Translations under genes and position numbers: made by a program
Part shown: in pieces, positions 1 through 64,000 of the stretch
Numbering within the stretch: the first letter of the stretch is position 1
Layout: each line of letters opens with the position of its first letter
The notes under the pieces: generated by a model
The model's input: the letters and a program-made list of their open reading frames with translations, nothing else
Databases searched by the model: none
Told to the model about the DNA's origin: nothing
Assembly (NCBI RefSeq): GCF_038096175.1
Contig: NZ_CP151099.1
Location: forward strand, 6,550,001-6,614,000
Origin: Nostoc sp. UHCC 0302
GTDB lineage: Bacteria > Cyanobacteriota > Cyanobacteriia > Cyanobacteriales > Nostocaceae
Direction of reading: 5' to 3'
Length of the DNA: 64,000 bases

Positions 1-1
1 C

Positions 2-94
2 TTCCAACAGCTATTAGAACAGAGTGGTACAGCAATTCCACCTCTACCTTGGAATAACTTGGAGCATCCTCCCAATCAACTCAGTTTATGGTGA
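2..94 (+). CDS. C-terminal end of an unidentified protein (partial)
   Basis: The first 93 bases read open as 30 codons and then TGA; the start lies outside the window. The peptide ends in a hydrophilic, Pro-rich tail (LPWNNLEHPPNQLSLW). The codon use looks like that of neighbouring genes and no other frame stays open this far, but the stretch is short and I do not recognise the family. It would lie upstream of and codirectional with sat. Confidence 0.35.
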   Translation, partial: FQQLLEQSGTAIPPLPWNNLEHPPNQLSLW

Positions 95-262
95 GTATAC
101 TTAACTACTAAAATTAAGCAATGTAACTTAAAATAAGAAATTACTTGCAAAATTCCTCTCACTGTCTACTCCCAATTTTCTAAACTCTTTTTTTCCTCGT
201 ACCAGCATTTGATAAGTTAGTACATAGTCTGAAATAGCAGTTATTGCAAAGAGGGGATTACG

Positions 263-1441
263 TTGAGTCAAAATCCAGATGCCATTGCCCCCCACGGTGG
301 AGAATTAGTTAACCGTATCGCTACACCGGAACAAAGGGAAGAGTTTCTCTCAAAAGCTGACTTTTTGCCGCGAGTGCAACTTGATGAGCGAGCCGTTTCT
401 GATGTAGAAATGATTGCGATCGGCGCTTTTAGCCCACTCACAGGTTTTATGAATCAGGAAGATTACGATCGCGTAGTCACTGAAATGCGTCTTGCTAACG
501 GTCTTGTCTGGTCGATGCCGATTACACTTTCGGTTGCCGAAGAAGTAGCTTCTTCTCTTAAAGAAGGCGGTTTGATTCGCTTAGATAACCCTGCCGGTCG
601 GTTTATTGGAGTTTTGCAACTCACCCAAAAGTATAACTACGACAAGACCCGCGAGGCAATCAATGTCTATCGCACTAATGATGCGAACCATCCTGGTGTG
701 CAGGTACTTTATAATCAAGGTTCTGTACATTTGGCTGGTGATATCTGGCTTTTGCAACGCGTAACCCATCCCCAGTTTCCCAACTACCAAATTGATCCAG
801 CTGCCTCACGGCAAATATTTCGGGAAAATGGCTGGAAAACGATTGTTGGTTTCCAAACTCGCAACCCCATTCACCGCGCTCATGAATACATCCAAAAGTG
901 CGCCTTGGAAACAGTAGATGCTTTATTTTTGCATCCCTTAGTAGGGGCAACCAAAGACGATGATATTCCCGCCGATGTGCGGATGCGCTGTTATGAGATT
1001 TTGTTGGAACACTACTATCCCCATGATCGGGTAATTTTGGCAATTAATCCGGCAGCAATGCGTTATGCTGGGCCTCGCGAGGCAATTTTTCATGCTTTAG
1101 TCCGCAAAAACTATGGCTGTACTCACTTTATCGTTGGACGGGATCATGCGGGCGTTGGTGATTACTATGGTACTTACGATGCTCAATACATCTTTGACGA
1201 GTTTGAGCCAAGTGAATTGGGTATTGTGCCAATGAAGTTTGAACACGCTTTCTACTGCACGCGTACCAAGCAAATGGCAACGACTAAAACCAGTCCCAGC
1301 AAACCAGAAGAACGCGTTCACCTATCGGGAACAAAAGTTAGGGAAATGCTGCGCCGGGGTGAATTACCTCCACCAGAATTTTCTCGTCCAGAAGTAGCAG
1401 CAGAGTTGGCACGGGCAATGCGTATACAAGTATTGGCTTAA
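263..1441 (+). CDS. sat: Sulfate adenylyltransferase (ATP sulfurylase)
   Basis: Converts sulfate and ATP to adenylyl sulfate (APS) and pyrophosphate, the first step of assimilatory sulfate reduction in the cytoplasm. The 392-residue product has the usual length of the bacterial/cyanobacterial homo-oligomeric type without an APS kinase domain. Family motifs are visible: [11 protein letters not shown] (the QxRN and HxxH ATP/sulfate site) and [11 protein letters not shown]. The start is a TTG seven bases after a purine-rich GAGGGG; the N-terminus ([13 protein letters not shown]) agrees with the usual family start. It stands alone, with the caspase-like gene 100 bases downstream. A small inverted repeat (ATAAGCT at 1502 and AGCTTAT at 1512) lies between them. 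Confidence 0.96.
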
Positions 1442-1541
1442 GCTAGATTGTTAACAAGCAAACAGTATAAACTATCGCTTTACTCTACAGACCTGAAGCC
1501 TATAAGCTGTTAGCTTATGGGCTGAGGACTGATAGTTAATT

Positions 1542-3701
1542 ATGGAACGGCGGACGTTTTTACACAAAATTGGCTCAATACTCGCGGTATTGGGGGTAAC
1601 TGAAGCTGAGTGGTTGACTTTAGGAAGTCGCTATTACCAAGCGCTGGCACAACCTAATTCGCGCAAGTTGGCATTATTAATCGGTATCAATCAATATCCA
1701 GAAAGTCCAGCCCTTAGCGGTTGTTTGACTGATGTGGAACTGCAAAAAGAACTTTTAATTCATCGCTTTGGCTTCCAAGCTTCAGATATCTTGACCTTAA
1801 CTGAAGAACAAGCTAATAGAGAATTCATCGAAGCTGCTTTTTTAGATCATCTCAGTCAGCAAGCAAGACCGGGTGATTTGGTTGTCTTCCACTTTAGCGG
1901 TTACGGGACTCGCGTCAAATTACCAACATCGCTAGAAACATTGCAGAATGCTCTAGTGCCAGTCAATGAGCAAGTAAAATCACAAGACGAAAAAATAGTC
2001 AACTACCTATTAGAAGAAACCTTATTGCTGTTGTTGCGATCGCTTCCTACAGAACACGTTACAGCAGTATTGGATACCAGCTACTACACTCCTAGCACAT
2101 CCCAGTTAGCAGCAACGCGAATTCGCGTCCGTCCAGAATCAACAGAAGCACAACTATCGACAGCAGAATTAGACTTTCAAAACAAAGTCAAAACTCAAAA
2201 CTCAAAAGTCAGTCCTCTTATTCTTACAGCCACCTCAGACCCTAAGCAGTTAGCCAGAGAAGCTTTATTTTCTGGTTTTAGTGCTGGATTATTTACTTAC
2301 GCCTTAACACAGTACTTGTGGGAATCAACCCCAGCCACAAAAATTCAATTCACTCTTTCCTACGTCGGAACTTCTCTTCATAAGTTGGGTAGCAAACAGC
2401 AGCCAGCGTTAATTAGTGAAAAGAAAAATCCCCAAGCAGTGTTACTTGCTGAGAATTTCCTCCCTGACTCTATTGTTGGTGGAGAAGGGGCAGTGACAGC
2501 AATTGAAGAGGACGGTAAAACAGCCCATCTGTGGTTAGGTGGATTACCTCCACAAGTGCTGGAATACTATGGAGTTAATTCTCGGCTGTCGCTGGTAACT
2601 GGAGAAGAGTTAGTATTGCGATCGCGCAGCGGGTTAAAAGCAAAAGCGCAAATTTCTGGTATTATCGGCGTAACTTCCTTACAAGTCGGGCAACTCGTTC
2701 AAGAAACAATCAGAGTATTACCCCGAAATGTGGGTTTAAAAATTGGTTTGGATACAGGACTCGAAAGAATTGAACGAGTAGATGCAACAAGTGCTTTAGC
2801 CGCATTTCCCCACGTGTCGAGTGTAGTAGCAGGGGAACAACCAGCCGATTACGTATTTGCTAAATTACAGCAACCTCCTGGCCGCTATGGTTTATTTACT
2901 CTGGGCAGTGAGCTAATTCCTAACACTGCTGGGGAAGTTGGGGAAGCAGTAAAATTAGCTATGCAGCGTTTAGCACCTAAATTTCAACCGCTGCTAGCAG
3001 CAAAGTTGTGGCGGCTGACAGAAAATGAAGGTTCTTCCCGGTTAGCAGTTAAAGCAACCTTAGAAATAATTAGCGGCATATCACCTCGCGCAGTCATGCA
3101 ACGCGCAACACTGCGAAATCAAATTTCTGAAAATTCAACAACTAAGCCACTTAGAACTCAGAACGGGCTAAACGCCCCGCTACCGCTAACACAACTTGTG
3201 CCTATTGGTAGTCGGATGCAATATCGCGTACAAAACCAGAGCGATCGCCCACTATATTTAATCTTACTAGGATTAAAAAACAATCGGACAACAGTTGCCT
3301 TCTACCCTTGGGAAACTCCCACAGACACAAATATTTCGGATACCCAACCCCTACTTAAACAAATAGTCATCGCCCCTAACGAAACCCTCGCCTTACCAGA
3401 AAATACTGCTGGGTCTGAATGGGCAGTTTCTGGGCCAGCTTTTGAGTGTGAACATCAACTAATCTTCAGTACTGCCCCTTTCACTGAAACTCTTGCCGCC
3501 TTGAATACGGCTAAATATCCCACAGCCGACCAACGGCCGATTAGCCCATTGTTGAACTCCCTAGAAGTTGCCCAAGCTTTGCTACAAGACTTACACAACG
3601 CTAGCGCAGTCAAAACTGAAGTCAATAGCACATCTGCTGACTCTTATATTTTGGATGTGAATAATTGGGCAAGTCTTAGTTTTAGTTTTCAAGTAGTGTA
3701 A
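1542..3701 (+). CDS. Caspase-fold protein with substituted catalytic dyad (pseudo-orthocaspase), Tat-exported
   Basis: A 719-residue protein with a caspase/peptidase C14 p20-like domain (about residues 40-300). Where active orthocaspases have SGHG and D-x-C-H-S-G, this protein has SGYG (Tyr121) and DTSYYT (Ser180), so both members of the His-Cys dyad are replaced. A Tyr/Ser variant of this kind is known among cyanobacterial pseudo-orthocaspases. The N-terminus starts MERRTFLHKIG followed by a hydrophobic stretch and ALAQ near residue 36, which looks like a twin-arginine signal. The region after about residue 310 is large and not assigned; it may be a binding or beta-rich domain. Proteolysis is unlikely; a scaffold or binding role outside the cytoplasm is inferred. 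Start ATG. Confidence 0.85.
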   Translation: MERRTFLHKIGSILAVLGVTEAEWLTLGSRYYQALAQPNSRKLALLIGINQYPESPALSGCLTDVELQKELLIHRFGFQASDILTLTEEQANREFIEAAFLDHLSQQARPGDLVVFHFSGYGTRVKLPTSLETLQNALVPVNEQVKSQDEKIVNYLLEETLLLLLRSLPTEHVTAVLDTSYYTPSTSQLAATRIRVRPESTEAQLSTAELDFQNKVKTQNSKVSPLILTATSDPKQLAREALFSGFSAGLFTYALTQYLWESTPATKIQFTLSYVGTSLHKLGSKQQPALISEKKNPQAVLLAENFLPDSIVGGEGAVTAIEEDGKTAHLWLGGLPPQVLEYYGVNSRLSLVTGEELVLRSRSGLKAKAQISGIIGVTSLQVGQLVQETIRVLPRNVGLKIGLDTGLERIERVDATSALAAFPHVSSVVAGEQPADYVFAKLQQPPGRYGLFTLGSELIPNTAGEVGEAVKLAMQRLAPKFQPLLAAKLWRLTENEGSSRLAVKATLEIISGISPRAVMQRATLRNQISENSTTKPLRTQNGLNAPLPLTQLVPIGSRMQYRVQNQSDRPLYLILLGLKNNRTTVAFYPWETPTDTNISDTQPLLKQIVIAPNETLALPENTAGSEWAVSGPAFECEHQLIFSTAPFTETLAALNTAKYPTADQRPISPLLNSLEVAQALLQDLHNASAVKTEVNSTSADSYILDVNNWASLSFSFQVV

Positions 3702-3768
3702 ACAGGGAGTCTTGTATCTTAGTTGTGTATACGACTAAGGATTGTGAGTTTACACGTAGCAAACTTTC

Positions 3769-3912
3769 ATGAAAATCACAAATTCGGTTGGGTTTGCGCT
3801 TTCACTCGTCTTATTATTTTTATTTGTTGATACACCTACTGCCCAACCACAGCCAACTGCTTTACTGGAATTGATGCCATTGAAGCCCTTTGCAGTGCAA
3901 GGAATATGCTAA
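3769..3912 (+). CDS. Possible small exported peptide (47 aa)
   Basis: An ATG-initiated frame of 47 codons with a convincing signal-peptide shape: MKITN, then a run of Leu/Phe/Val (ALSLVLLFLFV), then TPTAQPQP as a possible cleavage region, leaving only about 22 mature residues ending in Cys. No good ribosome binding site precedes the ATG. It may be a real small exported protein, the remnant of a longer secreted protein, or chance. No homologue is recognised. Confidence 0.25.
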   Translation: MKITNSVGFALSLVLLFLFVDTPTAQPQPTALLELMPLKPFAVQGIC

Positions 3913-4389
3913 AAGTACCTTGAAACTAACCCTCTTTTATCACTTTCGGGAGAGAATAATCTGGAATGCTTACAGCATAAGACTTTTACTAAAAAACCAT
4001 GATTTCAGCCATTGTGTTAGAAAATAAACACTCAAATGCCTGTTCTATCTACAGTTCAAAATTTGGCTTTGATTTTTCTTTTCCCAGAGTAACAAAACAG
4101 GGCTAAACTTAGTTTTGGTTTCAACGAAAGTGAGAAGAGGGAGAAGCAGGAGTCACCGTGCCAATTTGGGAAAATTGTATGTTGAGGAATTGAGTGAGAC
4201 TTTCTCTCTGCGTCTTCTCTGCGTTCGCGCAGCGTGTCGCAGACAGACGCTACGCGAAAGCGCCTCTGCGTGAGGCAAAAAAATATTTATCCAAGAGGTC
4301 TATTGAATTTTTGACTTTCATACTCAAATTCAGCAACGCCGATTTTTCTAGCCTATAATCTCTCCACTCTCACTTCTGCGGTTAATTTT
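3913..4389. other. Intergenic region with a dispersed repeat
   Basis: No convincing gene is seen in this 477-base stretch. At 4204-4276 lies a GC-rich repeat built from CTGCGTTCGCGCAGCG-like arms; bases 4214-4256 recur in inverted orientation at 57650-57692 with one difference in 43. This is the type of dispersed palindromic element common in Nostocales genomes. Confidence 0.6.
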
Positions 4390-5262
4390 CTATAAATACT
4401 TTTGCAGCAGTAAGCCTAACTTTTCCTTCGTCGCCACAGGTGCTTTATCCAAATTTGTCAAAATCGCATACTTCAAAGCCGAATGTGCATCACTAGGTGG
4501 CGGATTTTCACTTAAACGTCGCACAGTTTCTTGAATCACCTTTTGAGCATTAACTGCATTCCGCAGCAAATTCCCAATCACCATTTCCACCGTCACACTA
4601 TGATGATCTGGATGCCAACAATCGTAATCTGTTACCAGTGCTAAGGTTGCATAGGCAATTTCTGCTTCTTTGGCTAACTTTGCCTCTGGTAAATTCGTCA
4701 TCCCAATTATTGTCGCACCCCAACTGCGGTAAAGATTCGATTCCGCTTTCGTCGAGAATGCTGGCCCTTCCATGCATACATAAGTACCACCGCGATGGAG
4801 AGTGATTTCTGGTAAATTTAGAGAAGCGATCGCATCTGCCAAAACTCCAGCTAAACTTTTACAAATCGGGTCAGCAAAGGCAATGTGAGCGACTATTCCC
4901 TCTCCAAAAAATGTCGAAACCCGATTTTTTGTTCTATCAATAAATTGATCTGGAACCACCATATCCAGTGGTTTAGCCTCTTCTTTTAATGAACCAACAG
5001 CACTAGCCGAAATCAGATATTCTACGCCAACTTGCTTCATCGCATAAATATTGGCGCGAAACGGCAATTCAGAAGGTAGCAATGTGTGGTTGCGACCATG
5101 ACGCGCCAAAAAAGCTACCCTTGTACCTTCCAATGTCCCCAGAATCAATGCATCAGATGGTGAGCCAAAGGGAGTCTGGACTTGTACCTCTTCCACATCT
5201 TTGAGCGCATCCATTTTATACAGACCGCTGCCACCAATAATCCCAATCCTAGCTCTAACCAT
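4390..5262 (-). CDS. mtnP: S-methyl-5'-thioadenosine phosphorylase
   Basis: Phosphorolysis of 5'-methylthioadenosine to adenine and 5-methylthioribose 1-phosphate, the entry to methionine salvage and removal of a polyamine-synthesis by-product. The roughly 290-residue product shows the purine nucleoside phosphorylase family II motifs [32 protein letters not shown] and GMTNLPEA. The base-recognition segment VTDYDCWH keeps the Asp expected for 6-aminopurine (MTA) specificity rather than the Asn of purine nucleoside phosphorylases. The start is ambiguous: ATG at 5262 ([11 protein letters not shown]) fits family length, but a TTG at 5271 with AAGGA just upstream would add three residues. It is monocistronic and divergent from the small gene at 5451. 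Confidence 0.93.
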
Positions 5263-5450
5263 GATTCTCAACCTAATTCCTTGCTGAGCCGCCTAGTTAT
5301 TTTACCGAAAAGGGAGTAGTAACAGAGGTGGGAAATTAGCAACTGACAATTTTTTATTCTTCCGTAGAGCTACCATTGCTAATTTTTTACATAAATTGGT
5401 ATCGTACTAATACTTAGTTGTAAACTTTACACAAAGTTTAGGTAACGAAT

Positions 5451-5654
5451 ATGCAAGCCACCAGCCCCTTAATTCAAATGTCGTTAGAGAAAGTCTTGGA
5501 GCGCATATTTGCAGTTCGCAGAATTACACGACGAGATCAGCAGCTCTTAATGTCAACATTGCTTTCTAAAGAAGGCTTAAATGAAGAAGATAGGTTGCAA
5601 ATTAGTCGAGTGTTTGATGCTTTGCAAAGAGGATTGCTCAAAGTAGTAGATTAA
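5451..5654 (+). CDS. Small conserved cyanobacterial-type protein (67 aa), function unknown
   Basis: A 67-residue soluble, mostly helical protein without Cys, TM segment or signal. It contains a basic stretch (RRITRRDQQ) and a C-terminal amphipathic helix (RVFDALQRGLLKVVD). The codon use and ATG start look real, and the pattern resembles small conserved proteins of filamentous cyanobacteria, but I cannot name a family. It is convergent with the lasso exporter gene, 117 bases away. Confidence 0.6.
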   Translation: MQATSPLIQMSLEKVLERIFAVRRITRRDQQLLMSTLLSKEGLNEEDRLQISRVFDALQRGLLKVVD

Positions 5655-5771
5655 AGATTCAACTACAAAATATAGTAGAAGTTAGAAGGAGAACAGGTTT
5701 TGTTTATGGTTGGGAAACCTCAATTCTGTAGCTAAGTTCTTAATTTTGAATTCCCCATAAGGGTTGACTCC

Positions 5772-7589
5772 TCAGCGATACTGTTGAGCTTGAGTATTAA
5801 ACAAGTAAGCATAAGTCCCAGCCATCTGCATGAGTTCGTCATGAGTGCCACTCTCCACAATTTTGCCACCTGCCATGACATAAATGCGATCGGCCATTTT
5901 GACGGTAGATAAGCGATGGCTGATTAGGATAGCAGCTTGATTTTTGATAAGTTGACGGAACTGTTCAAATACTTCATATTCAGCTTTGGGATCCATTGCA
6001 CTGGTCGGTTCATCCAGAACAATCACCTGAGAATTGCGGAGAAATGCTCGCGCCAATGCGACCTTTTGCCACTGGCCAATACTCAATTCTTCTCCTTGAT
6101 CAAACAACTTACCTAACATGGTGTCATAACCTTTAGGTAACTTGCTAATAACGTCATCAGCACCAGAACGACGCGCAGCAGTAATAATACTTTCTCGCTC
6201 TGCTGGCAAATCAATATTACCTAACCAAATATTTTCTTGTGCCGTCAAGTGATACTTCGCGTAGTCTTGGAAAATCACGCTGATTTCACGGCGCAAATCT
6301 GCCATTTTATATTGACTGAGGTCAATACCATCAATAGTGATACTGCCAGAAGTGGGGTCATATAAGCGGCATAAAAGTTTAATTAAAGTAGTTTTCCCAG
6401 AGCCATTTTCCCCTACTAGCGCCACCACTTCTCCCGGTTTAATTGTCAAGTTGATATCTTTAAGTGCCTGACGGGTAGTAGTAGAGTATTGAAAATTTAC
6501 ATTGTTAAAAACGATGCCAGTTTGCATCGGTTGGGGTATTGGCTGTGGATTTGAAGGATCAACTAACTTAGGTTTCAGGTCAAGGAATTCGTAAAGATTA
6601 GCAAGAAATAAATTATCCTCATAAAGATTAGACACGCTAACTAACAAACTTCTAATATCGTTCTGCCCTCGTTGCAATGCTTGGTGATAAAGTACCAAAT
6701 CACCTAAACGCAAAATGCCTTGGATAGCTTGATAGACAATGAAAGCATAAACAGCAAAGATAAAAAGACCTGCGATCGCTTCTGCAAAGAAATTCGCCGC
6801 AGAGCGTTTGGTGTAAATGGCTATCTTTTCTTTATATATTTGTCGTCGGATACGGAGATACCATTTACTAAAGTATTCGCCTAAATTAAATAAGCGAATT
6901 TCTTTAGCGTACTGGTCTGATGTCAGCATCCAAACTAAGTACATTGCTTGCCGTTCCGGCTGTGTGCGTTTACGCTGCCAATGATACATGACGCGACTGT
7001 ATTTTAGCCGCACCAGTAGCGCTGGTAGAGCCGCCATAAATAAAACACCGATGATTCCCCAATGTAGCGACAGCAGCAAGCCTACCATCGCCACCAAGGA
7101 AATACTACTCTGGCCAACTTGTGCTAAACGATTGAGAATTTCGGGAGGTCGGTAAGGAGCTTCTTGCTGCGCTCGTTGTAAAGTATCGAAATATTGAGGA
7201 TTTTCGTAGTACTCTAAGTCAGTTGCAATTGATTTAGTATTAATAATTCCTTGCATATAGTCAGTTACGCGCTGAGAGTGGGCAGTAACGACTAGTTCCG
7301 ACAAAGAACTGCAAATACTACTTACAAGGGTGACAACACCAGCTAAAATAACCCAGAGTATGACATTACGAAAGGCAACTGTTTTATCAGCAACATTCAG
7401 GTTGGCAACGACTGCATCGATAATTAATTTGGTGAGATAGATTGATATTACAGGCAGTATGCCTTGGATAATTAACAATACTATGCGAGCGATCGTCCAA
7501 CCAGGACTACTTTGCCATACTAAGCGTAATGCAGGCAGAAGATGTAAAGTTTGTTGGATTTTTTGTTTGATGTTTTTGCCTGCTCGCAT
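5772..7589 (-). CDS. Lasso-peptide ABC exporter (D protein)
   Basis: A 605-residue half-transporter with an N-terminal membrane domain (several hydrophobic helices, about residues 30-330) fused to a nucleotide-binding domain. Walker A is GENGSGKTT (393-401), the signature is LSIGQ (502-506) and Walker B is VIVLDEP (522-528), with an H-loop in LISHRLST. It lacks the N-terminal C39 peptidase domain of bacteriocin exporters, which fits a pathway where a separate protein (B2) removes the leader. It is the last gene of the lasso cluster, 62 bases after the kinase gene, and most likely exports the mature lasso peptides and gives immunity. That assignment rests on family and position; the substrate is inferred. 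Confidence 0.88.
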   Translation of the reverse strand: MRAGKNIKQKIQQTLHLLPALRLVWQSSPGWTIARIVLLIIQGILPVISIYLTKLIIDAVVANLNVADKTVAFRNVILWVILAGVVTLVSSICSSLSELVVTAHSQRVTDYMQGIINTKSIATDLEYYENPQYFDTLQRAQQEAPYRPPEILNRLAQVGQSSISLVAMVGLLLSLHWGIIGVLFMAALPALLVRLKYSRVMYHWQRKRTQPERQAMYLVWMLTSDQYAKEIRLFNLGEYFSKWYLRIRRQIYKEKIAIYTKRSAANFFAEAIAGLFIFAVYAFIVYQAIQGILRLGDLVLYHQALQRGQNDIRSLLVSVSNLYEDNLFLANLYEFLDLKPKLVDPSNPQPIPQPMQTGIVFNNVNFQYSTTTRQALKDINLTIKPGEVVALVGENGSGKTTLIKLLCRLYDPTSGSITIDGIDLSQYKMADLRREISVIFQDYAKYHLTAQENIWLGNIDLPAERESIITAARRSGADDVISKLPKGYDTMLGKLFDQGEELSIGQWQKVALARAFLRNSQVIVLDEPTSAMDPKAEYEVFEQFRQLIKNQAAILISHRLSTVKMADRIYVMAGGKIVESGTHDELMQMAGTYAYLFNTQAQQYR

Positions 7590-7651
7590 AGTTAAAATTT
7601 CTACATTTAATGAATTTTTAATTTAAATTAGATTAAATCTAATCACATAAC

Positions 7652-8578
7652 CTATGCTATGGCTGGTTGGATTTTATCTGCTAAATCTTTTTCTACCAAA
7701 TGTGCTACATCAGGCAACAATTCTAAAGAGCGGGGTCGTTCTAAACTGTAAATAGGCAGATTGTTGATTAGACGAGTACATTGATGCAAGTGTACAGATG
7801 CATTAGCACTTCGGATAAATTTCTGACCAATTAACATCGGAATATAAGAATTAGCAATCAGTTGGGTTACTGCTGCTGGAGGTTGAAGAGGCTTGATTTG
7901 CAGAGTTGAACCTACAGAAAGTATGTAGATCCGTTTTAAAGTCAGAGGTGTACGTAAAAAGTTGTCGAAAGTGGGGCGATCGCGTTTCTCAACTTCCGGG
8001 TGAATCTTCCTCAAAGTTTCAGGATCATCCCCCAATGCTGCACTGGCTGCATCCGGCCACAGCTTGATCCGCGGAAATCCTGGAACTAATATTGGGCTGC
8101 TGGCGTTGTTAACATCTACAGCAGCTACATCATCTGCCATTAGTTTATGTCCTCGTCCATACAAGGTTGCAGCCATAGTAGACTTACCTTGCCCCGATCG
8201 CCCCAAAAAGACAGCAGCATTCCCATCGACAGCCACAGCGCTACCATGTAACACCAAAAACTGCCGCTGGTGAAGCAGCATTCCTAAGACTGCTCCTAAC
8301 AACGGAAGGCGAATCACACTCTCTTCTACATCTGGTAGGGGTTCGATAATAATTTCTTTTCCAGACCGTACTAAAAATTTACCTACTACTTTCCAGTATA
8401 AATAAGCATCTTCGCCATCTATCTCAAAGTAACTCCATGATGGGGGAGGCGTAGGTAAAGACCAATTGATTTCTCCAAAGCGGATAACTACATCTGCTTC
8501 TATATGTGTTGAACTTTGTAATTCTGGTAAAGGCAAAGCAGAGCAGATGCCCAAACCATAAGCTGTGTGATTATACAT
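7652..8578 (-). CDS. HPr-kinase-like lasso-peptide tailoring kinase
   Basis: A 308-residue protein related to the C-terminal kinase domain of HPr kinase/phosphorylase. It has the P-loop GRSGQGKST (126-134) preceded by LHGSAVAVDG and followed by GHKLMADDVAAVD, where the Asp-Asp pair (149-150) matches the HprK metal/catalytic site. There is no canonical HPr partner gene nearby. In lasso clusters such kinases (PadeK and SyanK types) phosphorylate the C-terminal Ser of the precursor; both precursors upstream end in Ser, so the same role is inferred. The ATG is preceded by GGAG at good spacing. It lies between the precursor genes and the exporter in the same orientation. Confidence 0.85.
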   Translation of the reverse strand: MYNHTAYGLGICSALPLPELQSSTHIEADVVIRFGEINWSLPTPPPSWSYFEIDGEDAYLYWKVVGKFLVRSGKEIIIEPLPDVEESVIRLPLLGAVLGMLLHQRQFLVLHGSAVAVDGNAAVFLGRSGQGKSTMAATLYGRGHKLMADDVAAVDVNNASSPILVPGFPRIKLWPDAASAALGDDPETLRKIHPEVEKRDRPTFDNFLRTPLTLKRIYILSVGSTLQIKPLQPPAAVTQLIANSYIPMLIGQKFIRSANASVHLHQCTRLINNLPIYSLERPRSLELLPDVAHLVEKDLADKIQPAIA

Positions 8579-8930
8579 TTCATCAACTCCATTCAGGGTA
8601 CACGTAACAAAAATTACTGCAAATTCTTACCCCTAAAAGCTTTATTTTACAAATAGAAAATATAGAGTTTCTATAGCAAACAATATTTATGACAATATAT
8701 TCTTATATTTTTGTTAAATTGATGGCTGTACTTTACTTAAAAGCAAAGAACAATTATTGTAATTTGTGTAAAGACCTCTGCTTAGTTGCGACCTAAACAG
8801 AGGTAAGTGCATCAAACGAACTGTATAGGCATTAGCCCATACACCACAATTAGCGGTAAATCATCACAGATATCTAGGTTAAAAAACTCAGATATCTTGA
8901 TTTACCCATTCTTATTACAAAACTTCTAAT
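8579..8930. other. Intergenic region between first precursor and kinase gene
   Basis: The 352 bases hold the three-hairpin element (8775-8906, listed separately) and then about 190 bases of AT-rich sequence leading to the kinase start. No further reading frame of the precursor type was found. The AT-rich half could hold a promoter for the kinase and exporter, but I cannot single out a convincing -35/-10 pair. Confidence 0.5.
8775..8906 (-). ncRNA. Conserved three-hairpin RNA element after precursor A1 (copy 1)
   Basis: Read on the minus strand, 24 bases after the precursor stop: (i) an outer stem GGTAAATCA (8898-8906) with TGATTTACC (8855-8863) enclosing inner arms AGATATCT and a U-rich loop; (ii) GTATGGGC-TAAT-GCCTATAC (8823-8842), one G-U pair; (iii) an 11-bp imperfect stem with CCTCTG/CAGAGG ends (8775-8803). 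The same three stems in the same order follow the second precursor with different bases that still pair, and the wobble positions pair only in minus-strand RNA. It is not a classical terminator because no U-run follows. It may stabilise or attenuate the precursor mRNA. Confidence 0.55.
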
Positions 8931-9077
8931 CTAGGAAAAAGTCAAATCCTTCTTGGGAGTCTTTGCAGGAAACGCTTTATCTAAAGTATTTCCATCACCC
9001 AGACCTTGGGTCAGAGTTTCAACTTCGCCATAAACAGTAAGCTTGGGTTGAACGTAGAGCTTTTTGTTAGAAGTCAT
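8931..9077 (-). CDS. Lasso-peptide precursor A1 (48 aa)
   Basis: A 48-codon gene. The 24-residue leader has the B1-recognition motif (YVQPKLTVYG, i.e. YxxPxLxxxG) and ends LTQ, with the conserved Thr at -2. The predicted core is 24 residues: ring segment GLGDGNTLD, which would close Gly1 to Asp9, then tail KAFPAKTPKKDLTFS. The ATG at 9077 is preceded by AAAGGA at good spacing; an in-frame upstream ATG at 9155 would add 26 residues without lasso features and is rejected. The core ends in Ser, the residue phosphorylated by kinases like the one encoded next. It is a paralogue of the precursor at 9375. Confidence 0.88.
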   Translation of the reverse strand: MTSNKKLYVQPKLTVYGEVETLTQGLGDGNTLDKAFPAKTPKKDLTFS

Positions 9078-9220
9078 GGTTGTATCCTTTGCTGTTTGTT
9101 GATTTTTTACATTGGTTCTATTAGAACCAAAATGAGTGACTGAATGTAAAATCACATAGCCTTAGTGATAGCCAAAAATGACAATTAAAGACTGTTATTT
9201 TGTGATTTTAATTCATGCAC

Positions 9221-9359
9221 CTGTTTAGTTATCACTAAACAGAAGTAAAGATATAAGACGAGTTGTACGGGCTTTAGCAGCCCATACATCACAATCAAAA
9301 GTAGATCATCAAAAATATCTAGGCTCAAAAAACTTAGATATCTTGATTTATCTACTTTT
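9221..9359 (-). ncRNA. Conserved three-hairpin RNA element after precursor A2 (copy 2)
   Basis: Second copy of the element, starting 16 bases after the A2 stop on the minus strand: (i) outer stem AAAAGTAGAT (complement of 9350-9359) with ATCTACTTTT (complement of 9297-9306), enclosing inner arms ATATCTA/TAGATAT and a U-rich loop; (ii) GTATGGGCT-GCTAA-AGCCCGTAC (9265-9287); (iii) CTGTTTAG-TGATAA-CTAAACAG (9221-9242). Compared with copy 1 the arms differ at many positions while pairing is kept. It lies between the two precursor genes, so it will be part of any A2-A1 message or its 3' end. Confidence 0.55.
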
Positions 9360-9374
9360 TATGCCAAACTCCTA

Positions 9375-9521
9375 TTAGGAGAAAGTCAGATCATCTTTAG
9401 GAGTAGATAAGGGAAAATCCTTATCTGTAAATAGGCCAAGGCCAAAACCTTGGGTCAGAACTTCGACTTCGCCATAAACAGTCAGTTTGGGCTTTTCATA
9501 GGACTTCTTTTGATTAATCAT
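9375..9521 (-). CDS. Lasso-peptide precursor A2 (48 aa)
   Basis: A second 48-codon precursor, short enough to be missed by length cut-offs. ATG at 9521 follows AAGGAG at ideal spacing. The leader begins MINQKKSYEKPKLTVYG, carries the same YxxPxLxxxG motif and ends LTQ. The core is a 9-residue ring segment GFGLGLFTD (Gly1 to Asp9) and a 15-residue tail KDFPLSTPKDDLTFS. Leader and tail are close to A1, while ring residues 2-8 differ strongly and are more hydrophobic here. It lies 214 bases downstream of the synthetase gene and upstream of A1, same strand. The C-terminal Ser is a likely kinase target. Confidence 0.88.
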   Translation of the reverse strand: MINQKKSYEKPKLTVYGEVEVLTQGFGLGLFTDKDFPLSTPKDDLTFS

Positions 9522-9735
9522 GATTTTTCTCCTTTGCTTTTTGGGGATTTTTGGTTTATTTTCAACCTCGGCTTTATTCAGATGCTGAGGAAGCAGCTGA
9601 GTGTGAAATTACACCCTTCGGGTAATAATCAGACTCGCTGTGCTGTTGGGTGTTCTTTTTTAGGTAACAGCCAACAGGACAATGATCTGACACATCAATA
9701 AAAGTTTTCTAGTATTATCAAAACTTTTGTTGATC

Positions 9736-11712
9736 TCAACTCTTGTTTGCAAGTTCATTAGGTCTATGTGATGCAGCATACTGCAACCATAAAGTTAAAG
9801 AAACAGCGATCCAAATTGTGTGGACATCTTTTGCTCTCGATAAAGATTGTGAACAGATAAACCTTTGATATGTCTGCTTGAGAACATCAACATTTACATA
9901 CTGTGCCATTTCTCCTAAATCATTTAGAATTAACTTGTCCAAGCGCGATCGCTCCAGGGATAACAAACCGTGGACGAGATTTGGAGAAAAATTCGCCTTA
10001 CCTCGACGCCATTGCACTTCCACAGGCAAAATATCAGCCATTGCCCGACGCATCACTATCCGGTTCCACCCCAGATGCAGCTTTTGTTCAGCAGGTAAGG
10101 AGAGACAAAACTCTACCAAACGCTTGTCCCAAAAGGGGTAGCGTTGTTCAAGAGCAAAGGCTGCACAAGTCTTGTCTTGCATCTCAGCCGCAAATGATGT
10201 TAAACCTTGAGTAAGATTGCGATAGTGTCTTTCTCTCTCATCTTGGCCAAAGTTACTCTGAAGTTTTTGCCAAGCCTCATGGCGCTTCTCAAGACCTATA
10301 CGCCCAACAAACTCAGGATTCAATATAGTACTCCAAGCAGGAATCTTTGCAGATTGCTTGTCTTGACGCACCTTGGAATCAGTCAATCTTTGCCAATTCT
10401 CTTGCAATAGTCTCAGGAGTGGGTATTTGGAAATTGTTGGTTTAATTCCATACTGTTTTACATAAGTCCATAGCCATCCCCAGAAATTTACACCGAAAGT
10501 TTTAGCCAGTTCTTTAACTTCTCTAGTCAAAGTGAACCAGCGACCTGCCCGTGCTAGTTCACTTAAATATCCATATCCATCTGATACGACGTTATCGCCA
10601 TCAAAACCGTCGAAAATAATACGAACACCTTGCTTTTGAATAGCCTCATACAAAGCCCAGCCCATAGACCAATTCGGTGCATAAAAGGCTTCATCTTGAT
10701 GCCAAAACATCTTGTCTAAGTTCTTCAACGGACTGAGTTGATCTCCATTGACATAATGCGGCTCAAGTCCACCTTGAGCAATAACTGCATTGATGTAAGG
10801 GCGTTCGTCACATTCCGTTAACTCATCAAAGACCGCCGAAAAGGTATGCAAGCGCTGCCCTCCATTTTCCGCAAGCAGTTTTCGCGCCATACAGGTAATA
10901 GAAGATGAATCTAATCCACCACTCAAATGAGAGCCAATAGGGAAAGCGCTACGCAGACGGCACTCAACTGCTTTAGTAAAAATTTCACGAAACGCTTGGG
11001 CGTATTCTTCATCAGAACCTAAACGCAATTCACGGTTAGGATCAAGAGACCAGTAGCATTGTAATTTTATTCCTTCAGTACTCACAGTCATACTGTAAGC
11101 CGGAGGCAATCGGAAGATATTTTTATAGGAGGTAATCTCTGGCTCATGAAACATTGATACCAGATAGTCACCTATCCTTACTTCATTAACTTGCTGAGGA
11201 ACATCTGGGAGACAAAATATAGCTTTGATCTCGCTGGCAAAAACAAAAGTTTGCTTAGACGAGTAGTAATAAAAGGGTTTAATCCCAAAATGGTCTCTGG
11301 CACAAAACATTATTTGCTTTCGCTGATCCCAAATCGCAAAGGCAAAATCACCAAGTAGATATTCTGGGCATTGCTCACCCCATTTTTCATAAGCAGCCAA
11401 TACTAGCTGGCTATCAGTTATTTTTTCTGCTGGAGAGTCATTCAACTCTAACGCATAGATAAGTTCATCCCGGTTATCTATACGAATATCCGCTGTAATG
11501 ACTAAATTGCTAATGTCATTGATTAAAGGCAACTTCTCCAATAGAGATTCAGGAGTAGTCCATAACATTCGATGACCCAGACCAACAGATTCAGAACACC
11601 AGGCATCTAACCCATCTGGCCCCCTGTGGGCAAGAATATTGACCATATGCGTCAGTTGCTGATGGTCAACCAGTTTGCCATCTAGATTGTAGATGCCGAT
11701 GATACCGCTCAT
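9736..11712 (-). CDS. Lasso-peptide macrolactam synthetase (C protein, asparagine-synthetase-like)
   Basis: A 658-residue protein of the class B asparagine synthetase fold. The N-terminal glutaminase-like domain starts MSGIIGIYN: residue 2 is Ser, not the nucleophilic Cys of true AsnB, so glutamine hydrolysis is unlikely. The C-terminal synthetase domain keeps the ATP pyrophosphatase motif SGGLDSS (264-270). In lasso pathways this enzyme adenylates the ring Asp/Glu side chain (here Asp9 of the core) and joins it to the Gly1 amine after leader removal. The start overlaps the B2 stop by 4 bases (ATGA), indicating translational coupling. Assignment rests on these motifs plus the adjacent B1, B2 and precursor genes. 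Confidence 0.92.
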   Translation of the reverse strand: MSGIIGIYNLDGKLVDHQQLTHMVNILAHRGPDGLDAWCSESVGLGHRMLWTTPESLLEKLPLINDISNLVITADIRIDNRDELIYALELNDSPAEKITDSQLVLAAYEKWGEQCPEYLLGDFAFAIWDQRKQIMFCARDHFGIKPFYYYSSKQTFVFASEIKAIFCLPDVPQQVNEVRIGDYLVSMFHEPEITSYKNIFRLPPAYSMTVSTEGIKLQCYWSLDPNRELRLGSDEEYAQAFREIFTKAVECRLRSAFPIGSHLSGGLDSSSITCMARKLLAENGGQRLHTFSAVFDELTECDERPYINAVIAQGGLEPHYVNGDQLSPLKNLDKMFWHQDEAFYAPNWSMGWALYEAIQKQGVRIIFDGFDGDNVVSDGYGYLSELARAGRWFTLTREVKELAKTFGVNFWGWLWTYVKQYGIKPTISKYPLLRLLQENWQRLTDSKVRQDKQSAKIPAWSTILNPEFVGRIGLEKRHEAWQKLQSNFGQDERERHYRNLTQGLTSFAAEMQDKTCAAFALEQRYPFWDKRLVEFCLSLPAEQKLHLGWNRIVMRRAMADILPVEVQWRRGKANFSPNLVHGLLSLERSRLDKLILNDLGEMAQYVNVDVLKQTYQRFICSQSLSRAKDVHTIWIAVSLTLWLQYAASHRPNELANKS

Positions 11713-12146
11713 ATCTTGTTTCCTGGCAAAGATGGCAGTTGGGTAAAGCGTGGAAGCTCTTTAAGATCACCAATTACAACTTGTCCTTGACTTTCAATCC
11801 ACGCATGAGCTTCTAATTTACCTTCTTGACTTTTGGCAACTCCTATACGCAGTTCTGGAGAATAACCACGGCGAGTCATTAATACTTGGCAAACTAAAGC
11901 ACGAGCCAGACATTTAGCACCACTGGGCATATACCGAGTGCTGACATTAATAGCCCAAATAATTTTACTAATAGGGGCTTGGTCTAGCCTTGGGTTTGGC
12001 TGGCTAATTCTAGCTAAAAGTTGCCGTAAGGTCTGAAATGGTAGCAACCACAATCCTAATTTGACTAATCCCAACAAAATAAAGCTATTTATCAAAAGAT
12101 AACGATCTTTATTAATGAGGCGTAGCAATTTAAGCAATTGCTTCAT
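11709..12146 (-). CDS. Lasso-peptide leader peptidase (B2, transglutaminase-like)
   Basis: A 145-residue protein with a hydrophobic N-terminal segment (about 15-45) and a transglutaminase-like cysteine protease core. The catalytic triad is visible as Cys79 in GAKCLARAL, His114 in EAHAWIE and Asp127 in VVIGD. It cleaves the leader from the precursor after the conserved Thr-x pair, working with B1. The gene starts inside the end of B1 (17-base overlap) and its stop overlaps the start of C, so B1, B2 and C form a tightly coupled operon. Confidence 0.9.
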   Translation of the reverse strand: MKQLLKLLRLINKDRYLLINSFILLGLVKLGLWLLPFQTLRQLLARISQPNPRLDQAPISKIIWAINVSTRYMPSGAKCLARALVCQVLMTRRGYSPELRIGVAKSQEGKLEAHAWIESQGQVVIGDLKELPRFTQLPSLPGNKI

Positions 12147-12432
12147 GTCTTATCTCGATCAGTCCTTTGGTTGCTAAGTCTTCAAGTAACACTAAAATGT
12201 CAGTTTCACAAGCTTGGGGATCAACTTCATACTCTGCCAATAAGGCATCCTTAATTTCTTTTACAGTCTTTGGATCTTGAATCAAATTCCAGATACTAGC
12301 TCCTACTTGATTTAATCCGTAGTAAACTCCTGAGTTGATATCGAGAATAACTGCTTCTCCTTGTAGTTCAGAGAAAATTTGATTCTTATTGACTACTACC
12401 CAAGAATGATCAGTCGATAATTGTACAGGCAT
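12130..12432 (-). CDS. Lasso-peptide leader-binding protein (B1, PqqD-like RRE)
   Basis: A 100-residue PqqD-like RiPP recognition element. The pattern is typical: a beta-rich N-terminus (EAVILDINSGVYYGLN) followed by helices (ASIWNLI, VKEIKDALLAEY) and a C-terminal helix (ETDILVLLEDLATKGLI). It binds the leader YxxPxLxxxG motif and delivers the precursor to B2. It is the first gene of the cluster, so the operon promoter should lie upstream of 12432; I see AT-rich sequence there but no clear -35/-10 pair. Confidence 0.9.
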   Translation of the reverse strand: MPVQLSTDHSWVVVNKNQIFSELQGEAVILDINSGVYYGLNQVGASIWNLIQDPKTVKEIKDALLAEYEVDPQACETDILVLLEDLATKGLIEIRHEAIA

Positions 12433-13147
12433 TTTCAGTGTAATTATTGATGCACTTTTGTTGATTCTTAGGTTAATTTATAACATTTCCTGAACCTTCT
12501 TGCTACACGAGGATCATATCTTTATTCATTGTTTTAAATTTTGCCTAATTTTATAAAGCATCTGTAAAGAAAATAAAATAAAAAACGAGATTTTTGCGAG
12601 AAATTGCTGTTTTTCGATACTTAGGTACTCCTATACTCTATGTATTTATAGAGATATTTAACAGCTATCTAAAGTAAAAAATAAGTAGTGAGTACATAAC
12701 CAATTCGATTTCTTCTATCAACAGATAGACAGCTACTAAGATGTTAGAAATAATTTATACTAACTAATCTCAAGAATATATATTAGTATGTTAAGCAACA
12801 GTAGACTACAACAAATTCAGTATACTAATGTGACAAACAATTAAGTTAATTAAATTTCATTTAGTATAAAATTATAACTAGCTAGCTAATAACAGCTTAT
12901 TAGCTAGCTAGTACTGACAAGTGTATTTTTTGATTTTTCTCAACTGTTAATGTTGATTGTAACTATGCACTCAGTGAACTGTTACAAGCTTCTCTGAACT
13001 CCAAGATGTTTAGCCTAAATTCAACCGAGATACTAACTCAATTAGGTAGGCAATACAAAGTGTTTTAATTAGTAAGATAATTTATAGTTAGCTTAAAACA
13101 AGCTTATAACAGCATTATCAGACTTACTTTAGGATTAAATTTAATAA
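12433..13147. other. AT-rich intergenic region upstream of the lasso operon
   Basis: 715 bases with many stops in all frames and no gene seen. It must hold the lasso operon promoter. The only striking element is the 16-bp perfect hairpin at 12877-12912. The base composition is clearly more AT-rich than flanking genes. Confidence 0.6.
12877..12912. repeat. Perfect 16-bp inverted repeat with 4-base loop
   Basis: The arms at 12877-12892 and 12897-12912 (ACTAGCTAGCTAATAA and its exact complement) are separated by CAGC. The stem is unusually long and perfect for this genome region. A T-rich stretch (12924-12938, plus strand) starts some 12 bases beyond, so it could be an imperfect terminator, a protein-binding palindrome or a miniature repeat. 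Confidence 0.7.
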
Positions 13148-13221
13148 TCGGGATGACTGGATTCGAACCAGCGGCCCCTTCGTCCCGAACGAAGTGCGCT
13201 ACCAAGCTGCGCCACATCCCG
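13148..13221 (-). tRNA. tRNA-Pro (CGG)
   Basis: A 74-base cloverleaf read on the minus strand: acceptor CGGGATG pairing with CATCCCG, discriminator A, anticodon arm CTTCG-TTCGGGA-CGAAG with anticodon CGG, and T arm GCTGG-TTCGAAT-CCAGT. CCA is not encoded. Decodes CCG proline codons. Confidence 0.95.
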
Positions 13222-13371
13222 CCATAAAAATGGCACTTACCGTAAATCCAAAATATCACAACCAGTGCTAAATCACAAAACTGCATTTCAAAACTACATC
13301 TATATATGCCGTCAGTAAGGGCTTTGCTTGCTACGATTAGATTTGTATAACTTTAGTGGTACAAGCGGATT

Positions 13372-14307
13372 GTGACAGTAAAACCAGACTGGTTGCGGGT
13401 AAAAGCGCCTCAGAGGGAGCGCGTTGATAACGTTAAAGAAATTTTGCGGGATTTAGCCCTGAATACGGTTTGCGAGGAAGCGTCATGTCCTAATATTGGT
13501 GAGTGCTTTAACGCTGGTACTGCCACTTTTTTGATTATGGGGCCAGCTTGTACGCGTGCTTGCCCATATTGTGATATTGATTTTGAGAAAAAACCTAAAC
13601 CGCTAGATTCTACAGAACCGACACGACTAGCAGAAGCTGTTCGCCGCATGAAACTTAATCATGTAGTGATCACTTCTGTAAACCGAGATGACTTACCAGA
13701 TGGTGGCGCATCCCAGTTTGTAGAGTGTATTCAAGCAGTTCGTACCATCTCACCTCAAACTACAATTGAGGTGCTAATTCCTGACTTGTGTGGCAATTGG
13801 AATGCTTTAGAGATAATTTTACAAGCTGCACCAGAGGTACTAAACCACAACACGGAAACTGTTTCACGCCTATATCGCCGGGTGCGTCCCCAAGGGAACT
13901 ACGATCGCACACTAGAATTATTAAAACGCGCTCGTGAAATTGCTCCCAGTACATACACTAAATCCGGTATCATGGTTGGACTCGGTGAAACTGATGCAGA
14001 AATCCGCCAAGTCATGCAAGACTTACGTGCAGTTGATTGCGATATTTTAACAATTGGGCAATACCTCCAACCTAGCCAAAAACACTTAAAAGTAGATGAA
14101 TTTGTTCGCCCGGAACAATTTAACGCTTGGAAGGTATTTGGCCAAGAACTAGGATTTTTACAAGTTGTTTCCTCACCTTTGACCAGAAGCTCATATCATG
14201 CTGAACAAGTCAGGGAATTAATGGAACATTACCCCCGCAAATCAATCCTGAGTGACCAAAGTTCAGATCGACAGGAGCCGCCCTTCCAACTTCTTCCTGA
14301 GTTTTAA
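13372..14307 (+). CDS. lipA: Lipoyl synthase
   Basis: Radical SAM enzyme that inserts two sulfurs into octanoyl groups on lipoyl-dependent proteins. The 311-residue product has both cluster motifs: the auxiliary-cluster cysteines in [12 protein letters not shown] (C-x4-C-x5-C) and the SAM-cluster motif CTRACPYC (C-x3-C-x2-C), plus the C-terminal RSSYHAEQ where Ser ligates the auxiliary cluster. The start is a GTG ([13 protein letters not shown]). The stop codon is directly followed by the gpsA start, so the two are likely co-transcribed. Confidence 0.96.
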
Positions 14308-15246
14308 GTGGTCTTAGCAGTGGTGCAAGAAACTACCATAGCAATTCTGGGTGCGGGTGCTTGGGGCATGGCTTTGGCAAATATAGCAGAGGCAAACGGT
14401 CATCAGGTGCGCGTGTGGTCGCGTCGGAGTTCCCAAACGCTGGAAGCAGTGATTAAAGATGCCCAAATAGTCGTATCTGCTATCTCCATGAAAGGTGTGA
14501 CAGATGTTGCCTCTCAAGTACAGTCTGTCCCCCTTTCTCCAGAAACGATTTTTGTCACGGCGACGAAAGGCTTAGACCCGCAAACGAAATGCACTCCCTC
14601 GCAAATTTGGCAAACAGTATTTCCGAACCATGCAGTAGTTGTTCTCTCTGGGCCGAATTTATCTAAAGAAATACAACTAGAATTGCCAGCTGCTTCAGTA
14701 GTAGCCAGTAACGTCCCTACAGCGGCGGAAGTCGTGCAGCTGGTATTTTCTTCTAATCGTTTCCGGGTATATACCAACTCCGATCCTTTGGGAGTGGAAT
14801 TAGGAGGAACACTGAAAAATGTAATTGCGATCGCTGCTGGTGTATGCGATGGTTTGCAATTAGGAACAAATGCTAAAGCAGCTTTAGTCACCCGTGGACT
14901 CACAGAAATGGTTCGCATCGGTAACGTCTGGGGTGCGAAAACGGAAACATTTTACGGTTTGTCTGGTTTAGGGGATTTGCTAGCAACCTGTAATAGTCCC
15001 TTAAGTCGCAATTACCAAGTTGGCTACCAGCTAGCAGGTGGTAAGACACTTACAGAAATTCTCGCAAATTTACAAGGAACTGCTGAGGGAGTGAATACTT
15101 GTCAGGTTTTGCTGCAACGAGCCAAGGAAGAAAATATTGCTGTCCCAATTACTGAGCAAGTCTATTGGTTACTTCAGGGTGAAGTTACACCCCAACAAGC
15201 GCTAGATGAACTTATGCTGCGAGACATCAAGCCAGAATACAACTAA
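14308..15246 (+). CDS. gpsA: Glycerol-3-phosphate dehydrogenase [NAD(P)+]
   Basis: Reduces dihydroxyacetone phosphate to sn-glycerol 3-phosphate for phospholipid and glycolipid synthesis. The 312-residue protein has the N-terminal dinucleotide site GAGAWGMALA, then LSGPNLSKEI, the catalytic-Lys segment GGTLKNVIAIAAG, GTNAKAALVTRG and the YGLSGLGDL signature. Annotated here from the GTG immediately after the lipA stop; two in-frame GTG codons at 14320 and 14323 are alternatives and would shorten it by 4-5 residues. No ribosome binding site is evident, consistent with coupling to lipA. Confidence 0.94.
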   Translation: MVLAVVQETTIAILGAGAWGMALANIAEANGHQVRVWSRRSSQTLEAVIKDAQIVVSAISMKGVTDVASQVQSVPLSPETIFVTATKGLDPQTKCTPSQIWQTVFPNHAVVVLSGPNLSKEIQLELPAASVVASNVPTAAEVVQLVFSSNRFRVYTNSDPLGVELGGTLKNVIAIAAGVCDGLQLGTNAKAALVTRGLTEMVRIGNVWGAKTETFYGLSGLGDLLATCNSPLSRNYQVGYQLAGGKTLTEILANLQGTAEGVNTCQVLLQRAKEENIAVPITEQVYWLLQGEVTPQQALDELMLRDIKPEYN

Positions 15247-15903
15247 ACAATTCAAAATGACCATAAAGTACTGCGGGCATGGCTGCGCTTACCGCGGTAG
15301 TGTGCGCTTTAGCGCTTAGCTTCTCTGAAGTAGCGTCCGACTTCTTTGGAGGCTGAGCTTCTCAGGCTCTGTTCAAACAAAACCTAAGATTAACTAGCAT
15401 TCTGGCTACCGACATCAGTCAGTATGCAACTTAAAATGCTTTGCGCTTACTATATATCTTCTCCATAACCTATTAGCTATTCTTATTACCGAATAATCTC
15501 TAGGGAAAAATTAGTAAATCGTCAGGAAACCACTTCTATAGCCATGTAAATATGACTATGCCGATTATAGACATGATTTTTACTGAAATATGTTTATACT
15601 TTGTTACAAAAGTAACATTAAGAAACTGTCTAGGTTGAAATTTTAACTAAGTAGTTCGGAATTGACAGCCTAGCTGTGGAATTGAATAGCTATTGATTCA
15701 ATCAGAAGCTTAGCAGCCGATTAAGTTCAGTAATACTGTATTCAATAAAACCATCACAAGGTTTTTCACAAAAATATTGTGATGGAATCATTAACCGTGT
15801 TAGATCATCTTGAATCACGGGAACAATAGCAACAGTTGAATAGCTGACCATAATCTTAGCTGACCGTAATCTATTGTTACCTGGAGCCATTGAGACGACC
15901 CTT
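15247..15903. other. Intergenic region upstream of the sigma factor gene
   Basis: No gene is seen in 657 bases. Bases about 15275-15370 are a GC-rich dispersed repeat (arms such as GCGCTTTAGCGC). The remainder is AT-rich and presumably holds the sigma gene promoter. Confidence 0.5.
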
Positions 15904-17154
15904 ATGCCAGCAACATCTTTTTACGCAGATGCCGCCTACAATACCCAAAAGTCCCGCCAGATATTAGACCCGGATCTCACCGTTGATGAAGGTGAGTTAC
16001 CAGTAGATGATCTGCACGAGATGGAGATGGCTTCTGTTGACCCTGTTCACTTTGCTGCTAACACTAACCGTCGCAGTACAGACTTGGTACGTCTATATCT
16101 TCAGGAAATTGGTCGAGTTCGGTTGTTAGGACGAGATGAAGAAGTTTCCGAAGCTCAAAAAGTCCAACGCTATTTGCGGATGCGGATAGTACTTGCTAAT
16201 GCCGCAAAGCAAGAAGATGAAGTGCTTACAGCTTATCTCAAGTTAATTGAAGTTCAGGAGCGCCTAGCTTCCGAACTCGGACATCGCCCGTCTTTGGAAA
16301 GGTGGGCCGCTACTGCTGGCATTATGGTATCGGCTCTCAGACCGACTTTGGCAGATGGCAAACGTCGCTGGGCGGAAATCGCCAAAATAACAGTAGAAGA
16401 GCTAGAGCAAATTCAGTCCCAAGGACTCCAAGCAAAAGAACACATGATTAAGGCTAATCTCCGCCTAGTTGTGTCTGTTGCTAAGAAGTATCAAAATCGT
16501 GGTTTGGAGTTGTTGGATTTAGTTCAAGAAGGCACATTAGGCTTGGAGCGAGCTGTAGAAAAATTTGACCCCACCAAGGGTTATCGCTTTAGTACCTATG
16601 CCTACTGGTGGATTCGTCAAGGTATTACAAGAGCGATCGCAACTTCTAGCCGCACGATCCGCCTGCCTGTTCATATTACAGAAAAGCTGAACAAAATCAA
16701 AAAAGCTCAACGTAAAATTGCTCAAGAAAAAGGTCGTACCCCAACCTTAGAAGACTTGGCAATTGAGCTAGAAATGACACCGACGCAAGTACGTGAAGTT
16801 TTATTACGCGTGCCACGCTCCGTTTCTCTAGAAACCAAGGTAGGAAAAGATAAAGATACTGAATTAGGTGAATTACTCGAAACCGATAGTGTCACCCCAG
16901 AAGAGATGTTAATGCGAGAATCTTTACAAAGAGATTTGCATCATCTTTTGTCAGATTTAACTAGCCGGGAGCGTGATGTAATTCTAATGCGGTTTGGTTT
17001 GGCAGATGGTCATCCTTACTCGTTAGCAGAAATTGGACGCGCTCTCGACTTATCGCGGGAACGAGTCAGGCAGATTGAATCTAAAGCCTTGCAAAAGCTG
17101 CGCCAACCCAAGCGTCGTAACCTCATCCGCGACTATTTAGAGTCTCTTACTTAG
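15904..17154 (+). CDS. sigC: Group 2 RNA polymerase sigma-70 factor (SigC-like)
   Basis: A primary-like, non-essential-type sigma factor of 416 residues from the ATG at 15904 (MPATSFYADAAYN); a TTG at 15874 is possible but less family-like. Region 1.2 (DLVRLYLQEIGRVRLL), region 2 (ANLRLVVSVAKKYQNRGLEL, YRFSTYAYWWIRQGITRAI), region 3 and region 4.2 (YSLAEIGRALDLSRERVRQI) are all present, and a long region 1.1 is absent. The symbol sigC is chosen from the adjacent furA, an arrangement I recall from Anabaena sp. PCC 7120 (all1692-all1691). A strong terminator follows at 17259. Confidence 0.85.
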   Translation: MPATSFYADAAYNTQKSRQILDPDLTVDEGELPVDDLHEMEMASVDPVHFAANTNRRSTDLVRLYLQEIGRVRLLGRDEEVSEAQKVQRYLRMRIVLANAAKQEDEVLTAYLKLIEVQERLASELGHRPSLERWAATAGIMVSALRPTLADGKRRWAEIAKITVEELEQIQSQGLQAKEHMIKANLRLVVSVAKKYQNRGLELLDLVQEGTLGLERAVEKFDPTKGYRFSTYAYWWIRQGITRAIATSSRTIRLPVHITEKLNKIKKAQRKIAQEKGRTPTLEDLAIELEMTPTQVREVLLRVPRSVSLETKVGKDKDTELGELLETDSVTPEEMLMRESLQRDLHHLLSDLTSRERDVILMRFGLADGHPYSLAEIGRALDLSRERVRQIESKALQKLRQPKRRNLIRDYLESLT

Positions 17155-17666
17155 TTGATGGTAAAGACGAGCCAGTGCGGTGAGACTTGTACCCCTACGG
17201 GGAAGCAAGCTGCGCCTTGGTCTCCGACAGGAGAAGCAACTGGCATTCAATGGTCAATAGTCCAAAGTCCAAATTCTGAATTAATTACTTTGGACTTTGG
17301 ACTTTTAACTCTACAAACTGGTTTGCTCTTTAGTTTTAATGTTTCTTAATAGCAGCCTAATTGGTGGTACACCACCCGCCATAAATGAAACAAATACCTT
17401 CTTTCCCTTACACCCTCACGCCTTCACACCCTGGATTTATTGAGACCTTATAGCAAATTATTTGCATTTAGGTGAACTAGAGTTTTACCAGCTTTATCCT
17501 TACTATATATGGAAGGTAGTAATCATTTATTACCTTGTTTTTTATTAAGCTTTAATGAATTATTTTTGAGTATTTAGTAAAGCTTATCAATAAGTAATGA
17601 CTGTTGCAAATTGCTCTGAACATTTGCTATATTCGCAATTAACAAGCTTTGTTGAGAAAATTTAGT
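17155..17666. other. sigC-furA intergenic region
   Basis: Begins with a repeat of the CCTACGGGGAAGCAAG/GTCTCCGACAGGAGAAG type (17190-17240), then the terminator-like inverted repeat at 17259-17306. The rest is AT-rich and should contain the furA promoter; FurA proteins often bind AT-rich boxes in their own promoters, but I cannot assign a box with confidence. An open frame over the repeat (17155-17349) is not considered a gene. Confidence 0.5.
17259..17306 (+). terminator. Terminator-like inverted repeat after sigC
   Basis: Perfect 15-bp arms AGTCCAAAGTCCAAA (17259-17273) and its complement (17289-17303), separated by 15 bases and followed by TTTT. The position 105 bases after the sigC stop suits transcription termination, although repeats of this sequence are also a dispersed family in such genomes. 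Confidence 0.6.
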
Positions 17667-18122
17667 ATGACTGTCTACTCATCTACTTCACTTAAGGCAG
17701 AACTAAACGAGCGAGGCTGGCGTTTAACTCCCCAGCGCGAAACAATTTTACACATTTTTCAAGAACTTCCGCAAGGTGAACATCTCAGTGCGGAGGATCT
17801 TTATCACCGGTTGGAAACTGACGGTGAAGGAATTAGTCTATCAACTATCTATCGGACTTTAAAGTTGATGGCAAGAATGGGAATTTTGCGGGAATTAGAA
17901 CTGGGAGAAGGACATAAGCATTATGAACTCAACCAGCCGTACCCCCATCACCACCACCACTTGATCTGTGTTAGGTGCAACTCAACCATTGAGTTTAAAA
18001 ACGACTCAATTTTAAAAATTGGGGCGAAAACTGCTCAAAAAGAAGGTTTTCACCTGCTTGACTGTCAAATGACAATTCATGCAGTTTGCCCCAAGTGCCA
18101 ACGGGCATTGATGCCCCTCTAG
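17667..18122 (+). CDS. furA: Ferric uptake regulator FurA
   Basis: Iron- and redox-responsive repressor of the Fur family, 151 residues from the ATG at 17667 (MTVYSSTSLKAEL). A winged-helix DNA-binding domain (about 1-85, recognition helix in ISLSTIYRTLKLM) is followed by the metal/dimerisation domain with the His cluster PYPHHHHHLI. The cysteines C101-V-R-C104, C133 and C141-P-K-C144 coincide with those described for Anabaena FurA, where they govern redox and heme interaction. A TTG at 17649 would add six residues and is less likely. The next gene is convergent; in Anabaena its transcript extends antisense over furA. Confidence 0.93.
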   Translation: MTVYSSTSLKAELNERGWRLTPQRETILHIFQELPQGEHLSAEDLYHRLETDGEGISLSTIYRTLKLMARMGILRELELGEGHKHYELNQPYPHHHHHLICVRCNSTIEFKNDSILKIGAKTAQKEGFHLLDCQMTIHAVCPKCQRALMPL

Positions 18123-18233
18123 CACCTGGGTAGCATAACAAAGCGAAATTACTCAATTTAGCAATAATTTGTAATTCGCTATTGTTTGGAGGTAAGCAAT
18201 TGGGAACTCATGTTGACGACACGTAAGCGGATG

Positions 18234-19352
18234 CTAAAAGCGTCCGCTCTTTAGGTCATTGAGACTGATACCGTAAAATTCTTGAGCTTGTTTAATTGCT
18301 TTTTTGGTGTCATCTGCCATTAGACCGTTCAGCTCACCTTTATAAAAGCCTCTCTCTCTCAGCCGTGTTTGGATTTCTAGAACATTAAACTCACTTTTAG
18401 GAGCAGTACTAACTAAGCTATATAACTTAGCTCTGGTAGTTGGGCCAGCAACCCCACTTGCTGCTAGGAAATTGGACGATTGAAAGCGACGTACAGCATC
18501 GGCAGTATAAGGGCCATAGTAGCCATTTGGCTCTCCCTCTAAATATCCTGCCCTAATTAACTGTTCTTGAAGAACTCTAACTGGCTCACCGCGATCGCCT
18601 ATGCGAAGTTTACTGCGATTAGCTACCTTTTCGGGAGCCTCTTCTCCCTCACCAACTCCGATTGGTGGTAATTTGCGTAGTGTAGCTGGGCCGACAACAC
18701 CGTCAACAGCTAATTTGTATGATGCTTGGAAACGTTTTACAGCTTCTTCGGTAATTGGGCCAAATATTCCTGTAGCATTCCCGTAGTAAAAGCCTGCGAT
18801 TCGCAATCTTTCTTGTAAAACCCTGACATTTTCACCTTCATCCCCTTTAACAAGGAGATTGGAATTGCGGGGCTGGCTGCTAGTTGAACTCACTACAGTG
18901 GTTTTTTTAGCTTGTTTACTTGCAGCAGGTTTGTTGGCTTGTGTGCTTGCTGTTGCTGTCCGCCAGTTTGACAATTTATCCAAGGTGTTGGCTCCGACAA
19001 TACCATCCACTGGTAAGCCTGCGGTTTTTTGAAAACGCCGCACAGCCTCTTCTGTGGATATGTCATATATTTGGCTGACAGGAGCTGAATAAAAGCCTGC
19101 TCTTTTTAACTGTTGTTGTAGATTCCTGACAGAAGGGCCTTGATCGCCTCTTTCCAATGCCATGACACTGCTGACAGCGCTGAGAACAGACAAGGAAAGA
19201 GCTAAGGGTAACATATACTTCCAAGCTCTACTAGAAAGCCTTCTCCAGTCTGGTGCGGCTGTTTTGTTTAATAAAGAACTCAGGGAAATTAATTCGCTGG
19301 GTTTCGTGTCTTCGTAGGCGAAAGCTAGATGCAGATACGCAAGGTTTTCCAT
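18234..19352 (-). CDS. Peptidoglycan-binding repeat protein, membrane-anchored or exported
   Basis: A 372-residue protein with a hydrophobic segment at about 47-64, then three clear PG_binding_1 domains (about 68-128, 168-228, 250-311) and a fourth partial repeat (about 322-362). Each repeat shows the LQxxLxxAGFY...T..AVxxFQ...GLxVDGxVGxxTLxxL pattern. Linkers are Ser/Ala/Lys rich. It binds cell wall; no catalytic domain is visible. It corresponds in position and type to Anabaena alr1690, whose read-through transcript is the furA antisense RNA. The gene starts 18 bases after the cobN stop, so both may share a transcript. A small GC hairpin (18227-18247) overlaps the stop codon. Confidence 0.88.
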   Translation of the reverse strand: MENLAYLHLAFAYEDTKPSELISLSSLLNKTAAPDWRRLSSRAWKYMLPLALSLSVLSAVSSVMALERGDQGPSVRNLQQQLKRAGFYSAPVSQIYDISTEEAVRRFQKTAGLPVDGIVGANTLDKLSNWRTATASTQANKPAASKQAKKTTVVSSTSSQPRNSNLLVKGDEGENVRVLQERLRIAGFYYGNATGIFGPITEEAVKRFQASYKLAVDGVVGPATLRKLPPIGVGEGEEAPEKVANRSKLRIGDRGEPVRVLQEQLIRAGYLEGEPNGYYGPYTADAVRRFQSSNFLAASGVAGPTTRAKLYSLVSTAPKSEFNVLEIQTRLRERGFYKGELNGLMADDTKKAIKQAQEFYGISLNDLKSGRF

Positions 19353-19370
19353 ATATTTTTCCTACACCGC

Positions 19371-22300
19371 TTATTTTTCTTCGATAGTTGCTTCAGCTTG
19401 ATGTACTAGGTTTCGCAAAGTTTCTAATGTCAGTATATTTACATCCTGCCATAAACCGCGCTGATATGCTTCTAATAATCTTTCAGCCATGTCACGCAAT
19501 GCCCACGGGTTCTTTTCCTGAATGAATTCTGAGACAACCGGATCAAGCAAATATGCATCTACAACTCCCTGGTATATGTAATTTTCCACACATTTAGCTG
19601 TGGCATCGTAGGCGAAAAGATAATCCACCGTTGCTGCCATTTCAAATGCACCTTTGTAACCGTGGCGCATCACTCCTGCAATCCACTTGGGATTAACTAC
19701 ACGAGAACGATACACTCTTCCGATTTCCTCTCGAAGTTGGCGGACGCGTGGTAGCGCGGGAACAGAATTATCACCAAAATAAGTTTCGGGATTCTTTCCC
19801 TGTAGAGAACGTACCGCTGCTGTTAATCCACCTTGAAATTGGTAATAGTCATCGGAGTCGAGCAAGTCGTGTTCGCGGTTGTCTTGATTTTGTAGCACAA
19901 TTTGCATCTGCCCTAAGCGTTGCTTAAAGGCTTCGGGGGCGGGGGCTGGGGGAGTGGGGGATTGGGAGAGTGGGGGAGTGGGGGATTGGGAGAGTGGGGG
20001 AGTGGGGGACTGGGAGAGTGGGGGAAATAAGGTGGATGGAGGAGATGTGACTGTTATTTTCTTATCTCCCTCTCTCCCCCTCTCCCTATCTCCCCCTCCT
20101 CTTGATGAGGTGTAAGCGTAACAACTCCAGTTGATATAGGCACGGGCTAAATCTTGGTCATCTGTCCAGTTTTGGGATTCAATTAAACCTTGGAGTCCGG
20201 CTCCGTAAGCACCTGGTTTAGAACCAAAGATGCGATAGCGCGATCGCATTAGCGCCTCTTCAAAATTTAAACCTTGTTTAGTCCACAACTCAGTTTCTTG
20301 GCGAACTGCAAACGCTAGAGGGTTTTGTTCTGAAGGTTCATCTAAGGCTGCCACGGCTTGCACAGCCGAGTCGAATAAATCAATCAAGTTGGGAAAAGCA
20401 TCTCGGAAAAACCCAGAAATCCGCAAGGTGACATCTACACGGGGACGCCCGACAATCGCAAGGGGCAAAATCTCAAAATCAACTACCCGCCGCCCTGCAC
20501 CATCCCATACAGGTCGCACACCTAGTAGAGCTAAAGCTTCAGCAATGTCATCACCGCCAGTCCTCATCGTGGCAGTTCCCCATAATGATAATCCGAGTGT
20601 TTTTGGATACTCACCATGTTCTTGAGTGTAGCATTCTATTAGGGTTTCAGCTGCTTTTCTACCTACATCCCAAGCAGTTTCTGTGGGAATGGCGCGAATA
20701 TCAACAGAATAAAAGTTTCTCCCCGTTGGTAGGACTTCCGGGCGTCCGCGGGTGGGTGCGCCAGCTGGAGCGCTCTGGATATATCTGCCATCGAGTCCAC
20801 GTAATAATTGGGTGGTTTCTTGGTCGGTTTGTTGTACAGCAGGAAGTAGGCGATCGCGTATCCAGGTAGAGACACGATTCATCGCGTCTGTGCTGGGGGG
20901 AGAGACGCGATGAATCGCGTCTGTACAAGAGTTTTGAGCTATGAGTTGTTCTACTAAGAGGGCGGCGTGTTCTTCTAGGACTTCAACAATATCGCCGATG
21001 GTGCGACAGTTTTTGCCATTAACTACTGACCACTGGCCGCTAGACGTGGACAAATCTGTTGTGAGTGGATCGAAATCTAGACCCCAAGATTCTGCTATGG
21101 CACGTGTGAGACCGATAGAATAGCGGTTGGGTGTACGAGCGATCGCAACTATTAAATCTCGCAGTTGTCGTCCTTGAGGACATTGCCCAAAGATGTGTAA
21201 TCCATCGCGGATTTGTGCTTCTTTTAATTCGCAAAGATAGCCATCGATGGAATTCAAGATTAAAGATTCCAAATTCTTAATTTCTGTTTCGTTTTGGATT
21301 CCTAAATCTCGGTAAAGATTTTCTTTGACGACTAATTCGCGGATGCGATCGCTAATAGCTGGTAATCGTGAAGGATCTAAGCTTTCAGCTTCATAATATT
21401 CATCAATTAAATTTTCTAACTGTTGCAAAGAACCGTAGAGTTCTGCACGAGTCATCGGCGGCGTTAAGTGGTCTATAATCACAGCCTGAGCGCGACGTTT
21501 TGCTTGGGAACCTTCGCCAGGATCATTGACAATAAACGGGTACAGGTGAGGAAGTGCGCCGAGAGCTACTTCTGGATAACAATTACTCGATAAAGCCACA
21601 CTTTTACCGGGTAGCCATTCTAAATTTCCGTGTTTCCCTACATGAACAACAGCATCAGCACCGAAACATTCTCTTACCCAATAATAAAAAGCTAAATAGG
21701 CATGGGTAGGGGGCAAATCTGGCGCATGATAATTCAAACTGGGGTCAATATCATAGCCCCTTGCTGGTTGAATTCCCACGAAGATATTCGCAAGTTGAAT
21801 TCCGGGAACTGGGATTGAGGATTGGGAAAATTCTTGCCCAGTCTCCAGTCCCCAATCCCTAGTCCCCAGTTCCCACCGTTCACTAATACCCTGCTGCACT
21901 GCTGAGGGTAAAGACGCAAAATATTCTTCATATTCTGCCCAAGGAAGACTTTGCTCAACCGATCGCCATTCTCTACCTTCAGGGTCATTTGTCACACCAG
22001 CAGTCAGACGTTGAATCAATTCATCTCCTTGAATTGGAGGATTTTCTACCTGATATCCCGCTAACTGCAAAGCTTGAAGGATTTCTACACAACTAGCTGG
22101 TGTGTCTAGTCCAACACCATTGGCTAGGCGGCCATTACGGTTAGGATAATTTGCCAAAATTAGAGCAATTTTCCGTTCTTGGGGTGGCTTGGAGCGCAGA
22201 CGCACCCAATTAGCAGCTAATTGTGCGACGAAATCGATGCGATCGCTGACTGGTTCATAAACTACTACATCTGTTTCTAAGCGAGGATTTCGCGTTTGCA

Positions 22301-23402
22301 CTGCTTTAAAAGAGACAACACGAGTAATAATTCGCCCATCTACTTCTGGTAGCGCCACATTCATCGCAATATCCCGGGGAGATAGCCCTTGCATCTGCGA
22401 CTCCCACTGTTCAACAAATCCGCCGCTGAGAATAACTTGTAACACTGGCACATCTAATTTTTCCCACAAGTCAATCTGGGGTGTTTCTGTTTCTAAACTC
22501 GCCAGTGAAAAACTTGTGGTATTAAGCAGCACCGCAATCGGCTCGGCGTCTTTGGGTTGAAAAAACTCGCTCAACTCTTCTTGAACACTAGGGTCACGCA
22601 ATGAAGAAACAAACACTGGCACAGCTTGTAAATTTCTCTCGGCTAAAGCTGTACACAGAGCATCAATTACCTTAGTGTTTGCCGCAAGATAATGGGCGCG
22701 GTAGAAGAGGATGCCAACTTTGGGGATTGGGGAAGGTGGGGCCCCCTCTGGGGATAAGGGGTAATGGGGATTGGGGAAGATGAATTCACAATCACTCTTG
22801 TCTCCCTTGTCCCCCTTGTCCCCTATTCCCCACTCCCCACTCCCTATTCCCCACTCCCCTTTATACAATCCAACACGAGGAACCAATCGCGGTGGTAGAG
22901 GATTAAATGATGTCAATAAGCAAGTATCAGCAATAAATTTGAGTGCGTTAACAATATTTTCAACGCCACCTTCGCTAAAATATTCCCATACTTGATTAAC
23001 AATATTTAATGGCACAGTAGACTGGGAAATTAAATCGGGATCAAGAGCATCGTCTCCTGGCATTACAATTAGGGTTGTACCATTACGTTCTACAATTTCC
23101 TGCAATACTTCTAAGCCGTAAGCCCAATAAGAACGTCCTCCTAAAAGGCGCAGTACAATTACTTGGGCAAGTTCTAAGACTTGTTCTGCGTAAGAATCTA
23201 TACTTATTTGTTGCTGTAATTGCAACAAGTTAGCGACTCTTAATTCAGGAAATGTTGCGGGTAATTTTGGGAGTGTTGCTGCCAAGGTTTGAATGTCGGT
23301 ATCAGCAGCCGTAATAAACACAAAAGGGGCTGGAGTTTGTTCCAGAAAAAATACACCTTCTGATTGATTCCATCCGCCTGATGTGGCACTTATACGATGC
23401 AT
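19371..23402 (-). CDS. cobN: Cobaltochelatase large subunit CobN
   Basis: A 1343-residue member of the CobN/ChlH family, which inserts Co (CobN) or Mg (ChlH) into tetrapyrroles together with AAA+ partners. The N-terminus (MHRISATSGGW...FVFITAADTDIQ) is of CobN type rather than ChlH. Core segments such as HVGKHGNLEWLPGKS, NDPGEGSQAKRR and GLSLWGTATMRTGGDD are intact. The protein is longer than expected because at least five low-complexity inserts encoded by dispersed repeats sit in frame (plus-strand 22722-22862, about 21780-21878, about 21020-21055, about 20870-20930, about 19930-20105). These lie between conserved blocks and the frame is unbroken, so the enzyme is probably functional. Divergent from the histidine kinase gene. 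Confidence 0.9.
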   Translation of the reverse strand: MHRISATSGGWNQSEGVFFLEQTPAPFVFITAADTDIQTLAATLPKLPATFPELRVANLLQLQQQISIDSYAEQVLELAQVIVLRLLGGRSYWAYGLEVLQEIVERNGTTLIVMPGDDALDPDLISQSTVPLNIVNQVWEYFSEGGVENIVNALKFIADTCLLTSFNPLPPRLVPRVGLYKGEWGIGSGEWGIGDKGDKGDKSDCEFIFPNPHYPLSPEGAPPSPIPKVGILFYRAHYLAANTKVIDALCTALAERNLQAVPVFVSSLRDPSVQEELSEFFQPKDAEPIAVLLNTTSFSLASLETETPQIDLWEKLDVPVLQVILSGGFVEQWESQMQGLSPRDIAMNVALPEVDGRIITRVVSFKAVQTRNPRLETDVVVYEPVSDRIDFVAQLAANWVRLRSKPPQERKIALILANYPNRNGRLANGVGLDTPASCVEILQALQLAGYQVENPPIQGDELIQRLTAGVTNDPEGREWRSVEQSLPWAEYEEYFASLPSAVQQGISERWELGTRDWGLETGQEFSQSSIPVPGIQLANIFVGIQPARGYDIDPSLNYHAPDLPPTHAYLAFYYWVRECFGADAVVHVGKHGNLEWLPGKSVALSSNCYPEVALGALPHLYPFIVNDPGEGSQAKRRAQAVIIDHLTPPMTRAELYGSLQQLENLIDEYYEAESLDPSRLPAISDRIRELVVKENLYRDLGIQNETEIKNLESLILNSIDGYLCELKEAQIRDGLHIFGQCPQGRQLRDLIVAIARTPNRYSIGLTRAIAESWGLDFDPLTTDLSTSSGQWSVVNGKNCRTIGDIVEVLEEHAALLVEQLIAQNSCTDAIHRVSPPSTDAMNRVSTWIRDRLLPAVQQTDQETTQLLRGLDGRYIQSAPAGAPTRGRPEVLPTGRNFYSVDIRAIPTETAWDVGRKAAETLIECYTQEHGEYPKTLGLSLWGTATMRTGGDDIAEALALLGVRPVWDGAGRRVVDFEILPLAIVGRPRVDVTLRISGFFRDAFPNLIDLFDSAVQAVAALDEPSEQNPLAFAVRQETELWTKQGLNFEEALMRSRYRIFGSKPGAYGAGLQGLIESQNWTDDQDLARAYINWSCYAYTSSRGGGDRERGREGDKKITVTSPPSTLFPPLSQSPTPPLSQSPTPPLSQSPTPPAPAPEAFKQRLGQMQIVLQNQDNREHDLLDSDDYYQFQGGLTAAVRSLQGKNPETYFGDNSVPALPRVRQLREEIGRVYRSRVVNPKWIAGVMRHGYKGAFEMAATVDYLFAYDATAKCVENYIYQGVVDAYLLDPVVSEFIQEKNPWALRDMAERLLEAYQRGLWQDVNILTLETLRNLVHQAEATIEEK
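19930..20105. repeat. Low-complexity tandem repeat inside cobN
   Basis: A 24-base unit of the GGGGGAGTGGGGGATTGGG type occurs about three times; on the coding strand it gives three LSQSPTPP repeats flanked by charged and Pro-rich sequence (RERGREGDKK, PAPAPE). It keeps the frame and lies between conserved CobN blocks. Confidence 0.8.
20870..20922. repeat. Two dispersed 20-bp palindromes inside cobN
   Basis: AGACGCGATGAATCGCGTCT at 20903-20922 and a one-base variant at 20870-20889. The same element stands between genes at 39089-39108, 40627-40646 and 40666-40685. In cobN it encodes TDAMNRVS and TDAIHRVS. Confidence 0.85.
22722..22862. repeat. Heptanucleotide-type repeat insertion inside cobN
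   Basis: Composed of CCCCACT/CCCTATT and CCCTTGT heptamer-like units (STRR type of filamentous cyanobacteria). It encodes GEWGIGSGEWGIG and DKGDKGDKSD followed by a Pro-rich stretch, at about residues 181-227, between two conserved CobN segments. Confidence 0.8.
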
Positions 23403-23493
23403 AATCCTGTATTACCGCTTTAAACTGTTGTTTAGAACCTAATCACGAAATATTTCAACCTAGCAACTAATCCCTCTCACCTCATCATTGAAA

Positions 23494-25482
23494 ATGCTTA
23501 GTTCTCCTGATTTGAGCTTTTCTCAAAACTTGCCTTTAGTTGTATTTAATCAGCTTGGGGAATTGTTACAGCAGATGGCTCAAGCAGTAGGAAATTCTGC
23601 TTTGCTACTTACAGAAGCTGTGCTGGCAAGGATTCGCATACCAGTAGAGTGGCAATGGCAAAGGTTTACACTGGTTGTCTCTGAGCAGTTTAGTGCGCTG
23701 TTGGTGGGAGAGGGGGAGCAGGGGGGCAGGGGAGCAGGGGAGCAAGAAATTTACTCAAGACTCAGTGCTAGGTTTACTTTTAATTCAGAAGCGATCGCTT
23801 TTTTTCTCTCCAAGTTGCGAGATTTGTTTGGGCATGATTCCTACACTCACCAAAATCTCCAACGCTATTGTCAAATTGTCGGTTCTAATGATGCCACTCT
23901 CCAAAGTAAATTTACACTGTTGTTATTAGAACATCTCCTGCCGCTACAAAACCAGGAACAAAGAGAACTTCCAAGCGTAACTCACCCTGAAGTTTATGTT
24001 TGCCAGCCAGTAGAAGACGCCCTGAAAAAACAGATTTCCCAAGAACGGCTGTTGAATCAGGTGACAACGCAAATCCGCAAAAGCCTAGACTTGCCAGTGA
24101 TTATGGCAACGGCAATTACACAAGTGCGTGAGTTTTTGGAATTAGACAGATTAGTAATTTATAAATTTGAGGGTTCAAAAGTCAAGTCTCAACAATGTCA
24201 GTCTGATATCACTCTCCTGAATGGAATCGCAGGTTGCTTAACAGAACAGCAGTCTGCACCCTGCCCCTCTGCACCCTACCCCTATTGTGGAGGTTGTATT
24301 GTTTATGAAGCCCGTGCTACAGATGCTATTCCCTCAGTATTGAATTATCAGGAACAAAATTGCTTTACACAAAGCTCTCGATGTTGGGAAAAGTATCGCC
24401 AAGGCTTTACCTTAGCTGTGAATGATGTCGAAAAAACTTATGCCTTAGAAGAGTGTTTGTTGAATTTTTTAAGGGAAAGCCAAGTCAGGGCAAAGTTAGC
24501 AGCACCGATTATTTTTGAAGACAAACTCTGGGGACTGCTGATTGCTCATCAGTGCAGTGAGTCACGAGAGTGGACTGAGAGTGAGAAAAGCTTGCTAACT
24601 TCAATAGCCGAACAATTAGCAGTAGCCATTTACCAGTCTGAGTTAATGCGATCTCTGCGAGACGCTGCGCGAACGCTGACTCAAGAAAAACAAACTCTCG
24701 AACAAAGAGTGATTGAGCGGACAATGGCATTGCGTGATGCCTTACTCGCCGCTGAAGCTGCTAGTCGCTTGAGAAGTGAGTTCCTTGCTACTATTAGCCA
24801 TGAATTACTCACGCCTTTAACTTACGTCATTGGGATGTCATCTACGTTGTTACGTTGGCCTTTGGGTGAGTTGAGCCAACGACAGAGAGATTATCTGCAA
24901 ACAATCCACGACAGTGGAGAACATTTATTAGAAATGATTAATGACATCCTTGATTTGTCGCAAATCGAGGCTGGTAAGACAGTTTTAAATATTACAGAAT
25001 TTTCTTTGATGAGTATTGCCGAAAAGACTTTGGCATCTCTGTTAGAGAAAGCCACAAGCGAACAAGTCAAGCTGAGACTTGATTTGCAAATCAATCCACA
25101 ACGCGATCGCTTCACCGCTGATGCAGAGCGCGTAGAACAAATTATCTTGAATTTGTTAACTAATGCCGTTAAATTTACTCCTGAAGGTGGCAATGTGATT
25201 TTGCGTCTTTGGGTAGAAGATGATACTGCTGTTTTTCAAGTTGAAGACACTGGGATTGGCATTCCTGAAGAACAATTACCCCTACTGTTTGAAAAATTTC
25301 AGCAACTCGATACGCCCTATCGCCGCCGCTACGAAGGCACAGGGCTTGGTTTAGCTTTAACTAAACAACTTGTAGAACTGCATCGTGGACGAATTGAAGT
25401 AGAATCCACAGTCGGCATTGGCTCAATTTTTACTGTTTGGATACCGTCTCAGGCTGTGAAAGTCCTGAGTGCTGACTTTTGA
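23494..25482 (+). CDS. GAF-domain sensor histidine kinase
   Basis: A 662-residue soluble sensor kinase (TTG at 23488 could add two residues). An N-terminal region of about 170 residues without a recognised fold is followed by a GAF domain (about 180-385), a coiled-coil linker (RTLTQEKQTLEQRVIERT), the HisKA H-box (EFLATISHELLTPL, phosphoacceptor His438 in the longer numbering) and a HATPase domain with N-box (NLLTNAVKFTPEG), DTGIGI and GTGLGLAL. The GAF domain has an internal Cys-rich insert (YPYCGGC, CFTQSSRCW) but no clear bilin-binding Cys motif, so light sensing is not claimed. Repeat-derived inserts (GEGEQGGRGAGEQ, SAPCPSAPY) are visible. No response regulator is adjacent. Confidence 0.9.
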   Translation: MLSSPDLSFSQNLPLVVFNQLGELLQQMAQAVGNSALLLTEAVLARIRIPVEWQWQRFTLVVSEQFSALLVGEGEQGGRGAGEQEIYSRLSARFTFNSEAIAFFLSKLRDLFGHDSYTHQNLQRYCQIVGSNDATLQSKFTLLLLEHLLPLQNQEQRELPSVTHPEVYVCQPVEDALKKQISQERLLNQVTTQIRKSLDLPVIMATAITQVREFLELDRLVIYKFEGSKVKSQQCQSDITLLNGIAGCLTEQQSAPCPSAPYPYCGGCIVYEARATDAIPSVLNYQEQNCFTQSSRCWEKYRQGFTLAVNDVEKTYALEECLLNFLRESQVRAKLAAPIIFEDKLWGLLIAHQCSESREWTESEKSLLTSIAEQLAVAIYQSELMRSLRDAARTLTQEKQTLEQRVIERTMALRDALLAAEAASRLRSEFLATISHELLTPLTYVIGMSSTLLRWPLGELSQRQRDYLQTIHDSGEHLLEMINDILDLSQIEAGKTVLNITEFSLMSIAEKTLASLLEKATSEQVKLRLDLQINPQRDRFTADAERVEQIILNLLTNAVKFTPEGGNVILRLWVEDDTAVFQVEDTGIGIPEEQLPLLFEKFQQLDTPYRRRYEGTGLGLALTKQLVELHRGRIEVESTVGIGSIFTVWIPSQAVKVLSADF

Positions 25483-25611
25483 GGGGCTACGGTGTACAGA
25501 CAGTCATGGAATTACCCAAAAATCTTGAACAACCTACCTCACCCTGTCCAATCAGACATCACTCTCAATACGGTTCGGTTAAGGGAAGAGACGCGGTTTG
25601 GTTAAGAGAAG

Positions 25612-25676
25612 AGACGCGATAAATCGCCGTCTCTACAAAGGACTGATTATTGTAAAGACGGCGATTTATCGCGTCT
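25612..25676. repeat. Perfect 21-bp inverted repeat
   Basis: Arms at 25612-25632 and 25656-25676 (starting AGACGCGATAAATCGCC) are exact complements with a 23-base spacer. The arms are variants of the AGACGCGAT...ATCGCGTCT family found elsewhere in the window. It lies downstream of the histidine kinase and could act as its terminator, though no T-run follows. Confidence 0.75.
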
Positions 25677-25868
25677 TTGTGATCTATAACTTTCATTAAA
25701 AAACCTTATCCTAACCGTATTGGCATCACTCTCCTTTGCAAGGCTACGGTGTGATGGTCTCTACTACTTCTTCTTAGATACAAGGGTTAGGGTGTGTTAC
25801 CGCGTTAGCGTAACGCATCGAAAACCGCGAATTGTGTGTTACGGCTTCCTAACACACCTTACAAAGTT

Positions 25869-26014
25869 CTTGTTATGCCAATGCATCGCTCGTTATGCCA
25901 ATACATCAGCTTGTTATGCCAATGCATCACCTCGTTATGTCAATGCATCACCTCGTTATGTCAATGCATCGGCTCGTTATGCCAATGCATCGGCTCGTTA
26001 TGCCAATACATCGC
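25869..26014. repeat. Tandem array, seven 20-21 bp units
   Basis: Unit CTCGTTATGCCAATGCATC(A/G)(C/G), one unit of 20 and six of 21 bases, with few substitutions (C/T and G/A) between units and no spacers. Every unit contains ATGCAT or ATACAT. No CRISPR character. Confidence 0.85.
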
Positions 26015-26240
26015 CTTGATTTGCATCCATGTTTTTAGACTTAAGGTTTTTACCAATTGATAATTGACAATTAATTAATTTAAGGTTTCAAGCCTCCCAC
26101 ATTTATCAATTGAAAGTTGGCAGTTGAGAGTTAACAGTTGAAAAATTCCAATTCTTGTCTACTATCAACTGTCAATTGTTGAACCTTTAACCAATCCTCT
26201 CACTGTAAGGGAAAGGTAATTGTCAACTGTTGAACTCTTG

Positions 26241-27968
26241 CTAATACTTCCTCTCCTGTGGCTCAAACATGGTAATTGCTACTGGGCGATACTGAATGTC
26301 AATTCCTGCTGGTGAATAATAAGCCATTGTGTGTTTGAGGAAATTAGTATCATCTCTTTGAGGATAATCTTCGCGGAAGTGTGCGCCGCGACTTTCCTGG
26401 CGATTTAGGGCTGATGCCAGAATGGTTTGCCCGACTACCATCAAACTCCGCAATTCTAAAGCTTCTACAATCTCTGTGTTCCAACAACTGCCTTTATCAT
26501 CTAAATAAATTTGTGGATATTGCTGTTGCAGTTGTTCAAGTTTGTGCAACCCTTCACGCATTAATTCCTCGGTACGGAAAACGCCACAATAATCAGTCAT
26601 ACAATCTTGGAAGGCTTGACGGACTTGGTTAATACGATACTGTCCTGGCTGTTCTAGCAAAGCTTGGATTTGTTGCTGGGCTTCCCTTTGATAACGTTGC
26701 TCATCTACAGAAGGCAACTTACGTTTTTGTACATATTGAGCGATCGCTGCCCCAGTTCGCTTGCCATAAACAACACATTCGAGTAGGGAATTACTACCGA
26801 GGCGATTTGCCCCATGTACAGAAACGCAAGAAGTTTCCCCAGCGGCAAAAAAGCCATCAACTAAACCATCGCCACTACTGCGAACTCGACCATCAGTGTT
26901 AACTGGGATACCACCCATACAATAGTGAATTGTCGGGCGGACTGGCATCGGCTGAGTCACTGCATCAATACCTACCAACCGATGTGCCTCTTCCCAGCAG
27001 AAGGGAACGCGGCTCATAATTTTTTCTTTGCCCATGTGCCGCAAGTCAAGATAGACAAAAGACCCGCCTGCACTGCCATCTTGATGAATACCACGACCGC
27101 CGCGAATTTCGTAAGTGATCGCCCGTGAGGTAATATCACGAGGAGCTAGTTCCATGCGGCTGGGTGCGTAGTTTTTCATAAAGCGATCGCCTTCGCTATT
27201 AATTAGATATGCTCCTTCTCCGCGTACAGCTTCTGAAATCAGCACTCCTACTGGATATAAACCAGTGGGATGAAATTGGACAAATTCCATATCTTCGAGG
27301 GGCAAACCTGCGATCGCAGTCATTGCTAGACCATCACCAGTGGAAGCATAATCATTAGAGGTGGTATTATAAACACGACCATAGCCCCCAGTAGCAAACA
27401 TAATTGCTTTAGCCCGCAATACCTCTATATGCCCATCCAAGAGGCTAAACATCACCAAACCTTTGGCTTGATCCTCTTCCAAAATCAAGCGCATTACGTA
27501 CCACTCTTGATACACTTGCACACCATAACGTCGCAAGTTATTTACTAATTCGTGCAAAATTGCATGACCAGTCTTATCAGCGGCGTAACAAGTGCGATTA
27601 TGAGAATGTCCACCAAAAGCTCTTTGAGCTATGCGACCATCCGGCAAGCGCGAGAATAAAACGCCCATGTGTTCCAAGTCAATCACCACATCCGGCGCTT
27701 CTTGGGCTAAAATTGCTACCGCATCTTGGTCTGCCAAATAATCAGAACCCTTGACAGTATCAAAAGCGTGTGCTTGCCAACTATCCTCAGTATCAACATT
27801 TTTCAGCGATGCCGCCATCCCACCTTGAGCAGCAACTGAGTGGGAACGAATGGGGTGAGTTTTGGCAACCACCGCAATATTTAAACTGGGGTCAGTTCGG
27901 GCAATTTCCACAGCAGCGCGGCATCCCGCCAATCCACCACCAACAATAATCACATCATGTTCCAGCAT
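26241..27968 (-). CDS. sdhA: Succinate dehydrogenase/fumarate reductase flavoprotein subunit
   Basis: A 575-residue FAD-binding subunit oxidising succinate to fumarate in the respiratory chain. ATG at 27968 gives MLEHDVIIVGGGLAG, the N-terminal Rossmann motif; an upstream in-frame start would add 20 residues without family support. RSHSVAAQGG holds the His to which FAD is covalently bound, HSHNRTCYA and FHPTGLY belong to the substrate domain, and GANRLGSNSLLECVVYG to the C-terminal FAD region. The iron-sulfur subunit gene is not adjacent, as is common in cyanobacteria. Confidence 0.93.
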   Translation of the reverse strand: MLEHDVIIVGGGLAGCRAAVEIARTDPSLNIAVVAKTHPIRSHSVAAQGGMAASLKNVDTEDSWQAHAFDTVKGSDYLADQDAVAILAQEAPDVVIDLEHMGVLFSRLPDGRIAQRAFGGHSHNRTCYAADKTGHAILHELVNNLRRYGVQVYQEWYVMRLILEEDQAKGLVMFSLLDGHIEVLRAKAIMFATGGYGRVYNTTSNDYASTGDGLAMTAIAGLPLEDMEFVQFHPTGLYPVGVLISEAVRGEGAYLINSEGDRFMKNYAPSRMELAPRDITSRAITYEIRGGRGIHQDGSAGGSFVYLDLRHMGKEKIMSRVPFCWEEAHRLVGIDAVTQPMPVRPTIHYCMGGIPVNTDGRVRSSGDGLVDGFFAAGETSCVSVHGANRLGSNSLLECVVYGKRTGAAIAQYVQKRKLPSVDEQRYQREAQQQIQALLEQPGQYRINQVRQAFQDCMTDYCGVFRTEELMREGLHKLEQLQQQYPQIYLDDKGSCWNTEIVEALELRSLMVVGQTILASALNRQESRGAHFREDYPQRDDTNFLKHTMAYYSPAGIDIQYRPVAITMFEPQERKY

Positions 27969-28280
27969 AATCAACCCCCGACTGCAAAAAGCTGCTTGCT
28001 GTTCTATTGTAGAGACGCAATTAATCAAGCAGTTGTGGTAACTGCCGTTGCATCTCTACAAAAAAAATTCCCTGCCTATAGACAGGGATGTTATTACAAA
28101 TTTTGTAGTAATAAGGTATCTATCTTTAGATAGACACCTTCTAGAAATGAAAAGTTAAAAATCAAGAGTTAGGGGCAGATAGAGTAAATCATAACTCTTC
28201 ACTCATAGCTCCTAACTTCTGTACAGACGCGTAGACGCTCGAAGAGCGGCTTCTCGTAAGAGTATAATCGCGTCTCTATT
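27969..28280. other. Intergenic region between sdhA and the small membrane protein gene
   Basis: 312 bases with a terminator (28060-28087, minus strand), an imperfect 12-bp hairpin (28114-28141: AAGGTATCTATC-TTTA-GATAGACACCTT) and a partial copy of the AGACGCG...CGCGTCT repeat family (28225-28276). No gene. Confidence 0.6.
28060..28087 (-). terminator. Rho-independent terminator after the small membrane protein gene
   Basis: On the minus strand CCCTGTC-TATA-GGCAGGG (7 bp, one G-U) is followed by AATTTTTTTT. It is placed downstream of the gene at 28281 and upstream of sdhA, separating the two transcripts. Confidence 0.75.
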
Positions 28281-28598
28281 TTAACTAGTTGCTTGTACAG
28301 GTCTTTGCTCAGAAACATTGCCAGGTATAGGTTCAGTCTTGGTTTGTGCATCTACAGGAGTTACTTCAATATGATTTAATAACGTAGTGACAAATGCAAA
28401 CAGCAAGAAAGGCAGTGATAGCAGAACGACGAGACCCACCGTTGCTAAAGCATACACTGGTTTTCTGGCACCCATCAGCGCTAAGGCTGATGCCAAACTA
28501 AGGGTTATCGTGATTAACCAAACAATTATTTGACCGTAAATATCACCAAAGGTCAGGGTACAGACAAACCGATAGTTTTGAATATTATTTCTGCTCAT
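28281..28598 (-). CDS. Small membrane protein, function unknown (105 aa)
   Basis: Two predicted membrane helices (about residues 20-42, IIVWLITITLSLASALALMG, and 47-72, VYALATVGLVVLLSLPFLLF) with a short polar N-terminus and a 30-residue Thr/Pro/Gln-rich C-terminal tail. The start is ATG at 28598; a GTG one codon earlier is an alternative. It has a terminator of its own. I do not recognise the family, but composition and codon use look genuine. Confidence 0.65.
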   Translation of the reverse strand: MSRNNIQNYRFVCTLTFGDIYGQIIVWLITITLSLASALALMGARKPVYALATVGLVVLLSLPFLLFAFVTTLLNHIEVTPVDAQTKTEPIPGNVSEQRPVQATS

Positions 28599-28831
28599 CA
28601 CATTTGCCTCAAGTCTCTCCTTATAGGTTCTACCTTAGAACCATGTTTTACTTCTAGACAATTTCTAAATATTTTTGCAAGGTTTGTAATATTGCTTTAC
28701 AATCAAGTTTTTTTTGTTAACAATAACAAGTGAATTCTAAGATTTAGTGTTTCCTAGAACTCTTAAATCCAGAATTTACAGATGCTCTCTAAAGTCAAAG
28801 TAACTTGAATTGTTAACTAGATGGCAAATAC

Positions 28832-29211
28832 CCTAATTTGATTATCGAACTGCTATCGAACAGCACCGTCAATACAGACCGAAATCTGAAAAAAACCTGT
28901 ATCAAGACGGTTTCCATACACCAGAGTATTTCTATTTCTCTCCAGACACTCTAGAATTTGCTGGTTTTCGCTTAGTAGGAAGTGAATATCAAGAGATTAC
29001 ATCTAATGTCAGCGGTTGGCGTTGGAGTCAGGAGTTAGATTTATATCTTGGTATCGATTCGGGAAAACTGCGCTACTTTACTGCTGAAGGTAGTTTAATA
29101 CCAACACCAGAAGAAGCAGCATTACAGGCACAATTAGAGTTAGCACAGGAACGTCAACGTGCTGAACAATTGGCAAAAAGATTACGTTCTCTTGGTGTTG
29201 ACTTAGACTAA
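28832..29211 (+). pseudogene. Frameshifted, truncated Uma2-family endonuclease remnant
   Basis: The frame from 28832 reads PNLIIELLSNSTVNTDRNLKK and then breaks at a run of seven A (28889-28895); one additional A would restore NLYQDGFHTPEYFYFSPDTLEF and the rest to a TAA at 29209. The restored sequence has the second half of a Uma2/DUF820 protein, including the GWRWSQELDLYLGIDSGKLRYF segment and the QAQLELAQERQRAEQLAKRL tail ending LGVDLD. The N-terminal half is missing. An assembly error in the homopolymer is possible, but the missing N-terminus argues for a pseudogene. Convergent with, and 8 bases from, the phosphoesterase gene. Confidence 0.8.
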
Positions 29212-29219
29212 ATGAGCTA

Positions 29220-30953
29220 TTATTTCAACTTAAATTCATCAAATTTCACAACTTTTGAATCTGGCTTGCGGGTATCAAAACGATAGCTGCTAACTGTACC
29301 GATTGCCGTATCGAAGATACTAAAAACTGTGATGTCATTACTAGCAATATATGGCAGCGGCTGACCATCTTCACCTAATAAAGGCGCAATTGATGGCATT
29401 ACAGGTTCTAACCCGTTGGGGTCGCCTAATTTAACATAATCCTCTTGATATCCAATTGGTACTTCTCGCTTTCTATCACCCCAAGCAGCACCGTAAGAGT
29501 TACCAACGTTAGATGTTTCCAAAAAGTGCATTCCACTCGGACTAACAAAGCGGTTCCATAAATGCGAATGTCCATAGAATACGAATTGCACATCAGCCGC
29601 TTCTATTAACGGCACAACATCACGGATGATATAATCTACATTTTTATGATACTCATAACGCACTGCTTTAATGGTGGACTCAGTGCCATCTCGTTCAATT
29701 ATCTGTATTGGATCTGTATAGGCAGGAACGATATTATCACCCAAAGTATGGGGTGGATGATGAAACATCACAACTTTGTATTTTGCTTGTTTAAACTCAG
29801 GGCTTTGGAGTTCTTCTTCTAGCCAATTGTACTGCTTGCTGCCTTTAGCTATTGGCTCAAAAATATGCTGTCCATAACCCCAATTTTCCGGGTTATCTAA
29901 GTTATTTTCTGCTTCTTGATATTTGCCCTTATGCTTGGCATCTAATTTGGGAGTGCGCCACATATTAGTAATGTACAGTACGACCAAACGCACATCACCA
30001 AAGCTAACTGCATAATACCTTTTTCCACCCTCTTTACTTGTTGGTAGGGTGAAAATTTCTTCGTAAGTATTGGTGTTAAAAGAATTATCTATTAAAGATT
30101 TTCCGCTATAAAATCTTTGGGCAACAGCACGGGGAATCGTATCATCGAATTCACCATTTAAACTTCTTGTTCTAGCAAACCGTCCCATGACCTCATGATT
30201 GCCAATACAAGTAAATATCGGCGCGTGTTGAATAATTTCTCCGCCGCTGTAGGTTGTTTTAACACCGTTGTGTTGCATCTCATATTTGGCACGACCTTGT
30301 AAACCGGGAAACAACGCGCCACCTTGATTATCATCAAACCACTCTGAAGCGCGATCGGGCGTATTGACTAAATCACCAGCAAACCATACGCCATCCACTT
30401 GTCCTACTGTCTCTACCACTTTTTGCAGATTTGCAGCTGTCATTGGTTTAAGCTGATGGTCGGAGGTAAGTAGAATTTTTAGTGATGTGTTTGCTTTTGG
30501 GGTGGGTGCGAGGGTAAAAATATTGCTGCTAACATTCTCACCATCTTCTCGCACACTTGTGACGCGATAGTTCACCCGCACATTAGGAGTTAATCCAGCT
30601 ACCTCAGCTTCATGTCGCCAAATATTGCGGCCAACAGGTTGTTGATAAACTTGTCCGTTTTGAGTTTGATTTGCTACTCTTGATTGCTGGTCTTCGCGAG
30701 TGCGACTGAGTTTAGTAGTACTTGCCTTGGCAGCTTGCTTCAGATTTTCACCATAGGTAACTATATGTTTAGCACCAGCAAATTCGGTGAACCAAACTAC
30801 TCTCACTGAGGTTTCAGTCGGCAGTTGCAAAAATGGATCGGTCAGCAACTGAGGTGCTGATGTCATAATTGTTTGCCCAAACGAATGCACGCTGACTAAG
30901 GTAAGGCCAATAATAAGCAGAACCACAGACTGTAGCAGTTGGGTTCTCACCAT
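29220..30953 (-). CDS. Exported purple-acid-phosphatase-like metallophosphoesterase
   Basis: A 577-residue secreted enzyme with an N-terminal signal (LLQSVVLLIIGLTLVSVHSFG, from the ATG at 30953), a fibronectin-III-like purple acid phosphatase N domain (about 40-160) and a calcineurin-type phosphoesterase domain. Metal ligands are recognisable in LTSDHQ, AGDLVN, GNHEVMG, FHHPPH and YGHSHLW. It probably hydrolyses phosphate esters in the periplasm. Upstream in-frame start codons (30989, 30968) exist; the chosen one places the hydrophobic stretch directly at the N-terminus. Confidence 0.85.
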   Translation of the reverse strand: MVRTQLLQSVVLLIIGLTLVSVHSFGQTIMTSAPQLLTDPFLQLPTETSVRVVWFTEFAGAKHIVTYGENLKQAAKASTTKLSRTREDQQSRVANQTQNGQVYQQPVGRNIWRHEAEVAGLTPNVRVNYRVTSVREDGENVSSNIFTLAPTPKANTSLKILLTSDHQLKPMTAANLQKVVETVGQVDGVWFAGDLVNTPDRASEWFDDNQGGALFPGLQGRAKYEMQHNGVKTTYSGGEIIQHAPIFTCIGNHEVMGRFARTRSLNGEFDDTIPRAVAQRFYSGKSLIDNSFNTNTYEEIFTLPTSKEGGKRYYAVSFGDVRLVVLYITNMWRTPKLDAKHKGKYQEAENNLDNPENWGYGQHIFEPIAKGSKQYNWLEEELQSPEFKQAKYKVVMFHHPPHTLGDNIVPAYTDPIQIIERDGTESTIKAVRYEYHKNVDYIIRDVVPLIEAADVQFVFYGHSHLWNRFVSPSGMHFLETSNVGNSYGAAWGDRKREVPIGYQEDYVKLGDPNGLEPVMPSIAPLLGEDGQPLPYIASNDITVFSIFDTAIGTVSSYRFDTRKPDSKVVKFDEFKLK

Positions 30954-31031
30954 TTTAGCCCTGAGCATGACAAGACTTATACAAAACAATAACTAGGCTG
31001 AATAATTGTACAACAACTAAATTTAAGACAG

Positions 31032-31074
31032 GATGATATTGAGGTTAAGCGATCGCCTCAACCCCAATATCATC
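31032..31074. repeat. 15-bp inverted repeat with HIP1 in the loop
   Basis: Arms GATGATATTGAGGTT (31032-31046) and AACCCCAATATCATC (31060-31074) pair with one mismatch; the loop contains GCGATCGC. It lies between the phosphoesterase and dnaJ genes on the minus strand and may end the dnaJ transcript, though it lacks a T-run. Confidence 0.5.
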
Positions 31075-31117
31075 TCGTGCCATAGATTTGGTAGAGCTTC
31101 ATCATAGAGTTACCTTT

Positions 31118-32113
31118 TTACAGCCTAACTTGCTGCAAGTGACTGCGGGGATTGTAAGTACGTATAGCCCTAATTTTTTCATAATACTCCCGCTCTTGTT
31201 GGCTGAGTTCTTTTGGTGGTGCGATCGCCACCTTCACCAACTGATCGCCACGTCCACCTTTGGCTAGAGGCCAGCCTTTGCCACGCAACCGCAGAGATTG
31301 CCCAGAACGCACTCCCGCAGGCAGTTTTACATTCACCAAACCATCTGGTGTAGGCACATCAATCGATGCACCGAGAGTAGCTTCATCTGGGGTGATTGCG
31401 ACTTCGCACACCAAATTGTCGCCTTCAATTTGGAAAAATGAGTGCGGTTGAAGTTCGACTTTTAAATACAAATCTCCTCGTTGTTGAGTCATGGGATTGA
31501 CTTGTCCTTTGCCTCGCACGCGCAGACGAGTACCGGGTTTTGCCCCAGCGGGAATCCGAACATCAAGGGTTTCATTACCTAAACTAAAGCGTTTTTGCAC
31601 ACCATGAAACGCTTCTGAAAAAGTTAAAGCGATCGCAGCTTCGCTATCCTGGATACTACCTGCACCTGGATCTTGATAACCGAAATCACTAAAGCCGCCA
31701 AAACCACTTGGTGCGCCTGTAGATGTGCGGTAAGAGTAGCTTTGTCTTCCACCACGAGGAGTAGCGCCACCAAAGCGTCCTAGCAACTCGTTAATGAATT
31801 CATCAAAATTGCCGTATTGACTGAAATCGAAGCCGCCCATATCGACGCCAGCACCGCCGGACGGGAAACCTTCACCAGCTTGTTTCCAATATTGACCAAA
31901 TTGGTCGTATTTTTTGCGTTTGTCTGGGTCTGATAAAACTTCGTAGGCTTCGTTGACTTCTTTAAAGCGTGCCTCTGCTTGTTTGTTGTTTGGGTTAACG
32001 TCAGGGTGAAATTTCCGGGCTAGTTTGCGAAAAGCTTGTTTAATGTCCTCTTGACTGGCAGCTTTACTCACTCCCAAAATTGCGTAATAGTCTTTGAAGT
32101 CGGTTGCAGCCAT
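31118..32113 (-). CDS. Class B J-domain protein (DnaJ/CbpA type)
   Basis: Hsp70 co-chaperone of 331 residues. The J domain (1-70) has the HPD motif (36-38), followed by a Gly/Phe-rich linker (about 80-150) and the DnaJ C-terminal beta-domains (about 160-320), without the four CxxCxGxG zinc-finger repeats, hence class B. It stimulates a DnaK ATPase and delivers clients. It lies 121 bases downstream of the small P-loop kinase gene on the same strand. Confidence 0.92.
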
Positions 32114-32234
32114 CTACCAGCCTCCTCTATAAATTAGCGTTATGTTTATTTTTAAGATGTGAGATTTATTCTTTGCTTAGGTATAATGCCTAGCAATAAT
32201 ACTCTGATTTTAAATTAACAAAGAATACAGAAAA

Positions 32235-32777
32235 TCAAGTGTGGTTCTTGCTCACCGCGTCAGCGCAATTTCCGTACTCCCGTCTTTCCTGTCCTTGTTT
32301 GAAGTGAATTAAGCAGTCTAATCCTTCTTGTAGGCTTGGGGGAGCATCTCGGAGTTGACGGTGCATCCGCAAGATGATTTCTTCAGGAACTAAGCGAGCT
32401 TCTTTTGGAGAAGCTGCGGTAAAACGCTTTTTATTGCGTGCTAAACACAGCCAAACTGGGGTATCCACCCAAATTCCAGTTATGTGGGTAAAACCTTTGT
32501 TGCGGGCTAAGGCGATGAGTTCACGACGATGGCGTCGCTGGGCATTGGTGGCGTCGTAAACTGCCGTTCTATGAGAAGCGATCGCCTGCTGTAATTGCCT
32601 TTCTACTTCCCGCCAAATTGCCAGCCACGACCCTTGAATTGCTTCTGAGCCAAAAAGTTGCCCCCGGATGCTATCTGTAGAAATTAGTTGCATCTGGGGG
32701 CATTCTCCCAATAATTGTTTTGCCAAAGTGGACTTACCGCTACCAGGAAGACCAATCAGCAATAACAGTTTAGTCAT
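32235..32777 (-). CDS. Small P-loop kinase (AAA_33 / polynucleotide-kinase-like)
   Basis: A 180-residue protein with Walker A GLPGSGKST (9-17), TDSIR after the second strand, and VYDATNAQRRHRRELIALA, the pattern of the AAA_33 group that includes T4 polynucleotide kinase-like and zeta-toxin-like kinases. The substrate cannot be told from sequence. The start codon at 32777 directly abuts a heptanucleotide repeat array, leaving no normal ribosome binding site. No antitoxin-like partner is adjacent, so a toxin role is not proposed. Confidence 0.8.
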   Translation of the reverse strand: MTKLLLLIGLPGSGKSTLAKQLLGECPQMQLISTDSIRGQLFGSEAIQGSWLAIWREVERQLQQAIASHRTAVYDATNAQRRHRRELIALARNKGFTHITGIWVDTPVWLCLARNKKRFTAASPKEARLVPEEIILRMHRQLRDAPPSLQEGLDCLIHFKQGQERREYGNCADAVSKNHT

Positions 32778-32811
32778 TTGTCATTTGTCCCTTGTCCTTT
32801 GTCCTTTGTCA
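32777..32811. repeat. Heptanucleotide tandem repeat (TTTGTCM), five units
   Basis: Units TTTGTCA, TTTGTCC, CTTGTCC, TTTGTCC, TTTGTCA run from 32777 to 32811, touching the first base of the start codon of the P-loop kinase gene. This is an STRR-type array typical of filamentous cyanobacteria. Confidence 0.85.
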
Positions 32812-32907
32812 TTTCTCTCTGAAGTTCTGATTACCTCTGGCACTGCCCCTTGGACAATCGCCAGGAATCGGCACTCAGACTTATCTTTTTCTCAGTTATT
32901 CTTAACT

Positions 32908-32941
32908 AATGACGAATGACGAATGACGAATGACGAATGAC
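32908..32941. repeat. Heptanucleotide tandem repeat (AATGACG)
   Basis: Four full units and a six-base fifth unit; the array runs right up to, and overlaps by one base, the glgC stop codon (32941-32943). Confidence 0.9.
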
Positions 32942-34230
32942 TAAATAATGGTTCCATCGGGAATTACAGCATTTTTTAGCACTACAACGATGCCGCTGCG
33001 AATGTAGAAACCTTGACTTTCACGGTCAGCTTCTTGGACGTTATCTTTATTGATAATTTTGACATCGTGCCCAATGCTGGCGTTTTTATCGATGATGGCA
33101 CGGCGAATGATCGAGTCAGTACCAATACCTACAGGAATAACACCTTTTTCTACGCTACATTGGCGCTCTACAGAAGCTTGGTAAAAGTCTGCACCCATGA
33201 GTAGCGACTCTTCAATGACACAGCCTGATTCAATGCGCGATCGCACTCCCAACACTGAGTGCTGAATCCGGCAATTTTTTAAAATACAACCTTCGCCAAT
33301 AATTGATTCTGTGATCTGGCAATCTAAAAGTTTTGTCGGAGGCAAGTAACGAGCGCGGGTATAAATTGGCGCTTCTTCATCGTAGAAACTAAAGGGTGGT
33401 TGGGGTTGCTGAGTTAAAGCTAAATTTGCATGATAAAAAGCTTCGATTGTCCCAATATCTTCCCAGTAGTCATCAAATAAGTAGGCTTGAACGTTGTAAT
33501 CTTTGGCGGCATCAGGAATAATTTCTTTGCCGAAATCCGTCCTTTCGACAGCTTCTTTTAACAACTTGAACAAAACATCTTTTTTAAAGACATAAATCCC
33601 CATTGAAGCGATGTATGGCTGTTGTTGGGCTTGTTCTTTTGTTAATCCCAGTACGCTTGTATCAACGCGCATTTGGATTAAGGCTTCACCTTTGGGTTTT
33701 TCGCTAAAGTCGATTACCCTACCGGTGTCATCAATTTTCATCAAGCCAAAATCTGAGGCGCGGCGTTCGTCTATGGGGATAACGGAGAGAGTAATATCAG
33801 CCCCCGTTTCTCTATGGCGCTGGATAAACTGGCGATAATCCATGCGATAAAGGTGATCACCAGAGAGAATCAGATACTCTTCTGCATCCCATTCTTCCAA
33901 TAACCACAGGTACTGACGTACAGCATCCGCAGTACCTTGGAACCAATTAGGGTTTTCTGGTGTTTGTTGTGCAGCTAGCACTTCCACAAATCCCTCATTG
34001 AAGCCAGTAAAGTTGTAGGTACGGGCGATGTGGCGATTTAGAGAAGCTGAGTTAAATTGTGTCAGAACGTAGATTTTGAATATTTCAGAATTTATGCAGT
34101 TACTCACAGGGATATCGATTAAGCGGTACTTCCCTGCTACTGGTACGGCTGGTTTCGCACGGAGTTTGGTTAGCGGGTAAAGCCGAGTACCCGCACCACC
34201 ACCAAGAATGATAGATAATACTTTTTTCAC
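32941..34230 (-). CDS. glgC: Glucose-1-phosphate adenylyltransferase (ADP-glucose pyrophosphorylase)
   Basis: Makes ADP-glucose from glucose 1-phosphate and ATP, the committed step of glycogen synthesis. The 429-residue product has the [12 protein letters not shown] nucleotide site, [14 protein letters not shown], the catalytic GDHLYRMDY and FSEKPKG segments, and a C-terminal left-handed beta-helix with allosteric residues near the end. It starts at a GTG ([12 protein letters not shown]) preceded by GGGAG. Two other glycogen/maltodextrin-related genes occur later in the window (37573 and 42816) but not in one operon. Confidence 0.97.
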
Positions 34231-34749
34231 AAAATTTCTCCCAGCTGCCTTTCAACTCTCATCTTCAGTTTAGGACTGTATGTGGCAGCTGATAAGGGGG
34301 GATCGGAGATTCTCAGGAATGAATTTTACAAAATACTACTAGTGGTGGATAGTGCTGCCTAGAAGTAGACAACCAGAACATTTGTATTAATTGGTATTGA
34401 AGAATGGGGTGCGATCGCTACATTGCTCTTACTATTAGCGACTTACTACCTCTTAGGTTAGATTAACAAAACTAATATTTTGAGACATTTGCTTGCAGCT
34501 ATACACCTATGAAGTTGAAAACCTTTAGCCGTATTTTAAAAGTGTCGGCGACTTAACTTTTTAAGCTTTAGTTTTTAACAAAATAGTATTATTAGTTACA
34601 TTCCTTCGCCATAATCAACAGAAAAATCTACTATGTAAACTGAAATATCTAGAACATATAGATTACAAGACTACTATCCTAATAAAAACTATTAGCAATT
34701 TGTTGACCGAAAAATCAGCCAACTGTGCGCTCGCAATCCCAAATATATA
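34231..34749. other. Intergenic region upstream of glgC
   Basis: 519 AT-rich bases with one HIP1 site and no credible open frame. It should hold the glgC promoter and leader. Nothing further is seen. Confidence 0.5.
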
Positions 34750-35049
34750 TTAAATTACCAAACCAGCTATACCTGTTTTTCTATTGACCAAACGCAGTTT
34801 TTGCGACAGCTTCAAATACTTCACCCAAGGTTGATCTGATAACTGGTAAATCGCATTTGGTGATAGTGTTGCTGTGAAAGCATCCTTGCCACGACTAACA
34901 CCACTGATACCTAGATTTTCTAAAACAGTAGTTACCGCTGGGTCTGAAACTGGTTCGGTGTGAATAAACACAGCCAAACTTGGTTGCTCTGACTCTGGAA
35001 TATCTTTCAACGCAACAGTCAAGGCAGCATCTAGCTTTTGGTAATTCAT
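34750..35049 (-). CDS. Stand-alone propeptide-like (I9-like) protein next to a subtilase
   Basis: A 99-residue soluble protein from the ATG at 35049, with GAGG eight bases upstream. Its residues 24-92 align with residues 46-107 of the adjacent subtilase: SLAVFIHTEP against SVVFIYCDPD, LGISG against QGIEI, and VKYLKLSQKLRLV against VLRVKPSRKLKLQ. In the subtilase this region is the domain just before the catalytic part, where propeptides sit. The protein could therefore be a separate inhibitor or folding chaperone. This is inference from my own visual alignment. Confidence 0.65.
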   Translation of the reverse strand: MNYQKLDAALTVALKDIPESEQPSLAVFIHTEPVSDPAVTTVLENLGISGVSRGKDAFTATLSPNAIYQLSDQPWVKYLKLSQKLRLVNRKTGIAGLVI

Positions 35050-35062
35050 AAACACCTCATAC

Positions 35063-35095
35063 TAATTCGTAATTCGTAATTCGTAATTCGTAATT
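35063..35095. repeat. Heptanucleotide tandem repeat (TAATTCG)
   Basis: Four units of TAATTCG followed by TAATT, placed 14 bases upstream of the start of the propeptide-like gene (minus strand), i.e. in its leader. Confidence 0.9.
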
Positions 35096-35292
35096 AAGAC
35101 GGATTTAAAAAGCTTTGATATGATGAGAGCTTTCCATGACTTAGCACTGTTACACAAAGAATAATTCCAAAGGAAAGTTTGGTTTTATTCTTGATCAAAA
35201 GGGCAGGAACTTGTTAGCTTATAACTTATCAAATTTATAAGTTGCGATCGCCTACCCTTGTATAGATTTAATACACTTCCTTATCAGTCTAA

Positions 35293-37020
35293 TTACAGAT
35301 TGGTGGCATCAATCACTCCATAACCCCATTTATGATCAAATGTACCTGGAGGTTTTCCGGGAATTGAACTATTTTTACGTAGTAAGTCTTTAATAGCATT
35401 TGGGTCAAGTTTGGAGTCACGTTGTAACAACAACGCCACCAACCCAGTGACGAAGGGTGTCGCCATACTTGTACCAGCCATCGCCACAAACTTAGAATTT
35501 ATCATAACTGAGCGATCGCTCTTTGCATCAGCAGATAGGGCAGAAACAATCATCGCCCCTGGTGCTGCTACATCTGGCTTTTGGGCATCATTCCGCAAAG
35601 GCCCTTCACTACTAAATTCAGAAATACCATGTAACTCTACGCCCATTTCTCGCTCTTGGGCATCTATATCTGTGTACTTGTGTTTGGTGGTATATGCAGC
35701 AACGGTAATCGCACTGCTGGCAGTTGCAGGTGAACCAATTTTTACAGAGTCTTTGATGCTTTTACCTGTAAAAAACACCGATGTGGCATCATCTAACGTC
35801 CACACGTTCAAACAAGTCTCAGTTGAGGAATTATTACGTACCCGCAATTGCCATATACCGCCCTGTACTAACGTTTTACCCTTACCACGAATTTGCACAA
35901 AGAAATTATAGTCACCGTTGATTGGATCAGCTTTTGGTGTTGCTATTTGTACTTGTGAATCTGGTAAGTCATAATCTTGCGTAGGATTACCGTCGGTAAT
36001 AACTTTTTGGAAAGGTGTAACGAAATCGTTGGGACTCCGCACCGATATCTCCAACTCACTGTTACTCGAATACCAAGCATTTAACCAAACTATGCCTACT
36101 TGATTTAAGGGAACATTAAAGCGCATACCACGGGTGCTGCCGCTGGGTATAGTCGCTTGACCATGAATATTAGCGTTCCCTTCATTGCCCGCAGCACAGC
36201 AAACAACCCTGCCAGAACCAGTTTCCGCGTTAATGATTTTTGATAGAGAGTCGCTACCGTCATGAGCATCGGCGTGTCCACCCAGGCTAAGATTGATTAC
36301 GGCTGGGCGTCCTAGCTCACTCGCTACCCGGAAAATGTAGCGGACACCATCGGCAACATGAGCATCCTGTAAGTCTGACTTGACGATAACCAATTCCGCC
36401 TCTGGTGCAATACCGCCATAGGTTTCATCCGCACCAGCGGCAATTCCAGCAACGTGTGTGCCATGCCCGTCAGTATCTTGAGAAATTATTAGTTGCGCTC
36501 CTGTAAATTCAGCTCCATAGCCGCCCTCTGTCACTCCTGGCCCTGGCAAGATTTGATCCCAAATGCGTAAAATTCTTCCGGCAAAGGCGGGGTGCTTGGC
36601 ATCAATGCCACTATCTATAATGCCGATAATCACTCCTTTACCAGTCAGTCCAGTTTTACTTTTAAAAGCTGGCACGTTGACTGCTCCGGGTGCAACGTCC
36701 ATCTGCAATTTCAGTTTGCGCGATGGTTTGACACGCAAAACACTAGCCTCTTCAGACATAGCGTCTAAACCTTCTATTGGTAAAAAAGCCGTCCGCACAC
36801 TCCCGGAATTTTGATTAATTTCAATCCCTTGTTGCGATAGGTGGCTCAAGTCTGTATCAGGGTCACAGTAGATAAAAACAACGCTTTTCGTCGGTTTAAC
36901 AACGCTTTTGGGTGCAACTATCCCAAGCGATCGCTTATGTGTAATTAAAGCAGCCTCTCCTTCCCTTTGATAGTCCTGAAATGCCAAAAGTAATCCCGGC
37001 GAAAGTTTTTCGTGCTTCAT
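35293..37020 (-). CDS. Subtilisin-family serine protease (S8), no signal peptide
   Basis: A 575-residue subtilase. The catalytic triad is Asp136 (GIIDSGID), His186 (DGHGTHVAG) and Ser518 (GTSMATP), with the oxyanion region CCAAGNEGN. A propeptide-like domain covers about residues 40-107, and an insert of roughly 130 residues (about 300-440) between the His and Ser segments looks beta-rich. No signal peptide or membrane segment is visible, so it is likely intracellular or non-classically located. The small homologous propeptide-like gene lies 243 bases downstream. ATG start. Confidence 0.88.
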   Translation of the reverse strand: MKHEKLSPGLLLAFQDYQREGEAALITHKRSLGIVAPKSVVKPTKSVVFIYCDPDTDLSHLSQQGIEINQNSGSVRTAFLPIEGLDAMSEEASVLRVKPSRKLKLQMDVAPGAVNVPAFKSKTGLTGKGVIIGIIDSGIDAKHPAFAGRILRIWDQILPGPGVTEGGYGAEFTGAQLIISQDTDGHGTHVAGIAAGADETYGGIAPEAELVIVKSDLQDAHVADGVRYIFRVASELGRPAVINLSLGGHADAHDGSDSLSKIINAETGSGRVVCCAAGNEGNANIHGQATIPSGSTRGMRFNVPLNQVGIVWLNAWYSSNSELEISVRSPNDFVTPFQKVITDGNPTQDYDLPDSQVQIATPKADPINGDYNFFVQIRGKGKTLVQGGIWQLRVRNNSSTETCLNVWTLDDATSVFFTGKSIKDSVKIGSPATASSAITVAAYTTKHKYTDIDAQEREMGVELHGISEFSSEGPLRNDAQKPDVAAPGAMIVSALSADAKSDRSVMINSKFVAMAGTSMATPFVTGLVALLLQRDSKLDPNAIKDLLRKNSSIPGKPPGTFDHKWGYGVIDATNL

Positions 37021-37572
37021 TTTTACCTCAACTTTTATTCTTTGATGAAAATTAATTAGTGATTTTTTTAGCTTTAATTACTTTATGCAACTATAGTTAT
37101 CTATTGTTTTAATAGACAACTCAACTAAGCTAAGAAAATATCAAATAGCTCTTAACAGAATTGCTAATTAATAACTCATGTTCCCGAACTATGTCTCCTT
37201 CAAGGTAATTCTATGGCTAGTGCAATATCTATAAGTAGCCACATTCAACTATTGCCTATGTCCGGAATTATTGATAATTTTCATTAGCTATAAAAGCTAT
37301 CCAATGCCTGTTCCGGTGATTACGGAGAAAGTTCAAGTCACAAATATTAAGAATTGTTAACAATAAATAAAATTAACAAAGTAAGTAAATATTAAACACA
37401 AAATAATATATTAAACAAAATAATTAATCCTCTTAGCTTTTGTGTATAAAGCAGTGGTAAATATAGAAAATTAAAATAACTATTGACTATTGAACGATTT
37501 TCTATCATAAGTAGGAGCCATAAAGAAGCAACTATTTGCAACCATTGCTTCTAAAGGTATAGAGAGTCATTC
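37021..37572. other. Intergenic region between divergent subtilase and GH13 genes
   Basis: 552 AT-rich bases that must carry two divergent promoters. No gene, tandem repeat or strong hairpin was noted. Confidence 0.5.
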
Positions 37573-39039
37573 ATGCAAATTCAAACACCAGACTGGGTGA
37601 AGCACGCCATTTTCTACCAAATATTTCCAGATCGCTTCGCCAGAAGCAAACAGCCACGTAAACGACTGTTGCGTGAAGCCCGTTGGGAAGATTGGGATGC
37701 AATGCCAACACTGCAAGGTTATAAAGGCGGGGATTTGTGGGGCGTCCTAGAAGAATTAGACTACATACAGAATTTAGGGATTAACGCGATTTACTTCACA
37801 CCCATCTTTCAATCGGCTAGCAATCACCGCTATCATACCCACGATTATTATCAAGTTGACCCGATGCTGGGCGGCAATCAGGCTTTTAAGGAATTGCTAG
37901 ACGCAGCCCATGAACGGAATATCAAAGTTGTTCTGGATGGGGTGTTTAACCATTCCAGTAGGGGCTTTTTCTTTTTCCACGATGTTTTAGAAAATGGCCC
38001 CCATTCGCCTTGGGTAAATTGGTTCAAAATCGAAGGTTGGCCGCTTTCACCCTATAACGGGGAATTTCCTGCTAACTACGCGGGTTGGGCTGGCAATCGC
38101 GCCTTGCCAGAATTTAACCACGACAACCCAGAAGTGCGGGAATATATTATGGAAATTGCCGAATATTGGATTAAATTCGGCATTGATGGTTGGCGGTTGG
38201 ATGTACCGTTTGAAATCAAAACTCCTGGTTTTTGGCAGGAGTTTCGTGAACGAGTCAAAGCTATCAATCCCGATGCTTACATTGTCGGTGAAGTGTGGGG
38301 AGATTCTCGTGAGTGGCTAGATGGTACGCAATTTGACGGCGTGATGAATTATTTATTTGCCGGGCCAACAATAGCCTTTGCAGCAGGCGATCGCGTAGAC
38401 TTAGAACAAGTGCAAAGCCGCGACTATAAACCATATCCACCCTTATTTGCGGCTGAGTATGCCAGCACAATCCAAGAACTACTGCAATTTTACCCTTGGG
38501 AAATTCAGCTGACTCAACTCAACTTGCTCGCAAGTCACGATACAGCAAGATTGCTGAGCATTGCTGGTGGCGACAAAGCCAGTGTAGAATTAGCCACCCT
38601 ACTAGTACTAACCTTTCCTGGCGCACCCAGTATTTACTATGGTGATGAAGTTGGTTTACCTGGTGCATTAGATCCAGACTCACGTCGTGGCTTTCCTTTA
38701 GAAGCTAACTGGGATAAGGATATTTTCGATACTCACCGCCAATTGATTGCCATCCGTCACGCTTACCCAGCTTTGCGTACAGGTGATTATCAAGTCCTCT
38801 ATGCTCAAGGAGCAGTCTACATATTTGCCCGAACTTTAGGCACAGAGGAATTAATTATTGGCGTTAATGCTGGTACAGGTTCAACAAAAGTGAATGTAGA
38901 TATCACAAATTTGCGAACTCAACCCAACAAGCTGTTATACGGCACTGCCGAGATTGAGTGGAATAGTGAAGGAGAAACTCACAAATTATCCTTAGATATT
39001 CCTCCACGCAGCGGATGTATTCTGGCTACTGGGGGCTAG
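37573..39039 (+). CDS. GH13 alpha-amylase family enzyme (cyclomaltodextrinase/neopullulanase-like)
   Basis: A 488-residue cytoplasmic glycoside hydrolase acting on alpha-1,4/1,6 glucans or maltodextrins. GH13 regions are clear: DGVFNH (122-127), GWRLDVPFE with nucleophile Asp210, GEVW with acid/base Glu240, and ASHDT with the conserved His-Asp (322-323). The start HAIFYQIFPDRF at the very N-terminus, without an N-terminal CBM34 domain, is unlike classical neopullulanases. No signal peptide. Probably involved in glycogen or maltodextrin breakdown; exact specificity cannot be read. Confidence 0.9.
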   Translation: MQIQTPDWVKHAIFYQIFPDRFARSKQPRKRLLREARWEDWDAMPTLQGYKGGDLWGVLEELDYIQNLGINAIYFTPIFQSASNHRYHTHDYYQVDPMLGGNQAFKELLDAAHERNIKVVLDGVFNHSSRGFFFFHDVLENGPHSPWVNWFKIEGWPLSPYNGEFPANYAGWAGNRALPEFNHDNPEVREYIMEIAEYWIKFGIDGWRLDVPFEIKTPGFWQEFRERVKAINPDAYIVGEVWGDSREWLDGTQFDGVMNYLFAGPTIAFAAGDRVDLEQVQSRDYKPYPPLFAAEYASTIQELLQFYPWEIQLTQLNLLASHDTARLLSIAGGDKASVELATLLVLTFPGAPSIYYGDEVGLPGALDPDSRRGFPLEANWDKDIFDTHRQLIAIRHAYPALRTGDYQVLYAQGAVYIFARTLGTEELIIGVNAGTGSTKVNVDITNLRTQPNKLLYGTAEIEWNSEGETHKLSLDIPPRSGCILATGG

Positions 39040-39088
39040 GGGTTGGGGATTGGGGAGATGAGCGAGAAATAACTCCTCACTCCTGTAC

Positions 39089-39108
39089 AGACGCGATTAA
39101 TCGCGTCT
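39089..39108. repeat. Dispersed 20-bp palindrome
   Basis: Perfect palindrome AGACGCGATTAATCGCGTCT, preceded by TGTAC. Same family as at 20903, 40627 and 40666. Confidence 0.9.
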
Positions 39109-39144
39109 ATATTCCTAACTCCTCACTCAGGACTCTCAATCCCC

Positions 39145-39564
39145 TTACTTCCCAGCCACTATTGCAGGCATCAACACTGCATCAATCACGTGGATCACGC
39201 CATTGTCTGTCAGAATATCAGTTTTCAGAACATTGGCGTCATTCACCTTAAATTTGCCGTTACTAGACTCAATTGCCACAACTGATCCCTCAACTGTGTC
39301 CGCCTCGTTAATTTGTACCAAGTCGTCAGACCTGACATCGCCAAAAGCGACATGATAAGTCACAATTTTTTTCAGCTTGGGAATGTCTTGTAGCAGCGAA
39401 TCTAAAGTACCCTCTGGCAGTTTGGCAAAAGCTTCATCAGTTGGTGCAAAAATTGTAAAAGGGCCAGGACTCTGAAGAGTTTCTCTGAGTTGGAGAGCAT
39501 CAACAGCCTTTACCAAAGTATTAAAGTTTCCTGCGTTGATAGCAGTTTCTAAAAGGTCAGCCAT
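39145..39564 (-). CDS. Fasciclin (FAS1) domain protein
   Basis: A 139-residue single FAS1 domain without a signal peptide. The two FAS1 signatures are visible: FTIFAPTDEAFAKLP near residue 37 and the C-terminal NGVIHVIDAVLMP. Such domains mediate adhesion; a cytosolic-looking version is common in cyanobacteria and its role is unclear. Convergent with the GH13 gene. Confidence 0.9.
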   Translation of the reverse strand: MADLLETAINAGNFNTLVKAVDALQLRETLQSPGPFTIFAPTDEAFAKLPEGTLDSLLQDIPKLKKIVTYHVAFGDVRSDDLVQINEADTVEGSVVAIESSNGKFKVNDANVLKTDILTDNGVIHVIDAVLMPAIVAGK

Positions 39565-39723
39565 GAGGTAGTGTTGCTTTATTCGTGTAGTATTACAAGT
39601 TACTTATAATTTGACTAGGAAGCTTGTAGCCTCTATCAAGAGAGAGGTTGCTAGCGATAGTACACATTACAATAGATTGATTAGTACTGCTACACTGGGG
39701 AATGACCCTAAGAACCACTGATT

Positions 39724-39960
39724 ATGCTAAAGCGTTCTAAGTTCGAGACAACCCAGTCTCAGATTATGCATCGTGCTGAGGATCTGATTAGTGCAGCCTC
39801 AAATCGCTATCGCATTACGGTTCAAGTGGCAAATCGTGCCAAGCGTCGGCGTTACGAAGATTTTGAAAGCGCCGAAGATGCGATGATGAAGCCAGTTCTA
39901 AGGGCAATCATCGAGATGTCCGATGAACTAACCCAACCAGAAATTATAGGCGAGTTATAA
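39724..39960 (+). CDS. rpoZ: DNA-directed RNA polymerase omega subunit
   Basis: A 78-residue short omega subunit of the cyanobacterial type, with [18 protein letters not shown] and VANRAKRRR matching the conserved helix that binds the beta' subunit. It assists RNA polymerase assembly and stability. It starts 159 bases from the divergent fasciclin gene, and the following gene begins 23 bases after its stop, suggesting co-transcription. Confidence 0.88.
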
Positions 39961-39983
39961 GCAAAAGCTTTTGAAAAGGTAGA

Positions 39984-40577
39984 ATGAGCAAAAATTTCTC
40001 GTTCATTCAACCCCTGTTCAAGCCTTGGCAGGCACTCACTGCTTTGATAGTGGTGGGTGTAATAGTTTTTGGTTCAGGGGTGAGTAGGTCAATACATCCA
40101 AATTTACTCAGTATCCAACCTGCGATCGCTCAAAGAATCACTCCTGGTGATGTATGGCAACAGGTATATCAGCAATTGCCTAATTTGCCAAAAGAAAATA
40201 AGTACATCAATAAAGAAAATGGGAAAGTTGCCGACAACAATACTTTAATAAGTCGCCTGATTAGATATCACATTTATGTAAAAGCGCGTTCCCCAATTTA
40301 TCGCTTAGATTGGAAGCTGACTTTAGCTGATTACCTCGGTGCGAATGAAATTATGTATGACAGCGCTTATCCAAGCAGTGATACATTGCGAGAAAATCCT
40401 ATAGAAGGCGATAAAGCAGCGATCGCACGTCTCAACCGTAGTCAGCGAAATGCCCTAGTACAAGTTCTAGTTAATATATTTAATCCGAATCAAAACACAA
40501 TAGCCCCAACCCCCAATACTTCACCTTCACCTACCCCAAAGCAACCCCAACAGGGAGGCGCACAACTGCTGAGATAA
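39984..40577 (+). CDS. Conserved cyanobacterial exported protein, function unknown
   Basis: A 197-residue protein with an N-terminal hydrophobic segment (ALTALIVVGVIVFGSG, about 17-32) and a possible cleavage region near QPAIAQ (about residue 50). The mature part is mostly helical (ITPGDVWQQVYQQLP, NTLISRLIRYHIYVKARSP), and the last 30 residues are Pro/Thr/Gln-rich low complexity. I recognise the pattern of a conserved cyanobacterial hypothetical but no domain. Likely in an operon with rpoZ. Confidence 0.75.
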   Translation: MSKNFSFIQPLFKPWQALTALIVVGVIVFGSGVSRSIHPNLLSIQPAIAQRITPGDVWQQVYQQLPNLPKENKYINKENGKVADNNTLISRLIRYHIYVKARSPIYRLDWKLTLADYLGANEIMYDSAYPSSDTLRENPIEGDKAAIARLNRSQRNALVQVLVNIFNPNQNTIAPTPNTSPSPTPKQPQQGGAQLLR

Positions 40578-40626
40578 TTGACGAGTGGGGGACAAGGGAG
40601 ACAAATATAACTCCTAACTCTTGTAC

Positions 40627-40685
40627 AGACGCGATTAATCGCGTCTCTACTCTTAACTCCTGTACAGACGCGATGAATCGCGTCT
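40627..40685. repeat. Pair of dispersed 20-bp palindromes
   Basis: AGACGCGATTAATCGCGTCT at 40627-40646 and AGACGCGATGAATCGCGTCT at 40666-40685, each preceded by TGTAC. The second ends 9 bases before the start codon of the next gene, so it may influence its translation. Confidence 0.9.
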
Positions 40686-40694
40686 CTACTACTA

Positions 40695-41060
40695 ATGGAA
40701 CGTGTTCTCAAAAGCGGATCTGGTTGGCGTATTGGCTGGAATCCTGATGCGCCTGAATTTAAAGGTTTAGTTGGTACAGATGATTGGGCGATCGAGTTAA
40801 CTGAAGCTGAGTTAAATGATTTTTGTCGTCTACTGGCACAGTTAGCAGACACCATGAAACAACTCGCCGCTGAATTGATGGATGAGGAGAAAATTGCCTG
40901 TGAAGCCGAAACCGATTTGTTATGGATGGAGGTGGAGGGGTATCCGGATGACTACAGCCTGCGCTTGATCTTGAATACAGGGCGGTGTGCAGAAGGCACA
41001 TGGAATGCTGCTGCTGTCCCAAGTTTGTTACAAGCTGTTGGGATGCTCAAGGTTTTTTAA
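40695..41060 (+). CDS. DUF1818-type cyanobacterial protein
   Basis: A 121-residue acidic soluble protein. The start MERVLKSGSGWRIGWNP, the central WAIELTEAELNDFCRLLAQL helix and the C-terminal GTWNAAAVPSLLQAV match what I recall of the cyanobacteria-restricted DUF1818 family, whose function is unknown. A repeat palindrome abuts its start. Confidence 0.8.
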   Translation: MERVLKSGSGWRIGWNPDAPEFKGLVGTDDWAIELTEAELNDFCRLLAQLADTMKQLAAELMDEEKIACEAETDLLWMEVEGYPDDYSLRLILNTGRCAEGTWNAAAVPSLLQAVGMLKVF

Positions 41061-41110
41061 ATTTGCCTCTTGCTTCTCCTCTAGTTTTGCAGTATGATAG
41101 TAATTCTGAC

Positions 41111-41184
41111 CGGGGCGTAGCGCAGCTTGGTAGCGCGCCACTTTGGGGTAGTGGAGGTCGTGGGTTCAAATCCCGCCGCTCCGA
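41111..41184 (+). tRNA. tRNA-Pro (GGG)
   Basis: A 74-base cloverleaf: acceptor CGGGGCG with CGCTCCG (one G-U), discriminator A, anticodon arm CCACT-TTGGGGT-AGTGG with anticodon GGG, T arm GTGGG-TTCAAAT-CCCGC. No encoded CCA. Followed by a strong terminator. Confidence 0.96.
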
Positions 41185-41203
41185 TTAATAATAAGTAATA
41201 TCT

Positions 41204-41235
41204 GCTAATCTTTTGAAAAGATTAGCAATTTTTTT
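41204..41235 (+). terminator. Rho-independent terminator after tRNA-Pro (GGG)
   Basis: Stem GCTAATCTTT/AAAGATTAGC (41204-41213, 41217-41226) with a 3-base loop, followed by AATTTTTTT. Confidence 0.9.
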
Positions 41236-41296
41236 AATTTAGTTATAGTTATTCCACAAATCAATTTAGAGATTTGAAAAGCTGGGGTAATCTATC

Positions 41297-41845
41297 CTAC
41301 GCTTCCACTAAATTGAATTGTTCTAACAGTGTCTCAACACTAGCATTGTGATCCAAAAAAGAAAATAAATGCCAGTAGCGAAGTTTGCCTTCTTGATCTA
41401 ATACGAACTGTGCTGGCAAAGGCGCTCCTAGAGCTTGCCCCACGTTATAAGTATGAAATACACGACAACTAGGATCACTCAGTAATGGCATTTTTAAGCC
41501 TAAATCTTTAACAACTATTTGGCTCTGCCTTTCATCAGTACTAGTAATCATTAAAACTTCAATACCCCGATTTTTAAACTGCTCGTAGTTTTCATTTAAA
41601 GCTTTGATGTGAGGAAAGCAAAAAGGACAATATTGCTTTTCAGTAAAGATGCGAGTAAAAGCGAGCAAAACTGGCTGCTTACCTCGGTAATCAGATAATT
41701 TTACTAAAGTTCCGTTAGTAATATCTGGCAATTGAAAGTCTGGTGTTCCTACTCCTAATCTCAGTTGATGCGTTGCAGGAACTGGTAAAAAATTGCGAAA
41801 GAACCGCTCATTCAATAAACCACTAAAATCAGTTGAAGTAAGCAT
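41297..41845 (-). CDS. Peroxiredoxin-like redoxin-domain protein
   Basis: A 182-residue thioredoxin-fold protein of the AhpC/TSA group. The active-site segment is YCPFC (Cys73, Cys76), a CxxC that differs from the VCPT of typical 2-Cys enzymes. The rest follows the fold (GTPDFQLPDI, LSDYRGKQPVLLAF, PLLSDPSCRVFHTYNV, LDQEGKLRYWH). A thiol peroxidase or thiol-disulfide role is likely. It lies 159 bases downstream of the 2-Cys peroxiredoxin gene, with a terminator between. Confidence 0.82.
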   Translation of the reverse strand: MLTSTDFSGLLNERFFRNFLPVPATHQLRLGVGTPDFQLPDITNGTLVKLSDYRGKQPVLLAFTRIFTEKQYCPFCFPHIKALNENYEQFKNRGIEVLMITSTDERQSQIVVKDLGLKMPLLSDPSCRVFHTYNVGQALGAPLPAQFVLDQEGKLRYWHLFSFLDHNASVETLLEQFNLVEA

Positions 41846-41882
41846 ATTTCTACCTTTGAGTATTTAAAAATTCTATTTGATC

Positions 41883-41944
41883 AAAAAACCACAGATAGAC
41901 CTGAGTTGACACTAATAAATGTCTATCTCTGTTTATCTGTGGTT
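41883..41944 (-). terminator. Terminator after the 2-Cys peroxiredoxin gene
   Basis: Perfect 11-bp arms AACCACAGATA (41887-41897) and TATCTGTGGTT (41934-41944); on the minus strand the stem ends in a run of six T. It separates the two peroxidase genes. Confidence 0.7.
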
Positions 41945-42004
41945 GTAATTGATTCTGCCTTTAAATCTAATAAGCTGGGTTAGAGTTTTCCAACTAACGG
42001 AATC

Positions 42005-42616
42005 TTAGACAGCAGAGAAGTAGACTTTAGACTTCACTGGGTCAGGAATCATTGTCTGATCCCCTGGTTGCCAACCAGCTGGGCAAACTTCGTCGGGGTG
42101 AGACTGAACATACTGAATTGCTTGTAATGTCCGCAGGGTTTCATCAACGCTGCGACCAAAAGCTAAGTTGTTAATTGTAGCGTGCTGTATGATACCATCT
42201 TTGTCGATGATGAACAGACCACGCAAGGCTATGCCTGCTGCTGGGTCAAGGACGTTGTAAGCGGCGCTAATCTCTTTTTTGATGTCCGAAACTAGAGGAT
42301 AATTCAGGTCGCCGACACCACCGGACTTGCGATCAGTTTGAATCCAAGCAAGGTGGGAGAATTCGCTATCTACGGAAGCCCCAAGGATTTCCGTGTTAAT
42401 TTTCTTGAATTCGTCGTAGCGATCGCTAAATGCTGTGATTTCAGTGGGACAAACAAAGGTAAAGTCTAGGGGATAGAAAAACAGGACGACATACTTACCG
42501 CGATAGTCGGAAAGTTTAATTGTCTTAAATTCCTGATCCACCACAGCCGTTGCTGTAAAATCGGGAGCCTGTTGACCAACGCGGAGGCTTCCTTCTGTTC
42601 CGTAAGTGAGGGACAT
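42005..42616 (-). CDS. Typical 2-Cys peroxiredoxin
   Basis: Thioredoxin-dependent peroxidase reducing H2O2 and alkyl hydroperoxides. The 203-residue protein has the peroxidatic Cys56 in DFTFVCPTE and the resolving Cys178 in [21 protein letters not shown] contains the GG(V)G motif associated with sensitivity to over-oxidation, although the C-terminal YF motif appears only as VYFSAV. A good AAGGAG precedes the ATG. Divergent from the debranching-type glycosidase. Confidence 0.95.
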
Positions 42617-42815
42617 TAACCTATTTCTCCTTCTACTTATATCCGTCTAGTTAGTAGCGTTGGAGTTTGGGTTAGCTAAAACTTACCCTTCCACGCTGTT
42701 ACCCTTTCGGGTACGCAGTCCGTTAGGTCGGGTTAATCCTTCCTTCAGGGCTGACTCACAGTTTAATTACGATCTGTTACGACTATATCATAGTCATAAC
42801 GATTTTGAGTAGCAA

Positions 42816-45113
42816 ATGCCAGATTTAGATACAAGAGAATGGTTGCTGACTAATGGCTTAGGAAGTTTTGCCAGTGGTACAGTTTCTGATGTCCGTACAC
42901 GCACTTATCATGGCTGGCTGTTTGCCGCTACAAACCCGCCTTCTGGAAGGACTCTGCTGCTTTCGCACTTAGAAGCTAGCTTAGAAGTATTAGGGGGCGT
43001 TGTGGCTCTGGGGACAAATTTTTGGGGCAACCGTCAGATTGAGCCGACAGGCTACAAACTGCTGCGCTGTTTTGATATTAACCCAGTTCCAAAATGGATT
43101 TGGGGTGATGAGAACTGGCAGTTAAGCAGACAATTGGTCATGCCTTATGGGATAGGGACTGGGGACTGGGTATTGGGGACTGGAGGACAAGGAGAGAAGT
43201 CTGAGCAAAGAACAAGGGGACAAGGGGAAGAGTTCACTCAATGCCCAATGCCCCATGTCCAATCCCCCCAACCTCAATTTTGCCATCGCGTTTTAATTCA
43301 GTACCGCTATGAGGGAACAGATGCAGCGATTTTACGGCTGAGACTCCTAATAGGCGATCGCGATTTTCACCATCAGCAAACTGCTAGTACAGAATTACAG
43401 TTCTCGCAATTGCTGGAGCAACAGCAAGTCTGTCTGCAAGCGATCAATTCTGGGCGCTTCGGCATACCTTGGCATTTGCGCTGGACAAAAGGAAATTATC
43501 ATCCAGATGCAGTTTGGTATTGGAATTATGGATTACCAGAGGAAACACAACGAGGATTAGGAGACAAGGAAGACCTTTACAGCCCTGGTTACTTAACAGT
43601 GACTCTCCAACCAGGAGATACAGTGACTCTAGAAGCACGAGTAGGCTTTCCCGACCCAGAGCAAAGTATCCTCCCCACCGAAACCTTTCCAGAAGCCGTG
43701 GAAGCTGAACAAGAACGGCTCTGTCAACTTTTTGGCAGGGAAGCAGGGGAGCAAGAGAAAAATTACCAGCACCTCATACTCCATGACGCCAGTTACCTCA
43801 AGTCGGGAAACCCTTTCGGCAGTTCCTCCTGGGGGAAACCCCCAGACGCTCGTGGACTCGCTAACGCTGCGCTATCGCCTTTGGCGTCTCCCCTTGGGAG
43901 AAGACCGGACTGCCTCACTACAGCAATGGCTCCCGAATGCCCAATATCCGATACCCCATCCCCAATCTTGCAGCAACTGCTGAAAGCTGGTGATCAGTTC
44001 ATTGTCTACCGAGCTTCTATTGCGAGTCCCACAATCATTGCTGGTTATCACTGGTTTAATGATTGGGGACGTGATACCTTGATTGCCTTACCGGGTTTGG
44101 CACTAGTTCCACAGCGCTTTGACTTAGCAAAAGGACTATTACGAACTTTTGGACATTACTGTCGCCAAGGTTTGATTCCTAATGCATTTCCCGATGTCAA
44201 TGGCGAACCGATTTATAACAGTATTGATGCAGCGCTATGGTGGATTGAAATTTTAGGGCTTTATTTAGAAGCTACGCAAGATTGGGAGTTTTTGGCAGAG
44301 CAATTTCCAGTTGTACAGCAAATCTACAAAGCCTTTGTCGGTGGCACACGCTACAATATCCAGGTTGATGCGACTGATGGTCTGGTAAGTTGGGATGCTC
44401 GTGGTGTAGCCCTTACTTGGATGGATGTGGTAATTGAGGCGCAACCTGTCACTCCTCGGCGCGGTAAGCCAGTAGAAATTAATGCGCTGTGGTATTCTGC
44501 TCTATGCTGGATAAGCCAGTGGGCAGAACGCTTGAGCAAGCTTGAGGTTGCTGAACCAGTGCGCCTTGCTAAGCAAGGGCAGCGTTATGCTCAGCAAGCA
44601 CAACAGGTAAAAGCCTCTTTACAAAAGTTCTGGAATTCTCAGTTAGGGTATCTATACGACACCATTGAGCCTGATGATCGCCGAAATTTTCAGATTCGTC
44701 CCAATGCTGTTGTGGCGCTGTCATTACATCATTGTGGATTTTCTCCCCAGCAAGGGCGTCAAGTCTTGGAGCTGGCAGCTACCACTTTGCTCACTCCCTA
44801 TGGTCTTCGCAGCCTCGATCCAGGCGATCCAGAGTATATAGGACAATATATAGGCAACCCCCACAAACGCGATCGCGCCTATCATCAAGGCACTGTTTGG
44901 AGTTGGCTGATTGGGCCTTATATTCGTGCTTGGCAGCGTTTTTACCCAGAACAACCATTGCCTTTTGATTGGCAACCGCTAGTTGATCACTTTTTGTCTG
45001 ACGCTTGTCTTAACTCTATTTCTGAGATTTTTGATGGCGACGCACCTCATACACCCAGAGGAGCGATCGCTCAAGCTTGGTCAGTCGCTGAGATGATCCG
45101 CCATATACAATAG
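42816..45113 (+). CDS. Amylo-alpha-1,6-glucosidase family (glycogen-debranching type) enzyme
   Basis: A 765-residue enzyme of the archaeal/bacterial GDE type. The N-terminal domain (REWLLTNGLGSFASGTVSD, RTYHGWL) is followed by an (alpha/alpha)6 catalytic domain with GYHWFNDWGRDTLIALPGL, GLIPNAFPDVNGEPIYNSIDA, WWIEILGLY and HQGTVWSWLIGPYI. It probably removes alpha-1,6-linked glucose from glycogen. Two repeat-derived inserts lie in frame: about 43148-43280 (IGTGDWVLGTGGQGE...) and about 43790-43965 (GSSSWGKPPDARGLANAAL...), both outside conserved blocks. ATG start. Confidence 0.85.
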   Translation: MPDLDTREWLLTNGLGSFASGTVSDVRTRTYHGWLFAATNPPSGRTLLLSHLEASLEVLGGVVALGTNFWGNRQIEPTGYKLLRCFDINPVPKWIWGDENWQLSRQLVMPYGIGTGDWVLGTGGQGEKSEQRTRGQGEEFTQCPMPHVQSPQPQFCHRVLIQYRYEGTDAAILRLRLLIGDRDFHHQQTASTELQFSQLLEQQQVCLQAINSGRFGIPWHLRWTKGNYHPDAVWYWNYGLPEETQRGLGDKEDLYSPGYLTVTLQPGDTVTLEARVGFPDPEQSILPTETFPEAVEAEQERLCQLFGREAGEQEKNYQHLILHDASYLKSGNPFGSSSWGKPPDARGLANAALSPLASPLGRRPDCLTTAMAPECPISDTPSPILQQLLKAGDQFIVYRASIASPTIIAGYHWFNDWGRDTLIALPGLALVPQRFDLAKGLLRTFGHYCRQGLIPNAFPDVNGEPIYNSIDAALWWIEILGLYLEATQDWEFLAEQFPVVQQIYKAFVGGTRYNIQVDATDGLVSWDARGVALTWMDVVIEAQPVTPRRGKPVEINALWYSALCWISQWAERLSKLEVAEPVRLAKQGQRYAQQAQQVKASLQKFWNSQLGYLYDTIEPDDRRNFQIRPNAVVALSLHHCGFSPQQGRQVLELAATTLLTPYGLRSLDPGDPEYIGQYIGNPHKRDRAYHQGTVWSWLIGPYIRAWQRFYPEQPLPFDWQPLVDHFLSDACLNSISEIFDGDAPHTPRGAIAQAWSVAEMIRHIQ
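43790..43965. repeat. Dispersed GC-rich repeat inserted in the debranching-enzyme gene
   Basis: Contains CGCTCGTGGACTCGCTAACG and a 20-base segment GGGAGAAGACCGGACTGCCT that recurs exactly in the intergenic repeat near 45666-45685. Translated in frame as a Ser/Pro/Leu/Ala-rich linker, which suggests tolerated insertion. Confidence 0.75.
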
Positions 45114-45284
45114 TTCTGAGTTAGGAGTTTTGAGAGTTAATTTATGGGCTTTGAAATTTTGAGGAAAAATCGTGCCTAGAGAGTAAGTTTAATTACTCTA
45201 ACTGACTCACAAGTCAGCAACAAGTTTGAGTCAAGGCTTCCTTAAATCACAAGTTTCATAACTCGCTCTTGATAACTTTTAAAG

Positions 45285-45358
45285 TGGCTCAGGTCGGATT
45301 TGAACCAACGACCCCAGGCTTATGAGTCCCGTGCTCTAACCAACTGAGCTACTGAGCC
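45285..45358 (-). tRNA. tRNA-Met (CAT), probably elongator
   Basis: A 74-base cloverleaf on the minus strand: acceptor GGCTCAG with CTGAGCC, discriminator A, anticodon loop CTCATAA with anticodon CAT, T arm GTTGG-TTCAAAT-CCGAC. The first pair is G-C, unlike bacterial initiators. A lysidine-modified Ile tRNA with the same anticodon cannot be fully excluded. Confidence 0.9.
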
Positions 45359-45782
45359 ATATCTTTTTACATCGTTTTCTAATCTAGCATAGGAATTTGC
45401 TAAATACTAGTCTATTGTGCAATTAATTTTTTTATTGCTTCTAACTCTCTTAATTACAAATTACTTTTTTCCTGTGGAGACCAAGGCGAAAGAGTGGCGC
45501 TCACAGGTTTGCTCTAAGCGTACCACTTGGTGGAAGTAAGCTACGCTTTGGTGTCTCCGTTCGCCCAGCGTCACCGATAGAAGACAAGAAAAGGCTTTAC
45601 GCTGCGCTAGCGCCTGCCGTAGGATGCCCGTTCGCCTTGGTCTCCTTTAGGAGAATGGCTGTAGGGAGAAGACCGGACTGCCTTACGAACTGTATCACGA
45701 GTTCATTGTGATGATCGTAGGTAGAAGAGGGAGTTTCCTCCCTCAACAAACAAAGCAGTGTTGAGTCACAGACAGCCAACAA
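45359..45782. other. Intergenic region with dispersed repeats
   Basis: 424 bases without a gene. Bases about 45474-45690 consist of the GGAGACCAAGGCG / GTCTCCTTTAGGAGAA / GGGAGAAGACCGGACTGCC repeat family. Confidence 0.6.
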
Positions 45783-48107
45783 TTACAGGCGAGCTGATAG
45801 TAAAGCTATTGGGTTAACTGCGCCCTTGCCTGAAGGATGGATTTCAAAGTGGGTGTGTGGGCCAGTGCTGCGACCAGTGCTGCCCATTAAAGCAATTGTT
45901 TCTCCTTGATGCACCTGCTGACCAGCTTGCACCAGAATCTTGCTGTTATGGCCATAGCGGGTCATGCTGCCATCAGGATGGCGGATATCGACGAGGTTGC
46001 CGTAGCCACCGCTGTTCCAGCCGGCTTTTTCTATCACACCGTTAGCCGAGGCTACAACTGGCGTTCCAGTGGAGTTAGCAACGTCAATTCCCTTGTGCAT
46101 TCTTCCCCAGCGCTTGCCATAGCCAGAAGTCAGAACTCCTTCGGCTGGCCAAGCGTAAGCTATGGTTGAAGTCGATGGGGGGGGTGTAGTTTCGTCAATC
46201 GGTTTTGGCAGGTATTGATCTACTGCTGCCAAAGGTGGTATCGACATCTGAGGAGAAACAGTTGTTCCCCGCAGCTTTCCTAAAGAGTCAGTAGCATTTA
46301 AATTGCTGGGGGGTGTTGCTATCCTTTTGCCAGATGGATTGACAGAGGGAGTCCACTGATCATCAGCCCCTAGATTAGGCAGGAACTCTGGATTTACTGG
46401 CTCGTTAGTAGGTCTAGTAGCACGCAATTGGGGTTTAATCGGTTGGATGCTATAGCTACTAGCTGCAATTGGTGTAGGAACTGCAATCGGTATTGCAACA
46501 TTATTTGGTCGAGCAGCAATGTTGGATGTTGCGAAATTGTTGGGACTAGCAACAGGAATTGGCACAGCAGCTGTATCAGTTTCAGTAGCTGCTGTCACAG
46601 CTAAATTTCCAGATTGTTGAGCGCGGTACTTCGCCTGTAATCTCTGGATTTCTGACTGTAAGCTTTCCAGGCGCTCAGTTCTTGCCCTTGCTACCTTTTG
46701 GGCTGGCTTTTTAGGTGGTTGTGTTGCAGGTAAAACTGCTGGTTCTGGAATATCACCACCTACGCCATAAGAGGCAACAGCGCTGGGGCGTGTTTTTGGG
46801 ACAACAGCATTGTTTGCCCGAATCTGATTATTTACAGGTGCTGATGTTGGAACAGGAATGCTGCTAGTGTCAGCAATAGCTGGCAACTGTGAAGCAGCAG
46901 GTAGATTTAAGTTGATACCAGCTGTGTTTACAGGGGTAGCGGGTACTTGGGCAACAATACTACTGGAATCTACAAAAGTAGACTTAACTGATGCAGTTGC
47001 CTCAACGCCAGCAGTAGGAATAACCAGTTGTTGACTGATTTTTAGTTGGTTAGGATTGCTGAGATTATTTGCCTGAACCAATTCTGCTACTGAAGTACCA
47101 TGCTGACTAGCGATCGCTGCTAGTGTATCTCCTGGTTTAACTTCATAAGCTGTGGCAGACGACGACGCGACAACTTTGGGTGCAGTGATTGCAGATGATG
47201 CTACTTGCTGCGCTGACTCACTTGTCTGTCTGTTCTGTTTTAATCTCGATATCAAATTGGCTTTGCTGCCATCGCCAGAAGTTTCTGACTGTGCTAGTAA
47301 AGTTTTTTCCACAACAGTCGTTGGCTGCGCTGAACCAATACTAGGTTGTGATAAATTTTTGCTCTCCCCAGACCGCAACTCCGCCAGACTTTTTCTTAAA
47401 CGGTTCGACTTTTCTTGTAAGCGATTGAGTGCAAACTCTTGTTGCGCCCTGAGTTGTGCATCAACTTCTTCACTGTTGGCTGTGTCCAATCCTGCCGCTG
47501 TTTGTGGCTGGGCAGCCAGGGATGCATTTTTACCACCAGCAACAATATCTTTTTGTATTGTCTCAGATAGGTTGTTTGCTGTTTGTAAACCTGTATTGGC
47601 TGAAGTATTGTTCAATCCTTGTGCCAACTGAGGTTTGAGGTAATTGGAATTTTTATAATTTGTTGTTGCTTGGAAAAACGCTTCTGATGCTGGAACTTGC
47701 ACAGACATTCCACTTGCCGCAACTTGCCATTTAGCTTCAAGCCCAGGCACTTGTGAAACTGCTGTAGGTTCCACTATGAGAGGATTTTCAGGCACGCTCA
47801 CTAAGGAGACGGCTGGTGACTTCAGCTTTGCGGTGGCAAATTTCACCTTAGTGCCAGGAGCAGTTGGAATCGTTGAGGTAGCTTTTTGGCTGCCCACAGG
47901 TACGGCTGCTTGGGCTTGATCGCTTTGTCGAGTCACCAAAAAGCTGGTTGCTCCCACTGAGATTGCCAAGCCAATCATGGCGGCTTTTGTCCGCGTCCGG
48001 CTGTTAACTTTTGGATTAATCACATTTAACTGTTCTACCGGGGCATCATCGCTGCTTGGGGTATTTTTCAACACAGCCTTTACTCTCTTTTTCAATGCTC
48101 GTTTCAA
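45783..48107 (-). CDS. LysM and M23 peptidase-domain cell-wall hydrolase
   Basis: A large envelope protein with a basic cytoplasmic N-terminus, one membrane segment (about 40-60), a long Ala/Pro/Thr/Gln-rich linker with a coiled-coil patch (AQQEFALNRLQEKSNRLRKSL without break), a LysM domain (AYEVKPGDTLAAIASQHG, about 320-365) and a C-terminal M23 metallopeptidase domain with the zinc motifs HKGID and HTHFE. It binds and cleaves peptidoglycan. The start chosen is TTG at 48107 because AGGAGG (48114-48119) lies six bases upstream; a TTG at 48170 would add 21 residues but has no such site. Confidence 0.88.
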   Translation of the reverse strand: MKRALKKRVKAVLKNTPSSDDAPVEQLNVINPKVNSRTRTKAAMIGLAISVGATSFLVTRQSDQAQAAVPVGSQKATSTIPTAPGTKVKFATAKLKSPAVSLVSVPENPLIVEPTAVSQVPGLEAKWQVAASGMSVQVPASEAFFQATTNYKNSNYLKPQLAQGLNNTSANTGLQTANNLSETIQKDIVAGGKNASLAAQPQTAAGLDTANSEEVDAQLRAQQEFALNRLQEKSNRLRKSLAELRSGESKNLSQPSIGSAQPTTVVEKTLLAQSETSGDGSKANLISRLKQNRQTSESAQQVASSAITAPKVVASSSATAYEVKPGDTLAAIASQHGTSVAELVQANNLSNPNQLKISQQLVIPTAGVEATASVKSTFVDSSSIVAQVPATPVNTAGINLNLPAASQLPAIADTSSIPVPTSAPVNNQIRANNAVVPKTRPSAVASYGVGGDIPEPAVLPATQPPKKPAQKVARARTERLESLQSEIQRLQAKYRAQQSGNLAVTAATETDTAAVPIPVASPNNFATSNIAARPNNVAIPIAVPTPIAASSYSIQPIKPQLRATRPTNEPVNPEFLPNLGADDQWTPSVNPSGKRIATPPSNLNATDSLGKLRGTTVSPQMSIPPLAAVDQYLPKPIDETTPPPSTSTIAYAWPAEGVLTSGYGKRWGRMHKGIDVANSTGTPVVASANGVIEKAGWNSGGYGNLVDIRHPDGSMTRYGHNSKILVQAGQQVHQGETIALMGSTGRSTGPHTHFEIHPSGKGAVNPIALLSARL

Positions 48108-48900
48108 AGACGACCTCCTATGATCACTAGCGCTTAACTGATCTCGATTTTTCAGCTGGATACTAGTCAATGATTTAGATCACAACGAACTACAGATCAA
48201 GATCATTTTCACCAGAGATGCTTACGCAAGATTAACCTGCTTCTCTGATTTAGACAAGTTCACACCTGTTAGCAAAACTTAAAATTGCTGTGCTTACTTG
48301 TCTCAACTACTCCTCACACACTAAGACATTTTGCTCTTTGCAATTTTCCGCGCCTGTCTTGCTTCAATCGCGGAGGTTGGATAACCACTATAGAGGCAAT
48401 TCCCCTGCCGCTGCCAGGAATTTAATTGCTGCGGCTTTTGGAAAAGTGTTGTCCTCTCCTGTAGATATCTTCAAGGTGTTTCAACCAAATCCGTCTTCCT
48501 AAACACGAGACTCTACGTTGATTATTCCCTAAAAAACAACCGTACGAACTCACAGTCAGTTTTTTGGTCTTTTTTTCTGCTATTCGAGCAAAAATAGCTC
48601 AAATGCACCATGAGACAGAGGTTAAGCGTTTTTGTTCCCCAATCTCAGACGATTTGAATTCATCAAAATCTATCATTCAAATTTGCTATTGTCCCGAATT
48701 TTATATACAAATTTCTTATAACAAACTGTCCGGAAGTGTAAGTGTCTTCGACTACAATTTGAATAAATTATAGTTTTAAGTATATTAACTGACATTATCA
48801 GTGTTACAGCTAGAGAAGTTTTGTTGCAATAATGCTAGATTTATCAATTGTTTTGGGAAAACACTTAAGTAATATTACTTACCCACGTTCTTGCTAACAG
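48108..48900. other. Intergenic region upstream of the LysM/M23 gene
   Basis: 793 bases, of which the first dozen carry the strong ribosome binding site. Several short open frames exist but none has a ribosome binding site or a recognisable product. AT-rich from 48520 on. No RNA gene recognised. Confidence 0.45.
48114..48119 (-). promoter_or_regulatory. Strong ribosome binding site deciding the LysM/M23 start
   Basis: AGGAGG on the minus strand, six bases before a TTG codon at 48107. This is the best Shine-Dalgarno match in the region and favours the TTG start over the upstream TTG at 48170. Confidence 0.7.
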
Positions 48901-49362
48901 TTATTGTAAACAACCTAACTGGCGACGGGCTTCAAATAAACCAACAGCTACGCTCACAGACAGGTTCAAACTTCGAACTCCAGGTTGAGCCATAGGAATG
49001 TAGAGGTTAGCATCAGTTGCTGTTAGAACTGTTGCTGGTAAACCTGTAGTTTCACTGCCAAACAACAGCCAATCATCGGCTTGAAACTCAAAGCTGACAT
49101 AGTTAAAACTTCCTTTGACGGTAAAACCTAACCATCTGCCTCCACGTTCCTGATGGACTATTTTAAAGGCTTCTAGCGATTCGTGATAGTGTAGCTTGAC
49201 ATACGGCCAGTAATCTAAACCAGCTCTTTTAAGGTAGCGATCGCTGATTTCAAACCCTAAAGGCCCCACTAAGTGCAATTCCGTACCCGTTGCGGCACAG
49301 GTACGAGCAATATTGCCTGTATTAGGAGGGATTTGCGGGTGAACTAAAACTACCTGGGGCAT
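48901..49362 (-). CDS. trmL: tRNA (cytidine(34)-2'-O)-methyltransferase
   Basis: A 153-residue minimal SPOUT methyltransferase that 2'-O-methylates the wobble base of tRNA-Leu. Motifs: PQIPPNTGNIARTCAATG at the N-terminus, LLFGSETTGLP, and the knot-forming IPMAQPGVRSLNLSVSVAVGLFEARRQ at the C-terminus. Length is typical. It lies 278 bases downstream of gshA on the same strand. Confidence 0.93.
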   Translation of the reverse strand: MPQVVLVHPQIPPNTGNIARTCAATGTELHLVGPLGFEISDRYLKRAGLDYWPYVKLHYHESLEAFKIVHQERGGRWLGFTVKGSFNYVSFEFQADDWLLFGSETTGLPATVLTATDANLYIPMAQPGVRSLNLSVSVAVGLFEARRQLGCLQ

Positions 49363-49640
49363 TGTTCGTGGAATCTACGTATTGTATAAAGCAATCAATG
49401 GTCAATATGAAATCTACCAAAAGGTAGAGGCGACATATAGGTTTTGTTAATAATCATCAAGTTATCACCATTGATTAGATTTTTAAAATGAGACACAAAT
49501 ACTCCCAGAATACTATCTGAGAGTAAGTTTGGCTTATTATCAGGCAAAGTTACTTTTTGTGTAGAAAACGTAATTGTTACTATCTTTCGCAGAGCCAAGT
49601 AACTCTTGGATATCTACCTTTTGTGTGACGACAGTGGATG

Positions 49641-50780
49641 TTAAGCCGTCAAAGACGAACATAAATTGTCTTCAAGTTCAATTTCGCGTTCTTGGGTAGC
49701 AACAATAGCTTGGGTAATTACACAGTGGCTGTCAAAACCGACTTTATATAGCTGCAACCACTGTTGGGCTTCATTACCTTCACGGAGGATTTTGTGCAAA
49801 GGAGAAAGGAAACAGCCAAAGCCTTGTTGTTTTGCGATCGCCCACACATCATCGTACATTTGAGCAATCCAATCTCTAGCTAGGATGCTTCTACCATCTT
49901 GCCAATGCCTTAGCTGAGCATCGAGACTAGCAGTAGCAGCAGCAACTTCGTTGTCAGCGGTCAGGCTGATAAGTTCATCAGGAGAGAAGGTACTTTGGGT
50001 TAATGGGTCAATGCTGGGATTTTCGATGATTTGCAATAAACGCGCTTCTAGCAAGGCAGTAATCGCTAGCAAAGCAATGGGATCTGTGACTAAATCGCAA
50101 ATTCGTAGTTCTAAGCGATTTAGGTCATAGGGACGGCGATCGCCATTTGGTCGTACTGATGCCCACAAGTGCCGTACGTTTTGCATTGTGCCAGCGGCGA
50201 GTTGATTTTCGACCCATTGAATATGATCGGCGTGGCTGGCAAATAACGGTACATGGGTAGGCGTTTGCGGGAACACACCCCAACGGGTGGAGTGATAGCC
50301 TGTAGCTTTGCCATCAATGAAGGGAGATGAGGCACTCAGGGCGAGAAATAAAGGTGCTTCTGCGCGGATTACCCGACACGCCCGCATTAATATTTCTGGG
50401 TCGCTAATGCCTACGTTGATGTGAACGCTGGCGGTGACTACTTTTGTACCGTAGGTGTTCTCGATGTAGTCGTGATAGGGGTTAGTTGGATCGGAACGCA
50501 TAAAGCGATCGCTACCACCTAAAGACAAGGTGCTTCCTGGTATCAACGTGTAGTTACCCAAGTGGTTGAGGTAGTTTCGCAACTCTCGCCGGGGACGTAA
50601 CAACGCACACAACAAACCCTCATAACTATGGGATGGTTGAGTAATGTATTCCACGTTACGGCTATCTGGCTCCCGCACAAATCCATCCAACGCGGCAATA
50701 ATTTTATCGGAGAGACCGACGATTTCACCCTGAGGTGTGCCGGTGTACATCTCAATTTCAAAGCCTTTTAATAAGACCAC
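49641..50780 (-). CDS. gshA: Glutamate-cysteine ligase, cyanobacterial type
   Basis: First step of glutathione synthesis: ATP-dependent ligation of glutamate and cysteine. The 379-residue protein begins LLKGFEIEMYTGTPQGE and contains RNVEYITQPS, HINVGISDPE, SASSPFIDGK, and NRLELRICD, which match the GCS2-related family special to cyanobacteria. It starts at GTG (50780) with GAGGAG seven bases upstream. It supports thiol redox buffering, in keeping with the peroxidase genes some 8 kb away, though not linked by operon. Confidence 0.93.
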   Translation of the reverse strand: MVLLKGFEIEMYTGTPQGEIVGLSDKIIAALDGFVREPDSRNVEYITQPSHSYEGLLCALLRPRRELRNYLNHLGNYTLIPGSTLSLGGSDRFMRSDPTNPYHDYIENTYGTKVVTASVHINVGISDPEILMRACRVIRAEAPLFLALSASSPFIDGKATGYHSTRWGVFPQTPTHVPLFASHADHIQWVENQLAAGTMQNVRHLWASVRPNGDRRPYDLNRLELRICDLVTDPIALLAITALLEARLLQIIENPSIDPLTQSTFSPDELISLTADNEVAAATASLDAQLRHWQDGRSILARDWIAQMYDDVWAIAKQQGFGCFLSPLHKILREGNEAQQWLQLYKVGFDSHCVITQAIVATQEREIELEDNLCSSLTA

Positions 50781-51093
50781 TTTAGTTCTCCTCGGCTCTC
50801 TGAGCCTATTAATTGTATCGAATTAGACGCATTTTTTACATCTCTATTTAGGTAAATAAAAACTTAAGAATCATCTAACTAAAAACTTAGAACGGCAGAT
50901 ATCTTCGCTATCCTGCGGAGTATTTGTGAATGCTGAAGTAGTAAAAATATACCTCTTGATAGTTCCTAATTGTTAATTTTTAATTGATTGTCAATTACTC
51001 ATTTAGAATTATTTAGAGTCGCAATTACCTTTTCAATTCCTAGTTAAATGCTCAATTATCTTCTCATAAATAGAGCTTGGATAAACTGGAGGA
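50781..51093. other. Intergenic region between the helicase-PLD operon and gshA
   Basis: 313 AT-rich bases. It contains the gshA leader with its ribosome binding site and nothing else that I can support. Confidence 0.5.
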
Positions 51094-52992
51094 TTATGAG
51101 GTTATTGTTCCTTTTCGTTTTACCTTTGTCTTGATTTGCTCCTTTCCTTGCCTCTGAGGTACAGTGTGCTGCAAGATAAATGTATCGGGTAAATCACTCT
51201 CTTGGGCAATGTGGAGACGGAGGAAATTAGCCCATACTTCAGGGCTGAGTAAGTTTAAAGCTGTATCACGATTGTTAGTGGCGATCGCTTCTATAACTTT
51301 ACGCCATCCTTGCTGCAATGAATCGATAAAAGTTTCTTCACCTGAAACCTGATTAAGCAAAGAAAGTGCAGTTGTAAAACTTGTTGAATCAGGTAGTAAA
51401 TTTTTAGACTTTAAACCTTGAAGTGCTACATTCAGCCACATTGGGAGAAGTTCTAGCCAGTTATTTTGTTCTACCTTTTCGAGTGCAACTTTTTCCATAC
51501 CTAGCGCACCCCAAATCCAAAAAGGCTCTACAGCTAGTTTAAAATCGCGGTTTTCTAGAGCATTTGCCCATAATTGTTTAGCATAGTTTTGGAAGCGTCT
51601 AGCAAGAAATTCATAGGCTTCTTGGACTTGATTGGGAATGGTAACTTGATAAACTGATTCGCCTCGTGGTAGGTAATCGCCACGATAAGACAGCCAGTTA
51701 TGAGACCCGCAAAGATGGATTTTTTGATCAACTATTATTTCTTTGATATGAGAATCTCCCAGCCAAAAAACCTGTACACCTGGTAAACCATCAGGCGTTT
51801 TTATCGCTCGAATTTTTTTCTCTACTTCTGATGGTATTGGTCGTTCTTCATCTTCTTGTCGTCGCGAAATTCCATATCCAATCAAAATCCAAACTCCGCG
51901 ATTAACTAAATTTTGTAGTAAAGTCAGGAATTTGCCATCTACCACTGCCTGACTTATCCAAGGAGAATAGATTAAAATCTGATATTGTGCCGAATTTAAA
52001 ACTTCTGAAAAGGCTTGCGAAATTTGTCCATCGCGTAACTGTATCGCTGTACCTGCAATTACAGAATTATCCGTTTCTACAACTGGTTTTGTGGCGTTTT
52101 CTAGAGTCTGTTGTCTAACTTTTTCAAGTCGAGCCTCTACTTCTGCATTTTTCTGTTTGAGAATCAGCTTACGTTCAAAAGTGATGGTTTCATCTGACAA
52201 TTCACATAATGTTTGTAAGGATATTTTACCTTCATTGTGTAACTTTTCTAGTGAATTTGATGCTATATCTAAAATTTGCTTTCCATTTCTGATTTGAATG
52301 CTCAATTTCTCTTCAATTGCATCGAAGAGAACGAAAAGCGATATTTTTTTCCAAATTGTTTGAGTCGAAGCTAATACCCTAAAGGAAGTGACAATTTTCC
52401 CTTCTGTTGGTACATGAAGAGCCAGACCTGAATCCTGAATATTTTGTTGGATTTCTTCAAGTTTTAACGAAGGAATTTGAGTTATCGTATTATTAATAGT
52501 GATAAAATCTGCTAAGTTAGGCAGATTTATTAAGATATCATTTAAAGCTTCAGACTGAAAAGTAAGCTTTGCACTTAAAGGGTCTGTAATAGCATAAATT
52601 TGTACAGAATACGGCGGCTGTGGTACAGTCCCTTTTTCATAAAACAGACGTCCTTCAGAGGTGACTGTAATTGGGGATGTTAGTGATATAGTTTGTAATT
52701 CACGAAGAGTTACAATTGTACTTTTAATAAATACAGGGTCTAGTCCAAGCACAGAGGCTAATTCTTCCTCTGTTGGAGGAGGTTGAAATTCAATAGCAGC
52801 GCGGATAATAAATTCTTCAAGTACATTAAACGGTCGGGGTTCTTTGATATTTACTTCTACAGAAGTTTGATGCAAGCTATAGCGAAATTGACGCGCTGCT
52901 AAAACCGATAAGCTAGGGGATTTTGTCTCAATTTCATCTACCAAATTCTGAAGGCTATCATCAATAGGTTTAGCAGAAGAAGCGAGAAACAT
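51094..52992 (-). CDS. PLD-family nuclease-like protein, second gene of the helicase operon
   Basis: A 632-residue protein. The N-terminal third holds winged-helix-like segments ([32 protein letters not shown]), a coiled-coil patch lies near 270-300, and a phospholipase D-type domain spans about 320-465 with the HxKx4D motif HIKEIIVD (His415, Lys417, Asp422) followed by GSHNW. There is a single HKD motif, so an active site would need dimerisation. The C-terminal 170 residues are helical and unassigned. The start overlaps the helicase gene by 23 bases, so the two are translationally linked. Likely a nuclease partner of the helicase; target unknown. Confidence 0.82.
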
Positions 52993-55900
52993 CTACAAAA
53001 CCTCCATGACGACGTACAATATTTGAAACTTCAGAATACATACTTCCGACTTTACCGACTTGTTGGGTAAATAAATCGTGACAACCTACAATTACTAGTA
53101 GTTCTTGAGCGCGAGAAAAAGCCACATTTACCCGTTCTGGTTTCTTGGCAAATCCCACATCTCCCTTACTGTTATTACGAACCATACTGACAATTACAAC
53201 TGGTCTTTCCATACCTTGAAATCTGTCTACTGTTCCAGTACGAATTTCTAGTGAAGGGAAAAGTTCAGATTGCAGTCGCTCATCAATTTTTCGCAGTTGA
53301 GCGCCATAAAATGTAATAACGGCGATTTGTTTTTTCGCTTCACCATTAGCAACTCTAGAAGACCAAGCACTCTCGAACTGCTGACACAAGCGTTCAATTA
53401 TATCAACTTCTCGAAGATTCAAATAAGAAGTTCCGTTTCGTTCTTCTAAAAAGTTATTCTCTATAGGTGTTTTTATCCAAATAAGATGATGAGATTCTTG
53501 GATAATTTCGCCTGTTAGATTATGGGCGCGTTTTGTGTCTGGTTCTACAAGACCACATTCTAGATTTCCATCATAAAATTGATTGATTGCTCCCATAATC
53601 ATGGGGTGCATTCTATACTGTGTAGTTAGCATTTGTTTGATGCTTTGGTCAGCAGCTTCAAACTGACTTTTAAAAAGTGATTCTTCTAAAAATCGTAGTT
53701 CTTCTCGTGAACCGCCAATTGTTTGAGCAACTTCCTCTACAGTGCTAGTATCGAGCATAGGTGGTAATTGCCGATGGTCGCCTACCATAACTAACTTTTT
53801 GGCTTTCAAAGCAGGAATTAATAACTCTGGTGGAGTACATTTACTAACTTCATCAATAATTACGACATCAAAGGATTTGAACTCTTGGGAAAAATTATAA
53901 TTTGCAGCCTGAACACAGGTGATACCGACGACGTTGGCATTATCTAGATAAACACGTCTTAAATCGTTGCGATCGCGTTCCGTTGGATTTCTTAATTTTC
54001 CTATCCAATCTTGTACAAAATTTTGATATCGATTCAGATAAGTTTCTTCTGTTTTGAGTTGCTTTTGCCAAGATTCAAACTGAAGATTGATGCTGTATAA
54101 AAATTCTAAATTAAACAAGTCAGTATAAGAAATATTAAGCTTGACTTTAGCAGATATTTCTTGCCATGCTGTTTGCCACCAGTTACGTTCTATTATTAAA
54201 CTTTCTGATATTTTTGGCTGTACTTGTTTTTCTAACTTACGTAGTTTAATTTTTAATTTATCAAGTTGCTGCTTAGAAGCTTTATTTTCTTCTTTAATAG
54301 TTGAAAGATATTCATCCAAATAATTTTTTATTATTTCTAGTATGCTAAAAGGCTCTAATGATGAAATTAAACTTTCAAGCTGATTTATACAACTTTCCCA
54401 AGAATTTATTTGGATGACGAATTCTTGGGGCTGTTCCCAAATTTTTGATTGCTTGGCAAGATATTGTTCCGCTAAAAGCTGGAACTGAACAGGTAAGTTT
54501 TTTTGCTGGTAAAGTTCTTGTAAAATATTAATAACTCGCCCAAGTTTCAAATGAGAATCTTGTTTAACTGCTTCTACCTGAGATTGGGTAGCAGATATTT
54601 TATCCTGGGTAATGCCATTACTCTGAAGTTCATTTAGTTGTTTTTGTACACTTTGAAGCTGTTGTTCAGTTTCAGTTTTGACTTTTAAAACGCATTTGCG
54701 TGCATTTTCAAGAACACTATCTAGTAGTTCTTGTGTAATTCGGGTGAGAGTAGAATCTATATTATCCCATTCCCACGATTTACCATAATTTTGTTGCATT
54801 CTAATGAGAAAAAACTGGGTATTCTCAACTAGTAATTTTCGTTGTTTTGGGGTAAGTAATTGATAATTATTAAACTGTTGATAAGTTTCTTGCCATTGAG
54901 TGCGATCGCTTTTTGATAGTACTATGGGAATCTCACTAAAACTTTGCTGTAAAAAATAGCTAAAATTATGCTGTTTACCCCGCCTATCATTAAAACCTCC
55001 ATCAATTTCATAAGCGATCGCTTTTACCAATAGTTCCCACTCTGGTAAGCTAATTTTATATACTATTGGTAGAATTGGTAATTTTAACGTGTTAGCAAAC
55101 ATCAATAAACCCAATGGCAAATTCAAAAGGTTTTCAGTCAGGGGTAAACCTGATTGCTGACAATCTTTTAATATTTGATACACTTGAGAATATGCAGTGG
55201 ACTTCCATTCTTTAACTGCTGTAACAATATAATCTATTTCACGTTTGCGATTTTCCCAACTTCGGATTGTTTGTTGTAAAATTTGCTGCTTGGTAAAAAA
55301 TTCTTGGTAATCTGTTTGTAACTGATTCAAATAGATAGAATTATCTCGGAAAATCTGCACCGACTCTGCCACTTCTAAGATAGCTGCACTCGCATTTTGA
55401 GCATAACTAACTGCTGTTTTCAATTCAGAAATTTCAGACGCTACAGTTTCACGCAACCAAACTGCTAATCCAAATGCACCACGAGGCGGGCGAACCAAGC
55501 CGAGTTCATCAGTATATTTAATAGCTTTGCGAACATTAGCTAAAAAGTCTTTGACTACACTGTTACTTTCTGTGTAGGGCTGAAGACGTGGCAAAAAGTT
55601 TGTCACTTCTGAAGCTTCCCAATTAACATTTGATGCAGTATTTAACAGGTTTTCCAAACCAGTAACTAGAGATTCAACTTCGCTGTTACGTACTAAAGCT
55701 TCCTGATAAACTGTTTCTTGATTTTTATAATCTGCTTCTAAATTTACTTTGTCCTTATTGAATTCATTTTCTAGCTGATTGAAATCTTCTTCAAGTTTTA
55801 CATATGCTGTAAAACGTGGTAATAATGCCAGTAATTGATGGAAAAGTTTTACATTTTCGAGCCGTTGAGTAAGATTATTTTCACAATCAGTAGCGGTATT

Positions 55901-57475
55901 TTGTAGCCATGTGCCAATCACTTGGTCTTCTAAAAATGGCTGTCCTTCCTCACCAACTCTTTCGGCTCTACCCTTCCGCACAGCCCGAATTACAGGGTTA
56001 TGAACTAATCGACTTAGGGCGTTATCAACTGCGAGATTGGCTTGAGAAGTAATTAGAGTACGCCCACCGCGCAGGGCAACTTGATAGCAAATCTCGGCAA
56101 TTACAGTAGTTTTACCTGTACCTGGAGGCCCTTGAATGAGTACAAGATCATCAGCCGCTAGCACAGTTTCTACTGCTGTCTTTTGTCCATGATTGGCAGA
56201 GGATAATAATAAATTTTGTGGTTGAATTTGAACAGTTTTTTTAATTCCTCTTGCCTGGGAAGCATCAAATAAAAAGTTGCCCAAGTAAGGATTTTGAGTA
56301 CGTCCTTGCTTTAATTGTTCTAAGGCTTCTTTTTTGCGCTGGATTTGTTTTAAGTCCCCGGCTGCATCGAAAAATAAGAATCCAGTATTTGGTAATTGAT
56401 AACGTTTTGATATTATATATTCAGCTAATTCGCGTTCTAATCTGATGCTGATAATGCCAGCTTTAGCATCAACTTTTTCAATAGTTCCTAATGGGCGATT
56501 GTTGTATAAGTTTTTTCCTGTAGGAGGAGTTTCAGAAAGCTTCAAGTCATCATTTTTTGCCTGTTTTACTCTTTCCCAGAAGTTCACTACATCTAAATAA
56601 TTTTCTTTAGAACCGTCTAGGGTAGCTGATTTTATATCAATCTCAAAACTTATCCGTTTTGTACCTGAGCCATAGCTGTAATTGACGTAACTCACACAAA
56701 ACTGACGTGCTTTAGCGATGTTTTCTTCAACCTGCAAAAACGCTTTCCACGCTTTTAGCTGGTCTTCTGTAGGTACATGGTCGCCGCAAATTGGCATCGC
56801 TGCTAGATGTGTTAATGTGTCTGTTGGAATGCCAATACGATGTCGGTGATGAGATAAGAGACGTAAGTGATAAGGTACTGCGTAGCCATCGGCATGACCA
56901 CGTGAAGATTGTAATAACTGAACGGAAAGTATTTTTAAACCACCATATCCATCTTGTTGTACAGATGCTCTAAATCCTAATATTTTTCCGAGCTTCTCAA
57001 GTTTTGTAGGTAATTTAAATTCACAATCTGTTGCTATTGTCAATTCTAAAATTTCTTCTCCTGGTTCTTTCCCAGCGCCTTGGCGTCGTACATAAAATAT
57101 GCAAGGTTCGCGGCTGAAACATTCCAGCATTAATTCGTTAGCGCGATCGCGCCGCTGGGTAAATTCGGGATATGCTTCAAGAGCAGTTTTACCTTCAAAA
57201 TTGCGAATCAAACTATCAATTGCTGAAGCTCCTAATATATAGCCCCAATCTTCTGAACCTGTTTTGTTATTTAAGGAACTTTTTTGGAAAGAGTTAGCAG
57301 CTTTAGCAACTAATTTCTTTGCGGCTGCGCGAATTTGTTCTGCTTCAGATTTTAAGATTGTGCTTCTCTGGGTTTTGGCTGTAATGTTGAGTTTTTTGCA
57401 AATTGCTAATAGCTGATTGCTATCCAAGTTTAATTCTTGTGATAGTTCATATATTTTTATTTTGGCGTTGCTCAT
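52970..57475 (-). CDS. Large UPF1/DNA2-like superfamily 1 helicase with IF2-N-like domain
   Basis: A 1501-residue protein. Residues 1-55 resemble the IF2 N-terminal domain ([20 protein letters not shown]). Walker [10 protein letters not shown] is at 449-457, whereas motif II (IIDEVSK, Asp1208) follows only after about 700 residues that are largely coiled-coil and helical. Later motifs are [14 protein letters not shown] (1286-1291), VDRFQGME (1416-1423) and NVAFSRAQE (1450-1458), as in UPF1-like enzymes. It should unwind RNA or DNA. It overlaps the PLD gene and precedes it in transcription. A helicase with a PLD protein recalls Mokosh anti-phage systems, but a housekeeping role is possible. 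Confidence 0.87.
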
Positions 57476-57787
57476 TCACTGCTGCCTTTGCCCACAAAGT
57501 TTTCTGAGTTTTATTTTCTCTCATTCTGGAGAGTGAAAATAACTATATTAATATTAGGTGATTTATGAAAAATACTTTTTAACGAACCACATACTCCTAC
57601 GGAGAAGCAAGCTACGCGCTAGCGTCTCCCTTTGGGAGAAGGGCGCATTCGCATAGCGTCTGTCTGCGACACGCTGCGCGAACGCAGAGAAGGGCGCGAA
57701 GGAAAGAGAGATAAAGAATTTGATAAAGGATTTAGGATTGCTATATATAGGTTTTCTTGATTATGATCATAATTATCCATTAAATGG
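57476..57787. other. Intergenic region upstream of the helicase gene, with dispersed repeats
   Basis: 312 bases. Bases about 57596-57700 are two dispersed repeats: one with GGAGAAGCAAGCTACGCGC, one (57650-57692) that is the inverted counterpart of 4214-4256. The remaining sequence near the helicase start is AT-rich and may contain the promoter. Confidence 0.6.
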
Positions 57788-58705
57788 CTATAGTTTGTAC
57801 TGCCGATAAACTTCAGTGGCGGCGCGATGTAGCAGTGAATGACGCCAAACTAAGGACTTCATATCATCGGCATAACCCCCGCCAATAACGCAGGCGACGG
57901 GGTAACCGCTACTCATACAAGTACTTAAAACTTGCATTTCCCGACGGAAAATCCCAGTATCAGTTAAGGCTAGTTTTCCTAAGCGATCGCCTATATGAGG
58001 ATCAACGCCTGCATCATAGAATACTAAATCTGGCTGGACTTCTGTCAACAAGTTTGAGAGATAATTCGCCAAAGTTTGTAGATAGGCGTCATCCTCCATT
58101 CCTACTGGTAATGACACATCTAAATCGCTTTTTTGTTTAGTACCAGGAAAATTGACTTCGCAGTGCATGGAAAAAGTAAAAACACTTTGATCATCTTGGA
58201 ATATAAAAGCAGTGCCGTCTCCTTGATGGACATCTAAATCGACAATCAAGATTTTCTGAACAAGTTCAAGTTTTTGCAAAACTCGACAAGCGATCGCTAA
58301 ATCATTGAAAATACAAAAACCAGATCCATAACTGGGAAAAGCATGATGAGTTCCACCAGCAGTATTGCAAGCTAAACCTTGACTTAGTGCCAACTTAGCA
58401 GTAAGTATCGTACCACCTACCGCTACACAAGTACGATTTGCTAAAGCTGGACTCCAAGGTAAGCCAATGCGACGCTGTGCTTTGGGATCTAAGGTTCCTT
58501 GACAGTAAGCTTGAACGTAATTTGCGGTGTGAACTAACTCTATCAACTCTTGTGGCGGACGTTCAGGAGTATGAAATTGTTCTTGATTCGCTACACCATC
58601 AGCTAATAGCAATTCATAGAGTTGCCGAAACTTGGACATTGGGAAGCGATGCCCTTCAGGTAGTGGGGCAATGTAATCTGGGTGGTAAATAATTGGCAAG
58701 TCCAT
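57788..58705 (-). CDS. Histone-deacetylase-family (AcuC-like) deacetylase
   Basis: A 305-residue enzyme of the arginase/deacetylase fold, removing acetyl groups from lysine, polyamine or small-molecule substrates. The GGTHHAF active-site His pair, the Zn motif VDLDVHQGDGT and the second Zn Asp in VDPHIGD are present, as is the C-terminal GGGYADD. Bacterial substrate cannot be predicted. ATG start; it lies 312 bases upstream of the helicase gene on the same strand. Confidence 0.9.
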   Translation of the reverse strand: MDLPIIYHPDYIAPLPEGHRFPMSKFRQLYELLLADGVANQEQFHTPERPPQELIELVHTANYVQAYCQGTLDPKAQRRIGLPWSPALANRTCVAVGGTILTAKLALSQGLACNTAGGTHHAFPSYGSGFCIFNDLAIACRVLQKLELVQKILIVDLDVHQGDGTAFIFQDDQSVFTFSMHCEVNFPGTKQKSDLDVSLPVGMEDDAYLQTLANYLSNLLTEVQPDLVFYDAGVDPHIGDRLGKLALTDTGIFRREMQVLSTCMSSGYPVACVIGGGYADDMKSLVWRHSLLHRAATEVYRQYKL

Positions 58706-58949
58706 GTTATTAATTTTTAATCATAGTCTGATGCCAAATACGCTTAGCACCGATGCGCGGAACTCAAAATTCACTCATTCAAAATTCAAACTTATTTTAC
58801 GAGATCAAACGCAATCTCTAAAAGTGTAAGATATCCTGAGTCCAGAGCATCTTAAGCAGATGATCCGACAAGTAACAAGGTAGAATTTAGCCATAATCAC
58901 ATCAAAGATGCTGATTAGTCAAATTTAAAACTCAACATTTCAAATTTAT

Positions 58950-59987
58950 ATGATTGAATGGATTGCGCCCATCGCTTTTATTTTAGCTGGCTTACTGGCT
59001 GGAATAATTGGGGAGAAAGTTATCTTTAAAAGAATGGAAATATTTGTTAAGAACAAACGAATCGCAGGGGGTAATATTATATTTCGCTCTCTGCATCGGA
59101 TGACTTTTATTTGGTTTGTTCTCGGCGGTTTTTTTGGGGCTATTTTGAGTTCACCCATCAAACCGGATATTGCTAATGTTCTGCAAAAAATTCTCACTAT
59201 TGCGTTGCTGTATTCAGTAACATTAGTTTTAGCTAAATTTACGGCTGGTTTTGTTAATTTATTTATTCAAAGAACAGAAGGTGTTCCTACATCACTAATT
59301 TCTAATCTTGCTAAAATTGCTGTTTTTAGTTTAGGAACATTAATCATCTTGCAAACTGTGGGTGTTGAGATTACACCGATAGTCACAACTCTAGGGATTG
59401 GTGGTCTAGCAGTTGGTTTAGCACTACAAGACACACTAGCAAATTTGTTTTCAGGATTTTATTTAATTATTTCTAAACAAGTTAGAACTGGAGATTATGT
59501 AAAATTAGATGCTGGTCATGAGGGATATGTTCTCGATATTTCCTGGCGCAATACGACAATTAAAGAAATATCTAATAACGTAGTAATTGTTCCAAATTCT
59601 AAATTATCCTCTGCCATTTTTACTAACTATCATTTACCTGCCAAAGAAATTACTTTAACCCTGGATGTAGGAGTCAGTTATGATAGTGACTTGGAAAAAG
59701 TTGAAAAAGTGACTGTGGAAGTTGCTAAAGAGGTAATGCAAGAAATTGCACCCAACTTAATAGCAAATGAACCATATATTAGATTTCACAATTTTGGTGA
59801 TTTTAGTATAGATTTTACACTCTATATGCGAGTTAGTGAATACTTTGACCAGCGGATTGGGAAACATATATTTATTAAAAAACTGCACAAACGCTATCAG
59901 CAAGCAGGGATTACAATTCCCTTTCCCGTTAGAGAAGTTTATATGCAAAAAGATGGGCAAGAAGATTCAACTATAGAACAAAGTTAG
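58950..59987 (+). CDS. MscS-family mechanosensitive channel
   Basis: A 345-residue inner-membrane protein with four hydrophobic segments (about 5-25, 50-70, 80-105, 125-150) and the pore-lining helix LGIGGLAVGLALQDTLANLF, followed by the cytoplasmic beta domain (VRTGDYVKL, VLDISWRNTTIKEISN, VVIVPNSKL) and the alpha/beta tail (ISIPFPVREV-like end: ITIPFPVREV). It releases solutes under osmotic down-shock or may be a small-conductance variant. Divergent from the deacetylase gene. Confidence 0.92.
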   Translation: MIEWIAPIAFILAGLLAGIIGEKVIFKRMEIFVKNKRIAGGNIIFRSLHRMTFIWFVLGGFFGAILSSPIKPDIANVLQKILTIALLYSVTLVLAKFTAGFVNLFIQRTEGVPTSLISNLAKIAVFSLGTLIILQTVGVEITPIVTTLGIGGLAVGLALQDTLANLFSGFYLIISKQVRTGDYVKLDAGHEGYVLDISWRNTTIKEISNNVVIVPNSKLSSAIFTNYHLPAKEITLTLDVGVSYDSDLEKVEKVTVEVAKEVMQEIAPNLIANEPYIRFHNFGDFSIDFTLYMRVSEYFDQRIGKHIFIKKLHKRYQQAGITIPFPVREVYMQKDGQEDSTIEQS

Positions 59988-60031
59988 TGGTTGCCGCGTT
60001 GTCAAACATGGCAACCGACTTGTTCTCAAAC

Positions 60032-60811
60032 TTAGATTGCTAATGCACGCTTTTCTAATGTTAGTTCAATGCGATCGCCTGGTTTTGGTTCCATTACCTG
60101 CGTCGCCAGATTGTTCTTCTGTAATAACAAACGAAATTCCTCAGCACTTCCCTTAGTCTGAATAAATTTCATCAACAATCCCTCAAACAGCACATCTCCA
60201 CCAGCAGCTGTAGGTATCATTACTTGGGGTTGTAAAGACTTTGCTACTTCCAAGGCACTATTATTTCCCTGAATAATCGGCCCAAGTAAAGGCAACTTCA
60301 TGTCAATAAGTGGTGTAATGACTACATCGATTGGTGCAGCCTGCTTAACTTGGGGGGGATGATAACCGTGAGGCTCGTAGTAAACTGTTACACCACTTTC
60401 TAACTCTTTGAGGAGATAACCATTTTCCACCAACATAGGGCCAATGGGAGAGCCAGGAGTAGCCTTGATTTCTATTTGATTATTCAGCGTGAAAGTTTCA
60501 CCATGAGCGAGAACTGTTACCTGAGTGTAACCTAACTGCTGTACTACTTTAGCTGCATTAGGCGAAGCTACTACCTTAATGTTGTGGTCTAGCTGCTTGA
60601 GTGTTGGTGGATGAGCATGGTCTTCCAAACCTTGAGACAGCAGAATTAAATCAATATTCTCTGGTATTGGACGTTCTTGAGGTCGCGAGCCTTTAAATAG
60701 CCAATCCAAATTGCTAAATATTAACGAACCAACCAACCAAGGGTCAATTAGTATCCGTTGTCTGCCAATTTCCAGCAGCCAAGAATTGCTGTCTAACCAA
60801 GTTAAGAACAT
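60032..60811 (-). CDS. Metallo-beta-lactamase-fold hydrolase
   Basis: A 259-residue cytoplasmic protein of the UlaG-like MBL group. It begins MFLTWLDSNSWLLEIGRQRILIDP, has the HxxxDH-like segment LLSQGLEDHAHPPTL in which the usual first His is replaced, and PHGYHPPQV later. Because the SHxHxDH motif is degenerate (SQGLEDHAH), metal binding may be altered. Function unknown. Convergent with the MscS gene. Confidence 0.8.
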   Translation of the reverse strand: MFLTWLDSNSWLLEIGRQRILIDPWLVGSLIFSNLDWLFKGSRPQERPIPENIDLILLSQGLEDHAHPPTLKQLDHNIKVVASPNAAKVVQQLGYTQVTVLAHGETFTLNNQIEIKATPGSPIGPMLVENGYLLKELESGVTVYYEPHGYHPPQVKQAAPIDVVITPLIDMKLPLLGPIIQGNNSALEVAKSLQPQVMIPTAAGGDVLFEGLLMKFIQTKGSAEEFRLLLQKNNLATQVMEPKPGDRIELTLEKRALAI

Positions 60812-60852
60812 AAATTATATTAAGATAACGCCTATCTTCATTATCAATCGTG

Positions 60853-61074
60853 TCAGCTTTGCAGGGTTTTGACTAAATCTGCAAGTAAGATTTTTGACCG
60901 TTCATGCTCTGGTAGCGGAGCTATGATTTCCAGAATCCCATTGGTATAAACAATTCAAGATGAGTGCTGTTGCCCCAACTCCAAGAGAATCTCTGCAAAC
61001 CTTTGCCAATAAACAGGCTCGAAAATGACTTTTTGACTTGGTTCTAGCTATAGGTTGACGGAAGTTGGGGGCAT
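60853..61074 (-). pseudogene. Uma2-family remnant with two internal stops
   Basis: From an ATG at 61074 the frame reads a Uma2-like N-terminal half: EPSQKVIFEPVYWQRFAEIL, LELGQQHSS, then IVYTNGILEIIAPLPEHERS and LLADLVKTLQ, interrupted by TAG at codon 9 and TGA at codon 40 (where the family usually has Arg, CGA), and ended by TGA at 60853. The C-terminal half is gone. It lies 15 bases downstream of an intact Uma2 gene but is not a piece of it. Confidence 0.75.
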
Positions 61075-61089
61075 AGCGATTTTTCCTTA

Positions 61090-61824
61090 TCATTCTTGGA
61101 CAAAGCGCCTTACTGCTTCCACAGGTAAGCTCAGGGCGCTAGCAACTTGTTCCACACTCAACCCCAACTCCAATAATCGAGGTATTGCATCCTGTCGGGC
61201 TTGTTCTGCTTGTTGCCGGGCTTGTTCTGTTTCTTTATGACTTAACAGTTTTTTCCCAGTTTGGGGGTCAAAAAACCGCAATTCTCCGTTAATCAGTCCC
61301 AGGTCTAAACCCAATACTTCACTGTGAATAGACGAGACACTATCAGGTAAAAGGTTGGATGTTATGGGTTGATATTTACCCTCAACCAAACTGGAACCCT
61401 TGAGTTGTGGGTTGAGATAATCGCCAGTAGGGTCATATTGAAAGTATTCCTGCACACCTAAAAGTGAGTATTTCTTGGGTTTATCCTCTTCATCGTTTTC
61501 TTGGGTGGTTGCAGAAGTGATTTCCAAAACGAAATTAGGGACTTTTCCCCCTTCTTCCCAAACCTTATAGCTGAGGCGCTTTTTCTTTTCTACGCCAAAC
61601 ACCACAAAAACATCAGGAGCAACTACGGCACTAGGAATGCCCTTTTTGTAGTAAATGAACAGATTCCCTGAGACGTAAACATCATTTCGGTCTTGGAAAT
61701 AAATGTCTAAGGTTTCTACGCCATAAATTAGATAATCCCGTGCTGGGTCACTCTCCGCCATTGGTTTACCATCAGAGTCGGGGTAGATAATTTCGGTCTT
61801 GAGTTGGTTGGCAGAAAGGGTCAT
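61090..61824 (-). CDS. Uma2-family (DUF820) putative endonuclease
   Basis: A 244-residue intact member of the PD-(D/E)XK-like family expanded in cyanobacteria. The core reads VVAPDVFVVFGVEKK and PNFVLEITSATTQENDEEDK, holding the Asp and the Glu-x-x catalytic pattern, followed by KKYSLLGVQEYFQYDP. The C-terminus has a Gln/Ala-rich helical stretch and ends LLELGLSVEQVASALSLPVE. Often linked with mobile elements, though no transposase is seen here. ATG start. Confidence 0.88.
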   Translation of the reverse strand: MTLSANQLKTEIIYPDSDGKPMAESDPARDYLIYGVETLDIYFQDRNDVYVSGNLFIYYKKGIPSAVVAPDVFVVFGVEKKKRLSYKVWEEGGKVPNFVLEITSATTQENDEEDKPKKYSLLGVQEYFQYDPTGDYLNPQLKGSSLVEGKYQPITSNLLPDSVSSIHSEVLGLDLGLINGELRFFDPQTGKKLLSHKETEQARQQAEQARQDAIPRLLELGLSVEQVASALSLPVEAVRRFVQE

Positions 61825-61934
61825 AGGGTAAAGACTTCAACTCAACTGGGCTGGTTTAAAAATAGCATTTTGTTCAGGCTGTTTGCCCTCAGAGAAGATT
61901 ACTATATTTAAGAAACACTTTATGAATCTTAATA

Positions 61935-62828
61935 ATGACTTTCATTACACAGCAGCTAGGAACACAAGACAGCTTTGAAAAACTCTTTTGGACTTGGCAG
62001 GGATACAAAATTCAATACACCGTCATGGGTACAGGACGCCCTCTGGTATTAGTTCACGGCTTTGGTGCTTCCATTGGACATTGGCGCAAAAATATTCCTA
62101 TTTTAGCAAATGCTGGCTACCAAGTTTTTGCTTTGGATCTTTTGGGTTTTGGGGGTTCTGATAAAGCACCAATTAATTACAGCACAGAAGTATGGGTGGA
62201 ATTGCTGAAAGATTTTTGCACAGCACACATTCAAGAACCAGCTGTATTTATTGGCAACTCCATCGGCGCACTTTTGGGCTTGATAGTACTAGTAGAACAT
62301 CCAGAAATTGCTGCTGGTGGTGTTTTGATTAACTGTGCGGGTGGATTGAGTCATCGTCCTCACGAATTGAATCCGCCGCTGCGTATTGTGATGGGAGCTT
62401 TTAACAGGTTTGTGCGATCGCCAATTACAGGTAAATTTGTTTTTAACCGCATTCGTCAAAAAGCCCAAATTCGTCGGACTCTTTACCAAGTTTACCGCGA
62501 TCGCCAAGCTGTTACTGATGAACTAGTTGATTTACTTTATACTCCCTCTTGTGATCCAGGAGCGCAACAAGTTTTTGCTTCTATTCTGACAGCACCCCCT
62601 GGGCCAAGTCCTGTGGAACTTTTGCCGAAAGTAGAACGTCCTATACTGGTAATTTGGGGTGCAGATGATCCCTGGACACCAATTTCAGGGGCTAAGATTT
62701 ACGAGGAGGCGCGTAAGAATGGCAAGGAAATCAAAATTGTTCCTATTCCTAACGCCGGTCATTGTCCCCACGATGAAGTTCCAGATGTAGTAAATGCCCA
62801 GATTGTCGATTGGCTAGCGCAAAGGTGA
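61935..62828 (+). CDS. Alpha/beta-fold hydrolase
   Basis: A 297-residue alpha/beta hydrolase. The oxyanion segment LVHGFGASIGHW, the nucleophile elbow FIGNSIGALLG (Ser in G-N-S-I-G), the acid Asp in GADDPWTP and the catalytic His in NAGHCPHDE are visible. Similar cyanobacterial proteins include esterase- and pheophytinase-like enzymes; the substrate cannot be assigned. ATG start at 61935 with weak upstream purines. The kinase gene follows on the same strand. Confidence 0.9.
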   Translation: MTFITQQLGTQDSFEKLFWTWQGYKIQYTVMGTGRPLVLVHGFGASIGHWRKNIPILANAGYQVFALDLLGFGGSDKAPINYSTEVWVELLKDFCTAHIQEPAVFIGNSIGALLGLIVLVEHPEIAAGGVLINCAGGLSHRPHELNPPLRIVMGAFNRFVRSPITGKFVFNRIRQKAQIRRTLYQVYRDRQAVTDELVDLLYTPSCDPGAQQVFASILTAPPGPSPVELLPKVERPILVIWGADDPWTPISGAKIYEEARKNGKEIKIVPIPNAGHCPHDEVPDVVNAQIVDWLAQR

Positions 62829-62980
62829 TTATTTTGTGCCGAGACGCAACACACGAGTAATAACTTTGTACCTATGCGTTTTGGCGCAGACAGGGTAGAA
62901 ATGCAGCTAACAATCTGGGTGAGTGGATCTTACTTTTTTTAATTGCACCTTGGCAAAATCAAACTCATGTGGTGTGTGTA

Positions 62981-64000
62981 ATGGAGCTTGATGCGCGTAA
63001 TGGATTTGAAGGGGCAATTCCCTTAAATCACCATCCAGATTTTTCCCGGCTAGGCTATCAAGTTATCGGTGAACTAGGACGTAACCGCGAAGGTGGACGC
63101 ATCACTTACCTAGCTAATTCCCTCAACTACAATCAACTGGTAGTGATCAAAGAGTTTCGTGTTACTAGTGCGGGTAGTGACTTGTCGGGCGTGAAAGTGT
63201 ATGAGCGCGAAATAGAAATACTTCAACAACTAAATCATCCCCATATCCCCCGTTATATAAATTCTTTTGAAATCTCAGGGGTTTTTTATTTGGTGCAGGA
63301 GTATAAGAATGCTCCATCCTTGCAGTTAAAACGCAGCTTTCATCCTGAACAAATCAAGCAAATTGCTCTGTCAATCTTAGAAATTTTGGTTTATCTGCAA
63401 CAGCAAGCCCCCCCAATCATCCATCGAGATATTAAACCAGAGAACATTTTGGTTGATGAGCAACTGAATGCTTATCTAGTTGATTTTGGTTTGGCTAGGA
63501 TGCAGGGTGCAAAAATAGCTCTTAGCAGTTTCGTAGCCGGAACCCCAGGTTTCATGCCACCAGAGGAACAATTTGGTCATGCTCTGACTGAAGCATCAGA
63601 CTTGTATAGTTTAGGGGTGACATTGATTTGCTTACTCACTGATACCCGTTCTGTTGATGTTGTTAAGTTAATTGACGATAACTATCGGTTTAATTTCCAA
63701 AAATTGGTTCCTCAACTCAGCCCGCGTTTTGGCTCTTGGTTACTGAAAATGGTGGAACGTAACCGCAAACGTCGCTATGCTAATGCAGCTATGGCTTTAG
63801 AAGCGCTGAAGCCAATTCAGGTTATTGGTGCTGGTACTGGGATAGATAATTTAATTGCTGTTATAAAACGTAGACGAGGAACTACTGTAGTCAGTCTAGT
63901 TACTATTGCTGCACTCTCTGCGATCGCAGCAACTTTGATGATTTGTCTACCGGGCAGTGCAGTTAGGCAATTGCTGGAAACTAAAAAATGTCTAGGATTT
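62981..64000 (+). CDS. Ser/Thr protein kinase with C-terminal membrane segment (partial)
   Basis: A Hanks-type kinase running off the window. The Gly-loop is degenerate (IGELGRNREGGRITYLA), the catalytic Lys is in VVIKEF, the HRD loop is IIHRDIKPENIL and DFG is VDFGLAR, with GTPGFMPPEE as the P+1 region. A hydrophobic segment (VVSLVTIAALSAIAATLMICL) begins near residue 310, so an extracytoplasmic sensor domain probably follows. The ATG at 62981 has no clear ribosome binding site; the frame is open upstream to 62864, leaving the start uncertain. Confidence 0.88.
   Translation, partial: MELDARNGFEGAIPLNHHPDFSRLGYQVIGELGRNREGGRITYLANSLNYNQLVVIKEFRVTSAGSDLSGVKVYEREIEILQQLNHPHIPRYINSFEISGVFYLVQEYKNAPSLQLKRSFHPEQIKQIALSILEILVYLQQQAPPIIHRDIKPENILVDEQLNAYLVDFGLARMQGAKIALSSFVAGTPGFMPPEEQFGHALTEASDLYSLGVTLICLLTDTRSVDVVKLIDDNYRFNFQKLVPQLSPRFGSWLLKMVERNRKRRYANAAMALEALKPIQVIGAGTGIDNLIAVIKRRRGTTVVSLVTIAALSAIAATLMICLPGSAVRQLLETKKCLGF

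Follow-up and report, generated by a model that had tools for sequence, protein, structure and literature searches.

A window of 64,000 nucleotides from Nostoc sp. UHCC 0302 carries on its minus strand, at 5772-12432, an intact lasso-peptide cluster of order B1-B2-C-A-A'-K-D, which is the standard gene set for lasso peptides, here probably phosphorylated. On the best reading of the genome, this one enzyme set would serve five precursors, two in the cluster and three in trans. Taken as a whole, the view of a class II-type lasso system with phosphorylation at Ser24 and one enzyme set acting on five precursors is in our judgement the probable one, although by no means a secure one.

The sequence-only reading had already described a complete class II-type cluster (Cys-free core) with a tailoring kinase, two precursors and overlapping B1, B2 and C genes. 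All of this is borne out, and the seven genes and the repeat around the precursors are located as follows:

12130..12432, minus strand: B1, stand-alone RiPP recognition element (PqqD-like), 100 aa
11709..12146, minus strand: B2, leader peptidase (transglutaminase-like), 145 aa
9736..11712, minus strand: C, lasso macrolactam cyclase (AsnB-like), 658 aa
9375..9521, minus strand: precursor A1, 48 aa, from NF033528/NF033521 scores
8931..9077, minus strand: precursor A2, 48 aa, from NF033528/NF033521 scores and homology
8793..9552, minus strand: tandem duplication with a unit of ~445 bp (precursor plus flanks), from direct repeats
7652..8578, minus strand: K, HPrK/PEPCK-type peptide kinase, 308 aa, with H111, GRSGQGKST (K132, S133) and D149-D150
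5772..7589, minus strand: D, MsbA/McjD-type ABC exporter, 605 aa

From the coordinates, B1 and B2 overlap by 17 nt, and B2 and C by 4 nt. The profile searches that had been suggested as a check place B1, B2 and C above the cut-offs of lasso NCBIfam models, and find the kinase to be HprK-like, under the cut-offs. B1 is matched by PF05402 (76.2 bits) and by the lasso PqqD chaperone model NF033536 (83.2, cut-off 80), with PDB sequence matches to a lasso PqqD chaperone (9x90_B, E 2.1e-15) and to TbiB1 (5v1u_A, E 1.1e-13). B2 scores 89.1 bits with PF13471 and 118.2 with the lasso B2 model NF033537 (cut-off 33), while C reaches 971.4 bits with the cyanobacterial lasso cyclase model NF033535 (cut-off 525). 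The exporter is matched by PF00005 (127.9 bits), and by MsbA-like models under their cut-offs. The locus thus combines the features by which a lasso cluster is recognized, namely a cyclase and a split B1 (RRE) and B2 over their cut-offs, and precursor motifs.

For B2, the residues Cys79, His114 and Asp127 had been singled out. The first two are invariant (114/114 aligned rows), but position 127 is Asp in only 4 of the 114 rows, two of them being the window's own protein, and Asp127 is therefore rejected as a catalytic residue. Column 130 is more often acidic, with Asp in 62/114 rows and Glu in the window. The SGGLDSS motif of the cyclase is conserved, and the Ser that replaces Cys at position 2, which had also been remarked on, is real yet the rule in the clade (125/134 aligned rows).

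The predicted cores of A1 and A2, GFGLGLFTDKDFPLSTPKDDLTFS and GLGDGNTLDKAFPAKTPKKDLTFS, have 24 residues each, with Gly1, Asp9 and a C-terminal Ser; for A1 the predicted ring is Gly1-Asp9, with Ser24 at the C-terminus. Both precursors carry the YxxPxL leader motif and Thr at -2, together with residue 1 and Asp at core position 9, and Asp or Glu is found at core positions 7-9 in 103 of 126 related cores. The leader model NF033521 scores A1 and A2 at 25.7 and 20.0 (cut-off 19), and NF033528 (lasso_cyano) at 32.5 and 32.1, just below its cut-off of 33. In the list of open reading frames, A2 appears as a 74-aa frame starting at an upstream GTG, at 9155; the ATG at 9077 is preferred because of homology. 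Direct repeat families around the two genes have a start-to-start spacing of 442-446 and identities of 73-82%, the mark of a tandem duplication of a ~445-bp unit from which A1 and A2 appear to have arisen. In the close kinase relatives (g195), a closely similar single precursor is located in the cluster in all five that were read.

A conserved RNA element downstream of each precursor was considered as well. The hairpin at this location folds better than shuffled sequences, with z scores of -3.57 and -2.64 for the two in the window and of -1.90 in a Nostoc cluster (L082). Since the consensus of an eight-sequence alignment is just -1.08 kcal/mol, and Rfam at gathering scores finds three tRNAs and nothing else within the window, no such element is claimed.

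The gene order had been called unusual. It does differ from the published orders, A-B1-B2-C-K-D for proteobacteria and C-A-K-B1-B2-D for firmicutes (available part of PMC5067487), but it can be ruled out as unusual among cyanobacteria, where it is the commonest one (49 of the 61 clusters in which each of the six kinds of gene is present). NF033535 has a match at E<=1e-100 in 45 of the 388 sampled genomes of the class, and is over its cut-off in 40. The census of clusters starts from 137 cyclase instances above 400 bits (loci L032-L159 plus the window); removal of 21 whose core was already counted and of 18 with no recognised precursor leaves 98, the precursors being those found by a leader pattern that needs Thr near the cut and misses others. 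A kinase accompanies 95 of these 98 clusters. The other three have no kinase on the same strand: two are cut by contig ends (L057, L084), and in L159 the kinase lies on the opposite strand.

K scores below every listed curated cut-off (TIGR04352 42.8/200; Pfam Hpr_kinase_C 33.1/33.3), which would suit a scenario of an accessory protein without activity, the cluster then making plain lasso peptides. We consider this highly improbable, given the almost universal presence of the kinase in the census and the near invariance of its catalytic residues across 51 aligned kinases (H in 50, K in 51, S in 50, D149 in 49 and D150 in 51). The structure model is also confident (pLDDT 90.8) and of the PEPCK/HprK type, with Foldseek PDB matches to PEPCK (E 1e-8, TM to query ~0.5-0.6) and HprK/P (E 3e-7, TM ~0.34). 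K thus has, within the cluster, the H, GxxGxGKS and DD motifs that characterize a paeninodin-like family kinase. In the kinase tree, from which 5 of the 95 kinases were omitted as too short, it belongs to a 16-row clade (support 96/89) with 13 rows that are Ser-ending or of the LTFS type, and it lies outside a clade of 42 rows to which 32 of the 36 GSxD-type kinases belong. The same 16 rows group together in the cyclase tree (support 91, unstarred), and kinase-specific coevolution with the tail type is therefore inseparable from this grouping.

The best inference for the site of phosphorylation is the C-terminal Ser24, as in paeninodin, because both cores end in Ser and K retains catalytic residues of the HPrK type; the prediction also draws on the position of K in a clade where Ser-ending precursors are frequent. 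According to the available part of a review (PMC9266682), PadeK, ThcoK and SyanK phosphorylate the linear precursor at its C-terminal Ser, which is also the kind of residue that PsmK modifies. In Priestia, a cluster with a paeninodin-family annotation has a core ending in ...DAAFPTHTPKGDLTFES, with Ser as its last residue, and all five precursors of the present genome, two clustered and three dispersed, end in Ser.

Another option is that the kinase acts on a different conserved residue, or that the phosphate serves a further tailoring step. Thr16 and Thr22, invariant in 12/12 aligned LTFS-type precursors, could be the site, being equally conserved. The HprK-like kinases BsfK, from a lasso cluster, and LppK, from a non-lasso RiPP, both target core Ser3 (available parts of PMC10368454 and PMC13381572). 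In the wider clade, a Ser-ending precursor is present in just 29 of the 95 kinase-bearing clusters and absent from 66, so other sites have to be considered there, and the presence of a kinase does not by itself predict a C-terminal phospho-Ser, since most of the sampled relatives that carry one lack such a Ser. An internal [GSD]Sx[DN], a motif picked after inspecting the sequences, occurs in 48/93 non-Ser cores, while 2000 shuffles give a mean of 10.9 and a maximum of 23. Nor is a strictly C-terminal Ser always kept, because some cores of Calothrix PCC 7716 and of a further genome, G283, run beyond LTFS (GTF, DTY, ETPMRG). However, the window kinase stands apart from the clade of GSxD-type kinases, five of five own precursors end in Ser, and so does the Priestia relative. 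We therefore regard a different site as distinctly unlikely for this cluster, and keep Ser24 as the predicted one. The census nevertheless casts doubt on the expectation of a C-terminal Ser wherever a cyanobacterial lasso cluster has a kinase.

Outside the cyanobacteria, 26 control loci were searched for kinases and precursors. Six of them are plasmid records, and the other 20 come from 35 B2 places, most being selected because the B2 frame is not long enough to be a fused B. Among the kinase-bearing controls in which a plausible precursor was read, seven end in Ser (L182, L183, L188, L191, L193, L198 and L210) and four do not (L190, L195, L207 and L209), while L189, where no kinase was found, is Ser-ending. 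In these small controls, kinase and Ser ending follow no clean rule.

We now consider the number of substrates. The cluster had been expected to make two phosphorylated lasso peptides; the two clustered precursors stand, but three more of the same type are encoded elsewhere in the genome. These are intact 48-aa precursors at C1 ~4.608 Mb, C1 ~1.310 Mb and C3 ~326 kb, megabases from the cluster or on another contig. The search of the own genome gives five full-length matches (E 7.9e-26 to 5.4e-23), the next match being at E 2.7. All three orphans are intact ATG frames, most with a Shine-Dalgarno-like sequence upstream, and NF033528 scores them at 21.9-31.3, under its cut-off of 33. Within ~6 kb of them, B1, B2, C, K and D have no match at E<=1. 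The count of enzymes in the genome, which covers B2, lasso cyclase and kinase, gives a single B2 (PF13471; NF033537 at E<=1e-8), one cyclase over the cut-off, with two AsnB-like paralogues that score 224 and 133 bits, and one kinase of this type at the single threshold used (E<=1e-30).

It could be argued that the cell uses just the pair of precursors in the cluster, the distant genes being relics or having been put to another use, which would leave an ordinary two-product cluster. In the clusters that were read, precursors were indeed sought and found next to the enzymes, and enzyme-free distant copies are confirmed in two genomes only, of 73 with precursor matches. The orphans, however, are intact and keep every residue that the machinery should need. 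Among ten cluster and orphan copies from the own genome and G283, leader positions Y8, P11, L13, G17, V19, L22 and T23 are invariant, as are core positions G1, G5, D9, K10, F12, P13, T16, L21, T22, F23 and S24; the five own cores join a near-constant tail, DKxFPxxTPxxxLTFS, to a variable ring. The pooled pN/pS of 12 precursors, rough because pS is close to saturation, is 0.34 for the leader and 0.41 for the core, well under 1 despite the unshared neighbouring genes. Between the orphans on C3 here and on C81 of G283, which represent two genera, the core differs by 8 synonymous codons and 1 nonsynonymous codon, and the much less constrained leader by 6 and 9 (ratio 0.71). These comparisons show precursor genes that are intact and, by their codon changes, under purifying selection. 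A two-product cluster seems to us unlikely, if not to be dismissed lightly, and the best reading of these sequences remains one enzyme set with five precursors.

As to the origin of the dispersed copies, blastn similarity among them (65-82%) covers the gene and up to ~60 nt upstream, in some pairs also up to ~75 nt downstream. Because it is at this level and mostly limited to the gene region, the copies are not recent, and their interpretation as recent mobile copies is unsupported. Their neighbourhoods share no genes, bar one weak 34% match between two G283 loci. Near one orphan (L240) lies what may, from its sequence, be an IS630-like transposase. G283 has a second B2 elsewhere in its genome, and the orphans there could thus be independent of the related cluster.

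In the search for further dispersed precursors in other Nostocaceae, 15 of 116 precursor rows are more than 6 kb from any of the compared B2 rows (the best 104, down to G252:C3:992177, the weaker ones left out including none from the own genome or G283), and five of the 15 are the orphans. As further dispersed precursors, G412 C58, C200 and C244 and G408 C122 are rejected, with a cyclase and/or kinase adjoining, as are one in G252 that adjoins a cyclase (L032) and a G487 row with a kinase match within 2 kb. The rest are three in G467, ~11 kb from a B2, and G500 C137, on a 3.7-kb contig.

In the mechanism that we propose, B1 would bind the leader (YxxPxLxxYGxVxxLT) and pass the precursor to K, which would phosphorylate Ser24. 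B2 would then cleave after Thr(-2)-Gln/Lys(-1), C would close the Gly1-Asp9 isopeptide ring around the tail, and D would export the product. The same set would process the three distant precursors, to give at least five lasso peptides. The monoisotopic masses calculated for these are 2599.285 Da (A1), 2502.312 Da (A2) and 2487.214, 2523.264 and 2489.291 Da (the three orphans), to which a phosphate would add 79.966 Da. We infer the enzymatic steps, the Ser24 phosphorylation and the trans processing from characterised relatives.

The tail itself has a wide distribution. Cores of the pattern DxxFxxxTPxxx(L/V)T(F/L)(E)S are found in Nostoc, Mesorhizobium and Sulfitobacter, and also in an acidobacterium and in Priestia. 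Paeninodin relatives comprise the Bacillota PadeA/K/B1/B2/C/D systems and the proteobacterial SyanK type, and the window shares with them split B1/B2, AsnB-like C, HprK-like K, exporter D and the C-terminal core Ser. The Priestia core tail is nearly identical to that of the window, whereas the gene order is different (B1-B2-C-A-A-K-D here) and C and K are each only ~30% identical to the Priestia proteins. The leader is also of the NF033521/NF033528 kind, with extra precursors in trans, and the paeninodin-family precursor model NF033524 gives no match at E<=1 for A1 and A2 (57.7 for the Priestia control). The system would thus work like paeninodin, yet it falls outside the NF033524 precursor subfamily. 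The Mesorhizobium and Sulfitobacter clusters (L151-L158, L210) have the tail LDxxFxxxTPxxx(L/V)T(F/L)S, the C-terminal Ser, the kinase and the exporter in common with the window, but in Mesorhizobium the order is A-B1-B2-C-K-D and the cyclases are 40-41% identical to that of the window. With other cyanobacterial lasso clusters (NF033535 cyclase, NF033528 precursor) the window shares cyclase family, order and kinase, and differs in belonging to a small LTFS-ending branch with dispersed precursors.

Recurrence of the tail in Cyanobacteriota, Pseudomonadota, Acidobacteriota and Bacillota despite diverged enzymes would point to a shared target or role. That it does so, and that one enzyme set makes a phosphorylated library from a genome-wide family, two members in cis and three in trans with their own upstream regions, we put at an even chance. 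Judged from the sequences, what is new here is the dispersal of the precursors, the tail common to four phyla, and a kinase that is common though the Ser ending is not. If the proposal holds, the make-up of the library could change with conditions. The tail common to four phyla, with its C-terminal Ser and a kinase next to the enzymes, makes the role of lasso phosphorylation more testable, since one genome has several natural variants of one core. Lasso clusters are usually mined by seeking a precursor next to the enzymes, and cluster-based tools would miss products if distant precursors are processed.

Lasso systems would then join the RiPPs in which one enzyme set acts on many scattered substrates. 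For the prochlorosin lanthipeptides of marine picocyanobacteria, one enzyme acts on many precursors, some encoded far off; the logic is alike, but the chemistry differs, the window encoding a lasso system with five precursors. The citrulassin lasso peptides have an unclustered PAD enzyme, their pathway being split between the cluster and a distant locus (available part of PMC12971885); there it is the tailoring enzyme that is distant, whereas here it is the precursors.

The locus is, with near certainty, a lasso peptide cluster. It lies on the minus strand (window 5772-12432) and is transcribed in the order B1 (a PqqD-like RRE), B2 (the leader peptidase), C (the lasso cyclase), two 48-residue precursors, K (an HprK-like kinase) and D (an ABC exporter). 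In the profile search, B1, B2 and C all exceed their lasso-specific NCBIfam cut-offs, which bears out the assignment made in the sequence-only reading, and the clustered precursors score above the cut-off of the leader model NF033521 and slightly below that of the cyanobacterial lasso model NF033528. That reading had also named Cys79, His114 and Asp127 of B2; across 114 aligned rows the first two never vary, whereas Asp127 does. C does carry Ser at its second position, which is the usual state (125 of 134 rows). The gene order had been regarded as unusual, and it does differ from those that PMC5067487 gives for proteobacteria (A-B1-B2-C-K-D) and firmicutes (C-A-K-B1-B2-D). In cyanobacteria, however, it is ordinary: from 84 non-duplicate clusters with a precursor, 61 have all six gene kinds on the same strand, and 49 of these 61 show B1-B2-C-A-K-D when repeats are collapsed. 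The host genome (9.59 Mb) is a member of our family f1, and its nearest named relatives at the locus are two Nostoc strains, with 82% identity in C and, for one of them, 84% in K. A 719-residue protein with a caspase-like Peptidase_C14 domain (75.1 bits; window 1542-3701), about 2 kb past the exporter end, is probably unrelated to the cluster.

Cyanobacteria are already known to have lasso clusters, and both split B proteins and phosphorylated lasso peptides have been described. Roseofilum clusters comprise RRE, B2 and cyclase with transporter genes on the flanks (PMC9967302); the portion of that paper available to us rates lasso peptides as underexplored in Cyanobacteria and does not mention a kinase. 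An open-access search with fixed phrases on cyanobacterial lasso peptides returned no paper, which does not establish absence from print.

A tandem duplication, with a unit of roughly 445 bp, gave rise to the two clustered precursors, A1 (9375-9521) and A2 (8931-9077). Their predicted cores, GFGLGLFTDKDFPLSTPKDDLTFS and GLGDGNTLDKAFPAKTPKKDLTFS, have Gly1, Asp9, a C-terminal Ser and no Cys, and from the sequence the Gly1 and Asp9 of both would suit a nine-residue ring. The g195 genomes with close kinase relatives carry one precursor each, with a core that is identical among them and near that of A1 (5/5 read). Hairpin-forming sequence is found 3' of each clustered precursor (window 9279-9377, z -3.57; 8834-8933, z -2.64), and comparison with relatives gave no conserved consensus structure there.

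In a search of 192 family genomes, the host's own genome gave five full-length precursor-model matches, two clustered and three elsewhere. The three orphans, on contigs C1 and C3, are the following.

Orphan precursors in the host genome
C1:4608094-4608237, precursor-model match
C1:1310080-1310223, precursor-model match
C3:326200-326343, precursor-model match

Their E-values lie between 1.3e-24 and 5.4e-23, the genome's next match being at 2.7, and the predicted cores are GQNNGDALDKDFPAGTPRGKLTFS, GFGKGNSLDKDFPIETPKGSLTFS and GLKDGSALDKDFPTGTPRGKLTFS. The C1 orphans are 1.95 and 5.25 Mb away from the B2 of the cluster, and the third is on a 358-kb contig. Within about 6 kb on each side of the orphans there is no match to B1, B2, C, K or D at E<=1. 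The C1 neighbours tested encode a GTPase, a mechanosensitive-channel protein, a sensor kinase and a TrkA-N protein; two neighbour genes of the C3 orphan have no Pfam match. The genome has a single B2, a single lasso cyclase over the cut-off (plus two weaker AsnB-like proteins) and a single kinase match at E<=1e-30. We consider it fairly probable that the dispersed precursors are processed in trans. B1 would then capture any of the five leaders, K would phosphorylate Ser24, B2 would cut after Thr(-2)-Gln/Lys(-1), C would join Gly1 to Asp9, and D would export the product.

In G283, a genome of another genus, three precursors are clustered and two dispersed, but a second B2 is present too. The cores of the C3 orphan and one G283 orphan are one residue apart with 8 synonymous codon changes, and in their leaders 6 changes are synonymous and 9 nonsynonymous; a comparison of the two surroundings gave no protein match. 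For contig C3 as a candidate plasmid, an overlap between the contig ends was looked for and not found, and of the stretch surrounding the orphan, 10% is covered by the best match to a Nostoc plasmid. Open-access searches for a lasso peptide with an orphan precursor, or with a distant one as in the prochlorosins, returned no paper, the paeninodin and RODEO papers being outside their scope. As far as the accessible text goes, the distant pathway part in PMC12971885 is a tailoring enzyme, and another lasso paper mentioning genes elsewhere in the genome concerns transporter components.

Pooled pN/pS over 12 precursors is 0.34 for the leader and 0.41 for the core, with pS near saturation, and the most variable core positions are 2, 3, 4, 6, 7, 14, 15, 19 and 20. 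Selection has preserved the residues that the enzymes presumably need and most of the tail. Twelve LTFS-type precursors (named for the tail Leu-Thr-Phe-Ser) were aligned, from the window, G283, Nostoc, Calothrix PCC 7716, Mesorhizobium, Sulfitobacter, a Pyrinomonadaceae MAG and Priestia. The Asp, Phe, Thr-Pro and Thr columns are invariant in all 12, and the Ser shares one column in 11, Priestia having one additional residue ahead of it. The Priestia precursor is annotated as paeninodin family and matches NF033524 (57.7 bits), whereas none of seven other precursors tested does. Cyclase identity to the window's C is 50% for Pyrinomonadaceae, 40-41% for Mesorhizobium and 30% for Priestia. In a 289-genome sample of the Mesorhizobium class, three genomes have any match (E<=0.001), and the whole model is matched in none but the query's own; for the Pyrinomonadaceae class (162 genomes), 14 have any match, a full-length one being limited to the query genome. 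The shared core is therefore widespread, yet rare in these two samples. On the Sulfitobacter indolifex plasmid, a second, unannotated precursor-like stretch (record 27293-27409, minus strand, E 0.01) lies near the exporter gene, separate from the precursor preceding B1.

K scores below the curated HprK cut-offs. Its H111, K132, S133, D149 and D150 are nearly always conserved among 50 aligned relatives, and are of the kinds reported for lasso kinases (PMC9266682, PMC10368454). The structure model is confident (pLDDT 90.8), with PEPCK as best match, its TM to the query being no higher than about 0.5-0.6, followed by HprK/P at only about 0.34. PadeK, ThcoK and SyanK act on the linear precursor, where they place phosphate on the C-terminal Ser, and PsmK also targets a C-terminal Ser (PMC9266682); the target is Ser3 for BsfK in a lasso precursor (PMC10368454) and for LppK in a non-lasso RiPP (PMC13381572).

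Around the window's cyclase family, 95 of 98 non-duplicate clusters (84 cyanobacterial) have a same-strand kinase. Only 29 of these 95 have any Ser-ending precursor (12/43 clusters in the class sample alone), 33 of the 126 cores end in Ser, and 48 of the 93 others carry a tail-internal [GSD]Sx[DN] (mean 10.9, maximum 23 in 2000 shuffles), the motif having been picked after inspecting the sequences and both its counts and the Ser-ending ones being inflated by relatedness among clusters. In most of the sampled relatives a C-terminal Ser cannot be the phosphorylation site. In the kinase tree, one 42-row clade (99/89) contains 32 of the 36 rows of the internal-motif (GSxD) type, and the window's K falls in a 16-row clade (96/89) of nine other-Ser-ending, four LTFS and three other rows. 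The identical 16 rows group in the cyclase tree (support 91, unstarred), as does a 42-row group of like make-up; the clusters are thus inherited as units, and the split by tail type is not specific to the kinase. Since K lies apart from the internal-motif clade and in one rich in Ser ends, the C-terminal Ser is the best guess for the window, and we regard phosphorylation at Ser24 as likely. The kinase of the Priestia cluster (L182:4708-5643; 30% identity to K over 305 columns) is annotated as an aldolase, probably a mis-annotation.

Under the Thr(-2) rule, 23 of the 126 cores (L060, L064, L069, L073, L114, L115 and L128 are listed) have no Asp/Glu at positions 7-9; several have an Asp at about 10-15 instead, within a G/S-rich stretch, and such cores may use a different cleavage or ring size. 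Lasso-type cyclase and kinase genes also occur on archaeal-labelled contigs (L148, L133, L134 and L209), where MAG contamination is possible. Three of the sources are MAGs, one of Methanobacteriaceae and two of Euryarchaeota; the fourth, the Halopiger xanaduensis plasmid pHALXA01, has a precursor-like ORF with Thr as its last residue.
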